From NCBI GenBank assembly GCA_947179485.1, contig OX359245.1, positions 787,001-851,000 of the forward strand: a DNA stretch of 64,000 bases, written 5' to 3'. Below, piece by piece: positions 1 to 64,000 of the stretch. Origin of the DNA: Allacma fusca. Lineage: Eukaryota; Arthropoda; Collembola; Symphypleona; Sminthuridae. Both the position numbers and the translations under genes were made by a program. The notes under the pieces were generated by a model. That model was not told the DNA's origin, ran no database searches, and worked only from the letters and a program-made list of their open reading frames with translations. Position 1 is the stretch's first letter. Every line of letters begins with the position of its first letter.

Positions 1-1025
1 AAATCATTCTTTCTTGGTTAAAAAAATCTTTAAATTTTGTTCGAAAAATTGGTAAAATGGACACGGATTTACTGAATTCTGGGTGAGCTCGATGTTTTTC
101 AACCACCGTCTTTTCCATGGTATAGATCGGCAAAACCATTATTGACACTGCAATTGGTCCCTCAATCCGTATTAGAAATTCTAGAGGCAAAAATAATTTT
201 TTAAAATATGAAATAGAAGGACAGTAAATTAAAGTTGAAACAAATAATAAATTTACACGCTACTTCAAATTTGATTTTTAATATAAAATTTGATGTAAGA
301 TGAGTTCGGGCTTCGGATGTTTCAAGAATTTTATTTATTGAGGCCCAAATGACTATTATCACTACGTACATTCATATCAATAAAATTTAGTATATAACTT
401 CCATCTCAGTTGGAGAACGTTGGTTTATAATTTCAAGCATCGTTTTAAAATTGTAAGGGGTGTTTGGAAAAGATAAATTCATCATTCAAAATTAGATCAA
501 TTTATTAATTACGAATTAAGTGCTCTTTTAAAACAATTTTACGTTACTTTATTTATTGCTTTACCAAAAATATTTTTAATAATATTGTCGAACCATAGTT
601 TAGAAACTGGCCTTTGTTTGAATCCAACCTAAATACATGTGAAAAAATGTCTGCCGTAATATACAATCTCTCCCTGTCCTTCCAAATTATTGTCTGCCTT
701 CAAATAACGCGTGCAATGATTATTGGGATCTTGTGACTCTGGTCATCCAAATTGTTTAAAAACATTAACATTTGAAGGTTCACAACTTCAAATCCAATTA
801 CGGTGAGCATCTGAAATTTGACCTCAAATAATTAAAAATTCAATCAAAATTGATAAATGGGGACAAGGAAAGTGCAAAAGGTAGGCTTTCAAAAATAATA
901 TTTTTTCTTGATTAATGGGTAAGTAGTAGATCACAATTTCCATGTAACCTACGTATTACGGTGTCGGTGGTAATGCGTAATATTTAAAGTGGCCTCGAAG
1001 CTCCAATGTTTAAAATCTCTGAATT
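1..1025. other. Gene-free AT-rich stretch
   Basis: No open frame, RNA gene or repeat could be recognised in this AT-rich sequence. Confidence 0.5.
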
Positions 1026-1497
1026 CGGCTGAGTTCTACTTTCCCGGCCACAAAATTACCTTCCACCAAGATTTCCACCTTCTACTTGACCTTCTACTTG
1101 ACCTTCCACTTGACATTCCACCAACATTTAACAGAGTTTTTACCCTCCAGATCTATCAACTAAATTTTACCAGATGGAAAGTCCTTCTACCTGGTTCTTT
1201 GTGGTAATTAACATATCCATATGTGTTCTGGTGGGTGAAATACAAAGTTCGAACTGAATATAGTTATTGCGTTGACCCCTGTATGCGACTAGTGAAATCA
1301 TAAATCCGCGTTGTTATTGCGAAAAGTAAGTCGCAACCCTAAGTGTACATTGTTACAGAATTTGCTAAAAACTTTTTACAATTTTTGTTAAAAATTAATT
1401 AGTTAAATGGTAAGCTCTTACACCATAAGGTTTTTCGAGGCACGTCATTTTCCAGTGGTTGATTTGTACTTGGATTTTGAATCTTAAGTTAATTCTG
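1026..1497 (+). mobile_element. Truncated copy of the GGCTGAG-family terminal-repeat element
   Basis: The left end begins GGCTGAGTTCTACTTTCCCG and runs into a TTCCACC/TTCCACTTGA word array, as in the full copies at 19075-20047 and 24659-25642. Similarity continues through the body (the segment with a GGTGGGTGAAA core near 1230) and stops near 1497, so the right half is missing. Open frames here are by-products of the repeat. Confidence 0.75.
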
Positions 1498-1876
1498 GTT
1501 TAAACGCTAGTGTGTTATTTACAGGAGTTTAACCACTAGGCACAGGCTGCTTATCAGCAGCTGCTTGCCGCCCTCTTTAATTGCTTGCGATGACCTTAAC
1601 ACTTCTCCTGCCACATTCGTATCGTAAAGGAGAGGTCTATGGTTATATAACTACAAGTAGGGGCCAGGTTACCTATAGATTGCAACTTTGTGGTCAAAAT
1701 AGCTGCACCAATCGGTTGTACCTTCAAGGCACGCTCAGTCATGTTGCTTGCACTTTGCTTTGCTATGTCTAGAAGAAAGCTTAAAGCAACTAAAAGGGAG
1801 TTTGTTAAATTTTCGTTAGGGCCGTTAAAGTATTTGGATTAGTGTTTGCATCGATTTCATCCATGCCTTGAGGGCT
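1498..1876. other. Stretch without recognised gene
   Basis: Contains one short open frame (1581-1772, 63 codons) with no recognisable domain; I do not call it a gene. Confidence 0.4.
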
Positions 1877-1884
1877 ACCGCGGC
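1877..1884. repeat. Left target-site duplication of hAT-like element
   Basis: ACCGCGGC here and ACCGCTGC at 2974-2981 differ at one base and directly flank the terminal repeats, as expected of an 8-bp hAT-type duplication that has aged. Confidence 0.7.
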
Positions 1885-2973
1885 CAGGGTTGGCCAAATG
1901 AAAATGCCCTCGGCTTTATGCCTGCCCGCTTGAAAATGCCTGGAAAATGCCGAAAATGCCAAACTTTCAAAATGCCCGGCATTTTGAGCATTTTCGGCAG
2001 GCATTTTGGGCATTTTCGATTTGTTTTGTAAATAATCAGTATTTACCGCTCGTTTTAAGATATTTGAAATGTCAAACTTCATTTTAAAATATACATTTTA
2101 CAGAAAATAAAGCATCGCCATTTTTAAACTTAGTATTCCTACATCCTTTCTTCCCATGTGTATTGTTAATCTAATTTAACAATATCCTCAACATCAACTC
2201 ACCTTCGGACTCGTGAAAAGTAGAACCATAATAATCGCTGTCATCTAAAATATGTTTTTTCCAATTCGGGGATTGCAATGATATTTTCTACACATGATAA
2301 TCATGTCTAATTTGTTTTGATGAACTCGGTTCTGGCTTTGTTGAGACTAATTTGACTAACACTGATTCTTGTGAACTTAAAGCGATTTCTTTGTTCACAT
2401 CGTTGTCCAGAGCAATACAAGTTTTGGTACAAAATTTGGATAATTTCCGCTTTACCTCCACTGCGGCTTTTAAACTTTCGTGCGAGCACTCCACTTTATG
2501 GTGTAATCCAACTGCTTGTTATGAAAGTAATTGCACAACATTTTATTTGTACCAATGTCTGACCAATGAAGCCTGAATATTGCCATTGATGCGAAGTATC
2601 GTGATTAAATCGGAAGTTAAAATTAAGAAACTGGAATGAGATTTAAAATCCCGATAATAAAACTTTTAGTATAGTGACTCGAGACACGCGACAAGCTTTA
2701 ATTAATGAAATTTCAAGTATGCAATTATGAAGATATTTGCATTAGTTCAAACAAAACATGCATCGAAATTTACCTTGCAGAACAAATAATAGATAGCGTC
2801 TTGGCAGAAGTATCCTAAGTGGTTGAATATGCCGAAAATACCTGCCCTACGCGGATTATGCCTAAATGCCGAAAATTCCATAGATGCCGAAAATGCAATG
2901 AATTGAAAATGCCCGGGCATTTTTTGCAGGCAAAATGCCAAAATGCCATGGCATTTTCAATTGGCCAACCCTG
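1885..2973. mobile_element. hAT-like element, AAATGCC-word family, 1089 bp
   Basis: The ends are inverted copies of CAGGGTTGGCCAAAT/TTGAAAATGCC (about 24 bp, one mismatch), flanked by the 8-bp duplication. Both arms are degenerate arrays of the word AAAATGCC. The interior has an open frame on the minus strand (2288-2494) that could be a transposase remnant, but no domain is recognisable. Related copies are at 27598-29605 and, diverged, about 18791-20760. Assignment to hAT rests on the 8-bp duplication and the CAGGG end. Confidence 0.8.
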
Positions 2974-3017
2974 ACCGCTGCTACCAATTGAATTTGTTGT
3001 GAAACTTGTATCTAAAA

Positions 3018-3600
3018 TGGACGGCGCTGGTTACGATAGCCTTTATGATCTATGATCCTCCTTTATGACCAGAAAATATTGATCCTATGGAAGATAAAAG
3101 TTTCCCAAAAAATGATTGTTTAGGCTTAACGTTTACAACATCTTCACCGGTGCAATCACTTCGCTTAGGAATGTCACTGACTACAGGAGCGGCATCATCA
3201 ACAGTATCCAGACTACTGCTACTTGCGCTGCACAAGAAAAGGAATCCTACGGCATTGATGCAGATCATCTTTCCGTTCAATCTGTGCTCGAGCATGTCAA
3301 ATTGTTTGCTTTCAAACAATTCAAATATTGCAAGTGCACAAAATGAAACATACTAATCAAAGAAATTAACTGACATTTGCATATTGTTAAACAGTACACT
3401 AGGAGCTGCTATCAGCAATCTTACGAGATAACTATGATGTATCTGACCTGGAATAGTTGCTTTACCATCCAGATATTAAACGTTAGCGGATTCCAGGTGA
3501 GGCCAATGCATGAAACAAAGAATTCCATGGCACGGGCGCTGGAGCAAAGAGCATTGTTTAGTGTTTTATTTTTAGATGATAAAACAAGTATTTAGCGACA
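3018..3600. pseudogene. Possible coding remnant, product and strand unknown
   Basis: This stretch is richer in GC than the surroundings and has frames open for about 75-90 codons on both strands (minus 3050-3319; plus 3116-3346; plus 3377-3595). The minus frame carries a hydrophobic stretch reminiscent of a signal peptide after about 18 residues. No family could be recognised. It lies next to the CDC25-like remnant and shares its higher complexity, so I treat it as part of the same gene-remnant island. Confidence 0.25.
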
Positions 3601-3719
3601 ACTAGCACCTACCCACAAATTTGGAGTCAATACTTCCACTTTGAGATTCGTTTAGCAAGTCTGCCGATGAGCCTCCTGCCTTTAGACAATTCTAAAGTTC
3701 TCCACACTGTACATCCGGT

Positions 3720-3956
3720 TCATGCTTTTGTAAGTGTATTGAAGGAGTTTCCCTTATAGGCAGTGGAATGCTCATAATAGTTTTCTCCAAGTACCGCTTC
3801 TCTGTCGCCGCGCATAAGTATGCAGTCATGCAAGTCCTTACGAGTACCACCCATCACCCTCTGCACCGTAGAACCTACATTTTCTGTGACCTCCGCTTTG
3901 TGGAAAGCACTTGATAACAGAAAGAACAAAGACTTCTTGAGCTCCTCATTGCCTGA
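3720..3956 (-). pseudogene. Coding remnant, weakly R-SNARE-like
   Basis: A minus frame of about 79 codons, coherent in composition, holds a segment DLHDCILMRGDREAVLGE followed by YEHSTAYKGNSF. The spacing of R-G, L, S, K and F resembles the R-SNARE (synaptobrevin/YKT6/SEC22) motif, whose central arginine lies in an R-G pair. No membrane anchor or CAAX end follows; after the stop the frame continues without hydrophobic sequence. It lies about 140 bp downstream of the CDC25-like remnant on the same strand. The assignment is tentative. Confidence 0.3.
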
Positions 3957-4098
3957 AACCTTTAATTACATGACATGAAAAAACGTTCTGAAAACATGAG
4001 TTTTGAGCCCAACAAACTGATGCATCACACACGAACCTCAGACTTCATATTCATGACGCATACTGGAGAAGCAAATCGATTAAGAGTACTAAGGTTTT

Positions 4099-4440
4099 TA
4101 ATTTGATCTGATCCTACATTGTTCTTCTTTATACAAATCTCTATACTGATGATTGTCGATGGTCAGGTATCCCTTAGGGCTGCAGAGCTCTGGATACGTG
4201 GTGTAAAATCTCTTGTAACCTCCCTCAATGGCATAAACTTCGGGAATGGTCAACCAGGGATGCGGGTTCTTCATCCTGTGCTCGTTTCTGTTACATTGCG
4301 CCCTTATCGAGGAAATATCTCGTTTCCCTCAGTTGTGCTACTAAGGACGAATTTCAGCAAATAGTTCTTGGGTTTCCAGACTTCGATAAAATAAGGAGTA
4401 GCGTACGCCCTCAATAAGATATCAATGCATGGACTGTTGA
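4099..4440 (-). pseudogene. CDC25/Mih1-type M-phase inducer phosphatase, C-terminal fragment
   Basis: CDC25 enzymes are rhodanese-fold dual-specificity phosphatases that activate cyclin-dependent kinases. The minus frame reads IRAQCNRNEHRMKNPHPWL, then PEVYAIEGGYKRFY and PELCSPKGYL, matching the C-terminal half of the catalytic domain, where the family has R-x-x-N followed by (P)E-(I/V)-Y-x-(L/I)-x-G-G-Y-K-x-F and P-x-L-C-x-P. The fragment ends at a stop (TAA, 4099-4101). The upstream part, where the HCEFSSxRGP active-site loop should be, is disrupted by stops and frame changes, with only a weak match (KRDISSIRAQC). The sequence is intronless. It is a dead copy. Confidence 0.78.
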
Positions 4441-5149
4441 CTAACGTATGCGGTAATGTTATCAGGTACAATAAAAGCTATTTTTTAAAGGCTCGTTGTA
4501 TATTTAGACTGGCAAAGTTTTATATAGCTCCTAGGTTTATATTAATGATGCAAATTTATTTCAAGCACTAAATTTTCTCTCTTCTGGAAAATACCGTAGT
4601 CGTAAATTACTCATTTTAGGTGTTTAACGTGTAACTAAATAGATAGTAGTTATCGTTTGTCTTTAAACCGAAGATAATTACACAGCCTAGATAGTGGCAA
4701 CGTTTCATCGATCAGTTTATAAATAAATTGAAGTGATAAGTGCATTAATGTTATTACTGTGCTTAAAAGTTCGAAACAGTGCTCGGTTCAGGGTAAGTCG
4801 GAATTTAAACGTTCCTAAAGGCATTACCTAGCTGTGTTTCCTAATATATGTCCATTACAAACAAAACGGTATTACATTTCTGTTTAGTAATTTTTTGGAT
4901 ATTGTCTTGTTTTCATAAACGTTTAGTTAAACTTGCTTCATCAAAGCTGTTTATGACCGAAGAGCATGCCACATGAAGAACCTTCAGTGGTGGACCTTAC
5001 AAATGAAGCGAATATTGATCGTCGCTTATAAGGGAAATTTAAGCTGCGAGGCTACGGCGAAATAATATTCAATATAATACATATATAATATACATAATGA
5101 ACAAAAGTAGGAAAATTGTAAAACAGTAATCTTCAGTTGAAATTATTCA
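4441..5149. other. Gene-free stretch
   Basis: AT-rich; no frame or repeat recognised except weak similarity of the last part to the repeat that follows. Confidence 0.4.
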
Positions 5150-5880
5150 ACCGAATGAACCACTTAAATGTTAATGAAGAATATATGTAACCAAATATAT
5201 AACCATTTAAATCTGTAAATCCTTAGCATTGAATTCTTGAATCACAGAATGAAAACCGAAAAACGGCTCGTATATTCACAGTAATCAAGTAATTTTATTT
5301 GTCACTGTTAAACATTTGTACACAATGCTGATCCACTGCTAGCAAGTGCAGAATGTTTTGCAGAGATTAGTTATTTTTACTTGCAGATAATTGCTAAGAG
5401 CTTGTCAAAAGTACTCCCCGCGGCATTTCAAGGCATTTACTGCTTACTATACTTCAATGTAGTACATTATCACTTATTCCCCAGATAACGTGAAATGTAA
5501 AAGCTCCAGCAGAACCACATGCAAATCAAATAAATATATTTGGAACGTCGGCGTTGCCTCAGTATCATTTCATGTATAGATAAAGAATTAAGCATGTTCT
5601 TCTGTGGGATGAAGAGGAAAGTATTATCGACGTTGTGCCCAGAATAAACTTCAAAAGAAATGTCGCACCAGGGAAAAACTACTTTTGGTTTACGTGGCGA
5701 CGGTAATGAAAGTGAATTGATAGAAATTTAGGCGTAGAGTTGATTATCTGGGACCGACATGATAACTAGAAGTAGTTAATCATGTAAAACACGTGTGCTT
5801 ATTAAGCTTGTGAGGTTGACAGAGCTGCTGATGAAAGCCTGCAGCGGTAAAAATACTAATACATACAGCTGAAGTCAAAC
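5150..5880. repeat. Dispersed repeat, copy A
   Basis: About 0.7 kb aligns in the same orientation with 7725-8440. Shared landmarks are the segment around AATCCTTAG-ATTGAATTCTT and a later CATGCAAATCAA. Copy A has a short plus frame near 5594-5710 reading LWDEEESIIDVVPRINF, which may be a remnant exon. Divergence is high and the element type is unknown. Confidence 0.5.
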
Positions 5881-6326
5881 GTTATACTGAATCAAAACGT
5901 CTTTTTCACTCCAACAATTAGCCCATCATCAACTTTTACTTCTAATGGCAGGACGTTACCCGGATCAACCAGAGCATTATCAGGATTATATTACTAAATA
6001 CTATTATAAAAATAATTGATAAATTACAATAAACTAATTATACATTATTATAAAACACATTTATTTTTATGTAGTATAAAATTAGGCCTTTGTAACTTTA
6101 TCGTACTTATGGCGAAGATAATACAAACAAGAAAAGCAAAAGAAAAAACATACAGGACATCACTAGTCAGTTCGTTTAAGTTTCAAAAATCATACAAAGA
6201 CAGAAGATGGAAATACATTTTGTAACGAAACGGAACGCAGCTTCAAAGGATCCACCTTCCGGCAATAAATTAATTTTACATTTAATTTTATTTTTAGGAC
6301 TTATAGGAATAAAAGTAATCATAAAC
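5881..6326. other. Stretch without recognised gene
   Basis: The very AT-rich frame at 6016-6225 has no recognisable domain and is not called. Confidence 0.4.
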
Positions 6327-6488
6327 ATGTACAAGCGCCATGGTCATACGTTTACGCCAAAGTTTTAGAAGGCTGATATTCGTAGAATAATTGTGGAACA
6401 TGTGAAACACAATGCTAAAAAATTTGTAGAGAACAATGCGATTGCGATCGACATGCGGCTGATTCCTGTGGAGAAGATTGACGGGTAG
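6327..6488 (+). pseudogene. Coding remnant, unidentified
   Basis: One frame runs from ATG (6327) to TAG (6486-6488) with a single internal TAG at 6366-6368. After that stop it reads KADIRRIIVEHVKHNAKKF, then AIDMRLIPVEKIDG, a helix-like charged composition unlike the AT-rich surroundings. I cannot name the family. Its position near the SDO1 remnant on the same strand suggests a shared origin. Confidence 0.35.
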
Positions 6489-7099
6489 GTAGAGTCGAAT
6501 AGTGTCGGGATCGCAGAGTGAGTGCGTGCGTGCTGCACTGTTCTACATCGGTATAAATTAATACATATTTGGTCTTAGCTTTTTTATGTATCTGAAGATG
6601 CTTCTTCGTATTGTCTTACTTCCTGAGGCTCCGCTGTCAAAATCCATTTAGAATAAACAACAACCCCAATAACCCAACGAATAACGAACTAAACCCCCAA
6701 CAATCATTGAATAACCCGTGTCGTTTCTTCTTAGAGAAGAGAATTCCATGTCAGCTACACCTCACTGCTAGATCATCCACAGTTGTGTATATCTCTCTAA
6801 GAAATATGTAGGGCCCGAGAAGGAGTTTGATATCCAGGAGATGCCGTCCTCGTTAAAATAAGGGCTTAGGGGATAGCAAGGCAGGCCCTCATGCTATTCC
6901 AATCCAACTCGGATCAACGCTAGAAGAGTTTACAATACACAGGTACGAACTAGAGCGGAGGGGGTGAAACCGACTTTTTCGAAGAGACCTTGAGTATTGG
7001 AAAGATCCATACAGGAATAGAAAGTCTGGTGAATGATGGAATATGGAATATCAAAGTCATTTAGTGTGTTTGCCTTCTTTTCGCAAGTTTAAAAAATTT
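6489..7099. other. Mixed stretch, weak coding character
   Basis: A short frame at 6611-6811 and broken frames around 6810-7000 show some coding-like composition, but no family was recognised. Confidence 0.3.
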
Positions 7100-7218
7100 G
7101 TAGAAACCGAGGCTGTCTTTTTGTTGTGGGTGAGCGCAAAAAATGTGCATTTGAAAATTCGCGGGTCCGGAAGGCGAAGGTAGAACCCACCGACGAGGAG
7201 AACTTAGCGGTGAGGTGA
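7100..7218 (+). pseudogene. Coding remnant, C-terminal end, unidentified
   Basis: A plus frame reads VVGERKKCAFENSRVRKAK followed by VEPTDEENLAVR and ends at TGA (7216-7218). It looks like the basic/acidic tail of a conserved protein. It sits about 100 bp upstream of the SDO1 start. Product unknown. Confidence 0.3.
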
Positions 7219-7320
7219 CTCTTCATTCTTAACGCTTTTTTCAGTGCAGGTGCTCTGCTGTTCTAAATTAAATAAACGTTCTTGTTTCTTCACTTTTTTT
7301 GTGAATCTCCACACGCAAAT

Positions 7321-7515
7321 ATGTTTACTCCGCGGAACCAGAAGAAGCATGTGAATGTCAGCGTTTTGACGCTTAAGACGACCGGCTGGCGCTATGAGCT
7401 AGCGATATATCCCAACAAGCTCTATGCTGCAGTGTTTGGCAGGGTTGGAGTGACAGTCAACGTCGAGATAGACGACAGGTTTCGGGTTTATGCAACTAGT
7501 TACAATGGTTTTTGA
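7321..7515 (+). pseudogene. SDO1: SDO1/SBDS ribosome-maturation factor, N-terminal fragment
   Basis: SBDS/SDO1 helps release eIF6 from pre-60S ribosomal subunits. The start at 7321 gives MFTPRNQKKHVNVSVLTLK, then YELAIYPNKLY, matching the family N-terminus (M-F-T-P-x-N-Q, then V-x-V followed by a basic residue, then a (F/Y)E-(I/L)A-x-Y-x-N-K motif). After about residue 35 the match weakens (a residual DDRF-VYATS where the family has a V-F-V-N-V-S segment), and a TGA ends it at residue 65 of the usual roughly 250. No intron is present and the rest of the gene is missing. A longer in-frame reading from 7282 is not supported by the family. Confidence 0.82.
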
Positions 7516-7724
7516 TAATTTCGTGTTTTAATATGAACGTTTTTACATTTTGCTCATCAATTATGCTAAGGACATAAATCCGCAGATGGAGATCTTATTA
7601 AAGCAAATAAAAGTCACTTGTATGCTGATACCTACACTTTGAAAACAACTTGAAAGCGTAGAACTGTAAAACAGTGGTATTTGCAAGTTACATAACAGGT
7701 CGAACCAATTAGGTAGTAATCAAT
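7516..7724. other. Short spacer
   Basis: AT-rich; nothing recognised. Confidence 0.4.
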
Positions 7725-8440
7725 ATCATGTGTAACGAAATATAAAACTAATTAAATCAGTAATCCTTAGAATTGAATTCTTAAATCGCGCGAAACCTGA
7801 GAAGGCTTATTTATTCATAGTAATTAAATTTTGGTATTACCCCGTTAAGCAATGGTAAGAAATTCTACTTCTCACACATGCTGTGAAGTTGCATGTTCCA
7901 TATGCGATTTATTTTGATTTACAGCTATATTTAGAATTGGTACCGTTCCGTTTCTCCGTCAGTTCGCATATACATAATTTCAGTATACAGTACGTAATTA
8001 CGTAGGGGAGGGTGAAGTGAGCTTAAGCTCCGACCCAACCGCATGCAAATCAAGCAATATTAAATGTAGCGAGATGAACCCATTTAATGTTAGTTCACGT
8101 GAAGATAAAGAGCGAATCCTTTGAAAGAGGAAACACTTATCAAGGATATACTCGGAGTTGAGAATGCTCAAAGTTTTGTGATAAGTAAAAAAGACGAATG
8201 CAGTACGTGATGACGGGATCATTGCGGCTGTAATATATACTAATTGAAGAATACTTAGACGTTGAGCGGATTCACAGCGGGCGGGTGACATAAGATTTGG
8301 AAATAAAATCCACACATGCCGATGAGGGAGACAATCAGGAGACTAAAACACCCTCTTGGTAGGGATAGGAGTTTATAAATAATGCCCGAAGGTTCGTCTC
8401 GTCTACAAATCATCCGTCATCTATTAAGCATGTGAGTAAC
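7725..8440. repeat. Dispersed repeat, copy B
   Basis: Second copy of the repeat at 5150-5880. It carries a 105-codon minus frame (7998-8315) and plus-strand patches such as SREDKERIL near 8092, neither of which matches a known family. Confidence 0.5.
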
Positions 8441-8860
8441 AATGGCAAATGTCTTACATAACAATTATCAATATCGCCTTTTAATATACACAATTAATAT
8501 CTTACATTAATTTAATAATTCGTAATTCTCTATTGCTCGTTCTTAGTTAATATAAAATCAGCTCCTGCTGCCTGAGGGCAGAGCAGTCCCTTGTTATTAA
8601 AGCTTCTAACCTTAACAACCAAACACTCCCGCGTAAACAAGAAAGCCGAAGCTGGAGTGGACTCAGAGTTAAGGTCGACAATCTATCCTCTGCGTAGTTT
8701 CTGCCACACCTATTTCCACTCAACCATTCCTACAGCGCAACCACGTGGTCGGACTAGAACCAGCACCTCCTGGAACTAAGTCCCTTAGCGTACGTTGCTT
8801 TAAGTGAACTATATTAAAGTGGGGATGAGGTTTTGGACGGTAAGAACCCCAAACCACTCA
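8441..8860. other. Stretch without recognised gene
   Basis: No supported feature; a 62-codon plus frame at 8591-8779 has no recognisable domain. Confidence 0.4.
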
Positions 8861-9088
8861 CTCCAAATCAATCCTACTTAATCCAAATCAATCCTACTTA
8901 ATCCAAATCAATCCTACCTAATCCAAATCAATCCTACTTAATCCAAATCAATCCTACTGAATCCAAATCAATCCTACTTAATCCAAATCAATCCTACTTA
9001 ATCCAAATCAATCCTACTTAATCCAAATCAATCCTACTTAATCCAAATCAATCCTACTTAATCTAAATCAATCCAAATCAATCCAAAC
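8861..9088 (+). repeat. 20-bp minisatellite, about 10-11 copies
   Basis: The unit CCAAATCAATCCTACTTAAT is repeated head to tail with very few substitutions (CTACCTA in one copy, CTACTGA in another). The last copies are shortened. The low divergence suggests recent expansion or homogenisation. Confidence 0.95.
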
Positions 9089-10660
9089 TGAAAGGATGCC
9101 AACCAACCGGGAGAAGTTCTCAAGAGAACATTTCCGCTTCCCAAAACAATAAAACGTGCGTCGGCAATCTAAGATACATTAAAATATCACTAAAGGATTT
9201 AGAAGTGGCAAATCCCGAGATATATATCATATTACAAACGAATCACAAACTAAAATCATAAATCTAAAATCGAAACATACATCAATCTAAACCGTTTAAA
9301 ACATTCCATGTTCGTTTATTGTTACTGGTCAAGTTTCTCCCGCTGGAAGCAAACTCTGTTACTCCCAAACTACGTCAAAACGTCATCCCGAGACTACCAA
9401 AAATATCTTACTAGCTTTGACTAATTATCCTCCGTACGTACCAAATACAAATCTCCTTTCAGCTCATCAACCACCCCTACAAGCACTCGTTTCACTTCCT
9501 ACCTCATACCACCTAATCTCGTCTCTGAACCCTGTCCGACACTTACGCCTATACCTTCCCAATCCCAATTCTCAACCCATCCCCAACAAATCATTCCTAA
9601 AAGACGTTTCACCTAATCCCTCACTCTTATCATCCGTTCCATCCTTCCATAATCTTAAAATGCTTCCTTAATGTCCCCTTTCTTTTAAACATAGCCTCAA
9701 CCTCCACTCTTACCTCCCACTTACCAGATTCCACGACTACCTGAATATCTCGCAACTTACTGAACCCTTTTTCATCCCCGAATACCATTCCCCGTCTTCT
9801 TCTTTCACCTTCCATTTTTCTTTACTAAACACGAGAACAACCAATTAGCTTCCCCTTATTCTTTTTACATGTCCTTGGTATTAGCTTTCACACTCCAACT
9901 TCTGGAACTGAAGTACTCCTTCCCCATTTCAGTTCTCGTCATACAATCCCCGTCTTGCCCTCCTTAACCTTAAACCATCCCAGAGACCAACATCTCTTCC
10001 TTTATTACCTAATCGCATAGTATCTAACTTCACTGTCTCCCCTGTCTTTTTTCTCATCTCATAGTGCATTGTATTTGCTGAGTCCGAAACTATCCATCCA
10101 CAAGGCTACAGCTTCCACGACGTTCCTCAACCTTCCCCTTATTATCTTATCGTTCAAACTCATCTTTATTAAGCTTACGTCTTAACAATAACTACCTATA
10201 ACCCCGAAAAATCCTCTATAACTGCCTGAAAACTTATCACCCCTCCCTGATCATCATTCTGTTCTGAAACATCGTCAATTCTACACTTAATCCATCACAT
10301 ATTCGTACATCATCTTAAGCTCATTCCCAAACATCTTCAAATTCTTTATCCCTGAATCCAAACCTCCGAATTCTAATCTCCCGTCCCATCTTCTAACTAT
10401 CCCTAACCCACATCTTACACACCCTCTAATCTTTCATTGCAGAAACTCCCGTCTTGAACAAAATATACTAAACAACCATTATTTAACGCCAATACACACA
10501 ACCTCCAAGACTCACTCAGAACAAGGAGAACTGCTGCCACTTTCTTCAAACCATAGCTTCGCATACATATACAACCAAATCTACACCCTTCTTCCCAGCT
10601 TCCTGCTTCCAGTCCAAGTTTTCAATCCCCCCAGTCCTGCTCCATTACTTACTTTTAGTC
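9089..10660. other. Long tract with extreme C-over-G skew on the plus strand
   Basis: The plus strand is almost depleted of G: positions 9481-9540 hold 24 C and 6 G, and 9601-9660 hold 20 C and 3 G. The skew begins with the minisatellite and fades near 10660. It makes short frames such as 9417-9671 that are compositional artefacts. It may be a very old, diverged extension of the C-rich minisatellite or a region of strand-biased mutation. Confidence 0.7.
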
Positions 10661-12100
10661 TCTCGGTAGGAGTTCCTCGGTAAGTACCTGTCTAGAAATC
10701 ATTTTAGTAGTGTCTGGAAAACACAAAGCAGCAACGTGATTGCAGAAATAAATCTGTATACACAGTACATAATTATTCCTTAGCTTACACCAGCTCTAAA
10801 TACAATTACTGCACACATATCCAACGGAGGATGTAAGTCTCAGACTCTAAACTCTTCAAACGAACACCAGAAATGATCAATACCAGTCAAACATTTTAGT
10901 CATTAGATATATTTCTGAATGGTAATCTGATTCTGTAATATGCTGCTCCACACCAGATACACTAACTGCACGACTAAATCTCCATGCGCTACAGAGTAGC
11001 ACCAATGGCTGAACAAAAGCATCTCATGTAATCCTCTTGCTATAACTAGCATCAACATGAAGTCTGAACTCCCATCCTGATCAAATCCTTAATTGGGCCA
11101 CAGGATTAAAGCACACTCGTTTACTGAAGTGTGCAACTCCTGTCCAGGACAGACCGAGGAGACAACAGGAACATTATGACATATAACAAACAGGAAGCTA
11201 ACATAAACAAGAGCTTTATATACACTGGAGCGATTTCTCGATTACGCATTAAATACTATACTACACACCACACATTATAGTAAGTGTTGACAACTAAGAA
11301 AAAATAAAGACGCGTCGTTTAGAACTAGAACGACAACATTGTATGCTGAGTGGTAAACAGTTTGCTGTCACGGATTAAGAACTCCCTGGGTCTGAGTCCT
11401 TGTTGAGGTCTCTTACATGAGAGAAAACACCAGAGGAGAGGGTTAACCGAACAAAGCTTCGGGATTACTCGCTAGAGTGGTTCTACAATTGATTTGCTCG
11501 CTAGAGTAGTTCTCTGGAGTTCTGAAACTCTAGCACCATCTGCTATCACCCACCATCCCTTCGCTGCAGTTCATGTCATTTATATTGTTGACGCACAGCA
11601 CCTGGTGGAAAGTAAGGGGCAACCCCAGGCCCACTGTTGTGACTAGGGGAATAGGCATACGTTGTATAAATGAGTAAGGAGACGTGGCATGGGGAGGCAA
11701 CAGACTATTGCTCTGGAAAAGACGGACAATTGATCCCACCAGGGTGGAATCTGGAACGAGTGCGGGACATTGCAAGGGCAAATATAAACACGTAGTTGTT
11801 TGTTTGAACACATGCGTGTCTGTTTGCATCACAATTCCCATACCCGTGTCGCTGAGGATTATGTCCCGTCTTGCTCGCTTCTGTCTGGCAAGAGGGTGTG
11901 AGATGATCTACAAGAGTGACGTGGGGGAAGATCCCGGATGCATATGCATTACTATCTACTACTCTCCTGATCGTCTCATACTGGAGTTCCCCACTGACTC
12001 TCAGGAGTAAACGAAGTGCAACCATGTAGAGCATCCCTTGCTTCATTCCTTGTGGATGCGTTTTCTCCTTTTATTGCAGTATCGTGTTTAAGGAGCATGC
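10661..12100. other. Complex sequence without recognised gene
   Basis: Balanced base composition, GC higher than the surroundings. Overlapping open frames of 108 codons (plus, 11684-12010) and 113 codons (minus, 11705-12046) show no known domain, and their overlap on opposite strands suggests chance. A TATA-like GTATAAATGA lies at about 11663. An old retroelement terminal repeat or a noncoding exon are possible but unsupported. Confidence 0.3.
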
Positions 12101-15100
12101 GGTGTTGCATCACCATTGGCTCGCTGCAAACGGTTGCTAAATTTGAAAGCTATGACTTAGTACAAATGTGTTAGGTACACTAGGATATTCCCGGACGAAT
12201 GATCCATGGACGGCGCACGCTTAGCACTCTTAAATATCACGTTTTAAATTATATACCTAGATGTGAGAAATAATAGTGTATTTCCATATTTATATACTTA
12301 TATTATTGTTACCCTCATTGATTAACGTACGGATGAAATATGAGCCGCCTTATGAGAATCCGGGACCATTAAATTAATTTAAAAATACATATGACACAAA
12401 CTTAAGACTTCGATTTTGACGGTAGTTTTGCCTCGAGAAGTTAGTTCGAGTTCGATCCCAAGGAACTGGGATTCGGTTAATATCTTGCATCTTCATCTAT
12501 CAGAATGATGTACATTGTCCTATATGCGGATGGCGGACTTTCCAGCAGAAATAATAAATAACTATTACGTCAAATACTTACCGAACTGTCCAAACGATTC
12601 AAAATGACGACGTCCAAGGAAGTTAAACATTCCTAGGATTAAAGGTATTGGGCCAAAAAGGATTTCATAAAGCTACAGTGATAACGGGACATACAATTAA
12701 AACATTTGAATATTACCGAGGAACCCGGCTCGCAACCTGGATCCTGAAGAAGGGCTACATGACCCCGATCTAGTTTAAATTTAGGTTTATTATGAATGCT
12801 AAAATCTTTGCTTTTAATACGCTAATCATGTTATTTTACCTTTAAGGAACACCTGGTCTTTGCTACACTCGGACTGTCGTTTTTCACGACAGCTTTTTTT
12901 AAGCTTCTAGTGACACTCCATTGACATGGATTAACAGATGGAATAGTACAGATCTCAACGGTGGCCTAGTGAGAACTGCCAGAATACGTATACATCTGAT
13001 CGTTTATTAAATAGTGTATTGCAGATGTTGATTTGTCGCGATGTCTATAGTAAAACATGCAACGTGTTTCCTGTTTATACGGAGATGAAATTTTCGTGTC
13101 AATACGTTTAAAGTTTAGAGCCACAGATATGACTCCAGAAAAAACCGTCCCCGATTCGTTATTGTTTATGCTACTTAATTCGGTTATTTCTTTCGTCGAT
13201 TAATCCCTGTTTAGTATATTATCACACTGAGTGTTAATTTTAGGCTAATCTTCAACCAGGACTTCACTGACAAATATTATTGTATTGTAATGAATTTACT
13301 TCTCGTTTCTGTATAAAAACGTCGATCTTTGTACATAAAGACGGTAGTCAGTTTTATACTTACAAATCAAGAACTTAATAATCGAATCTATATCTTTGGT
13401 TTACGTGGTAATCTTTAATAAACAAGCTAAATTATATGCAAGTTTTTGACATCTAACAGACTGTCATCCTAAGGCACAAAAAATTAAGTTTATTAAACGA
13501 ACTTAATAACTTTATTCTGGAACCAGAATTTTGATAGTTTCAGTTTTTAATTTGTGTTATGCAAATTAAATGTAACCAACCAGCTAGGAATTTCGGAGGA
13601 CTTGGAGCAAAAATCATTAAACCGGAAAACGAGAGAAAATGTCTACGATGACAAATCCTGAAAACGGTATCCTCGAGTATAGGTACAAACTATTAAAATA
13701 GACTGTTTGGAAGTTTCAGCTGTAGCGATCTTAACGGGATTGAGACGGCACTTGTTTTATGTGGATAAAAATAAACGTTAACCAATTTTACATTAAAGCC
13801 GTTGACACACTCATCTCCAGTGAAAGAATCTAGTGCGGTTTCTAGTTGGTGTAAATTTGTTTACACAGTTGCTGCACGCTAAACATAAAAGCTTAGTCAT
13901 TGTTTTGGGAATTGGATTTCCCGAGTTACTTTATCAGGACTGTAAATGATGGCATATCTCATTATAATTAAAAAAGAAATATCTGTTTCCAAAGGTGCGG
14001 CAGTGCTCAAAAGCTGAGGCAACTTCCCCAACAAACACCCTATTTAACATGGCAAAATATGCGATACATATGTACATGTACACCCCTGTCAAGTTTTGGT
14101 TTGGCAAAATTATGGCACAGATCCCCAACTGTAATTCTTATTGGTGTATGTAATAATTCGTAAAAACTAACTAATTAATAATAATTGTATAAGGACGCAA
14201 CAATTTCCAAATTTTTGTTATACCGGATACCCAGTGATATTCCATTGGTAACCAGTAGGTCTGATAAACCATATTAGCCCTTGTTCTCACTGTGGATGTA
14301 GATTAATTATCATTGTATCTATTTGTACACTGAATAAAAATTGGTTCTAATTATTCATTTCAAATCGTTTGGGGTTAAAATGTTGTGGTTTCTGACCGAT
14401 TTGGCTGTAAATTAGATATTGCAAATTTGCGTTTACAAAATGGACAACTTTTGAAGTTATTCAACATCCAAATTTTCTTAAAAAATGTGTTATATTGTCA
14501 ATTTGAAAATAATCTATTACCAATATATACATATATTAAAAATTATCACAATAATCCAGACAAGTTCCTGTGGTGTAAGACTTGACCCAAATCATCATTC
14601 AAACTGATTGATCCACAATTCGCGCGCTGTTTCCAGACAACTCAGGATTGGTGATCCTTTCCCCATGTTAGAGCTGAATCTCCATCATTTGGCTGAGTTA
14701 TGACTTCTTGTGGATCTATCGATAATTAAATAAACATGTTTCATGTAACGATGTAAATCACATTTACCATGATTGCCACATTATATTTGTCAAGTGATTA
14801 TTTGTCCAATTATAGACGACTTAAGACGAACGTTCTCCATCATTTACAATTGCAAGTACGTGTATGTGAAAAACAGATTTGATTCATTATTTTTGCATCA
14901 CTTTCCGTACTACTATATGATTTGTAGACAAAATACAAAACTGAAGTATTTAAGCATAGAACCAAGTGCAATACCTCCTTCTCGCCAAAGATGTATCAAC
15001 TATTCAAATTTTAGTTTTGTTAATCGGGGTGTCAAAAGTTTGACATATGACTTTTTTAAACAAAATCCATTTGTAGCTAATTTTTTTGACGTACCATTTT

Positions 15101-17243
15101 TTCATTCTAAAGGAATCATGTGAGGCCTTGCCTTCCTCCATATAAATAATTTATCGCAAATTTGAAATCCATTAAATTATTTCCCAATCATTATAACCCA
15201 AGTAGATATCTCGCAAATTCTATTGAATCCCTTTACAAGAAAGAATCGTCTCTACCGAAATAATTAAATTCGGGTGGGCTAATCAGAATTACCAATTCTT
15301 TAAATAAACAATTATCTAAGTTATTACCCCCTATCCCAGTAATAATTGTCCTGTGAGGAAGGTTTTAAATTTAAAAATCTTATTCATTCTGATAAGGGTT
15401 CAAAATTTCCAAAATATTGATCTGACAACCGTCTTGATGTGTGAAATTTTGACTTGTACCATCTTGATCTATCATTGCTATTTCATTTAAAACCTACGCA
15501 ATTGCCCCATAAGCTATACCATTTTAACTGATAAACCCTAATAAAAATTTTGGGGAGGTATTCAAAGTCATGGACATTCTACTTAAAAATTCTATTTCAC
15601 TAAAAACGAATCAAGTGACACCTTACCCTCACTTAGAACTGAGACTGTCCTGAGATGAAGTTGGTAATAAAATACAGAATTTTAAATCATGTTCACTAGG
15701 TTTAAAAATACTAAAATTTCGGTTTGGTCTTTAGTTTTAAAATACGTATTGCCACGGGTGTAGCCTCCTGCTCATCAAAACACGATTGTAGTAAAAAAAA
15801 GCTAAATCTATTTAATAGTTGTAAAAATTAAATTAAAATTATCAAAACTGTGTAAAAACAATACTTTACACTGTGGTTCGTTTTGGTGGTAACGCCGAAA
15901 ATAGATTGTTCTGCTCAAAAAATTCAAATTCGCGTCGAATTTTGGTTGTGTAACGGTAATAAATGTCTGAATTTTAAGTTCATTTTAAATGAATTTAGTT
16001 GCTGCACACAACATAACAAAAATTGAGAATTTGAAATCGGAATCAAATTTTGGCGGAATATTTAAATAATTAGCGAACCAGCAGAGAACCAGAAAACAGA
16101 TATTTACATTTACGACATGGTGAATTTTCCCTTACTGAAAACCTATAAATTTTAAGAAATATTCTGAATCTAAGCGACATTTTGATTTTTGAACTGCAAA
16201 AATTGTTTTCATTATTATAAGGATTTTCAACCATGAGACTAATGCCCAAAATCCCCAACGCATTAAATATTCCTGTCTAAATAAATAATCCCATAAAAAT
16301 TACACGATCCAGCTATGTTTATACATTGCAACACATAGTTGGTATTATGTACATATCACTCAAGTAACGTGGCAGTAGAATAAGGAACCCAGCTACGATA
16401 CAGTAAAACTGACTTTAAATTTAAAAATCATTTTTAAATTGATTACTATTGAATGCTTTCTTACATCGCAATATAATTTTCTAGGTGGTCACATAGTTCT
16501 GGATCCAATACCTGTGTTGAAAATTATTAAGTAAGATGTAAATGGGATAAACTCACCGCATGATTCGATGCATTTAGATGCAATAGTTTTACTCAATTCC
16601 TAAAAGTTGGCCTGTGTCAATTTTATTAGACTTCCCTATGGAATTTTTCAGATCCTTGTTCTTGCCAATTAAATTATCATCGCAAACATTATACAAAATT
16701 TTTATACATTATCAGAGTATCGAACACAAATGTTTGTCAGAAGAACAGTCATATAATTTTAAATCAAATGAAAGAAACTAACGACGTTCTTGCCAAGGCA
16801 CTAATTGTAAATGACTTGAGTCTAGTACCAGGTTTTGTTTTGAGAACAAGTTTGAATAATTCTGCAAGAGCATTTGATTTTAGAAATTACACTTATTGTC
16901 TGGAATTGTTTGATAACCCTATTATTAGCAATACTTTGTCTACATATCTATGTTTTTAATTATTTTTAGAGGTATTTATTGTTAAATCGTAATGCTTATT
17001 GTTGGTTAGATTTCAGCCATCCCAACTGTGGAGAAATATTTGCATGGCTATAAGATTTTGTTCATTAAGTTTAAATGTTACTCTTAAATATTTTTTATAA
17101 GTATACGAAGTTAATTGTAAAACGTGAAAAAAAGTTTTACAAAAACATTTTAACCAGAACCATTAAAAAAATTATTAATTTTCTTTCTCGGTCAGACGAA
17201 TTGAGTACATTTTAATTAAGATCGAAGTAGGACTTAAGCCGTA
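12101..17243. other. Gene-free AT-rich region
   Basis: About 5 kb with no supported gene. Frames at 14385-14585, 14773-15123 and 16768-16959 are AT-rich with no domain. A perfect 7-bp-stem hairpin followed by seven to eight T lies at 12874-12901. Confidence 0.4.
12874..12901 (+). other. Hairpin followed by T run
   Basis: CTGTCGT and ACGACAG form a 7-bp stem around a TTTTC loop, followed by a run of T. It resembles an end-of-transcript structure but no gene lies upstream, so it may be chance. Confidence 0.3.
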
Positions 17244-17462
17244 AGGGCGCAAGTTACGTTCATAAGTGGCCAGTAGTAAATGCCTAAAGTCTCTTACGTG
17301 TAGTAAATTGAGAGGGAACTTTATAAGTTACTACAGACTTTCTTTGAGAGGGAGACTTCTTATGGAATTTAGTAGACGGAGGCGACTTAAAGAATTTACC
17401 ACACGGAGGCCACTTAAGGAATTAAATCAGGGAGACCACTTTGTGAACTTAACTTGCGCCCT
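17244..17462. mobile_element. Small foldback-like element, 219 bp
   Basis: The perfect 13-bp terminal inverted repeat AGGGCGCAAGTTA encloses arms made of degenerate ATAAGTGGCCTCCGTGTAGTAAAT units, in one orientation on the left and the opposite on the right. Arms built of short tandem units are the hallmark of foldback elements. No clear target duplication was seen. Confidence 0.75.
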
Positions 17463-18261
17463 CCTTGCATTAATTAAGATAAGTTATGAGAATTTTAATA
17501 CTGCATAAAAATTCGTATATGACAATAAATAAAATTACACACAATTACATATGTATCCAACTTCAATTAATAAGAACAGATGTGATACCTTCAGATCTTT
17601 AATGAGAATATCCAGTCTTTCTGTAATACAACTGCTCCAAATGACCTTTAGGCCAGTAAATACTGAGGAGATAGATTCACCGATTCCGTCATGGTTATTT
17701 GGTTGGCTTCGTCTCCAAGGGAAGTGAATTTTGAACTTAGCTGAATCAACATCATCACCTTCAACAAACGACCGACCACTTTCCGGGAAGGAATGTCTGA
17801 GATAATTTCAATCTTTGATCTTTTGTTATAGTGTCGATCTGCTGACCTGGTGACGCACATCTAAATATCAAATAGTAAACTTAAGTGAATATATTATGAC
17901 CGGTGTCAAAAAGCAATCAAAAGTTGCGTTCAAATTATAATAGTCTGATAATTTGACTTCTGTAAAAATCTGAATTAATTTGAAAGAATTTTGAGTTTGA
18001 TATTACGACTACAAGGGTTAAAAGAAATAGATCACTACCCTTACAAAACATTATCACTAGAAGACCGGCACTATAAAGACAAATCCAGAGTTGTCAGTTT
18101 TAAAATCACTCCATATAAGAACTTATAAAAGAAAACGGCAGCTTTCATCAGCCTCCATCACATTCAAGAATTTATTTATATATCCTGAGCTAGAAAGAAC
18201 TCAAACCAAGGAATATTACATATTTGAGCTTAACAGAGTTTCGACCTTTGGATTTTAGCAA
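17463..18261. other. Stretch without recognised gene
   Basis: AT-rich; a 70-codon minus frame at 17648-17860 has no recognisable domain. Confidence 0.4.
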
Positions 18262-18790
18262 GGAGGGGGCAAGTTAAGTTCTTAAGTGGCCTTCCTGTTT
18301 TAATTCAATAAGTTGCCTCGCCATAAGTGGCCTCTCCATAAGTGGCCTCCCTGTTCTAATTATATAAGTAGCCTCTCCATAAGTTGACTACTAGTATATC
18401 ATTTGCCTGACGAAGAGTAAAAGCTCGAAACGTTGCTGCGAATAAAATATAAGCCTTGTGTTAAAAAGTGAACTTCTACCCTTATTTAATATATCTCCAT
18501 AAGTGGCTTCCCTGTTTTAATTCAATAAGTGGCCTCTCCATAACAGTGCTTGGACTGGGTACAGAAACCGTGTACCCGTACCCGTACCCGATTATCGGGT
18601 ACGACAAAATGCTCTACTTATACCCGTATACATACACAAGTACCCGGGTAAATTATTTCAGTACCCGTACCCATACTTAAAAATACAGTGTAGTACATGT
18701 GCCCACAATTTACCCGTACCCGTAATTTACCCAAAACCTGTACCCATACCCGTTTACCTATTGTTTGTACCCGGGTATTACTCGGGTACT

Positions 18791-20760
18791 GGAAATATGG
18801 CCGATTAAAAGTGCCCGAAGACATTTGCCTGTCCAGCTGAAAATGTTTAATTTGTCTATTTTTCAACTTCCATTAAAAATGTCCGGGATTTTGGAAATTT
18901 TCGTAGGCGTTAAGTGTAATCTATTTCAAATTTAAAACAAAATCATTTAAGGTCATTTATGATTTATTAACTTGTATTAACTTTTATTAACTGCATGAAA
19001 TGGCGTTCTCGCGAAACGGCTATTGAACAATTCTTGTATGGTGTAAGGAAGGATAACAGACTGTGACGATTTCTGGCTGAGTTCTGCTTTCCCGGCAACA
19101 AAATTACCTTCCACCGTCCACCAGGATTTCCACCTCCCACTAGGCCTTCCACCAAAAATTGTTTTACCTTCCAGATCTTTTACTGTGTTAATTAACATAA
19201 TCCTCTGTGTACTGGTGGGTGAAAAACAAAGTGCGAGCTGGAGATAGTTAATGCGTTGTAACCTGCATGTGACTATTTAAACCGTAAATCAGCGTTTTAA
19301 TTTATTGGGAAATATAAGTATCAGCGCTAAGTTTTGGTTTTACCATTAATCGTTAGTTGTTACGGAACTTGCTAAAAACGTTTTAAAAATTTTGTTAAAA
19401 ATCAGTTCAGCGGATAGTACGGCAACTGATCTATTTCGAATCACGTGATTTTCCAAAAGGTTGATTTTTATCAGGCTTTTGACATAATTCTACACAACAC
19501 CATCGAAATCTGACCATCATACTTGTACATATCAGTATAATGATTTTGTAACAGGAACTTGTTTTTTCAAAGGTAAGCTGCATTTTTATAGAAAACAATC
19601 AAATGTTTTAACCTCCGTGTTAATTTTACGAATAAAAAATGCGAAGCATACGTTAACAAACCGAAATTGATCTAAGACTGTCATTTTCATATGAATAGGC
19701 TCAAAAGAAATGATCTTCGGCCATGCAGTAACTCATATAGAGGGCAGTATCGTATTTTTTTAGTTAGCTCTTTGTAAATATTGCCAAAGCCAGACTACAG
19801 AGTGGTCTGTATGGGTATTTCCACGTGGAAGGTCAGGTGGAATGATCAAGGGGAAGGTGGAAGGTTAGATGGAAAGTCTGGTGGAAGGTCAAGTGGAAGT
19901 TTGGTGGGAGGTCACGTGGAAGTTTGGTGGGAGTTGGAAGTCTGGTGGAAGGTACTATATTATTGTAGGTATTATAGTGTTAATATATGAGTGAGTGGTA
20001 GGTGGAAGGTAATTTTGTGGCCGGGAAAGTAGAACTCAGCCTCAGCCCGATTTCTTTAATACTAAACTCCATAACCGAAAACTTGCTTTTAAACTTCGGG
20101 AACATGAAACAATTTTGTTCCCGGCTAATCGTTTTCTCAAAAATCTTTTAACACAAGTCCAACGTTAAGAAGTGTTGGCATGAACGTTCAAATAGGACGC
20201 AAGGTTAGTAAAGTATAGGAGGAAAGTATAATTTTCTGATCATGCCAGTTTTTCCATCAACGTTGTAAGATATTTACAAATCAATATACATATGTGTATG
20301 AAAAATATTTTACAGATTAATTTGAGTTGATCGTCATTTTTCCAAGTCAAATATTGCGGTTACAGGGAGTAAACGCGGGAGGCAAGATTGAATATTTATT
20401 TTATATCACAGCTTTATAAAGTAAACATTTATAAACTTTATAATACATTTATGGAGCATGAGGCGAAAACGTTTGACCAATGCAGGCGCAATTAGACTCA
20501 AATGCAGCCCCATGAGAGTATTGAAAGCCCAGTTTAGATGCCTCCTCATTTTACGTCAAACCTTTCAACGAAATTTAAAGGGACTTAAATATAAATTTTT
20601 CCTGCTGGAAATAATATTTTCCATTTTAAAATTGTATAAATATTCACCATAAATAATTAATCACTATAAATAACATATCAAAGTGTCATAAATGACCAGG
20701 ATTGAAATTGCTCAAATTGCCTGCACAAAATGCCATGGCGTTTTCAAATTGTCAACCCTA
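18791..20760. mobile_element. Diverged AAATGCC-family hAT-like copy, nested
   Basis: The left side reads TATGGCCGATTAAAAGTGCC and the right side TGCCATGGCGTTTTCAAATT followed by GTCAACCCTA, matching the ends of the element at 1885-2973. GGTACT is shared by both flanks and may be the remains of a target duplication. It is itself split by the GGCTGAG element at 19075-20047. Confidence 0.6.
19075..20047. mobile_element. GGCTGAG-family element, complete, 973 bp
   Basis: Inverted ends of about 38 bp (GGCTGAGTTCTGCTTTCCCG on the left; a complement with a small internal duplication on the right) are flanked by the perfect 8-bp duplication CGATTTCT (19067-19074 and 20048-20055). The arms carry TTCCACC/GGTGGAAGG words. 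There is no coding capacity, so it is a non-autonomous element; the 8-bp duplication fits hAT. Confidence 0.9.
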
Positions 20761-21826
20761 GGTACTTGTAGCATTAAGAAACGGATCTAGTTCGAAGATA
20801 ATATATGTGCATTCATTCCAAACTTATCTCGTAAAACGTCTTTAAATATATAATTTGTAATGCTACGTTAACAAATGAAGCTAAACAAATTTAATTAGCT
20901 TCATTGGTCCTACCCCCTGAAATTCTACTTTCACGAACTTCATTCTTTAAGCCGATAAACAGGTTATCTATTTCTTTATTAGATCTGAGAGGAATCATTA
21001 GATTACAACCACCACGTAACCATAATTGAAACGAAACCACTGGCTATGTCACTAACGCAAGTATCTGTATGCAAAGAAACATCTCCACGGTTGGCAGGTC
21101 TTATTGTTATCCATTGCAATCCATCCCAGCAGGAATCCTTGAAATACCCAAAAATACTCGGGTACAGCACCAACGGGTACAGATATTTTACATAGTGATA
21201 CCCGTATCTATTGGGTACTACCCGATTGTCATTGAGGGAGTACCCATACCCGGACACGTACCCCTACCCACTTTAATGTCTAAAATCCATAGTACCCGGG
21301 TAGTACCCGGGTACTTGCGAGTACGCAACTTCTGTAGCCGGGTAGTACCTATTGCAGTACCCATACCCATTTACCCGAGTATTACCCGTACCCAGTCCGA
21401 GCACTGCTCCATAAGTGGACTCCATGTTTTAATTTCAAAAGTGGCCTCCGTGTAGTTAAATTCATAAGGGGCATCCTTGTAGTTAAGTCCCTAAGTGGCA
21501 TTATGGCAAATTCCTTAAGTGACCTCCGTGTAGCAAATTCCATAAGAGGCCTCCCTCTTAATGTCAAGTGCATATGCTCCACCGCTGCATTAAATTCATT
21601 CTCCTTGAAATGTAACCCCCTTTTTGTAGTCAGTCAGTTACACACTATCGTAACACTTGCAGAAATATTTTGTATCATTTATGACCTCTTGTGGAATTTG
21701 CTACACGGAGGTGACTTAAGGAATTTGCTACATGGAGGCCACTTATGGAGTTAATTAAACGAAGGCCACTTATTGAATTAAAACGGAGGCCTACTATTGA
21801 ATTAAAAGAGGGGGGTCACCTATAGG

Positions 21827-22210
21827 CAGGGTTCGGATGTTCATGGGAAGATTCTTCCCAGGGAAAAAAATATTTCTGGCAGGGAAAATCACAAACGGAA
21901 GGGATTCTATTTTACAGACAGGGATTTTAAAAATCGTTGATCTTTGTTTTGGCACGGATTTTCAGATTTGTTGTCGTGTTTCAGGGAAATTGGTTAGGCA
22001 CACAGGGAATTTTAGATTGATTGACCATATATGGACAGAGATTTGACGCCTTGTGGGGAAATTATTTTTGCCAACAGGGATCTTGAAAATCGTTGACCTT
22101 TTTTTAGCAGGGATTTTTGAAATCGTTGAGGACCTCCCAGCAGGGACGTTTGACTCAGCAGGTAAATTCATAAATGATCTTGCAGGGAGATTTGAAAAAT
22201 CCGACCCCTG
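21827..22210. mobile_element. Small hAT-like element, 384 bp
   Basis: The ends CAGGGTTCGGATGTTC and CAGGGGTCGGATTTTTC are inverted, flanked by the perfect 8-bp duplication CCTATAGG (21819-21826 and 22211-22218). The interior is an array of GGCAGGGA/AGGGATTTT words. A fragment of the same family lies at about 58280-58400. Confidence 0.9.
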
Positions 22211-22324
22211 CCTATAGGGAGGCCAACTATTGAATTTAAACGGAGGCCAATTATTGAATTAAAAAAGGGAGGCCGCTTATGGGGAGGCCACTTAATGAAT
22301 TAAACCAGGGAGGCATAAAGCTGA

Positions 22325-23285
22325 GCAAAATAGTTTGCCTCGCCTATATCTTATATATATTTTTAATGCACGATACTACCTACATTATGCCTACATTAGT
22401 GTCGCTAAAAAATTATACCGACATATATGGAAGGATTATTTGCAAGCCTACCGAGATATTTTTACAAAGACCTATTTTTTTAAAGTAAACTATAGCCTAC
22501 ATATTCTTGAAAAAATCCACAGCCTACATTTACGCATACATAATTTTAACCTATATTTGCCCCTATGAGTAATACGTGACAGTCTATAGGAAATCTATGC
22601 TGATATAGGAACGCCTGAGTTGTCTCCCTACACAAGTATTTTCCCTATGTCAAATTGGGGCTCTCCCGGCGTTATACGTTTTATGAGTTATATCATACAT
22701 AATTAAAGTACCTAAACTAACAATAAGAGTCATATATAGTATGTATGATAGCGCTAATAGACACATTTGTAGTTCCACTCCGCTCTTGACATAACCTGTG
22801 AAAACTTTATGGCAAACAAACATAATAGCCTTATTTATCACTATTAGGGAACGTACTGCAGGACTTTTGAAGTATTCTTTTCCTTTGAAAATGCACATAA
22901 CCCACTACCTGCACCCTGAGGATAACTAATTTGAATACTACGTGAAAATTAAGCAAATTGTTAACTTATGACTACAGTTAAAAGCAACAATTTCCTAGTT
23001 TTTCAGCAATTTTAGTAAAAAATTTAAGGAAGCACTATTTAAACAGTAGAAAATGTCCAGAGCCTAGTGCGTACATCAACCTAACATATAAATGCATGTC
23101 AAATGTGCGCCTACATTTAGCCTAGATTTATATGGATAAGTTATTATGCCCAACACATTTTATAGGCATTCTACACAACACGCTATCCCCCTATCCTATA
23201 ATGCCTACAATTAACATGGGAATTTTTTGCAGTCTGTATTTTGCCTACTTGTAGGCCCTACATGCAGGGGAGTTGCCCACCTTTG
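22325..23285. repeat. GCCTAC-word repeat element, copy 1
   Basis: It shares its left end (GCAAAATAGTTTGCCTCGCC) and a later block starting CAAATTGGGGCTCTCCCGG with the copy at 49706-50910. Words such as GCCTACATT and GCCTATAT recur through it. The right end contains GTTGCCCACCTTTG, whose complement resembles the GTGGGCAA at the left end of copy 2, so short terminal repeats are likely. Confidence 0.65.
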
Positions 23286-23400
23286 GGGGGACCAAATATA
23301 CGGAGGCCACTTATTGAATTAAAACAGGGAGGTTTAATATGCAAATAAAACAGGAAAGACTATTATTGATTTAAAACAGGGACTTAACTTGCACTCTACT

Positions 23401-24658
23401 TGTTTAAATCCAACGCTTGTGTTCATGTTTGGCTGCTTTAAGAAACAATCTTAAAGGTGTAAAGGTCAAATTATAATTCAGAATTTTAGAGTATGTACAC
23501 AAAGCGATCCAGACTTACTTGAGCGTGAGTTGAACTCTGGACTAGACCTTTTATAAACACGATTCGCTCTCATCAATGCCTTCCAGCTGATTTCAATGAT
23601 ATTTGTAACATTTGGCAGAGTTTTGAAGTCTTGCAGATTCTACTTCAGGGGGAAATTTACTTTTGCTCTTTTTAGTTTCTAAACAGTATCAATGAATCGT
23701 GGTGGATGTTTCTGGAGCATGTGTTATCACTTTGTGCAAATGGTTCCTCCGGCGACCGATATCATGAGCAATTGTTCCCAGCTGTACATCTGAAGCTCGT
23801 CAAAATCTTAACTTCCGAGATCCGGGGTGAAATATTAAAATTGTGGAAGCTTTTGGAGCCTGCATATTTATTTTTCCAAGGAAAAATTGTGAAATCATTT
23901 TACGAATAAATGAGATTACTCAAAGTAATAATAATTGCAATATAAACTAATAAATACCTGAAAGTGAGGATTAGTACTCCATCATTGCACTGGATGCCGG
24001 AAGATAGGGTTTGGGTTCCTTAACTTGCCCTTGCAAACTAAAATGCGTATCTTCCTGAAGTTGCACGTCTCCGGCTATTTAATTACAAACCAGTTAATCA
24101 CCAACCTGAACACTTCTAACAAAAATAGTTTTGAGACCGCTGGTACCAAATAATTATTGCAGTAAGGGGTATAGGAAGCAATAAAATATGATACCACTGC
24201 CGTCATTTATACTTAAAATGACTGACCAGGGTAAATATTTGTGCCCACAAAATTTAATGAGTGTATTCAAATGCTGTGTAGTCAATAAAATCACTTTTAC
24301 TAACAGCCTCTACATCACTCATGATTCTGTGTACTGGAATTCCCTTTTGCCTTCCCTTTTGGCCCAGTAACAGATAGTTATAAATAGGTTTACAAAAGTA
24401 ATAATGATTTGTGTAAATATAGCCAAACTCAGTCCGCCCCGTAGACGCAACGCAGCGTCTGCCTATCCTACATACAGATCTATTTGCGGGCTATTATATA
24501 TAGGGTGCGATAAATTTATTCAAAAGGCTTGTAGGCAAAATATGTGTGGTGCAAGAATCCTACCCTTTATAATCAAATCCAGGCCGTGATGTCTTCGTCT
24601 GTACTCTGTACATAATTCAAAATACGTGGCACAGCCCAGGCACTGCAGTGTTCATTCG
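23401..24658. other. Stretch without recognised gene
   Basis: A 67-codon plus frame at 23706-23909 has a protein-like composition but no recognisable family; other frames are short. Confidence 0.4.
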
Positions 24659-25642
24659 GGATGAGTTCTACTTTCCCGGCCACAAAATTACCATCCACTA
24701 TCCACCAGGATTTCCACCTTCCACTAGACCTTCCACTTGACATTCCACTAAAATTTTCCAATTTTTTACCTTCCAGATCTTTTACCTAAATTTGACCAGA
24801 TGGAAGGTCCTTCTACCTGGTTCCCTGTGTTAATTACCATATCCCTATGTGTTCTGGTGGGTGAAAAACAAAGTGCAAACTGGTGATAGTAAATGCGTTG
24901 CCCCCTGTATGAGACAATTCAAACCGTAAATCGGCGTTTTAATTTATTGGGAAAAATAAGTTGCAACGCTAAAAATGTTGCGTCTTACCATTAATCGTTA
25001 GTGGTTACGAAATTTTCTCAAAACCTTTTCAAAATTTTGTTAAAAATCAGTTCATCGGTAAGTACGGCAACTGAGGTCTTTCTAATCACGTGGTTTTTCA
25101 GTGGTTGATTTTTATCAGTTATTTGATATAATTCTGCACAACGCCATCGAAATTTGACCATCATACTTGTACATATAATGAATTTGTAACAGCAACCTGT
25201 TACGAGCTACCGTTAACTTAAAACACTCAACTGCTTTCACCTCCGTGGTTATTTTACGAATAAAGAAAGCGAAACATAAGTTAGCACGCCGAAATTGATC
25301 TTAGACTGTCATTTTCAAATGAATGTACACAAAAGAAATTAGCTCTGGCTATGCAGTAACTCATGTAGGGGGGCAATATAGTATTTGTTTAGTTAGTTCT
25401 TTGTAAATATTGTCAAAGCCAGATTACAGAGTCTGTATAGGTAAAGTGGGTAGTCACGTGGAAGGTCAGGTGGAATGATTAAGGGGAAGGTGGAAGGTTA
25501 GATGGAAAATCTGGTGGAAGGTCAAGTGGGAGTTTGGTGGGAGGTGGAAGTCTGGTGGAAGTTGCTTATGTATTACAGTGTTTATATATGGGTGAGTGGA
25601 TATTGGAAGGTAATTTTGTGGCCGGGAAAGTAGAATTCAGCC
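24659..25642. mobile_element. GGCTGAG-family element, full-length copy
   Basis: Both ends match the 19075-20047 copy (left GGATGAGTTCTACTTTCCCG; right the inverted form) with the TTCCACC word arms. No target duplication is visible in the flanks, suggesting age or rearrangement. Confidence 0.85.
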
Positions 25643-27438
25643 AAAATTTGTCCGTACAGGCACAATTGAGGAAGATGAGAGTTTCTGATCTTTCCATACA
25701 TGGTTTCTGTCGGGTATAGAGATATTGTGTAAGGTTGGGTAGATTGGTAGGTTGCACATAATTTCATGAGAACAATCTTCCCTAATCAACAATTACGTTC
25801 TCCTGGATTGAAGGTATGAAATTTTTAACCGAAAATAATGAAATGAAACATTGCTCAAAACTGGGATTGGTTGTCACTATTGATATTGTAATGACAGTGT
25901 TATACTTGTATTTATTATTATTTGAATTATTACACGGCAAAAATGACAGTATAAAAGAGTACATAGTTGAGAAAAGTCAAAACGTAAATTAGACACTGAC
26001 TCCCTCCAAATGATGTTCCTTGTCAATGCTCTACATAAACTAATGTAAATTCTATACATGTGTAAGAAAAGAGTGCGTGGGGTTTTTCAAAAGTACCACA
26101 AGAATAATAGAATAACGTAAAGACCAGAACTGAATTGACTTCCTTCACAGTTTAATATAATTCATTTCTTCGAACGCAATTAATTTGATTTTCTCACCAA
26201 TTTGTATTCTAACAATAATTCTATACGTAAATAGCACCAATAAAATTTCTCCCGCATAATATCTTGCATTACCCCAAACAACAAGGAAAAAATGACTCAA
26301 ATCTTAATAACATTCCATTCAGAAATTTCCAAACAAATTACAGTCCTTGACATTTCATTTCTCAGTTTAGTCGTCCTTGTTTTTATCTATACATGTTTTT
26401 TAATACAGAGATTGTATACATTCATAGGTTATTTTCATTATGTAAAATTACAATATTTCTCCACTATTTGTCAAAACATTATGATAATAATAGGCGCAAT
26501 TGTGATCATAGAATTATTCTCGCCTTTTCAAAACTTCCCCCAATACATATTTCCAACCAGATATTTTTTTCCTTAACGTTACAATTTTCTTTTGTTTTTT
26601 TCTCCAGCCCTAACATTTTTTGACATGCATATGTATATTTTATATTTCTGCAATATTTCTGGTTAAACTCAAGATTTTCCCTTCTTCTAAACAAACATCA
26701 GTTTTAATCAATTACTACCCCAATATTTGTTACCATTTTAACAAAATTTGGACAACTTTTAAAATTCCACGGGATCTGTTAATTTAAATCCTGCCTCAAG
26801 TAGACAATACAAAGAAGGGATGTAAAAATACAGCATATGCCGTGATGCCGTGAAAAAATACTGCCTTAAAACAGCCTCAAATCCACATTTGGGAATTTAA
26901 GTCAATAAAAAGGAAATGAGTCAAATCCCACACAAACTTCCCAAACGTCTCCATTTTCAATGCACACAAGGGGGATGCAAATTCCGAGAGAGATTTGAAA
27001 GCAAGTGTGATGTTTGAACGGAGACCACTTCACTTAGTTCTTCACTCAATACGTATACACATGGGTACATTGAATTTGACCTCTAACAAGGTAACATTTT
27101 CAGAAGGTTCACGTGGATTCAAACAAAGCATAGCACAAGTTTTAGTACTCACCTAGTATGTTTCAAAAATTATGTAACTCGAGTGAATTTTGCCCCGTTC
27201 TCCTAGGACACGTCCCCAAAGTTTCAAAATTTAAAACGGTGCCATAGGTCAAATACCACCTGTCTTTTAAAAATATTCAATATTAAACCCGTAAGGATTT
27301 TCAATTTTTAAAAGTCGACGAAATTTAGATTTTTACTATTTCAAGGAAATTTAAGTGGCGCATCCGTATGTATATGTAGTTGATAAGATATCTTCACCCC
27401 GTATTTACATACGCATGAACTAGGCTCTTGAGTTTTGT
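25643..27438. other. Gene-free AT-rich stretch
   Basis: The AT-rich frame at 26292-26576 is hydrophobic by composition only and no family is recognised. Confidence 0.4.
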
Positions 27439-27597
27439 CTTATGATGTACACATGCACAACATTAGTAAATTATTAATTAAACTAAATAAGCCCGCAAAA
27501 ATATCGTCACATTTTATTCAAAAGTAATCTCTCCAATATGTGCACTACAGATTTCCACCTGAATGGATTTTTGCCCTATGATGTACATATGTACAAC

Positions 27598-29605
27598 CAG
27601 GGTTACAAAAACCAAAATGTCGTGGCTTTTATGCCTACCCGCACCTCCAGTGCTGCGGACAAGTTCAAGTAATACTTGAGTTTTCAAGTCAAGTTCAAGT
27701 TCGGGTCAAGTTCAAGTAGGCCAAGTTTTTACTTGAATCATTCGGGTCAAGTTCAAGTACGTACCCGGATTGACCATGACATTTTAAGACAAGTCAGGTT
27801 CAAGTTCAAGTGAGACAAATTTACTTGAACCCCAAGTCAAGTTCAGGGTCAAGTAATGGAAAGAAAAAACTTGAACATGAACTTGAGATTTCATGGTCAA
27901 GTTCAAGTAATTTTAGATTGCGCATGCCATAAAGGACGGAAGCAATTTCAAAATCACAATTCAATTTCTTGTCATGTTCGGGATATTTTGTTTGCGTATG
28001 TTATAAATCAAAGAACAAAATTCAAAACCAGAGTTAGTTTTATATAGGTTTTGTTTAACTGACGTTGTTAGTTTTTGCAGTAACATCTCCATGAAATGAA
28101 AGAACTATCTTGATAATTCGTAGTATTGCTGAGAATAATTATTAGTTTCAACTTAGGTAAATAATTTTCAATATAAAATGAGCTTGGATTGTCCAATACA
28201 AAAATCATTTAATAAACAAGTAAATACAAGTTTACTTTATTAAATATTAAGTTAAGAATACTGGGAATGCTCAAATAGGTATATGTATACATACATATAT
28301 GAACATTAAATAAAACTTGACACAATATAATACTCGTCATATATACAGTGAAGGTCCATTATAAGAGATCAGCTTATAAGGAATGTATCGATATGCGAGA
28401 TGAATTTGTATGACCTCAACTTTCATTTACACAGTTAGACGTTTCTTGTAAGGGAAATTCCTTTACAAATTGTACTATTTACTTTACTGTATTCAGTATA
28501 CGCTAAAGGATGTCCTCGAACGGTTTTAAAAAAAAATAGTATTACAATTGCTTTCTGAATGCGTTTTGGTTTTCAGTCCGACGGAAATAATTTGCAGATG
28601 TACGCTAAAACATTTTGTGGACATATTTTATTTCTTGTGATACTTAACTTGAATTCAACTCAAGTTCAAGTCACGTTGAAGTCATGGTCAAGTCAAGTTC
28701 AAGTCAAGTTTGGAACTGTAACTACTTGATCAAGTTCGGGTCTTAGAAAATTTACTTGATTACTTGAACTTGACAAGTCAAGTAATTACAGGAACGCGAG
28801 TTATCAAGTTCAGGTTGTGTCTTGAAAATTACTTGAAGTTTCATGGTCAAGTCAAGTTCATGGTCAAGTTTTTAAATTACTTGACCCGATCGCAGCACTG
28901 CACCTGACTGTCCACCAAATGACTGCCTGGCATTTTGGGTATTTCTGGCGTATTAGTGACGTGAGCAGAAACAAGTACTGTTATTGGCCCATCCGCGTTT
29001 TGTCAGCATTTGCGAACATTTTGATATAATCGTACCTATACAGTTTTATACAATTTTATTGCTTTTGAAGAAGTTTCTCAAAAATGAATAAGCAAAACTC
29101 ATTACTTAAAAATCAAGTTTTTTAAGGATTTAAAAATAGTTGGGTTTTGAAATTACAATTAGTGCAGTGCCGGTGTAATCTCAGAATTTAATATTTTTAG
29201 CAAAAATACATAAATTTTATAAACAATTCAAAACTTGGAGCTTATGAAGCAATTTTTGGGTCGACTTTGACATGAATTTTATCAGCTCAAGTAAGTAAAT
29301 TAGTTAAAAATCTGACAATGCGAAATTTGCATATAGATAGCAGTTACTTAATCTTTGTTAAATTTTTGTAAAAATGTGTTTGCACGCCAAATGATTAGGT
29401 ATTATGTGCAAGCAAATTTTTACACCAAAATAAAAAATAAAAATTGTATTTTCCATAAAGTTGTATATTTCAACTTGTAAAAAAATGCTTGCCTTAGACT
29501 GAATATACCCAACAACCCAACTTGTCGTAGAGGCTCAAAATGCCAGGTCAATTTGGACAGGGATAAAACCAGAAATTTCAAGGCATTTTCAATTGCGCAA
29601 ACCTG
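27598..29605. mobile_element. AAATGCC-family hAT-like copy, carrying a nested element
   Basis: It begins CAGGGTTACAAAAACCAAAA, ends GGCATTTTCAATTGCGCAAA plus CCTG, and is flanked by the perfect 8-bp duplication TGTACAAC (27590-27597 and 29606-29613). It is the same family as 1885-2973. It is split at about 27648 by an AAGTTC-word element. Confidence 0.85.
27648..28900. mobile_element. hAT-like element, AAGTTC-word family
   Basis: The ends are CAGTGCTGCGGACAAGTTCA and the inverted CAGTGCTGCGATCGGGTCAA. Flanks share GCACCT (a partly decayed 8-bp duplication). Both arms consist of AAGTTC/CAAGTCAAGTTC words; the middle (about 27900-28650) is AT-rich without a transposase frame. Confidence 0.85.
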
Positions 29606-30085
29606 TGTACAACATCCATAATTAACCCCCCCATACTACTATATTCAAATTTTCTTCAAAGGTAATTCCTCAAGCATGGATATTAATGCGTTCCTCCTCA
29701 GTGAATCCTTCCAGCATAGCAAGTTTTCCCTCTAACTCACATATGTACAACCTCCATAGTTTGTCCCCCCATAACGGTATCATCGAATTTTCTCCAAATG
29801 TAATCCCATCGGAAATTCTTTGGGGAAGAAAACACTAATACAGATTTGGAACGGTTACCTTTCGAGAAAATTTGACGACATCTGTGTGGGGGGCCTGCTT
29901 ATGCAGGTTGTACATGTGCACATCCGAGATAAACAAGCAATGCTGGATGGATTCATTGAGGAGGAAAACATTAGTGTTCTTGTTGGAGGGATTACCTTTG
30001 AATAAAATGTGACAATATTTTTGCGGGGGGGCTAATTTAGTTTAATTTCTAATTTACTAATGTTGTACATGTGTACAACATAAAG

Positions 30086-31539
30086 AGTATGATAGAGTAT
30101 AAAACAGTATAGGCGTTTTCGCAGAGGTGCTACCGTTCGGTTGAAACCACATTTCCTGAATTTTAAAAGACGAATAGGAAATTTTTCACTTTTATACTTA
30201 TTCCAATCCATGTCAGTGGAAACTTACCGTATTAAAATCCATTAATTTTTTTAATTGTACAAATGTTTTCAACCGGATTCCCGCAACTCGAATCCAACGA
30301 TGGCACCTCTACGATAAAACAAATAATTACTTTTCAGTACCCTTCGCAATTTTTACTTTTACAATATTCGTCAATTCCAAACGGAAACCCCTTAATTAGC
30401 TACAAGCTAAAGCAAGTTAAGCCCAATGGAACTGTGCACAAAAGGTTACAGCTTTTGGAAACATGCACGAAGGTATGTTATAAAATGGCAATTGATAAAA
30501 TGAGTTCGAAATCATTTATTTCGAATGTTGAATCTTAACTAAAAATTGAACGGGCGGTTTTTCGGGTCTGGTTACATGTATACAATGGCCAACCATCTGT
30601 AATAATTATTGCAGCATTGGTTACCCTGCATACAATTGTCAATTCCTAACCTAAAAGTCGTTAATATGCTCATTTAGCTGATTATGTTGTTGGCAGAAGA
30701 AGTAGCAGAGTATTAGTATACGGAAAATCTTTTGACAAAAAACTACAACTTTTTAAAGGTGGGGGTAAGTGATACTTGTAATTTCCCGTGTTAAATGCCA
30801 TTTAGAATTTCCAGTTTTGAACTTCGGGACAAACTGACTTCGCGCAAATTTTTTAAAAAAACTATGAAGGATTTTTTAGGTGGCAGGTGTGACATGAAGT
30901 AGTACTCAGCGTATGTGCAAAATAGTTTTGGTGGAATTTCCAAAATCTGGAAGGGGCACCAAAAAATGCTTACTTATGAGTGAGAATGGTACAACCAATA
31001 ACAATGAGTCGAGTATAAGTAAACGCTGCGCGGAAGAAAATAAAATGAACTGAACTTGAATGGAACGTTTCTCAAGGTTGAATGCAAGGTCGAGACTATA
31101 ATAAAGTTCATTTTCTCAAATTTTAAAATGACTAAAGTTTCAAAAATTCGCTGGATGGGTTTTTGTTGAATTGACCCGCTATAGAAGGATAGTAAATAGC
31201 CCACCTGCGCAGGAAAATTGGCTTGAAGTCTTGGTTTGCCGTAACACATTAACACCTGCATGATAAAAATATTTAAGCCATTTAAAATGTTAAAATTCTA
31301 TAAACACGAGAAAATATCATGGTCACTGGGAAACCTCTCACTGGGTCCCTGCGCATTTCCCATGTTTGATCCGTAGATCGTGGTGTATACATTTTTATAA
31401 ATAAATAATTTGATCGATTAAAAACTTCCTTAAAACAATATCTGTTGTAAATTTTTCAATTCTGTAGGAGAGGAACATCTGTACAATGTAATGGGTGGTC
31501 CTATTAGCTTTTATTTTTTCGAATAGGCTTTATTACTTT
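30086..31539. other. Stretch without recognised gene
   Basis: Frames of 91 codons (plus, 30263-30538) and 95 codons (minus, 30974-31261) show no recognisable domain. Confidence 0.4.
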
Positions 31540-31765
31540 TTGTGCTTATTTACGAAATATCTTTATTGTACTTTTGCCCTTTTACTTGTACATACTTGTT
31601 TACGATACTGCTTTTTTGAGCCTTTGCTGTTTTACTGTTTGTACTTATTTACGAAGATATTTTTTGTGCTTTTGCCTTTTACTTGTACTTATTTTCGAAG
31701 ATGCATTTTTGTTCTTTTGCTCGTTTACTTTTTGTACTCATCTACAATGATTCTTTTTTCTGCTT
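31540..31765 (+). repeat. Degenerate tandem repeat of about 45-53 bp, four to five copies
   Basis: Units contain TTGTACTTATTTACGAAGAT followed by a T-rich stretch and TGCTTTTGCC. They create the 117-codon frame at 31495-31848, which is therefore not a gene. Confidence 0.75.
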
Positions 31766-32434
31766 TTTTACAATGGTTTTATCTCAAAAAGATTTTCTTA
31801 ATTGAATGCCTGACAATACTTACTTGCTTTAGATCTACACATTTATAATTGTTCAATAGTTTTTAACTACATCCGGATTGGTTTGAAAAAAATTCTACTT
31901 ATTTCTTAAAAGATTTTGCTCCTTAGAAAAGCCCTGATGAGTAAACTGGTTTTGAGTTGGGGTTGTCGGAGTAACAAAAGCTGACCACGATCGCATTTAT
32001 AGATTAAATTTTAAGATGGGTTATTTCTAAAGAATATATATTTTTATTAATTTCATTTGTCAACAGTCTGGATCAGTATGAATTTATGTGCCAATATAAA
32101 CCAATTATCTCATATACGGGCATCGACTTAAACAGAACAATGGATTATTATTCCTAAATAATTATCGCATTTGACGAAAAATAATAATGCTGCAAAAGCA
32201 AATTTCTTCAACTGCACTATTATTGTCAATTAGAGTGAGATTTTAAAATGTTTATATAAACATTCTGTTAAGTAACTTTATTTTCAAATTTGGGAATGAC
32301 AAACAATTTATATTTTAAGACCAGAAGAAATTCCAGTTTAACATTTGAATTGTCCCTCGAGGTAAGTTTCGGAAATTTCCTTAACATGTTATTTAAAATA
32401 AAACAGGTCTATTTTGCTAAATAAAACGTGAGAC
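31766..32434. other. Gene-free AT-rich stretch
   Basis: Nothing recognised. Confidence 0.4.
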
Positions 32435-33408
32435 TAGAGCTTCCAATGTGTTCAACATTTTTGTTCCGTAGGAAATTCCGTTCCGTTCCGAAACCTACAA
32501 ATAATATTGTTCCCGGTTCCGTTCCGGCTGTCGGGACATCGGAACATTTGAACTGACACCGTTCGGAACAAAGGAGTAAAGTATTTTTTCCGTTACAGGT
32601 TGTGTTCCGTTCCGTATTATGCTAGTTTTTCCGTTCCGAACCCGTTCCGTTCCGAAATATCCCGGAATTTTTCACAACATGCGTGTACAAATTACTGGCA
32701 ACTTAATATACATGATATATGTACTTTTAATAGATTGGATGCTAGGGAGTGCTATTATTTAATTAAATTAAATAATATTTAATAATAATTAGGCCATATA
32801 AAAAGAACTACTGTGCAGTATTATATAATTATTAATAATTATTTTTTAGCAATAAATATTTGTAGAGTGTGGACTTCAATAGCCTGACAGTGTTAATTTC
32901 CTGCAAGCTTGCTTCATTGCTGCTAATAATTTCGATTTCAGAATTTTCATTTCGAGAAAAATCGCCCATTCCCTTGTTTATTAAACAAAATTAGTTATTC
33001 TGTTGATTTTCACGGAAAACGATACTCGCATTACATACAAGCATTTGCGTAAATTAAATCCAACTGTGTTCATAAAATTTCGTTATTTTGGCAAAAAACT
33101 GCTTACAAGCAAGAGCGAAAAGAAATGTGTTTCCATTCTAGTTGAACGCAGGCGCGACACTTGAGAAATTGTACCGGGATCGGTTCGGAACGGAACAGAA
33201 CAATTCCGCTTTCCGGTGAAATAAATTATATGGGACATTTTTCGTACCGATGCTCTGAACCTTCACGGTCCCAATATTATCGGTACAAGTGCTCATGTTC
33301 CGGTTTTGTCCCGATTCAATGACGGAACCAAAAAGAATGTTCCGAAATTGTTCCGTTCCGTTTCCGAAATTTGAACTTTGGGATTTCGGAAACCCGAAGG
33401 AAGCTCTA
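32435..33408. mobile_element. hAT-like element, TTCCG-word family, 974 bp
   Basis: The ends TAGAGCTTCC and GGAAGCTCTA are inverted and flanked by the perfect 8-bp duplication CGTGAGAC (32427-32434 and 33409-33416). The arms are arrays of GTTCCGTTCCG words; the centre is AT-rich. Non-autonomous. Confidence 0.9.
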
Positions 33409-33416
33409 CGTGAGAC

Positions 33417-34116
33417 TAATCTTAATATTTTCTTTAAGAATTGATTTGTCACCACAGCCATAAAGGGCCTTCAAAGTTGCAAGTTCTGGCTACTCTTTTC
33501 TTGACGGTTTTTCCTTCGAAATAGTCTTCAAGTCATAAACTAATCCAACCCAGGCGAGAAAATGAATTATGGATGTCGTAGGATTCCATTTGATACACCC
33601 CAATTCGGGCGTTTTATAGTCCCATGGAAACACATGGTGGTAGTTGTACGTGCCTTTATCAAGGGTTAAGATGTTAATAAGTTGGGTATCCACTGGTTTA
33701 ATTGATCTGTGCTAGGAAATTTCTAGTTACATTTTGTTGGCTTCAAAATACCAATACTGTATGCGACCCTGGTAAATATAGTTTTATAAACCACAAAAGA
33801 AAATAAACTTACGTGTCATAGGGCTTAACCCTTCCTGAAGTGTGGATGACACTAGCGACAAAAAACGTTCGATGGGACGTCCAACGCTTTAGGTACCATT
33901 TCGAGCGCGAATTATTTTGTTACCAAATCTATGTTGTTAAATATTCAACCAAAATACAACTTTTACAAGGTTCCCTTTAATAATAATACCTGGTGAAAAC
34001 AAAACATTGACGAATTAAAATTTGCAAATAACCAAATATTTTACTACTAACTGCAGGTTCATAAATTTATTCGAAATTTAAAGAGTGGAGTTCGGGATGC
34101 TCAATTATGAATTCAA
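33417..34116. other. Stretch without recognised gene
   Basis: No supported feature; a 67-codon minus frame at 33490-33693 has no recognisable domain. Confidence 0.4.
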
Positions 34117-34134
34117 CCCAAATAGCACAAGACG
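34117..34134. repeat. Left terminal inverted repeat of the CACTA element
   Basis: CCCAAATAGCACAAGACG; it matches the complement of 39024-39041 except at two positions. Confidence 0.85.
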
Positions 34135-34535
34135 GTTTGGGGACGTTTTTCTCACCAATCACCCGAACACTTTAAACTCGTCGCCCCGTTGTCTCAGATC
34201 GTCTTACACACATTTTAAAGACCATCAAATGAGACCCTGAGAAACGTCTCAAACTCGTCTTTCTTAACGGCACAAACTCGTGCGAAACTAGTCCATATAT
34301 TTGATGCTGAAATTACAGTAATTAATTAATTGGCTAATTAAATGCGCAAAAAAATTTCCACAAAATTTTTAAATTCAAGTGTATTTATTTTTAATCTCAG
34401 AACAATGTAAAATGACAAACTCAGTGTTAAAGAAATAAAAGAAACATATACTCCATATCTTATCATATCTTCGATCAAATAATCGTATACTAGCGCTGTT
34501 CAAATATGAAGTAGCTTTGTTCAAAATACATTAAA

Positions 34536-36547
34536 CTAGTCGCTATCGTCGTTACTAGTGCTACTTGCTTCACTACTAGATTTGGAGCTCTCTTCATCCG
34601 CCGACGGGTCATCATGTTGGCAGGTCTTTGCAACTAAAATATTATTTGATAAGTTATATGCTTAGTTCTTTCACTCTTTCACAATTCAACGTAAAAAACT
34701 TTATAATAATATTATTCAAGAATAATTGATAACGATTATTAATTTGTAAAGAAATAAAAACTAATTAATAATAACACACTCTTTCGGTCCAATCGCTGCT
34801 TGGCTCTTTTAAGCCAATCCCCTATCGACAGCTCTACATCAAATACTAGCGAAGTCTTTCGAGTCAGCGGATGTTTTTTCAAGCATGCTGTAATTTAAAA
34901 AAATAAAATACAATACAATATTTGATGTTAGAGTATATTTTATACAATACTCTATTTATCTTAATTATAATTAATCGCACCTGCAAAAATTGACTTTAAC
35001 TGTAGATCCTCAAATGATTGCTTGTCACGCTGTCCCTTGTAGCTATAGTTCATTGCAACTTCATCAGACATTATTTCTGTCAGCATCTTAGTTAAAAACT
35101 TCGAACATGTTCTACCGCCACCACCAGCACGGGATAGGTGCATAATCTGGAGACAAAACTTAAAACATTTAAAAACATAAATTGTAATAATTATCACAAA
35201 ATATGATGAGATACAATTTCTCACCAGTTTTCTCTTGTAATCTGGTTGTTCGCACACTCGTTTACTGATTAATTCCAATTCAACCACCGTTTCTGCTCTT
35301 TTAAACTCCTCATCTTCGAACTCGGAATCTAGCTCTGTTACAGCGGCCATACCATAGCTATCCATTTTCAAATGTATATTCTTCAAAGATTCTTGAATTC
35401 CTGACAGTTGGTCCATCACCACTTCAAGTACTGGTTTTGATGCACACTGTCCTGTTAATTTTGTTTTGAAACAAGTTATTTAATTAAAGTTTTAAAACCG
35501 CATGAATCAAAATTATGGTTAAGAATCTGATGGTATTACAAACTGAACAGAAGGCTGAACCATGTTCGTAAAATACTGAATATATAGAAATGGAGTACTG
35601 GTTTAGTGACCTTCCAGGAAGCCAGTTGTTTCCCAATTTGATAGTGGGGATGCTGGAAGACCTGTAGTTTGTCTGTAGCTCCCGTCAAGGTGAAGTTGCA
35701 TTTGGGGATTCTCGTTTCCTTCAGCCGATACAAGTGTATACTGGATGGACGAACTCAAAGCATCAATTTGATTTGAAGGTCCCAACGCCGAAGACGATGT
35801 AACTACGGCTTCTGGGGTTATAATTATGCTTCCATTGCCGTCAAAATCCTCATTAGGTAATGGTGGAGGCGAAGGAGCCTTAGGAAGTACGGACTTCAAC
35901 CGTCTTGGTTTTGAGTACTTCAAAAGTTTTCTGGCTTATGAGCCGGTTGTGGATGTCAAATATTTAGCTGGACCAGATATTTTACGGCGCTTGTTTGTCG
36001 ACTCTCTGTCAGTGTCACTTGTTAAATCGGAGCGCGTTGTAGATTTATTAAGATGCTTCCTTGCTTCGTCATAATTAGCTGTAATGTACACATTAATTCG
36101 GTTAGCATGAAACATTTTACATTCAAATTAGAAGATATATGAAAATAAATTAAATTCAAATCTTGATCTATAACACCAGATCAATATTGGAAGTATTCAA
36201 ACCAACCGAGCAAGTTAATATAAAGAAAATAGGATAAAATGGTTTTTTCATTAGGATAGAAAACAATTTTCAGCTTCGTACATACATACATGAAAAGACT
36301 AATGTATGTACACTAGGCCGAATGGATAAAAATTATAAATCATACCGTATGATTTCAGAATTTTTCGCAACTTGTGCTTGCGCCAACTTTTACCAGGCGT
36401 TGGTAATTTTTGCTTCTTCACAGCAGCAATGATAGTCCCAGTGGATTTTGTTGAGGGCCACAAACACTTAGTTTTATCTTCTTGTATCCATATTGTGGGA
36501 ACAACTGCTACTCCTCCATTTTTGTCAAACTCCACGATGCTGTACAA
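34536..36547 (-). CDS. DUF4806 accessory gene of the CACTA element, spliced, with one nonsense codon
   Basis: The gene follows the transposase on the same strand. Readable exons, in order: 36345-36547 (WIQEDKTKCLWPS, then KKQKLPTPGKSWRKHK), about 35605-36081 after an ACAG acceptor (proline-rich linker), about 35226-35450 (coiled LDSEFEDEEFKRAETVVEL), 34985-35148 (IMHLSRAGGGGRTCSKFL, the glycine-rich DUF4806 core), about 34780-34887 and 34536-34633 (acidic serine-rich tail ending DDSD). GT-AG borders are visible at most joints. In the second exon a TAA (35936-35938) interrupts the frame, so the copy may be inactive. The first exon has no ATG: it opens after a TGA and starts six bases past the transposase stop, so it may be spliced to an upstream exon. 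Confidence 0.75.
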
Positions 36548-36552
36548 TGTAT

Positions 36553-38625
36553 CTATTCAAAACTGTCAATTAAACGGAATGAAACTTGAGTTCCCTTTCT
36601 ATATTGGTAGTTTTGCCTCTTGAACCTTATTTCAGAAATGGGCCAGACCTGTAATTGTTCACCAAATTTAATTATGTATGTTCCGGTAAGTGATGATTTA
36701 CAAGGGAAATTATAAAACGGTTTTACAATGTGACACTTATAGCCAACCAAAACTTGGTCTAATTGTTCAGAAGAGTCACAAAAGTAATTAATTACTACTA
36801 TTTGTCCACACTGAAGCTCCACACAGTTATCCCGTTGAGAATTGTTTATGCAAATATGTTTCGAAATAGTAATTTCCTTGTAAAACGGCGGAACACAATT
36901 TCTGGGTACACTTTTAGGTGCTGCATCACACTGTACTGGATTTTTAATAACAGTTGAAGAATTTTGAATAAGTTCTTGCTCAAAAACCCGGCGATATATT
37001 TGCTGTAGCTTACAATTATTTTTCCTTAATAAAGATTTTAAATGTCCCAAATAATTTTCAAACCGAAAGGCACTAAAACTGTCTACAGGCCCAAGATGAG
37101 AAACATCATCTGCAAGGTGTAATAAAGAATGAATATTGATCGAAATATTAAAATCCCCATAAAGTTCCCCGAAGGTTTCAACAAAATATGTTAGAAGCGA
37201 ATTTGCATATTTATTGAATTTGATGCATAAATCCGGCTTAGCCAAAACTGTAATGGCTACATGCAGAACCAAAAAATGATGATAATAAGTTTCTGGAAGA
37301 AACGACTTCAAAACAACTGGTCCTGAATACAATAAGAATTGGCGAAACTCGGTTGCCTTCCATCTTCGAACATCGTTAAGAGACCTTGGTTTTCTATTGA
37401 AGCAGGAGCTTGTGGTGGCTCGGAGTTTTTCCAAATTTGCTGATATATTTTTAACTTGTAAAGATGACAATCTCAATTTGGACACATCACCATTTAACCA
37501 TAAATATACTAACTTCCGTACAACTCCTAAGCACACTAAGTGCATGTATTCGACTGGGAAGCATTTTATCAAATCCAAGGGCAGTTCTTCAATTATACTT
37601 GTACCCGTGTGGTGTTGCTCGTCAGTTTTATTCCGAAAACTTTCGTCAGTTCTGATAGGCGATTTGACTTCCTTAAAAAATGTCCGACCATTCGCATAAC
37701 TTCCTTCAATTAAACATTTCCCACAAGATGAGTATCCTGTGTGACCTTTCGTGCTTTTAACAAAAGCACGAGCCGGAATGTCGCAAATTACAGCTTGAAG
37801 TTCCAGTTTAAAACATTTCCCCTCAACACTAAAACCCTTTGTCATGAGAATTTTACATTCATCGACAAATTCCCTTAAATATTCATTCACACATTTCGGC
37901 TTATCTTTTTCGCCGCACCATAAGCCAACCACAAATGGGGTATTGTTGCTTTTGACGATATAAGCTAGTATTGGTACTAATGTTTTACTCGAGCTTTTTG
38001 AGACTGGGATCCCGTCAATATTTATTTGCAACCTTATGCAAGAATCAAGGCCTGCTTTACTGCTTAGAATGTACTTTTCAAGCTGCCGGCGGAGTCCAAA
38101 GTGACAGTAAAATCCGGGCGGAATTTCGTGAATTTGTACAATTCTTGGTGTTGACACAAGGGTCCTAGTGTCCTTTGGCAGTTTGTCAAAGTAATTAGTT
38201 TTCCTTAAAATTTTCAACAGTTCATTCACATGAGCATGTGGTACTTTATTTCTCACAGTCCAATAAACCAATTGTTTTTTAAACGTTTCTTCAATATCTT
38301 TCACTTCATATTCACTATCACTTAAATCGGTATAACTTAAATAGTGCAATATTGCAGTGGTTGGGGAAAGGTCATCTTTACTTGCTTTTGTAACTGTTCG
38401 GGGGTTTGTGGGGATCGGAAATTCACTTTGAACGTTATTATGTGGATCATTATGATGGTTGGCTACAGAGTTATTATTTGTACATTGAGAACTTTCTAAA
38501 TTTGATACATTAAATGAAAACTCACCCGTTGGTTTTTTGGCTCTGACGTTTTCAAGTAGGTCTTCAGTTTTTCGTTTTATAATTCTACGATGATGAGCCT
38601 TGGAATGGATCCTGGACGATAGCAT
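36553..38625 (-). CDS. CACTA/EnSpm transposase, intact 690 aa
   Basis: This is the catalytic transposase of the element: cut-and-paste DDE/D recombinase of the Transposase_21-like type. Visible motifs are a first acidic site in INIDGIPVSKSSSK (Asp204), a second in CDIPARAFVKSTKGHTGYSS (Asp282), a zinc-knuckle-like GH-x5-CGKC (residues 294-304) and the family signature VEYMHLVCLGVVRKLVYLWL (358-377, one position varying from the usual D-Y/x-M-H). A C-terminal segment (IVVINYF, then VGYKCHIV and ISEIRFK) resembles the small beta domain that often follows. The frame is uninterrupted from ATG (38623-38625) to TAG (36553-36555) with no intron, in contrast to the damaged companion gene. The basic N-terminus (HHRRIIKRK) may be a nuclear signal. 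Confidence 0.95.
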   Translation of the reverse strand: MLSSRIHSKAHHRRIIKRKTEDLLENVRAKKPTGEFSFNVSNLESSQCTNNNSVANHHNDPHNNVQSEFPIPTNPRTVTKASKDDLSPTTAILHYLSYTDLSDSEYEVKDIEETFKKQLVYWTVRNKVPHAHVNELLKILRKTNYFDKLPKDTRTLVSTPRIVQIHEIPPGFYCHFGLRRQLEKYILSSKAGLDSCIRLQINIDGIPVSKSSSKTLVPILAYIVKSNNTPFVVGLWCGEKDKPKCVNEYLREFVDECKILMTKGFSVEGKCFKLELQAVICDIPARAFVKSTKGHTGYSSCGKCLIEGSYANGRTFFKEVKSPIRTDESFRNKTDEQHHTGTSIIEELPLDLIKCFPVEYMHLVCLGVVRKLVYLWLNGDVSKLRLSSLQVKNISANLEKLRATTSSCFNRKPRSLNDVRRWKATEFRQFLLYSGPVVLKSFLPETYYHHFLVLHVAITVLAKPDLCIKFNKYANSLLTYFVETFGELYGDFNISINIHSLLHLADDVSHLGPVDSFSAFRFENYLGHLKSLLRKNNCKLQQIYRRVFEQELIQNSSTVIKNPVQCDAAPKSVPRNCVPPFYKEITISKHICINNSQRDNCVELQCGQIVVINYFCDSSEQLDQVLVGYKCHIVKPFYNFPCKSSLTGTYIIKFGEQLQVWPISEIRFKRQNYQYRKGTQVSFRLIDSFE

Positions 38626-39023
38626 CGGTAAAGTTAATGAGCAACTGTACCTCTAAGTACTGACACAACGCCCACGGCTACTACGGATACTTGCGGAGTT
38701 TATACTGAACGCTAACATTTTATTGTTTGCAAGTTTAGATTTGGCGCTCTTTTAGCTAAAACGTTTTATGAACGTCACAATCACGACAAATGGGTAGGAA
38801 TTTGGAACTGCAGGTGAACTTATAAACGTATTGTGATGACGTTAGTGAAACGTTTTTATTTCGTACCTTTTGCGGGACAAGATTAGCCTGTTGGCGACAA
38901 AGCTTGTAATTGCGCAAACTCGTTTTATACTTGCCATTGTGACGTTTATGAGACAGGCTAAACATGTCCGTTTTTAGGGACGAAGTTAGCCCGATTTAGA
39001 CGAATTTTGTACGGTTTATAACT

Positions 39024-39041
39024 CGTCTTGTGCTAACTGGG
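39024..39041. repeat. Right terminal inverted repeat of the CACTA element
   Basis: CGTCTTGTGCTAACTGGG, the complement of the left end with two differences, followed by AA as at the left flank. Confidence 0.85.
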
Positions 39042-40049
39042 AAGTTACATAAATGATTAAAAAGGGCGATGGGCAGTGGATGAGAGCAACTGGAGTGAAA
39101 CAACACGTCGAATGATTCGAATGCTAATGTTTTTTGGACAAAATCCAGCTCATAGTACTACATAGATTTAAAGCTGTACAACAATACGTTTGCGATTTAG
39201 ATTTTTGTACGTACTTATACAGAATAAAAATAGAAATGAGAATTCCTAGAGAGTGAGTGATAATAACAAATCAAAGTCAAAGTAATATTTGTTAAGGAAT
39301 AGAATTGTTCTACTGTTTATTCCTTAAAATAGTTTAGCTATTGGTAATGACATGTGAGAGTGGTTGTAAGGAATAGAATATTGCATATGACTGTCTTTTT
39401 AATCAGTGTACTCAAGTGTATGAGCGAGAATATGGGAGATAGGAAAGGATGGACGAGGAAGACTGGAGTCAAAGTAACAATTAAGTTACTACGGGAGATA
39501 CGTGAGTAAGACTCCGCTTATAGAGATGCGTTTATGTACGACTAATTTTAGGACGATGCGCACAGGAAATAGCCCTCCTTTAATCCTTCGAAGGTGAAAA
39601 TTTAGTAACAATTTTGGCATCAAAATGTCTTGGAATGTAGCCCTCTAAAAATGTTTGCTTTCGTTCACCCTTATTTCCAAAACACATGAACTCATTTTTG
39701 CGTTCGCCTGCCCTCTAAAAATAGTATTCCTTCGGTTTTACGCTTTAACCAGTTTTATGAATTGAATCAACAAAGTTTCAATGGCAAATGAATTTGGCCA
39801 CAAATACAGAACAACAATTCAGTTTGTATTGATATTTTAGATTTTAAGAAAGTCCGTATTCTTGATATTAAATAATATTTGAAACAGTCGTGATAGACAT
39901 TCGGGCCCTGCGAGCAAGAATCAATGTACATGTCACTCAAAAATTTATCTCAACAGAACCAGATGTAGTTGGAATAGCTGGGAAGCTATTTTTTGAAAAT
40001 CTAGAAAGCATAAGAAATGAGCTGGAACATGTTTATGTACTTTAGATCA
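39042..40049. other. Gene-free stretch
   Basis: Nothing recognised. Confidence 0.4.
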
Positions 40050-40280
40050 GAGCTGCATTCAAGTCAAGTTATTTTAGACAACTTTACTTGAACTTGACTT
40101 GAACTTGAAAAAATGTCTAAAGGAGGTATCCGCACTTGCACTTGACAAATCAAGTTTCTCAAGCAACTTGAGTATTCAAGTACACGATTTTCAAGTTCAT
40201 TTTATAGAACTTGAACTTCATAAGAACTTGAAGTTCAAGTTGGATACATAACTTGACTTGAACGTGAACTTGTACTCAAA
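40050..40280. mobile_element. Fragment of the AAGTTC-word hAT-like family
   Basis: Begins CAGAGCTGCATTCAAGTCAA, close to the end of the element at 27648, and continues with ACTTGAACTTGA words. The right terminal repeat is not found. Confidence 0.65.
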
Positions 40281-41836
40281 CTCATTTATTCAAATACTTT
40301 TTTCGTAAATGAATAAACAATACTAGAAATACTGTTCCCAATTATTATACGTGATAATTGTTAGGTTATTATGTGTTAGGTTATTATGTGTATATTAGCA
40401 TAATTAAATTTTTGCCTGTATTACACATATACTATATTGTAGTATCACAAAGTGGCTTCTGTTTATTTTGGAAACTGCAGTTGGTATATCCATTCGTCGA
40501 GTTGTTGCTCGCGAAGATTAAATTACAAATTAAGCAACAAGAATTTGAAATTATTTTTCAGGCATAGATACGGTTATGTTGTGATTTTAGGTGCTATTTT
40601 ATAGAAATGCAAGGTGAGACAAGGTTTATGACCTGCTTTAGAACGTACCGTCTTTTGCATCAAAATTCTCTCATATTGCTACGACTTGAGTCCACATGAC
40701 CTTAGAATGTTATTAGAATCAAATGAATCATCATGAAGTTTCCCACAATGGCAGCATTTTCAAAAATGTTTATCAACGACAAACAAATAATGAAAAATGG
40801 CAAGTTCATAAACACTATTCCGCATCTTTACTACTTGAGATGATCCTCTCAAACCTTGCTTTCTGTACCTGCAAGTCATATTCACAATTCTTAACATATA
40901 ATTTATGACCTCCGAGATAGCTCACCGGATGGCCTTTAAGGTTAAATATACATGTGAGCGTCAAAGAAACTTTCAGTGAAACGTTTGCAAATGAACAAAA
41001 ATTTAAAAACCTGTCAATTTTTAATAAATCTCATCCTTGGTTCACGTTCTTGTGGTTTTTGACCTCAATTGTTTGACCTCAAGATCAATAAAACAGTATG
41101 TAAATGAATCTTTAAATGCATACTTTGTGCCGTTGTCCCTAATACAGTCAAGATAAAAGACTTCCTGTATATAAAAGTTTGAGAGTAATTATAATGTATG
41201 AATGTATATAGTCGGTGAAGAGGAAAAAGTACAATTTTGATTAAAATCACAATGGTCTACATGAAGTTTTACTAAATGCAAAATGGAATGGATGTATCAA
41301 ATTTTGAAAGAAAAATGACCTACATACAATTTTGCCTAAAAGCAAAATGGTCTACCTACAGAAACAAATGAGAGCGTAATTAAAATACGAATTTTAACTG
41401 TATATCCTTAAACAATGAGTGGAATACGAATTTGTACAGCCAAAAAACGTTAACCAAATATTTAGGTGTACAACCGCATGAATAAATTAAGTGAAAATTT
41501 TGTATTATCGGAAGAAAATTATTTAACAATAATTATGGGCTGCATTATTTCAACTTATGAATACGTCAGGTTACATCTTACAAGTAACCCTAGCCATATA
41601 CCCTCTTGGGATCGAAATGAAATTTTGTGAAAGCTTAGAACCCAGCGGGAACAAAAATTTGGGCCATCTGGCCCTGGTTTCGGTAGGAAATCGCACCGAA
41701 GTATTAAATTCTCGTCGATTTCAATTTTCCAATGTTAAATCCCATAAGTAATATTTATTTCAAAAGTCAGGATTGAAACGATAAGTCATCATTTATGGCA
41801 TGCATTCATCACAAGTGTTTTTAAGGTTCAAATACT
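40281..41836. other. Gene-free stretch
   Basis: Short frames only. A loose repeat of AAAATGGTCTACCTACA-like words lies at 41250-41360. Confidence 0.4.
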
Positions 41837-41992
41837 GACCACTATTAGTAACGAATAGTTTTTTGGCCTCAGATTGACCAATACTGGTCACAATTGGTTT
41901 TTCAGTCTCAAATTGACCAATATTGGACACAACTGTTTTCTTGACCTCGGATCAACCAATATATATTGAACACAATCAGTTTCTTGGATTTC
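41837..41992 (+). repeat. 39-bp tandem repeat, four copies
   Basis: Units start GACCAATA at 41837, 41876, 41915 and 41954 (an exact spacing of 39) and contain a GTTTTTCAGTCTCA-like middle with moderate divergence. Confidence 0.85.
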
Positions 41993-43050
41993 AAAAATGT
42001 TTGTTAATCCTACAAATATTTCGGACATTTGCAGCAGCATTGCTTTGCTAAATATATTTACTAATAATTACTTTGTTGATCAAATAAATCAATGCTGAAT
42101 TCAAGAGCCACACAGTATTCCAACTTTGCTTGATGTGCTTGGCACGCACGACTGCAAACATTTGAGTTCAATTTTGCAACCAATCGTATAAATCAAATAA
42201 TTAAATATTATGTATCAATATGCGGCCAAGTAACCGATTGTGACAAATATTCTTGTTGACAAAATGAACCCATTATTATATTTGTATTTTTTTATTTTAT
42301 TTATCCTCACTGGCTAAATGATCGGGAGAGAAGTTTCCAGCTTGCATATACACATCCGTTTGGGCTTTAAAGTATACAAACAATTCGACTTCCCAATCAC
42401 AACGTTCCACTTGACGGTAAAAGCACATGTCAACATGTGTCGGTCCCTAAATTCGACCAGAGCTGGGGATTAATCAACCATTTCGGTTACGAATCTGCAT
42501 TAAATTCGACAATTCACAGTTTTAATCCAATTTTGATTTTGCATCTGCTTTACGGCTTCTAATATTTGTGTTTTTAAGAGATCCGGAAGGTGGGAAAAAT
42601 CAAACATGTTCACAACAGATTATCCGTTTCAGAAATTATTATTGGCTATGTGTTCTATATGAATGTTTATTTAGGGTGGCTTGTATTTTCACCCTTCTCA
42701 TACACAGACAAACATTCACACTGAATTAGTGAGAATTGATGCAGTTGTATTAAGTCCTGTACAATCATATTTAACTTCAATATTCAAATTGCTGAGCTCT
42801 AACCTATGAGATACTGAAATTTTCATGCATATAGCAGAGCTGGAGTATTCGAAAAATAAGGATACGGTTCTCATTAAGATTAACCCTAATGGATTCCATT
42901 CCCGATTTAAATGTATTTGTTTCAAAAAATTAAAATTACAATCCAATTTATTCGAATATTTTCTACGAATTCCAATGTAATTAAAATACTGTATTTATTG
43001 ATTATTAAAACCTGGGGCTAGTAGAGTCCCGAAAAACATCGTAACATTTA
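41993..43050. other. Gene-free stretch
   Basis: AT-rich; nothing recognised. Confidence 0.4.
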
Positions 43051-44250
43051 AAAAATTCTAGTCCCATTGCAAAATGGCTAATCATATTGCATAATTTTCT
43101 AAACCCAATGCAAAATGGCTACACCCATTGCGTGAAGGCTAGTCCGATTGCAAAATTGCCAGTCCCATTGCCAAATGGGGAGTCTGATTGTACACTGGCT
43201 AGTCCTATTGCGTAATGGCTGGTCCGATTACAAAATGGCAAGTCTCATTGCAGAATGGCGATTCCCATTAATAAATGACAAGTCCCATTGCAAAATGGCT
43301 AGTCCTATTGCAATATAGCTAGTCCGGTTGAAAACTGACTAGTTCCATTGCACAAAAGTTACTCCCATTGCAAGATGGCTAGTCTAATTGGAAAATGGCT
43401 AGTTCCATTGCAAAATGTCTAGTCATATTGCAAAATAGCTTGTCCCATTAAGAAATGACAAGTCCCGTTGCAAAATGGCTAGTTCCATTGCAAAGTTTCT
43501 GGTCTTATTGCAAAATAGCTAGCCCGGTTTAAAAATATCTAGTGCAAAATGACTAGTCCCAATACAAAATGGTTAGTCCCATTGCAAAATGGCTAGTCCG
43601 ATTGCAAAATGGCTAGTCCCAATACAAAATGATTAGTTCCATTGCACAATGGTTAGATCCATTGCAAAATGGCTAGTCCCATTGCAAAATGGCTAGTCCA
43701 ATTGAAAAATGGATAGTCCCAATACAAAATGGTTAGTCCCATTGCAAAATGGCTAGTCTTATTGCGGAATAGCGAGTCCCATTGCAACATTTCGGGTACC
43801 ATTGCAAAATGGCTAATCTCATTGCAAAATTGCCAGTCTCATTGCAGAATGGCTAGTCTCATTGCAGAATGGCTAGTCTCATTGCAGAATGGCTAGTCTC
43901 ATTGCAGAATAGCTAGTCTCATTGCAGAATGGCTAGTCTCATTGCAGAATTGCTAGTCCCATTGCAAAATTTGTAGTCCAACTGCAAAATGGCTAGTCCC
44001 ATTGCAAAATGGTTCGTCCCATTGCAAAATGGTTCGTCCCATTGCAAAATGGTTCGTACTATTGAAATTTTTTTTGTCCCATTGGAAAATGGGTTGTCCC
44101 ATTGCATGATCACTAGTTCCATTGCAAAATGATTAGTCATATTGCATATAGGTTAAACCCGATGCAAAATGGCTACACCCATTGCGTGATGACTATTTCC
44201 ATTTTAACATGGCAAGTCGCATTCTATATGTCTAGTCCCCTTGCAAAATG
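43051..44250. repeat. 20-bp minisatellite, about 55-60 degenerate copies
   Basis: The unit ATTGCAAAATGGCTAGTCCC recurs head to tail for 1.2 kb with many substitutions and small indels; 43801-44100 keeps perfect 20-bp phase. The 73-codon minus frame at 43919-44140 arises from the repeat. It abuts the gene-remnant island that follows. Confidence 0.95.
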
Positions 44251-44259
44251 GGACAAACC

Positions 44260-44745
44260 TTCTGCCTGAGCAGCGCGATGGACGTTTTACTGCACATAGA
44301 GTCGAAGTCATAGACATCTGACGTTCATTGCATGGTCGAGGAACTTTTAGTACTTGTTTCGGTCGATGAGGAAGTTCTTGCACTGCAGACCAAATTCCAT
44401 GAATATGCATAGCACCAGTGTGTAGACGAACCCTTGGGCCAGTGATATGTATGCTTGTCGTCCCCGACCTTTCCCCAGCATCCATCGAAGGCATTTGTGG
44501 ATGGTATCCATGCCAGGTTGATTTTGTTTCCCGGCTGTATCAACGGAGCAAACACATGTGGCTCGTTCCATCTCTTCCTCTCCTAATTCTTAAGCAAGAG
44601 AAGGATGCTACCTACTTCGCCGCAAAGCTGAGGATCTTGTTATCGTTGTTTTCCACGTCATGTACCGGGTTGAAATTCTCATACACGAACATATCAAGCA
44701 TGGCTCCTACCATACCATAGATATAAGTCTAGGGCAAAGATTTAC
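44260..44745 (-). pseudogene. Coding remnant, possible membrane protein, unidentified
   Basis: The minus strand reads, across frame breaks, MVGAMLDMFVYENFNPVHD, then a frame with a hydrophobic stretch AQGFVYTLVLCIFMEFGL, CKNFLIDRNKY and KFLDHAMNVRC. The hydrophobic stretch could be a membrane helix. Higher GC than the surroundings and coherent frames make decayed coding sequence likely, but I cannot name the family. Confidence 0.4.
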
Positions 44746-44789
44746 TTTCTATAAGGATATGGCTTGGTATCTCGATAATGCACCTTAAA

Positions 44790-45180
44790 GTGTTGTGTGT
44801 GGTGTAGTAGAACAGTGTCAGTATATTATTAAAACAGAAAGTCAAAAACAAGAAGTTCAACAACATTCTCACGACGCTGGTGAAGTACGCTGCGAAGGTC
44901 CGTCTTTTCTTTATTGCCAGCAGATTTTAAATCTGAAATTAGTTTTACAAGGTATCCTCCAACGAGCTAAAAAGGTTTGCAATCGTTGCTGTGTTGTCAT
45001 GGTCCCCATGGAATGCAAATAAAGCCCAAACTGAAAGAGTATCAGCACCATATTCTTGGACAAGGAACTAGGAAGAAACTTTTAGGGTGTCCAGTACGTT
45101 GACGATCTGAAGCAGGACGAAAACTTCTTTTTTTTTGGCTTTTCGTATGGTTCAGGCCTGGTTTGCGCAAGATTTGAGGA
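44790..45180 (+). pseudogene. Coding remnant, unidentified
   Basis: Broken plus frames include KVKNKKFNNILTTLVKYAAK, VRLFFIASRF and NELKRFAIVAVLSWSPWN, with frameshifts and stops between. Composition is coding-like, the family is unknown. It lies immediately upstream of the histone deacetylase remnant on the same strand. Confidence 0.35.
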
Positions 45181-45204
45181 TATAAGGGAGGCTTCGGTTT
45201 ATAG

Positions 45205-46473
45205 CATAGAGTGATTTATTTCTGCGATCCTGAAATTGTCAACTTTAACTACGCAACTGGATATCCGATGAATCCCCTGAGAGTGCAGATGACGCACGCG
45301 CTTCATAAAAATTACGAGCTTTACAAGTATTTGGACGTGCATCGCCCTTGTCACGTGTCCTACGAGAATTTCACTAATGTCCATTCGGTCGACTACATAA
45401 ACTTTCTCTCGAGCGTTTCCAGCGAGAACATGCATGTGATGATCTAAGATCTCCACAAGTTCAACATACGGGATGATGACCCGTGTTTAATTGCATCTAC
45501 GACTACAGCAGGGTTACTGCTGGTGGGACATTGTTTGCGGCGCAGAAGATTAACTCCGGGAGGCATGACGTAGCTTTAAACTGGCCGGCGGACTGCACCA
45601 TGCCAAGCGGAACGAGGAATCTGGTTTCTACTATGTCACAAACATAGTGCCGGGGATCCTCGAGCTCCTGAAGTACTATAAGCGGGTCCTGTTTATGGAT
45701 GTCGAAGTCCATCATTGTGATGGCAGATGGCACCGAGTACGCTTTCTAAACTACGGGCATGATGATGACATTCTCCTTCCACAAGTACGGCCACAACTTC
45801 GCCGGAACGAGAATCGTTGCCGACATTGGCTTGGCCAAAGGGAAGAGCTACTCGGTGAACGTGACGATCAATGATGGGATTGACGACGAGAGCTACTTCA
45901 ACATTTTCAAGCCAGTAATAAGCAAGGTCATCGAGACGTACCAACCTTGTGACGTTGTGCTGCAGTCCGGGGCGGACTCGCTGTCTGGGGACAAGCTTGG
46001 CTGCTTCAACTTGTCGCATCTGGGTCACCCTTGATGCAATAAATGTGTATAAAGCTTTAATATACCGCTTGTTCTACTGGGTAAAGGCGGTTACACAATA
46101 CGTCGTGTGTCCACGGTGTGGGTTTACGAAACGTACGTCGTTCTGCAACTCGAGATTCCCTAGGATATTCCATACAACGAATACTTCGACTACACGCACC
46201 GACCAACAGTATTGACGTACCTATCTCCAACATAGCAAACCAGAACACTCGGAAAGGTTTTGAGGATCTCGTAGAGAGGGTGCACGAGAATCTGATGGGA
46301 ACCGCTTATGCTCCATCGGTCCAAATGATCAGCATACCCCCTTGTTTATCAGCGACAAAAGCGAGAAGGACTCTAGTCCCAGCAAAACGACAGCATGTGT
46401 CGGCAAAGAAAATTCTGAAGATTACAAGGACTTCTCGGATTCAGAAAATAGCAATGGGCAAGACTTTTCATAA
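45205..46473 (+). pseudogene. Histone deacetylase (RPD3/HDAC1-HDAC3 class I), broken by stops and frameshifts
   Basis: Class I histone deacetylases remove acetyl groups from histone tails using a zinc site. The whole domain is readable in order: HRVIYFCDPEIVNFNY and LRVQMTHAL at the start; a stop after about 80 residues; [49 protein letters not shown] (usually HHGDG); [46 protein letters not shown]; a damaged glycine loop [43 protein letters not shown]; and an acidic tail ending DFS at TAA (46471-46473). At least five frame changes are needed, including a small GATGGC duplication near 45720. No intron is present. The ENL-x-x-T-x-x-APSVQ segment looks closer to fungal Rpd3 than to animal HDAC1 (inference from memory of the families). 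Confidence 0.92.
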
Positions 46474-46848
46474 ATGGTTGTTTATTCGCACGATTTTGAG
46501 ACCATGTTCCGGTAACTGTGTTAGAGAATCTTTGCGCATTTTCAGAGCGTCTTATAGATTCTCAGAAACCCTGATGAGTGGCCGAATATGCAACATGCAA
46601 CCCCCGAGATCATAGGCAACTTCGTCTCTCAGTCCGTGTCATTCTCTTTTCAGCAGGTCCTTAGTTTCGACGGATCCCTGGATTTGGAAATCGCGATTAT
46701 CTTGTATGTATCTTTTGAAAAGCAAACCATGAACTTCAAGTCCTACTCGTGTCTGCCTTCAATTTCTACAACCAAGCTGGTGCAACGGTATCTGTATAAG
46801 ATCAGTATGGATCCATTTGTGTTCATTACCACCTGCTCCACAAACTAA
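46474..46848 (+). pseudogene. Coding remnant directly after the deacetylase, unidentified
   Basis: An ATG (46474-46476) follows the deacetylase stop with no spacer. Through two frame changes the plus strand reads MVVYSHDFETMF, VTVLENLCAFSERLIDSQKP, then DEWPNMQHATPEIIGNFVSQ and on to LVQRYLYKISMDPFVFITTC before a double stop at 46846. About 125 codons, intronless. No family was recognised. Confidence 0.5.
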
Positions 46849-46929
46849 TAGCCGTCCACCCACAACTTAAGGCTGCTCACATAGTTCTCTGAATCACATG
46901 TCACGATGGCCAGCACCTCATGGAATTCC

Positions 46930-47410
46930 GCATCCTCAACGGCACTAAGCTACTTTCGTCGGTCTCCAAATATAACAGATTAACCACATCGGCGATACGT
47001 CACCGCCTCATCTCGCCATGGATGTCGTATCCGTTGTCAATGTATAAGTCTGCATGCTGAAAGAACTCGGAGTAGGCCTTGCCAACAACAAGCCCGTAGC
47101 TTTCCCTACCAGGTTCAATGACTTAGATAGACAGCAGCTGCTCGTGGAAGTATTTTAAGACCAGCCAGCTGCTGCTGAGCATGATTTTGTACTTTGCAGA
47201 GAATGTTTCGAAGTAAGTGGCCTGGTGGTGATCGAATCTCTGCGTTCCTGGATCAAACACGACACCGACATCGTAAACAATGTTTCCATTTGCGACCACA
47301 GATGGATCTTGAGCTGTAGCAACTTCTGCGCCGGGATGCATCTTCAGCAACATTGAGGATAAAAGCACCTCGTCGTAGTGATATCTTCCGTTGTGAATTA
47401 CAAGCTTCAT
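46930..47410 (-). pseudogene. MYG1: MYG1-family (UPF0160) metal-dependent exonuclease, N-terminal half
   Basis: MYG1 proteins are DHH-like 3'-5' RNA exonucleases acting in the nucleus and mitochondrion. From ATG (47408-47410) the minus frame reads HNGRYHYDEVLLSSMLLK (family H-(N/D)G-x-(F/Y)H-x-DE), ATAQDPSVVANGNIVYDVG, FDPGTQRFDHHQATYFETFS (the DHH-type metal motif) and KIMLSSSWLVLKYFHEQLLS, then a stop at about residue 95. Beyond it a second stretch continues as VGKAYSEFFQHADLYIDNG and RIADVVNLLYLET, matching the family IDNGI region, with further stops. The C-terminal third is missing. It lies tail to tail with the preceding remnant, spaced by less than 100 bp. Confidence 0.87.
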
Positions 47411-47599
47411 TATGGTAAACGTTGCGAAGCATTAACACGAAGGTAGCAAGAAGCTATAACAACACTAAAACTAGTTAGTTTGAGAGCTATGAGGTTACTG
47501 GATAACACACTCGTATCTCTAGTCTAATTCCGTTAACCCGCGGATTGAGCTCCTTTCTCAGGTAGGTGCTACATTTAACTCAAATTTGGCGATTTTACA
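47411..47599. other. Short spacer between divergent remnants
   Basis: Space between the MYG1 start and the leucine-rich repeat remnant; nothing recognised. Confidence 0.4.
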
Positions 47600-48155
47600 G
47601 AATACAGGTATTTAATTTGAGTGGCTGATCAAGACGTGAAATCCATACTGGCTCAGGAAAGAACCTAAAGATCATACCTCAGGATGTATTTACAAACAAG
47701 GACCTAAAGGTGCTCTCTGTTTATTAAAACGAGTTGAAATTACTTCCTGCGGAACTACGGACTCTTAACGAGCTGAAAACTCCTAATGTTAGCAAAAACG
47801 CGTTGACTGAGCTATTACAAGATGTAGGATATCTAGTGAAGCTGTAATGAGTTAGCGTTGCTGCCTAGACAAATGGATAAGCTCTAGCAATTAGAACACC
47901 TAAACGTTTTTCAAACAAGGTAAAAGAAATATCTCGGGAGATTGGAGCTAACGAGGCTGCAAACTGGACTTTTCTTACAACAACAGATTTAATTCATTAC
48001 CAAAGGAGAACCTCATGGAGTTAGAAGTGCTTATTGTCAGAGCAATCTGTCAGACGACCCAATGGTCCTCAGGGAATCCAGCTATGCTCAGGGAGGTCCA
48101 CGAAGAAGTGATAAAATTTGGCGCCCCTAATATCTTTAAGAAACGCGCCTGCTAA
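47600..48155 (+). pseudogene. Leucine-rich repeat protein, broken
   Basis: Successive plus-strand segments fit about 23-residue leucine-rich repeats: LKIIPQDVFTNKDLKVLSVY, NELKLLPAELRTLNELKT, NVSKNALTELLQDVGYLVKL, LEHLNVF, NKVKEISREIG, FNSLPKE and LMELEVLIVR. Stops and frame changes separate them. Such repeats occur in CCR4-type deadenylases and in many regulators; the rest of the protein is not visible, so the exact type is open. It is divergent from MYG1 with less than 200 bp between. Confidence 0.68.
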
Positions 48156-49705
48156 GGTGTAATGCGATCTTTGTTAAGCCTCTTTAACAGTATGGATCTT
48201 TCACTGAATTGGACAAATATAGGCATACATCTATTGGTAAAATAGAGTGTCTTCCCTTTGAAATTTTACCTGCCAGAAATATTATTTGTCTGCGAAGAAT
48301 CTACCTGTCTTCCCACAAAAATCCTCTGCGTTTAATGGTTTCAAGATATTTTTACACAACCCTCTATATCGTCTTCATGGCGTCATTTTTCCGTCAAGTT
48401 TCGAAGTTGCACTTCTGCACATTCATTGCTAAAGGGGAGTATCAAACAGAGAATATATTCGACATGATTTCAATAATTTAAAACTGGTTACGTGATAAAT
48501 TGATAGAAACAAACAGTTTCCATAAAAGGCTTATATCTGGCGACCACTAGCAGTTGATACTTTAAGACCAGAAACCTTGTTAGCTGCAGACACCGGTGTT
48601 TCGTCCTATTTGGGACTCGTCAGTACAGCGCAAACAGAAAAAAATGACTAGCGACTGACTTCGTGAACCGTCAGTGGCAGAATGAAGATTGACGTAGAAA
48701 ATAAAAATATTATTTTCCCAACTTCAGTTGCTGCTCGAAATAATTCAATGTTTGTTTTTTGGAAAAGAGATGGTTACATCTCAATATCCATGGTGCTCAA
48801 CGGAGCAGCTATTTACAAAACTTGAATTCCGACCAGCGCGGATTGATTATAAAGAGGCAAAGAGTTTTTCATATCACGAATTTGATAATTTCAATAATTT
48901 AAAACTTTAATTAATTTAAAATCGTAATTCGACATGTTGTGTATACGTGTATATGATACACCTTGGGAGTGAAACCATATATAATGGAACTAAAACATTC
49001 GAAACAGACCAATGCAAAAGTTCCATGACGAAGTCGGGTAGTAAACATGCTTTTCCTTTAAATGTTTTGGGTTATATCATAGAGATGAGTTAACAGAAAG
49101 ATCTGATGTTCGTATGTTTTCAAGTGCCCTAAATTACTGGATGCAGACCCAGTATTATACATTTCGTTCAAAAAATATTTTGTGCTACCTACCATGTATT
49201 ATATTGATAATTTTCCCCATTTTTGCTCAAGCATCATACCTGTTGACGGCTGTTATTATTTTTCTACGCACTTTCTTTCTCCCTGGACAAAAGACCTTAT
49301 GCTTAAAAAATTATAAACAAAATGCCAAGGCAGTTGCACATCTTTGTGGATTCCCTTACACGATATGCTTTTGCGGATTTCCTGGGAGACAGCATCTTAA
49401 TATAGGGAGCCTTTTTTGGAAAAAAAAATGTTTACATGTTTTCTTGACAGACCAGTGCAGGTACTCAGAAATAAAGATGAACAATGAACGTGGAGCAGAT
49501 GTTTTTAGGTGGTGAAAAACCTTGATAAGAAATTCGGTTAATTACCTGAAGATTAGAAGGGACTGGGATTAAAGGATTTGTCGAAGACTCCCTAAGGATA
49601 AGGATGCTGAGGACAGGATAGACCGAGGATATCCTGCAAAGCCTGAAAGCCGCTAGGTTGGCTCTTGAGCAGAATGCTCGGCAATATTCACTAGTAAAAC
49701 CAAAA
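48156..49705. other. Stretch without recognised gene
   Basis: Frames of 90 codons (48209-48481) and 133 codons (49114-49515, hydrophobic by AT-rich composition) have no recognisable domain. A short coding-like patch with LEQNARQYSLVKPK lies at 49660-49705. Confidence 0.35.
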
Positions 49706-50910
49706 GTGGGCAAAATAGTTTGCCTCGCCTATATCCTACATATATTTTTAATGCACGATCGTACCTACATTATGCCTACAGTAGTGTCGCTAAAATAATT
49801 ATACCGACATATATGGAAGGAATATTCTCAAACCTACCTATATGCCCATTTTTTAAAAACGTTAACCATAGCCTACAAACAGTGAGCACAATATATTTAT
49901 CCTCCCCTGGGTGGCTCTACGTTCAACAATGAATAAGTTTTTACCTGTTGACCTTAGGACATCGGCAATTATCTTAAAATGTAGGTAATCATATTACCTA
50001 TTTAATTCTGTATTGTAATTTATTATAATATTATGCCCGCCAAATTTAAATTCGCCAAAGCGTCACAACATATAAAAATGACGCACAAATAGTTTATCCG
50101 CCCCTGGTGTCGTGACCCCCTGGTGACCTGGGAAAGTTATTATTGAAGCTTCTGAGAAGCATACAGCTTCCAGAGGCTATAAAAAGTAAAAATATTTGTG
50201 ATTTGGGATATTTAAAAATTTCGGTGTGATTCAGGTCCCTTTGAAGGTAAAATGTAGGAATTTTGGAATTAATTGTATTTAAAAATTATTTAAACACCTG
50301 TGGTGGCATGTACACATGCAAATATTGTACAAAAACACTGTTTTTAGATATTCGACCTAAAAACGGTCGAAAAAAAATTTTTACGATCGTGCTTACCTTA
50401 ATTATGGGACACCACCCGAGTTGTTTAACATTGGAGGGAGATCCCGCCGGCCCCCGCCTAGTTGACTCCGCCGACCGATGCCTCAAAATTGATCAGCAGG
50501 TACAAATAATAGTAACCTAAAAGATTTTGAACAAAATTCCAGAAATTTCATTCGTGATCAGACCCACAATGCTGATAGTGTAAAGTCTTAGTAACTTTTT
50601 GCTTAAGCAGACAACGACAGCAGAACGACCTAGGTCACTGGGCATATCGGTTGAGTCATAGGTTAATATATATATTATATGGGTCATCACCTACCATTTA
50701 TTAGTTAAATAAATCATGTTTAAATTACCTGTGACTGAAGTCAAATTGGGGTTCTCCCGGCGTTATACGTTTTATTAATTTATCCCAAACTTAGGTATAT
50801 CATACATAATTACAGTACCTACACTAACAATAGGTTATGTATAGTATGTATGATAGCGCTTTTATCGCAAACAAACATAATAACATTATTTATGAACTAT
50901 GAAATACCTG
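49706..50910. repeat. GCCTAC-word repeat element, copy 2
   Basis: Left end GTGGGCAAAATAGTTTGCCT and a block from 50741 (CAAATTGGGGTTCTCCCGGC) match copy 1 at 22325-23285. The interior (about 49950-50740) is unrelated between copies, so one copy has an insertion or replacement. Confidence 0.65.
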
Positions 50911-51269
50911 ACGGACAAGTGATTTCCATAGTAATCGAGAGATTCAGGCCTCCAGAACTTCTTTTTCAGCCCAATGGGTCTTGAGTTTAAGGGCATCTAC
51001 CAAACAATGTACGATTTCATCATGAAGTGTGATGTTGATATTAGGAGAGAGCTATGGGAACATTGTTCTTTATTTCCAAATCCTTCTCAGATCCTTCGAG
51101 GACTCCCCTTTTTCTATTCTTAAGCTCTGCTTCTACTCCGACTCCAAAATTTCTGCAATCCTCATTCTTATTATGAGATATATTCCTTCTCATATCAATG
51201 AATCTTTCTTATGACCCGATCACAATCTCCAATCACTGAACACTAGTCCCCTACACAAACATTCAAAAA
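50911..51269. other. Gene-free stretch
   Basis: Nothing recognised. Confidence 0.4.
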
Positions 51270-51435
51270 ATTCAGACCTCTCTCTGACACTCTTCTTCCC
51301 CCACATCTCTTCTTCTCCGAATCTTCTCTTCCACTCTTCAACCCATCTCTTTCATCTCTTCTTCTACTCTTCCACTCTCCTTCTGCTCCTACAGTTCTCT
51401 TATACTCTGTTCCTTCTTCTCTTACAGTTCTTTGG
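51270..51435 (+). repeat. Polypyrimidine tract
   Basis: The plus strand is almost only C and T, built of TCTTCTTC/TCCACTCT-like words. The 92-codon minus frame at 51243-51521 is its purine-rich complement. Confidence 0.85.
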
Positions 51436-52001
51436 CACGTTAGAGATTTTAAATATAACTCTAAATAATAATCTATCGTCAATGGAACATGCAATTTCAT
51501 GGCATGTGTGAGAAGTAGCATGGATTATCAATGCTTAATGGCAAGAATATCACAATTTGGTTGCAAAATGAATAAATGAGCCATTTTAGGTTTTGTGTGA
51601 ATCAAGGATTCAATTCTAAAGTTTACTGCTTTAATTAGTTTAATATTTCGTTACAAATGTTACAGATCACTACATAACTGGTTTGACCAGTTTACTATTA
51701 TTATATTAGTTAATATCACTGTTTTGAAGTTCTATGTTTTAACTTAGGTGCTTTTGCCGTGTAGATATTTGCATACAAGTGACGATGAATTTTTAGTTGC
51801 TTGAATAACATCTGCATTTGAGGATGTTTAGTAGAACACGTTTTGGGTTCTATATATATATTATGAGCAAAATGTAACAAAGTTCATATAAAACACGAAA
51901 TTATCAAACACCTTTAGAACTATGTAATTGCAAAGTAGTCCAATATACTGTCGTTTGCTGTGGATTTAAGTGACTAAACACATTTAGGTGATGCATTTAA
52001 A
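51436..52001. other. Gene-free stretch
   Basis: Nothing recognised. Confidence 0.4.
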
Positions 52002-52235
52002 AGTTTCAAATTCCAACTCACCCTGAATCGAGCACTTTGTGGGCTGTTTAAACACAGTAATAGCATTACTACTATTGTCACTGCAATTATTTTATAAACA
52101 GATCGATGAAATGTCACCATTATGTACAGACTATTATACTGACCTATTGTTTAAGAACCAGCGTAGGATCGATAGATGGTTTCTGTCTTGGACCAAAAAT
52201 AAACCGCTACTAACCTCTATTTCAACTAAAGGGGT
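52002..52235 (+). repeat. Direct repeat, copy 1
   Basis: About 230 bp closely match 52910-53143 in the same orientation. Both are open in the same frame (with KQIDEMSPLC and KNQRRID in common), so the repeat may come from coding sequence. Confidence 0.8.
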
Positions 52236-52909
52236 TTGCGAGAGGAGAGAAAATTCAGCGTTTGAAATACAATATGTGCACTGCTACAGTTTAGGAGCTC
52301 TATGGAATTCATTGTATCAGTGCAAATGGCTATACGAAGCGCATATGTGTATATATACAGTCATATATGTACAGATCTTCTAAGTACATAGTCATTTGAA
52401 TTTACTCGTGTTTTAATAGGATCGTAATATTCTTATTCTAGGCTAAATGACTATTTTATTTGCAACATCATGTAATGAACTACATTTGGCATGAGCCAAA
52501 TAATAGAATGATCCATATATGCCCTGATATTGCCTAGGATTGTGTTTAGTTCTGATGATTAGTGACTCATGGATATAACGACACTTCGTGATATCATAAC
52601 TTGAGCTGATGTTTATACGTTTCCATAGAAATATTATTGTCAGATGTCAACTATTTTAGTACCAGGTACTCTAGAATAGGGAGGCAGAAGGACACTGTCC
52701 CCTCATAAAAATTCTGGGCCAGTCTATGCAACTTTACCCAAATTTTTCAGGAATGGAATTATCTTTTGCTGAATTTCCACTACTAAAACTGACGGAAATG
52801 TGTTATAAAATTTAAATATTTGTTAAAGAAGAAATTTCGACATCTTCTAAACAAGCATGTTCTCAGCCTGTAACAAAGTATTTGTTATTCATTTTGTTTG
52901 TTCAAGGTA
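52236..52909. other. Gene-free stretch between direct repeats
   Basis: No supported feature. Confidence 0.4.
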
Positions 52910-53143
52910 ATTCTAATATTCCAACTCACCATAAATTGAGTCCTTTGTGGACCGTTTTAACACAGTAATCACATTATTACACATATCACTGCAATTATTT
53001 TATAAACAAATCGATGAAATGTCACCATTATGTATAGACGATTATACTGACCTATTTTTTAAGAACCAGCGGAGGATCGATAGCTGGTTTTTGTCTTGGA
53101 TAAAAAACAAAATGCTACTAACCTCTGTTTCAACTAAAAGGAA
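52910..53143 (+). repeat. Direct repeat, copy 2
   Basis: Second copy of the 52002-52235 repeat, joined in frame to the coding remnant that follows. Confidence 0.8.
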
Positions 53144-53579
53144 TTTCGCGGAATTGTTCATCAAAACCTTCGATGTTGTGCAGTGTGATAGGTTTCTGGC
53201 CTCCACAGATGGTAGAGCCACCGTTTGTATGCGTTTTGCTGAAGACGAGGAGCTTATGAAGTTTTCCCCTGTCAAGCGGATATATATGCTTTTAAAGAGC
53301 TCGCATGAGAACGAGACATGCTACTCGATTAGCAGATATCTCGAATATCCTCCGATAACTCCTGATCATCAACGATAATACCGCAGAGAAAAAGATTCTC
53401 AGCTTCAAAGATTTCGTCAAACAGACAAACAAGTTGATACTGAACGAGGCATGACTGATATGTAACGGTTGCGGCCTTCTTTCGGATGCTTCAATACTGG
53501 CAAGGCTGCTAAAGCAACTGCGAACTAATAATACAACCTTGGTTAGACTGTTGCGATGGGTCTTTGCTAGGCCCTGAAA
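53144..53579 (+). pseudogene. Coding remnant, unidentified
   Basis: A frame continuing from the repeat reads FAELFIKTFDVVQCDRFLAS, ATVCMRFAEDEELMKFSPVK and RIYMLLKSSHENETCYSI; after frame change it goes on as KKILSFKDFVKQTNKLILNE, LICNGCGLLSDASILARLLK and ends RWVFARP. Coherent coding composition over about 140 codons, no intron, at least one frameshift and one stop. I do not recognise the family. Confidence 0.45.
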
Positions 53580-53874
53580 ATGATTTTTGCTATAAATAAC
53601 AATTCTCTTGCCTTGCAACGCTCATAGACACCATAGATTTGCTCACAGGGCTGCTCGCACTGGATACACATGGAAGGTCTTCCAGACGAACTGAGAGATT
53701 GTGGTAATCCTCAAATTCGTCGAGCCCTACATGAACACATTTATAGTTTTAATTAGTTAAAGACGCGAAGTGAAATATATATAATATATTAAATAAGGGT
53801 AGAAGTTCACTTTTTTCATGAACACATACCTGTTCGAGGCCACAAAATACATGGTCATATAACGAAAGTATCTT
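53580..53874. other. Spacer with weak coding character
   Basis: The minus strand has a short patch with CIQCEQPCEQIYGVYERC near 53630-53680 that may be another remnant; otherwise nothing. Confidence 0.3.
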
Positions 53875-54125
53875 TGGCCAGACTGCCTTTGACGGTGACA
53901 TCGTCGAAAATGTCAACCCAGACGTTCCTCTGTTGTTGTCTGGACTATTACAGGGTATATCTCGAGGCCTGCAGTGTCCCATATAAGTGCGTTTATTATG
54001 TCATTGTCTATCTTATATGTTACAGTGCCAAACTCGACGACCACGGCGGCCTTAGAGTCTGCAGAAAACTCTTTTCTCAAGAGCTTTGACAGGTTTGTTT
54101 TTCACAATGTCTAGTTCCTAGTCAG
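53875..54125 (-). pseudogene. Rab11-like small GTPase, N-terminal fragment
   Basis: Rab GTPases direct vesicle traffic. The minus strand reads KTNLSKLLRKEFSADSKA, VEFGTVTYKIDNDIINA and LIWDTAGLEIY, corresponding to the end of the P-loop (GK-T-N-L), the switch I region and the WDTAG(Q/L)E switch II motif. The GVEF element is the Rab11/Ypt31-type sequence, here V-V-E-F in place of I-G-V-E-F. The P-loop glycines are damaged upstream and the guanine-specificity motifs downstream are lost; a last patch is NVWVDIFDDVTVKGSLAKD. It is intronless and head to head with the VPS13-like remnant. Confidence 0.8.
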
Positions 54126-54425
54126 CACTATCTGCAAGAGGTAGCCAAAGCTTTCTTTATTTGTTGTTGTTTGCATGTAAACAAATGTTTGGTAATTTAT
54201 ATCATGGAAGACAGTTGCTTAAGATCTAAATGGGAAAAATTCAGGTCTCAAATCCAGGTAATTTTACAATCTCAGGGTCCCATATAGTGTCCAATGATCA
54301 AACATATAGAGCATATGTGGAGTGTGTGAAGCCTGAGGTGTCAGACCTTTAATGTCCTACCAAAGTTTACTTGAAATAGACGACTTTGTGAGTCGTATTT
54401 GTATCAAAAATACTCACAAAGATTC
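54126..54425. other. Short region between divergent remnants
   Basis: May hold the damaged 5' ends of both the Rab11-like and VPS13-like remnants; nothing firm. Confidence 0.35.
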
Positions 54426-54669
54426 TGATAAAGGCGCTAAACAAGTTCCTTGTGAACTACATAGAGAACATAGACAATCATCACCTAGAACTTGGCATAT
54501 TCAGGTAAGGAATCTTCAGATCGAAGTATTAGCCATTACTAGAATATTTGTGGGGAGGGTGACTTTCAATCACGTTGGATCGCTTCAGGTGCTCATACCG
54601 TGGATAAGCTTCAACAGAAGGCCTATCGAGATATACGTCAAGGATGTTGACTTACGGCGTGGTAGATAA
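54426..54669 (+). pseudogene. VPS13-type chorein N-terminal domain, fragment
   Basis: VPS13 proteins are bridge-like lipid transporters at membrane contact sites and start with a conserved chorein motif. The plus strand reads NKFLVNYIENIDNHHLELG in one frame (family L-x-x-(Y/F)L-x-x-Y-V-x-N-L-x-x-x-x-L-x-L-x-(I/L)), then after a frame change NLQIEVLAI, VTFNHVGSLQVLIPWISF and RRPIEIYVKDVDL (family V-x-x-(G)-x-(V/I)G-x-L-x-(L/I)-x-(I/V)PW, then P-(V/I)-E). The spacing between parts is right for the family. The remaining several thousand residues are absent. Stops at 54667. Confidence 0.78.
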
Positions 54670-54989
54670 CTTGAAATTGGCTTTAAAGGGAACTTGGATT
54701 TCACCTTGCAATTTCCTTCAACAGTTTTTCAAACATGAAGGAAAATTAGAAGAATAGTTTTAAGCACGACGAATTATAGAAAACACAACCGCCACTCCAC
54801 ATGATAATGAGTTCCAGCTTCTATGCATATCGCTGCATGCATGTTTTGTAGTGGAGATGACAATGGTCTTGTCTGGATCATTTATATTGGACCGTTATTG
54901 GTCTAGTCCGGTCTGATTCAACATTTAAACCATATCCGATACAATTGGTACAGTTTCAGTGCAAGATCAGGCCTGTCAAAACTGTCGTG
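54670..54989. other. Gene-free stretch
   Basis: Nothing recognised. Confidence 0.4.
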
Positions 54990-56820
54990 GTCTTAAAATA
55001 AAACTTTGTGTTAACGAAATTCCATCTAACATTAAAACTCACATTTCTAGGGGAAAAGAAGAATTTGACAGGATAAATTGGAAATCACGAGAGGAGAGGG
55101 GAAGAGTTGAGAGAAGAACCTGGAGATTTGGATTGGATTTATAAAAATTTGGTTTGTTTTATGAGCACTTAAACGGCAGAGATATCTCACAGATGAATAA
55201 ATGCGAGAAGAAGAGAAAAACCACAATAATTTTAGGACTTTCCCATTTGATTCCAAGGACCTTGGCAACTTTGGAAAACAATGAAACCTGAGTTGTGATA
55301 TGTTGTGAGGGACAGAAAAAAATTACAGAAAATAGGAGCAGAGGAGGAGGTGGCCAGATAATTTGTTGTGGCCTTGTGAGAGGGCAGAAGGTAAGTGTCG
55401 ACTATTTAGTGAAAATGAAGGTAAAAACGGAGAAGGCTGGTGGAGCTTGTGCTTCACAAATGTAATCCCTTTCAGCTAATTACCCGCAAACAGCCTAATA
55501 TCGCGTCAGGGAACGCTCAAATGTTAATGGACGTGGAGCCCATACTCATCCCAATAAGCAAAAATCCCCTCAAGTCCGTGAAGGGACAAATCTTGGAAAT
55601 AACACTTCCCTTAACCATTACACGTTTAATGTAGAGTCCACCACACGTTTTAATAGATGTTTATTCTAAATGCTCAGTTCTCTCCTTCTATACGCAATTA
55701 ACATTGTGCTTTACCATTTTAATGTACGGAAATAACCCATGTAACAAATGAAAACTGACATATCTGGGGGAAGGAAGAATTTGACAGCATCAAATGGTAA
55801 TCACTAGAGGAGAGGAGAGGAGAACCTGGATGTCGTTATTGGATTCACAAAAAATGTGCTGTTTTTCATGATCACATTGATCGTAGAGATTTCCCACAGA
55901 GGCATAAATGCAAAGCGGGTACAACCACTTTATTTTTGGCACTTTCCTGTTTGATTCCAAGGACATTGGCAACGTTGGGAAAAATGCGACACCTGATTTG
56001 TAAACTTTTGTGGGGGACTGGAAAAACTTAATATAAATAAAGGAAAATATAAGCTGACAGAGAGGTGGCTAGAGAATTTGTTGTGGTTTGTGAGAGGACA
56101 GAAGGTAACTGAGTCCACTATTCAGGGAAGATGGGGGTAAAACCTAAGAGGGCCGGTGGAGTGTGTGCTTCCAAAATTGATTCCCTTTCAGATCCTAACT
56201 CCTATCCAGCCCATTATGGCTTCAAGGAATTCCCCAATTTTAACAGACGTGCAGGCCACACTCATCCCAATATGCAAAAACGCCTTCAGGGCCGTGGAGT
56301 GACAAATTTCGGAAACATCACTGCCCTAAACCACTACGGATTTGCTGTAGTGTCTGTTATCGCACGTTTTAATAGAGTTAAATTCTAGAGGCTCTATCCT
56401 CTCCCTCTATACGCAATTAACATTGTGCTTATATTTTATTATACGAAATTAACCCATGGAAAAAATGAAAACTCGCATTTCTGGGTGAAAGAAAGAATTT
56501 GACCGGATAAAATGGTTATCACGAGATTAGAGGAGAGGCGAGGAGAAGAGAATCTGGAGTTCCAGATTAGATTCACAAAAATGTGTTGTTTCATAAAACT
56601 TTGACGGCAGAGATATCCCACAGAGGAATAATTGTGAGGAGAGAAGAACAATAATACTTTTAGCGCTTTCCCATTTGATTCCGAGGACTTTGACAACTTT
56701 GGGGGGAAATGCAAAACCTGAGTTGTGACATGTTGTGAGGAACAGGAAAAAATTCGAGGAAGTAGGGGCGGACGCAGAGTTGGCAGGATGGTCTGTTTAT
56801 ACTTTGTGAACGGACAGAAG
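54990..56820 (+). repeat. 717-bp tandem repeat, about 2.5 copies
   Basis: The landmark AAAACTCACATTTCT recurs at 55034, 55751 and 56468, exactly 717 bp apart. Units are AG-rich on the plus strand (GAGAGGAGAGG patches). The third copy stops at about 56820, exactly where the BET-like gene remnant starts. Confidence 0.92.
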
Positions 56821-57475
56821 CTCGTTGGTGATCGAGTAATACACGGGAACCATGCTACCGTCTACCGGCTCAATAAATGATCAGTTGTTGACCTAGCGTT
56901 TGCTTCTCCAGGTCCGCAATAACCTCGGCACAAAACTTATACTCCTGTGTCTTCATAGTCTGAATCGGCTTGACATTCCTCATGGGCTGCTTAGGCCTCG
57001 ACACTTTTCCTCCTCTCCGCAATTTAATTGGGCATCGAGCCCATCATCTCGTTATAGACAGACTCTGCGCAGACTCCGCCCCCACGGATTTTATTCACAG
57101 CAGTTGCTGAACATCAGATTCATGTCCGAGGCGAAGTCTTCTTGGCTCGTGTATGCGCGTGAGTCTTCTTAATCGTCGACAGGTCCATCAGGTGCTATTG
57201 GTTATTAATTGGTTTTTAAAATCAGTAAAATTTGTAGTATGAATACCTTACATTCCAGAACCTTTATTTTGAATTTTATCTGAATGGCATAGTCAGGAAT
57301 GTCCATCTTCACGGGGTCCACAGGTTAAAGAAACGCGTTGCGCTTGAACTTGGCCAGTACCTGGGAGCAGTGTTTGAGCTGGTTTTCTATCAAAACTTCC
57401 TTGGAACTAGCTTCTTCCTCAATTCTTTTGGAAGTGCAATGGCAAGTATTCACAAAAACCTGTATATGCTTGTTT
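56821..57475 (-). pseudogene. Double-bromodomain (BET/Bdf1-like) protein, broken and truncated
   Basis: BET proteins bind acetylated histones through two bromodomains. On the minus strand, bromodomain 1 reads NQLKHCSQVLAKFKRNAF, PVDPVKMDIPDYAIQIK, an insertion of about 80 bp, then MDLSTIKK and, after a frame change, SQEDFASDMNLMFSNC followed by CE-stop-NP where the family has (Y)N-P with the acetyl-lysine-binding Asn. Bromodomain 2 begins FCAEVIADLEKQ and continues EPVDGSMVPVYYSITNE, where it is cut off by the tandem repeat at 56820. Several stops and frameshifts are present. The insertion contains a 57-bp GTAAGG...AATAG segment that could be a short intron. Confidence 0.8.
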
Positions 57476-57529
57476 ATATGCTTGTTTTGCAACAACGACT
57501 TAAACGGTACGCACACACTAACTTACATG
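57476..57529. other. Short spacer between divergent remnants
   Basis: Separates the BET-like remnant from the plus-strand remnant. Confidence 0.3.
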
Positions 57530-58000
57530 AGCACTAGAAAGCCATGGCCCAGCCAGAGGGGATTTCTGGAAGGCATTTATCAAACGTACCACCCAACCTC
57601 TCCGCTTCACAAGGAGCTACTCGTCTATCCTTATCAGCTCCACTACCAGAAAATTCATGAGATCTGCACAGAAAATATAGATGAAAAATATGAAATTCCG
57701 TTGATGAGAAATATGAATTACCCTTGGGCTTCGTATCTTGCTAGGGAATCTGTGCAGTCGATTTAGAATGGTTTTCTGCAGATGCTATTAGCTCCTTCTA
57801 AATGTGAACCCATAGAGGTTGGTTCTATGCAAAACAAATTCAAAATAGGTTTCGATAAAACGGGTATGGAGAACAAGGTCAACGAAACGATGGTCTGGAA
57901 GCTTCGTGCTTGTCCGGGATGCTTACGAAAGACACTGAATAGCTTCAAAAGGGATGGATGTGAGAACGGTTCTTCTCTGGACATGCGAAGAAGCCTGTAA
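57530..58000 (+). pseudogene. Coding remnant, unidentified
   Basis: From an ATG at 57530 the plus frame reads MSTRKPWPSQRGFLEGIYQ, LLVYPYQLHYQKIHEICTEN and MRNMNYPWASYLARE to a stop at 57764-57766, then continues in a further frame (57782-58000) with KFKIGFDKTGMENKVNETM and WKLRACPGCLRKTLNSFKR. It looks like one broken gene of at least 150 codons. The overlapping minus frame is also open over 57763-58026, so the strand of the second part is uncertain. Family unknown. Confidence 0.4.
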
Positions 58001-58266
58001 AATGCAACCAAATGCACCTCCGGCAAGTTAAAGGGCGTGTTTGTGCTTGAGTATATGATTTAGACATTTCGCAAGTTCTTCTCTGATTGCAAAAGCATAA
58101 CAATGTTTTCGTGGAGCTGCCTCAGAACCACGACGTTCGCATCCCTAGGCACGCCCGTTTCTTCAGGGTAGTTGCTGCTTGGATTGTTTTTCATCACTCC
58201 ATACATACTGATCGACGTTGACTCCCACCAGGTGTCGTATTTTTGTGAATCTCCATGGAAGCTCAT
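57960..58266 (-). pseudogene. CDK-like protein kinase, N-lobe fragment
   Basis: Minus-strand segments read KYDTWWESTSISMYGVM (a degenerate glycine loop, Y-G-V-V in the family), EETGVPRDA and VVLRQLHENIVMLLQS, the last two matching the CDK-type EGVPxxxIRE and L-(H/N)-x-NIV-x-L region. A further NTPFNLPEVHLVAFYRLLR corresponds to the segment before the HRD motif (x-L-P-x-V-x-x-x-x-x-Q-LL). The catalytic HRD and DFG motifs are not visible, and the PSTAIRE-like helix is partly lost. Downstream sequence overlaps the plus-strand remnant. Confidence 0.55.
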
Positions 58267-58279
58267 TTCTGAATTTCAC

Positions 58280-58400
58280 TGCTGAGTCAAATGACCCTGC
58301 TGGGAGGTCATCAACGATTTTAAAAACCCTTGCTAAAAAATGTCAACTATTTCTAAATTTTGGCAAAAATATTTTCCTTTCAGGACGTCAAATTGCTTTC
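58280..58400 (-). mobile_element. Fragment of the small hAT-like family of 21827-22210
   Basis: The complement resembles 22090-22165, with GACCTCCCAGCAGGG and AGCAGGGATTTTT-like words. Ends are not preserved. Confidence 0.7.
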
Positions 58401-59224
58401 CAATAGGGTGCGCTTCCGTTAGTTCTCGTTATGTGTGGAATCATTCCTGCATTAAACGCATATAATGTATTGATAGTTTTGTAAGAGTAGACTCTGAAAA
58501 CGTATCGGTGAATGATGAATGTTGTATTAATTACTGCTCTATATGATCTTTCCAGCTACTCTTGGCATCGACAAAGATAACCATTGAAAATTTATCCGGA
58601 CGTTTCAGCCACTTCCGCAAAAATACCTTATCGAAAGAACTTGATTGATGTTAACGTTGAGAAAGAACAATCAGATGTAATTTAAGACGTTTGTTTCTAA
58701 TGCATGCCTCTATTCGCCTCTACTCTCGACCTCATAAGCTGACTGAGCTCACTCGTTTGTCCTTCTATTGGCAATTTTTATGCGGCACGCCTACTGTGAA
58801 TCCACTTAAATACCCTTCCATTAGTATATATTATCGTCGTATTGATCCAGTCAAATTGTTTAACAATAACGTTTTTACTTAAAGTACTCTCACTTTCATG
58901 CATAATTTTAAGTACAAAAATACTGTAGTCCCGGGTACACAATTTAAGCAGAAATCAGCCAATTCTCAACTTTATAAGAACTATTTTATTCTATTTGTAT
59001 ATAATTTGTTTCGTATAGATAATATAGTTTTCACATTTGCAACCAAAAAATAATAATAAGTACAAACGTAAATCGTTTTTCAATTAATGAAATACAGTTA
59101 AAAGTCAAATGATCTCGTTAACATATTTGCATTATATTAAGCATGAAAATTAAAATTAAAAAAATGTTCATAGCACAGGGGATCCAAGGCTATAGAAAAA
59201 TAGGTTGCAACGTTCAGCATGCAC
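58401..59224. other. Gene-free AT-rich stretch
   Basis: Nothing recognised. Confidence 0.4.
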
Positions 59225-60660
59225 TGTTTAAATGGGTGAAACGAGAAGCGGGTGGAAGGGGTTCTGACGTCACTGCTGTATAGAACTTGCGGGAAAATGA
59301 GTTGCTACTCATGCACAGCCATATAAAAGTATACGAAGGGAACTTTGTTGCGATTTTTAAATTAAAGGCAAATTAATTAATTAGTAATTCCATGTAACAG
59401 TTAATACCTGAAAAATCTTAAACTACAGTTTATCTGAATCATGGACTTTGTGCTGTGAATGAGTGCAAAAATCAAATCGGTTAAAGTTTCATATCTGGTA
59501 TATATGTAGATATTTAATTAAATCTGGCGTTGACAATAAAAAATCACCTAAGAACCACCACGTATGATTTCACTCCATTTTGTGAGAATATAATTGGTAT
59601 TAATTGAGAAATTTGCAGCGACAGTGTGAACCATTAAAGTACCACCAAGTATATTTTCACAGCCACTATATTTGGTATTAATTGAGAAGCTTGCAGTTAC
59701 AGTGTGAAACAATAAAGTACCACCAAGTATATTTTCACAGCCAATATATTTGGTATTAATTGAGAAGCTTGCAGTGACAGTGTGAAACAATAAAGTACCA
59801 CCAAGTATATTTTCACATACAATATACTTGGTATTAATTAAAGGAAATCTTGTGCTGGTACTGCAGAGTTACGTGAGACAAAACAAATTTCGACCACACC
59901 GACAACGTAATTTGTATTAATTTTTCTGAAACTAGTGCGGACAATAAGGAATCACGCAGGTGTTACGAAACGTATTTGTTTTTACATTAAATAAGGTTAG
60001 TATTACTTGAACAAAACCTTTGTGGATGAATCAGAATTCGGGTATTTGGAAACCTAACCCGTCGTTTCGGACGTTCAGTTTAGGTCGGTGGGGTTAAAAT
60101 ATACTTGGTTTACCCAAATTCTCATTGTCAGCACCAGTTTTCCTTCAATTAATACCAAGTATATTTTCGGTGGAGTCAAGATATACTTGGTTTGTCTTAT
60201 GTAAATCCTCATCACTAGCACCAGATTTCCTTCAATTAAAACCAAGTATGTTGTCGGTGGAGTGAAAATATACTTGGTGGTACTTAAGTGATTCATGAGT
60301 TTATTTCAGTTCTATATTTTTTGCTGGTGTTAATTATTTTATAGCTAAAATTTTCGCTGCTAGTTATATAGGGATTGCATTGGGGTATTGAGAATCTTTT
60401 TGTCGATTTTAATCATTCCTTTTTCCTTATTTAGAGAACGAATCTCAAGTATTTCCCAGGGTATTTAGCTTCTAAATTGCAAAAACAGTACTGTTAATCT
60501 GAGTAATTTTTCTAATTTTGATTTAGGCAATGCTAGTTATATAATTTATTCATTATTTCATCCAACCCTACCATTAGCAAAACCGTAAACTATGCTCTCC
60601 TCAATTCACGTATACAGCAGTGACGTCATCAGTCGCCCCCGTTCTTTCATACGAGCGACA
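59225..60660. mobile_element. Palindromic element with GACGTCACTGCTGTATA inverted repeats
   Basis: A perfect 17-bp inverted repeat (59267-59283 and about 60612-60628) lies inside diverged outer ends beginning CACTGT and rich in G. Inside, a roughly 80-bp unit with ACCACCAAGTATATTTTCAC is repeated about three times (59575-59830), and the same AAGTATATTTTC/AATATACTTGG motif is found inverted at 60100-60290. No transposase is visible. Confidence 0.7.
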
Positions 60661-60703
60661 GTGTAACCTTACTTCTATAGGTGATCTTGGCAATGAATAC
60701 ATC

Positions 60704-61850
60704 TTATAAATGCAAGTGATTCACAAAACTTATAATCATCAACGACAAGTTTAAAGCAAATGTAACTAACTTGCTTGAAAGTACCTGAGTAATTACAGGG
60801 CTTTTATACCATAAATATTTCCATATTTCTGTGAACACTGAGGCGCTTAGCTGGTGGTTAATTAAAGAATGAAGCCTGATTATATTCAGTCGATCCTTTA
60901 ATTCATATTCCAGTTGATGTAAGTGAACATAGTCCGTGACCTTCTGGAATATGTTTTTTATAAAATCGGAAACCGTACACATCTAGTGGTTGAATGATAC
61001 CTGCTGTACCCTATGGTATCTGCTCTAGCCGGACATTTTGAGAACTATTAAACAATCCTTCATCAGTTTGCCCGGTTCATGAGTCTAGTAGAAGCAAGGA
61101 GTTTTCACTAACAATTGGCTTTACCATTTTTTGGAACCAATACCTAACATGTCCCTTGCTTAATTTTCCAGACTTGCTTCATGGCACTTCAACATTTGCA
61201 CAGACTTGGATTACCAAATCTTCAACCTGTTTCTTCACTTTTGGACCCATCTTCCCGTTAATCTCTTGAGCAAATAAATAGTTTAGCCTTCAGCTTTCCG
61301 TCCAACGAAATAATAGGCTGAATTTTATATGAATGGGAAAGTGCATTCTTTGATGACGTCATAACTTCCACTGACTTCTACCCCTTGATTTTAATTGTGC
61401 GCTTGGATTGCATCAAATATTTAAAGCCGGACTGGTCACTATTAAATGCATGGGAGGTTTCAATATGCGGTATTTCTTTGACAAATATATTGATTTTCCT
61501 CATTGTTTATCTCTGATGCATGTTCTTGCGATGTACTCACGGAATCTGGTAATCATGTTGCAATGTTTTACCTGACGAAAGTTCTTTTGAACTGTTGTCC
61601 AACATTTGGTTTTCCCATTTGGTCCTCTTTACCGTCGTAACAAGCAACAACACCTTTCACTTACTCCAACTCTGATGTAAATTGTTTTCTAACTTGTGGT
61701 TCTACTTCGATTTCGGATATTTCCCACTCCTGGCTAGCTGTTTGTTGAGACCATCGTATAGCAGTTTGTTCATCTTGTGCAACAGCGCCGTCAAAATAAT
61801 CCTCGTTATCTGAATCTTCATATTCAATGGAAGTTCTTGTTTCCACATAA
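60704..61850 (-). pseudogene. DDE-type transposase of a widespread invertebrate family, broken
   Basis: The minus strand reads, across stops, an acidic N-terminal part (YEDSDNEDYFDG), then SHSYKIQPIISLDGKLKAKL, MGPKVKKQVEDLVIQVC, SKSGKLSKGHVRYWFQKMV, NSLLLLDS, GTAGIIQPLDVYGFRFYKK and NIIRLHSLINHQLSASVF with WKYLWYKS. The S-x-G-K-L-x-x-x-x-x-x-YW(F) segment, the LLLDSW site (here S-stop) and the TTG-x-IQPLDV-x-(G)FR block are typical of DDE transposases common in nematodes, rotifers and arthropods. At least six stops or frame changes make it inactive. I do not assign a superfamily name with certainty. Confidence 0.8.
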
Positions 61851-64000
61851 GAGTGCCTGTCATGGGAACAGAAACGTTGTCCCCGTTCCCATTTCCGTTC
61901 CCATAGTTCGGGTTTGGGTGCAAGGCAGAACACAATTCCCATATTGCACCCGAAATCTCGTGAACAAATGTGTCGCAACTATACCCGAAATTTTAAACGT
62001 TATAGCACCCAAACCCGTTCCCGTTCCCAAAAATTAATTTTGGGTGTACCCAAACCCGGACCTGAAAGCATGGATCCCGTTCCCGTACCCAAACCGGAAT
62101 TCATATAATCAAGGATAAAAGAAGTGATCAGATTACATATTTATTGTTTCACTTGTTGCTAACAATGGCTACACAAAACGATCATATTATTTGCATCCGT
62201 ACATTGTTTTCGCATTTGCCCTCATTGTATTTGTTTCAAAGCCCTCGAGTTTGTATTTTCCTATGCTTTTAAACAAAATCTTTTTCGAATTGAATCCGCT
62301 TGTAATGAAAAACGTTTCGGCTTCAACAAATCCGATCCAAATGCAAATGTCCTTTCAATTGGTACTCCAGTGGCACTTACTGCCTAGTAATCTCTGGCCA
62401 TGGTGGATACTGCGGGAAGTAACTTTTCATTTTCCTGTAAAATTTAAATATAATATACATCTAATGTGCGCCCATTCCAATCCCAACTGTTGCTATATTA
62501 TTTTTATAATACTTAGTACCTCCCACCAGGAAGGTACATTAGTACATTTCGACGGATCCACAACAGGAAAGGATAAGTAGGTTCGAAGTTCGTCAAACTT
62601 GTCCACATTTGACGTTTGCATTTAGTATGCTACTAAGTCGAACCCCGAAGTTTCTGCTTCTTGGTCAGAAGGAGATGCGGCGGCAACCTTGTAAAAGCTT
62701 TTTCAATTAGAAATAACCTCCGTAAAACCGAATTTAAAACGCGATCTCAAAGTACGGAGCATCGTAAACCTATAATAACAAATAAAAGTGTAAATTATAA
62801 ATAATGTATTTTATAAACGTACTTTTTATTTGCCTTAACAATGTCCTCTGAAATTCCAACAGTTCTATACCCGTCAAATTTACAACGGGGATCGAGGACT
62901 GCAAAACCATTTAAATATATAAAAATATATTTGTGTTCATAGTCCTGTCAATTGGTTCCAGGCAAATGAATTTTAAATTACACAGTACCTAATCCAATAA
63001 CGTAGACTGTAGAATCGGTTTAAGGGTAATATTTGTTGAGTTTAGAGCACGCCGAAGTTGTCGCTTTGACTATACCAGAGCAATGTTTTTGTGGCTATTA
63101 TAAATTGGGATTCAAATTATAAAAATTGATTATACCAAATCATATCAGAATATTTCAAATTATAAATATTTAAGATACAGAAACGACAAATGTAATTGTT
63201 ACCGTGAATGATTCCAAATGATTAAATAATTCTATATAAACGGCTGCTGAAAGTGACATTGTTGGGCTCGTCGATTTGGACAGCAAGAGTGTAACGTGTT
63301 CAAATAGCTGAAATAAAACAACAAATCAGTCTGAAAAAAACTCACCTGTTAATTTAAATGTTCAAAAAATCGTATCCTAACCACAAATACACGCAAAGAA
63401 ACTTCCACTGCAATTAATAATAGCTAACTTTAAGAACTTGATCATTTCGTCAATGAATTCCCATTCTGCATCGGAAACGCTGAATTTGGTCAATGCTATT
63501 TCGTTTCTTCTAAGCAATTCAAACGGTTAAAATGGCAAAATTTGGTAACAAACAGGCTTTACCTTAAATAATCACAGTAAAATAAAACTTACCTTTCTAA
63601 GCTCACTCAAACGTTCCAACATTTTTAATGTCGAATTTCAGCGCGTCTGGTTGTCTTGAAGCAACATTTCGGGCTTTATTTTGTGGAGCCTGAGTAGAAA
63701 TCCTGGCGTAGCCTTGTAGACAATCGTATTTTCTGAATACAGGCGCGAATCAATATACGGATAATATTTAACAAGTAAATAGGAGCCAATTTTAATAAGT
63801 CAATAATCAGAGTGACCAATTCGACAACATACTCTCTGATATAGGGACATTTTTGGCTGTAATATTTCCTCCGTGTCAGTATCGATCTCGCTGTCCGAAA
63901 GTTCACTAGTATCCGTTAAATCCACATTCCGCTCTTCGTGTGCATCAAAATTAATCTCAGCAAAATCAGAATCTTGCTTATTTGCTTCTGTAGATTCTTC
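61848..64000 (-). mobile_element. hAT element, partly in window (right part beyond the edge)
   Basis: The left end GAGTGCCTGTCATGGGAACA plus GAAAC resembles the left end of the element at 18544 (CAGTGCTTGGACTGGGTAC plus AGAAAC). It is followed by an array of CCCGTTCCC words (61880-62100), then the transposase gene on the minus strand. The other end lies beyond the window, so target duplications cannot be checked. Confidence 0.75.
62261..64000 (-). pseudogene. hAT-superfamily transposase, intron-containing, decayed, 5' part outside the window
   Basis: Entering from the window edge, the minus strand shows an acidic segment (DLTDTSELSDSEIDTDTEE, ending at 63800 in that frame), helical CIQKIRLSTRLRQDF, LLQDNQTR-stop-NSTLKMLERL (family TRWNST, the W codon now a stop), a clean AG-GTAAGT donor near 63593, SVSDAEWEFIDEMIKFLK, FEHVTLLLSKSTSPTMSLSA, AAVKATTSACSKLNKYYP-like sequence, an intron, VLDPRCKFDGY, FDELRTYLSFPVVDP, VPSWWEVL, another intron, ARDY-stop-AVSATGVPIERTF and LLKPKRFSLQADSIRK (the hAT C-terminal dimerisation region), ending at TAG 62261-62263. 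Four or more in-frame stops show that it is dead, but the intron-exon structure is preserved. Confidence 0.9.

Follow-up and report, generated by a model that had tools for sequence, protein, structure and literature searches.

A compact block at about 44.25-48.2 kb of the 64-kb window (the whole stretch of DNA from the springtail Allacma fusca that was analysed) carries three recognised genes, a histone deacetylase (HDAC), MYG1 and a leucine-rich-repeat (LRR) protein, together with at least one further coding remnant. HDAC (45208-46455, plus strand) and MYG1 (47410-46545 or slightly beyond, minus strand) are intronless and lie tail to tail, with approximately 90 bases between their aligned ends, and the LRR remnant (47620-48155) follows on the plus strand beyond MYG1. 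A first-pass annotation had described six adjacent coding remnants embedded in animal DNA, with no introns, with all recognised genes broken and with a GC content above that of the surroundings. The three named genes were found at these places using Pfam, PDB and alignments, with the LRR call the weaker one, and the description of an array of broken genes held; the number six did not, and the supposed separate gene between HDAC and MYG1 turned out, on alignment to relatives, to be the 3' part of MYG1. The GC content of 44260-48155 is 0.447 compared with 0.362 outside it, and the highest value elsewhere in the window was 0.415 (524 overlapping stretches of block size). Published values are 41.9% for Encephalitozoon intestinalis and 37.5% for Ordospora colligata (Table 1 of PMC12449221). 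The window has 65 open frames of at least 90 codons; when 20 of these, all outside the block, were compared with Pfam, only two weak matches emerged, both below the cut-offs (DUF4806 and BCHF).

The HDAC pseudogene encodes a class I enzyme over its full length. Using an in-house alignment script, 411 of the 415 residues of the database protein P0007 could be aligned to the window copy with 70% identity, and the five stops and five frameshifts counted in this way were unchanged against three references. The HDAC domain extends along the whole of the pseudogene, with one piece scoring 67.6 bits against PF00850 (cut-off 27.9) and the N-terminal piece 22.6 bits, which is below that cut-off. A phmmer search of 5.8 billion sequences gave an E value of 3.1e-179, far beyond chance. 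Among the 120 matches listed of 3177, P0006 and P0007 stand at the top (both 67% identity), with Encephalitozoon hellem P0008 at 66% and, lower down, Ordospora pajunii P0011 at 61%. The best of these matches scored 614 bits, compared with 434 for P0071, the first non-microsporidian protein apart from P0010, a Myotis protein with a duplicated domain that reached 580 bits. No relatives of P0007 were found in viral contigs, and none of 20 pattern matches in bacterial and archaeal genome contigs was confirmed. A weak SF3A3 match of one HDAC piece was taken as chance.

We then consider the ancestry of this gene. In a careful tree of 37 sequences, 17 of them non-microsporidian (animal, fungal and other), the window HDAC formed a seven-member clade with P0006, P0007, P0008, P0009, P0011 and P0012 (support 100/97), and a quick tree of 120 sequences placed it in the same Encephalitozoon/Ordospora clade (SH-aLRT 97). 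Its branch is long (0.94 and 1.43 in the 37- and 120-sequence trees, respectively), so that the exact sister is unsure, P0006 being the nearest in the 37-sequence tree with support of 96/65. At the level of sequence comparison, these trees establish a microsporidian ancestry for the window HDAC, inside the Encephalitozoon/Ordospora clade. The microsporidian source suggested by the first-pass annotation is thus upheld for HDAC. Its description of the gene as fungal-like is correct insofar as microsporidia are relatives of fungi, but the three Mucorales sequences in the 37-sequence tree grouped with the non-microsporidia. Intronless and broken as they are, HDAC and MYG1 resemble processed pseudogenes, and the block could be pictured as host copies of HDAC, MYG1 and LRR genes, made by retrocopying or by duplication and decay, which lie side by side by chance. 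This origin has next to no probability in our view: grouping of the window HDAC with the 17 non-microsporidian sequences was rejected by the AU test (p 1.5e-6), which contradicts a host retrocopy; among the matches listed, the best Encephalitozoon-like HDACs share 66-67% identity with it, versus 46-51% for named animal proteins; and a tail-to-tail pair of genes with similar decay is unlike independent retrocopies.

The MYG1 exonuclease-family pseudogene is nearly full length, with 285 of the 298 residues of P0001 alignable at 57% identity. Identity was 55% to P0002 and 54% to P0003 by the same in-house script and 34% to P0004 by phmmer; these four proteins are the matches apart from an A. fusca gene model, P0005. 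The counts of five stops and three frameshifts did not change against three references. Again the phmmer match was far beyond chance (E 6.8e-93; 5.8 billion sequences searched). PF03690 (MYG1) was matched by a 102-residue N-terminal piece with an E value of 8.3e-26, the remainder being assigned by alignment to relatives. The deposited records that hold the MYG1 and HDAC relatives agree pairwise in their contig counts and longest contigs (P0001/P0007, 47565; P0002/P0006, 20659; P0003/P0012, 21821). Because these contig statistics, rather than the DNA itself, are pairwise equal, HDAC and MYG1 very probably share one contig in three microsporidia. The similarity of MYG1 to its relatives, taken together with this probable linkage, makes a microsporidian origin shared with HDAC probable.

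The two genes appear to have decayed to a similar extent. In HDAC, 19 of 81 strictly invariant residues are changed, corresponding to 0.10-0.13 changes per site, and in MYG1 29 of 101 conserved residues (0.13 changes per site), a rough comparison given that the conserved sets derive from up to 119 relatives for HDAC and four only for MYG1. Together, the two genes contain eight frameshifts and ten stops in 696 codons, compared with 8.7-11.3 stops expected under neutral decay. Similar decay with stops at the neutral expectation fits one insertion that was dead on arrival.

The extent of decay also bears on the integrity of the assembly. Host sequencing data from 40 species have yielded microsporidian genomes (PMC12558613), and the block might accordingly be pictured as the contig of a living microsporidian wrongly joined to springtail DNA. 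The stops and frameshifts in the two long genes, which a living microsporidian would hardly carry, and the altered residues among those invariant in 119 HDACs speak against a living contaminant as the source of the block. In addition, the same pieces occur, with translations identical residue for residue, in another A. fusca record in the databases, the longest contig of which measures 9578 bases (shorter than the window but longer than the block). Assembly chimerism or contamination is therefore a very improbable account. The pieces in question are those of P0005 (45696-47341, minus strand), a model spliced from three window segments (47341-47192, 47104-47003 and 46028-45696) with all 195 residues identical. 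The last segment runs antisense to HDAC, and the model as a whole suggests a spurious annotation built on dead parasite genes.

On the left, the block abuts a 20-bp minisatellite of about 60 copies (43058-44251, Tandem Repeats Finder), and the direct repeats of the left flank stop at 44252 in a repeat comparison. The adjoining region consists of a stretch assigned to no gene (44260-44500), followed by a broken, membrane-protein-like coding remnant with hydrophobic stretches, probably on the minus strand (44500-45110; reading frames and codon usage). In a scan with HDAC/MYG1 codon usage, one minus frame was coding-like over approximately 44500-45040, and plus frames scored equal or higher at 44260-44439 and 44980-45219; the left coding remnants may be a single minus-strand gene. 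The 44500-45110 remnant had no match in Pfam (to E 10), NCBIfam, PDB or the protein database. A resemblance of the leftmost remnant to TAPT1/Emp65 proteins was considered but found no support in Pfam, where two scans, up to E 10 and E 5, matched no family.

The remnant at 47620-48155, on the right, is heavily broken and is assigned to the LRR proteins less firmly than its neighbours are to their families. PDB LRR proteins match it at E 1e-18, and its Pfam matches lie below the curated cut-offs (LRR_8, E 2.3e-4, 21.3 bits versus 27; LRR_14, E 2e-4, 20.6 bits versus 40). Within this stretch, the HDAC/MYG1 codon-usage score is positive only at 47960-48139. The leftmost remnant and the LRR tail, used as protein queries, yielded none of 248 candidates at E 10; both remnants might share the microsporidian origin of HDAC. 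A repeat at 48237-48305, starting no more than 82 bases from the right edge, has an 81% inverted copy at 21846-21915, which suggests that ordinary window DNA has resumed at this point. At 48188-48478, a weak match to alsin PH (E 0.0045, below cut-off) was taken as chance.

No insertion scar was recognised at the block edges, and a search for direct or inverted terminal repeats or a target-site duplication around the block gave only short, chance-like pairs. These observations weigh against capture by a mobile element, in which a transposon or DNA virus common to parasite and host would have carried in the microsporidian segment. Transposable elements are known to have been exchanged between microsporidia and animals (PMC4202319), and the repeat beside the right edge with its second copy in the window would be compatible with such a carrier. 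However, no convincing terminal repeats bracket the block, scans of pieces of the block revealed neither transposase nor viral families, and a minisatellite forms the left edge; we consider this route unlikely.

Altogether, the strand layout, the GC content and the similar decay fit a single DNA-level insertion from a compact genome, as the first-pass annotation had proposed. We consider it highly likely that the block is a single genomic fragment of a microsporidian of the Encephalitozoon/Ordospora lineage, which was inserted in a chromosome of an A. fusca ancestor and decayed neutrally. The donated fragment would measure about 3.9 kb as now present. Insertion would most likely have occurred via double-strand-break repair beside the break-prone minisatellite, with the parasite presumably residing in a cell of the germ line or early embryo at the time. 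Having no selected role, the inserted genes would have decayed neutrally ever since, and they probably have no function. More tentatively, and with slightly less than even expectation, we suggest that the block is a datable, gene-level fossil of a germ-line infection of an A. fusca ancestor by an Encephalitozoon-like microsporidian, some ten million years old in order of magnitude, or older, provided that mutation rates are insect-like, and that further genomic fragments sample an extinct or unsampled MYG1-bearing parasite of springtails.

To our knowledge, there are few documented cases in which an entire nuclear DNA segment passed from a eukaryotic parasite to the germ line of an animal. At the Allacma locus, donor clade, gene order and edges can be read and decay serves as a clock, so that the age of the association between microsporidia and springtails becomes testable. 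Pipelines designed to filter out or tally microsporidian sequences should also take the block as a warning.

Wolbachia nuclear inserts are an instance in which DNA of an intracellular, egg-transmitted microbe has entered the host germ line. The Allacma block would be comparable to the Wolbachia inserts of insect genomes, such as that of tsetse (PMC3998919), with the difference that its donor is eukaryotic and has a compact nuclear genome. On transfer of microsporidian DNA into animal genomes, one sentence was found in the literature, in the main text of PMC12558613 (2025), which states that such transfers into host genomes exist without current infection and thus describes the same kind of event. 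That sentence names no host or genes, whereas the Allacma block has gene anatomy, donor clade, decay and edges; the main text contains none of the terms Allacma, springtail, qeAll, HGT or Collembola. The transposable elements of PMC4202319 likewise represent DNA exchange between microsporidia and animals, but they are self-mobile, whereas the Allacma block consists of ordinary housekeeping genes carried as one segment, with no element seen. Finally, host-derived gene transfer in Ordospora colligata (Pombert et al. 2015, PMC4313915) indicates that a relative of Encephalitozoon and its host also exchange genes, in that case from host to parasite, the opposite direction to that of the Allacma block.

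Histone deacetylase (HDAC) sequence of class I lies on the plus strand of the block at 45208-46455. Using a custom script for frameshift-aware alignment, we could align 411 of the 415 residues of P0007, an HDAC relative, at 70% identity, without an intron and with 5 stops and 5 frameshifts; both counts were unchanged with P0006, another relative, or with P0008, the Encephalitozoon hellem HDAC, as the reference. Our protein search returned 3177 proteins, and among the best 120 the closest were P0006 and P0007 (67% identity), E. hellem (66%) and a fourth protein (65%), with the HDAC of Ordospora pajunii (P0011) at 61%. A Myotis HDAC2 with a duplicated domain, at rank 5 in the same set (51% identity, 72% coverage), was excluded from both HDAC trees. 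In the quick tree (the window row plus the 119 rows that remained) as well as the careful tree (the window and 36 of those 119), the window HDAC grouped with P0006, P0007, P0008, P0009, P0011 and P0012, with SH-aLRT support of 97 in the former and 100/97 in the latter. P0006, P0007, P0009 and P0012 are called microsporidian from their position among named microsporidia in these trees. Forcing the window HDAC to join the 17 non-microsporidian rows of the careful tree changed the log-likelihood by -57.8 units (p 1.5e-6), which upholds, for this gene, the microsporidian-like origin proposed in the first-pass annotation. The window branch is long, as expected for a pseudogene, and the quick tree came with a warning that long branches joined in its deep part, which leaves the exact sister uncertain.

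The MYG1 pseudogene (47410-46545, minus strand) was aligned in the same way to its relative P0001, covering 285 of 298 residues at 57% identity with no intron, 5 stops and 3 frameshifts, and these counts did not change with P0002 or P0003. Both genes are therefore intron-free and broken, as first annotated, whereas the separate remnant annotated between them proved to be the end of MYG1. Of 805 candidates, five matched MYG1 at E <=0.001, namely P0001 (53% identity), P0002 (50%), P0003 (51%), P0004 (34%) and P0005, an A. fusca gene model; none of the five is named for Encephalitozoon or Ordospora. Contig number and longest contig are equal for P0001 and P0007 (3; 47565), P0002 and P0006 (1; 20659), and P0003 and P0012 (1; 21821), so that HDAC and MYG1 very probably share one contig in three microsporidia. 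PMC12449221 describes conserved gene order only between close relatives among the microsporidia compared there, which fits a donor near those carrying P0001-P0003, P0006, P0007 and P0012.

To gauge decay, we counted changed residues at conserved positions. For HDAC these were 19 of 81 (invariant in all 119 HDACs), 20 of 109 (conserved in 98% of them), 21 of 89 (invariant throughout the 64 microsporidian sequences) and 26 of 124 (conserved in 97% of those 64); for MYG1, 29 of 101 (invariant in four relatives). Assuming 2.25 amino-acid-changing sites per codon, this puts HDAC at 0.10-0.13 changes per site and MYG1 at 0.13, the latter rougher for having only four relatives as reference. The 10 stops observed compare with 8.7-11.3 expected (696 codons; 4.2% of single changes produce a stop). 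The similar decay and the expected stop number argue for one event with no selection afterwards. At an insect mutation rate of about 3e-9 per site per generation, a decay of 0.10-0.13 corresponds to some 30-45 million generations, an upper figure with a wide error because changes in the donor before transfer are counted in.

P0005, a deposited A. fusca protein of 195 residues, matches the window exactly in three minus-strand pieces (47341-47192, 47104-47003 and 46028-45696), so the window is from A. fusca or from a source that looks the same at this locus. It looks like a spurious gene model (45696-47341, minus strand), in which two pieces of the dead MYG1 are spliced to a stretch of dead HDAC read in antisense. 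Its longest contig, at 9578 bases, is shorter than the window, so the same sequence is recorded in at least one other contig. A. fusca has a HiFi and Hi-C assembly (GCA_947179485.1; PMC10427803) and a fragmented one (GCA_910591605.1; PMC9630974), and we infer that the window and the P0005 contig come from these two.

The block is GC-rich, as noted at first: 0.447 in 44260-48155 versus 0.362 elsewhere in the window, where none of 524 overlapping stretches of equal length exceeded 0.415. Its left edge is a long 20-bp minisatellite, which the tandem-repeat scan followed up to 44251. A repeat starting at 48237-48305 has an 81% copy at 21846-21915, which puts the right edge between 48155 and 48237 if the leucine-rich-repeat (LRR) remnant belongs to the block. 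This remnant, on the plus strand to the right of MYG1, gave Pfam matches below the cut-offs and a PDB match at E 1e-18. In the left remnant (~44500-45110, minus strand), codon usage in one frame is like that of HDAC and MYG1; plus frames at 44260-44439 and 44980-45219 score too. The left remnant matched no family in Pfam, NCBIfam, PDB or protein-database searches, and no tie to microsporidia was found for either outer remnant. Around the block we found only short, chance-like pairs and no terminal repeats or target-site duplication, and the scanned block pieces matched no mobile-element family in Pfam. The simplest account would be that parasite DNA patched a chromosome break in an infected germ-line cell.

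Elsewhere in the window, an unbroken frame of 699 residues (36556-38652, minus strand), which matched nothing in Pfam at E 0.01, is possibly a host transposon protein, at a guess. Two plus-strand open frames ~0.9 kb apart (52027-52380 and 52935-53375), without a Pfam family and with starts alike by eye, are perhaps copies of one repeat. At 8862-11000, a 20-bp tandem array of 11 copies precedes 2 kb of extreme GC skew (-0.57 and -0.46), one strand being strongly C-rich, and 59587-59839 holds 3.2 copies of a 78-bp tandem repeat with 92% matches.

The main text of PMC12558613, a 2025 paper with one sentence on microsporidian DNA in host genomes, contains none of the terms Allacma, springtail or HGT, and no other paper on microsporidian genes in a host genome was recognised in a literature search of open-access journal papers. 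Microsporidian inserts in hosts are a kind already known, if barely; as far as literature searches show, an insert resolved to its genes in a springtail is new.
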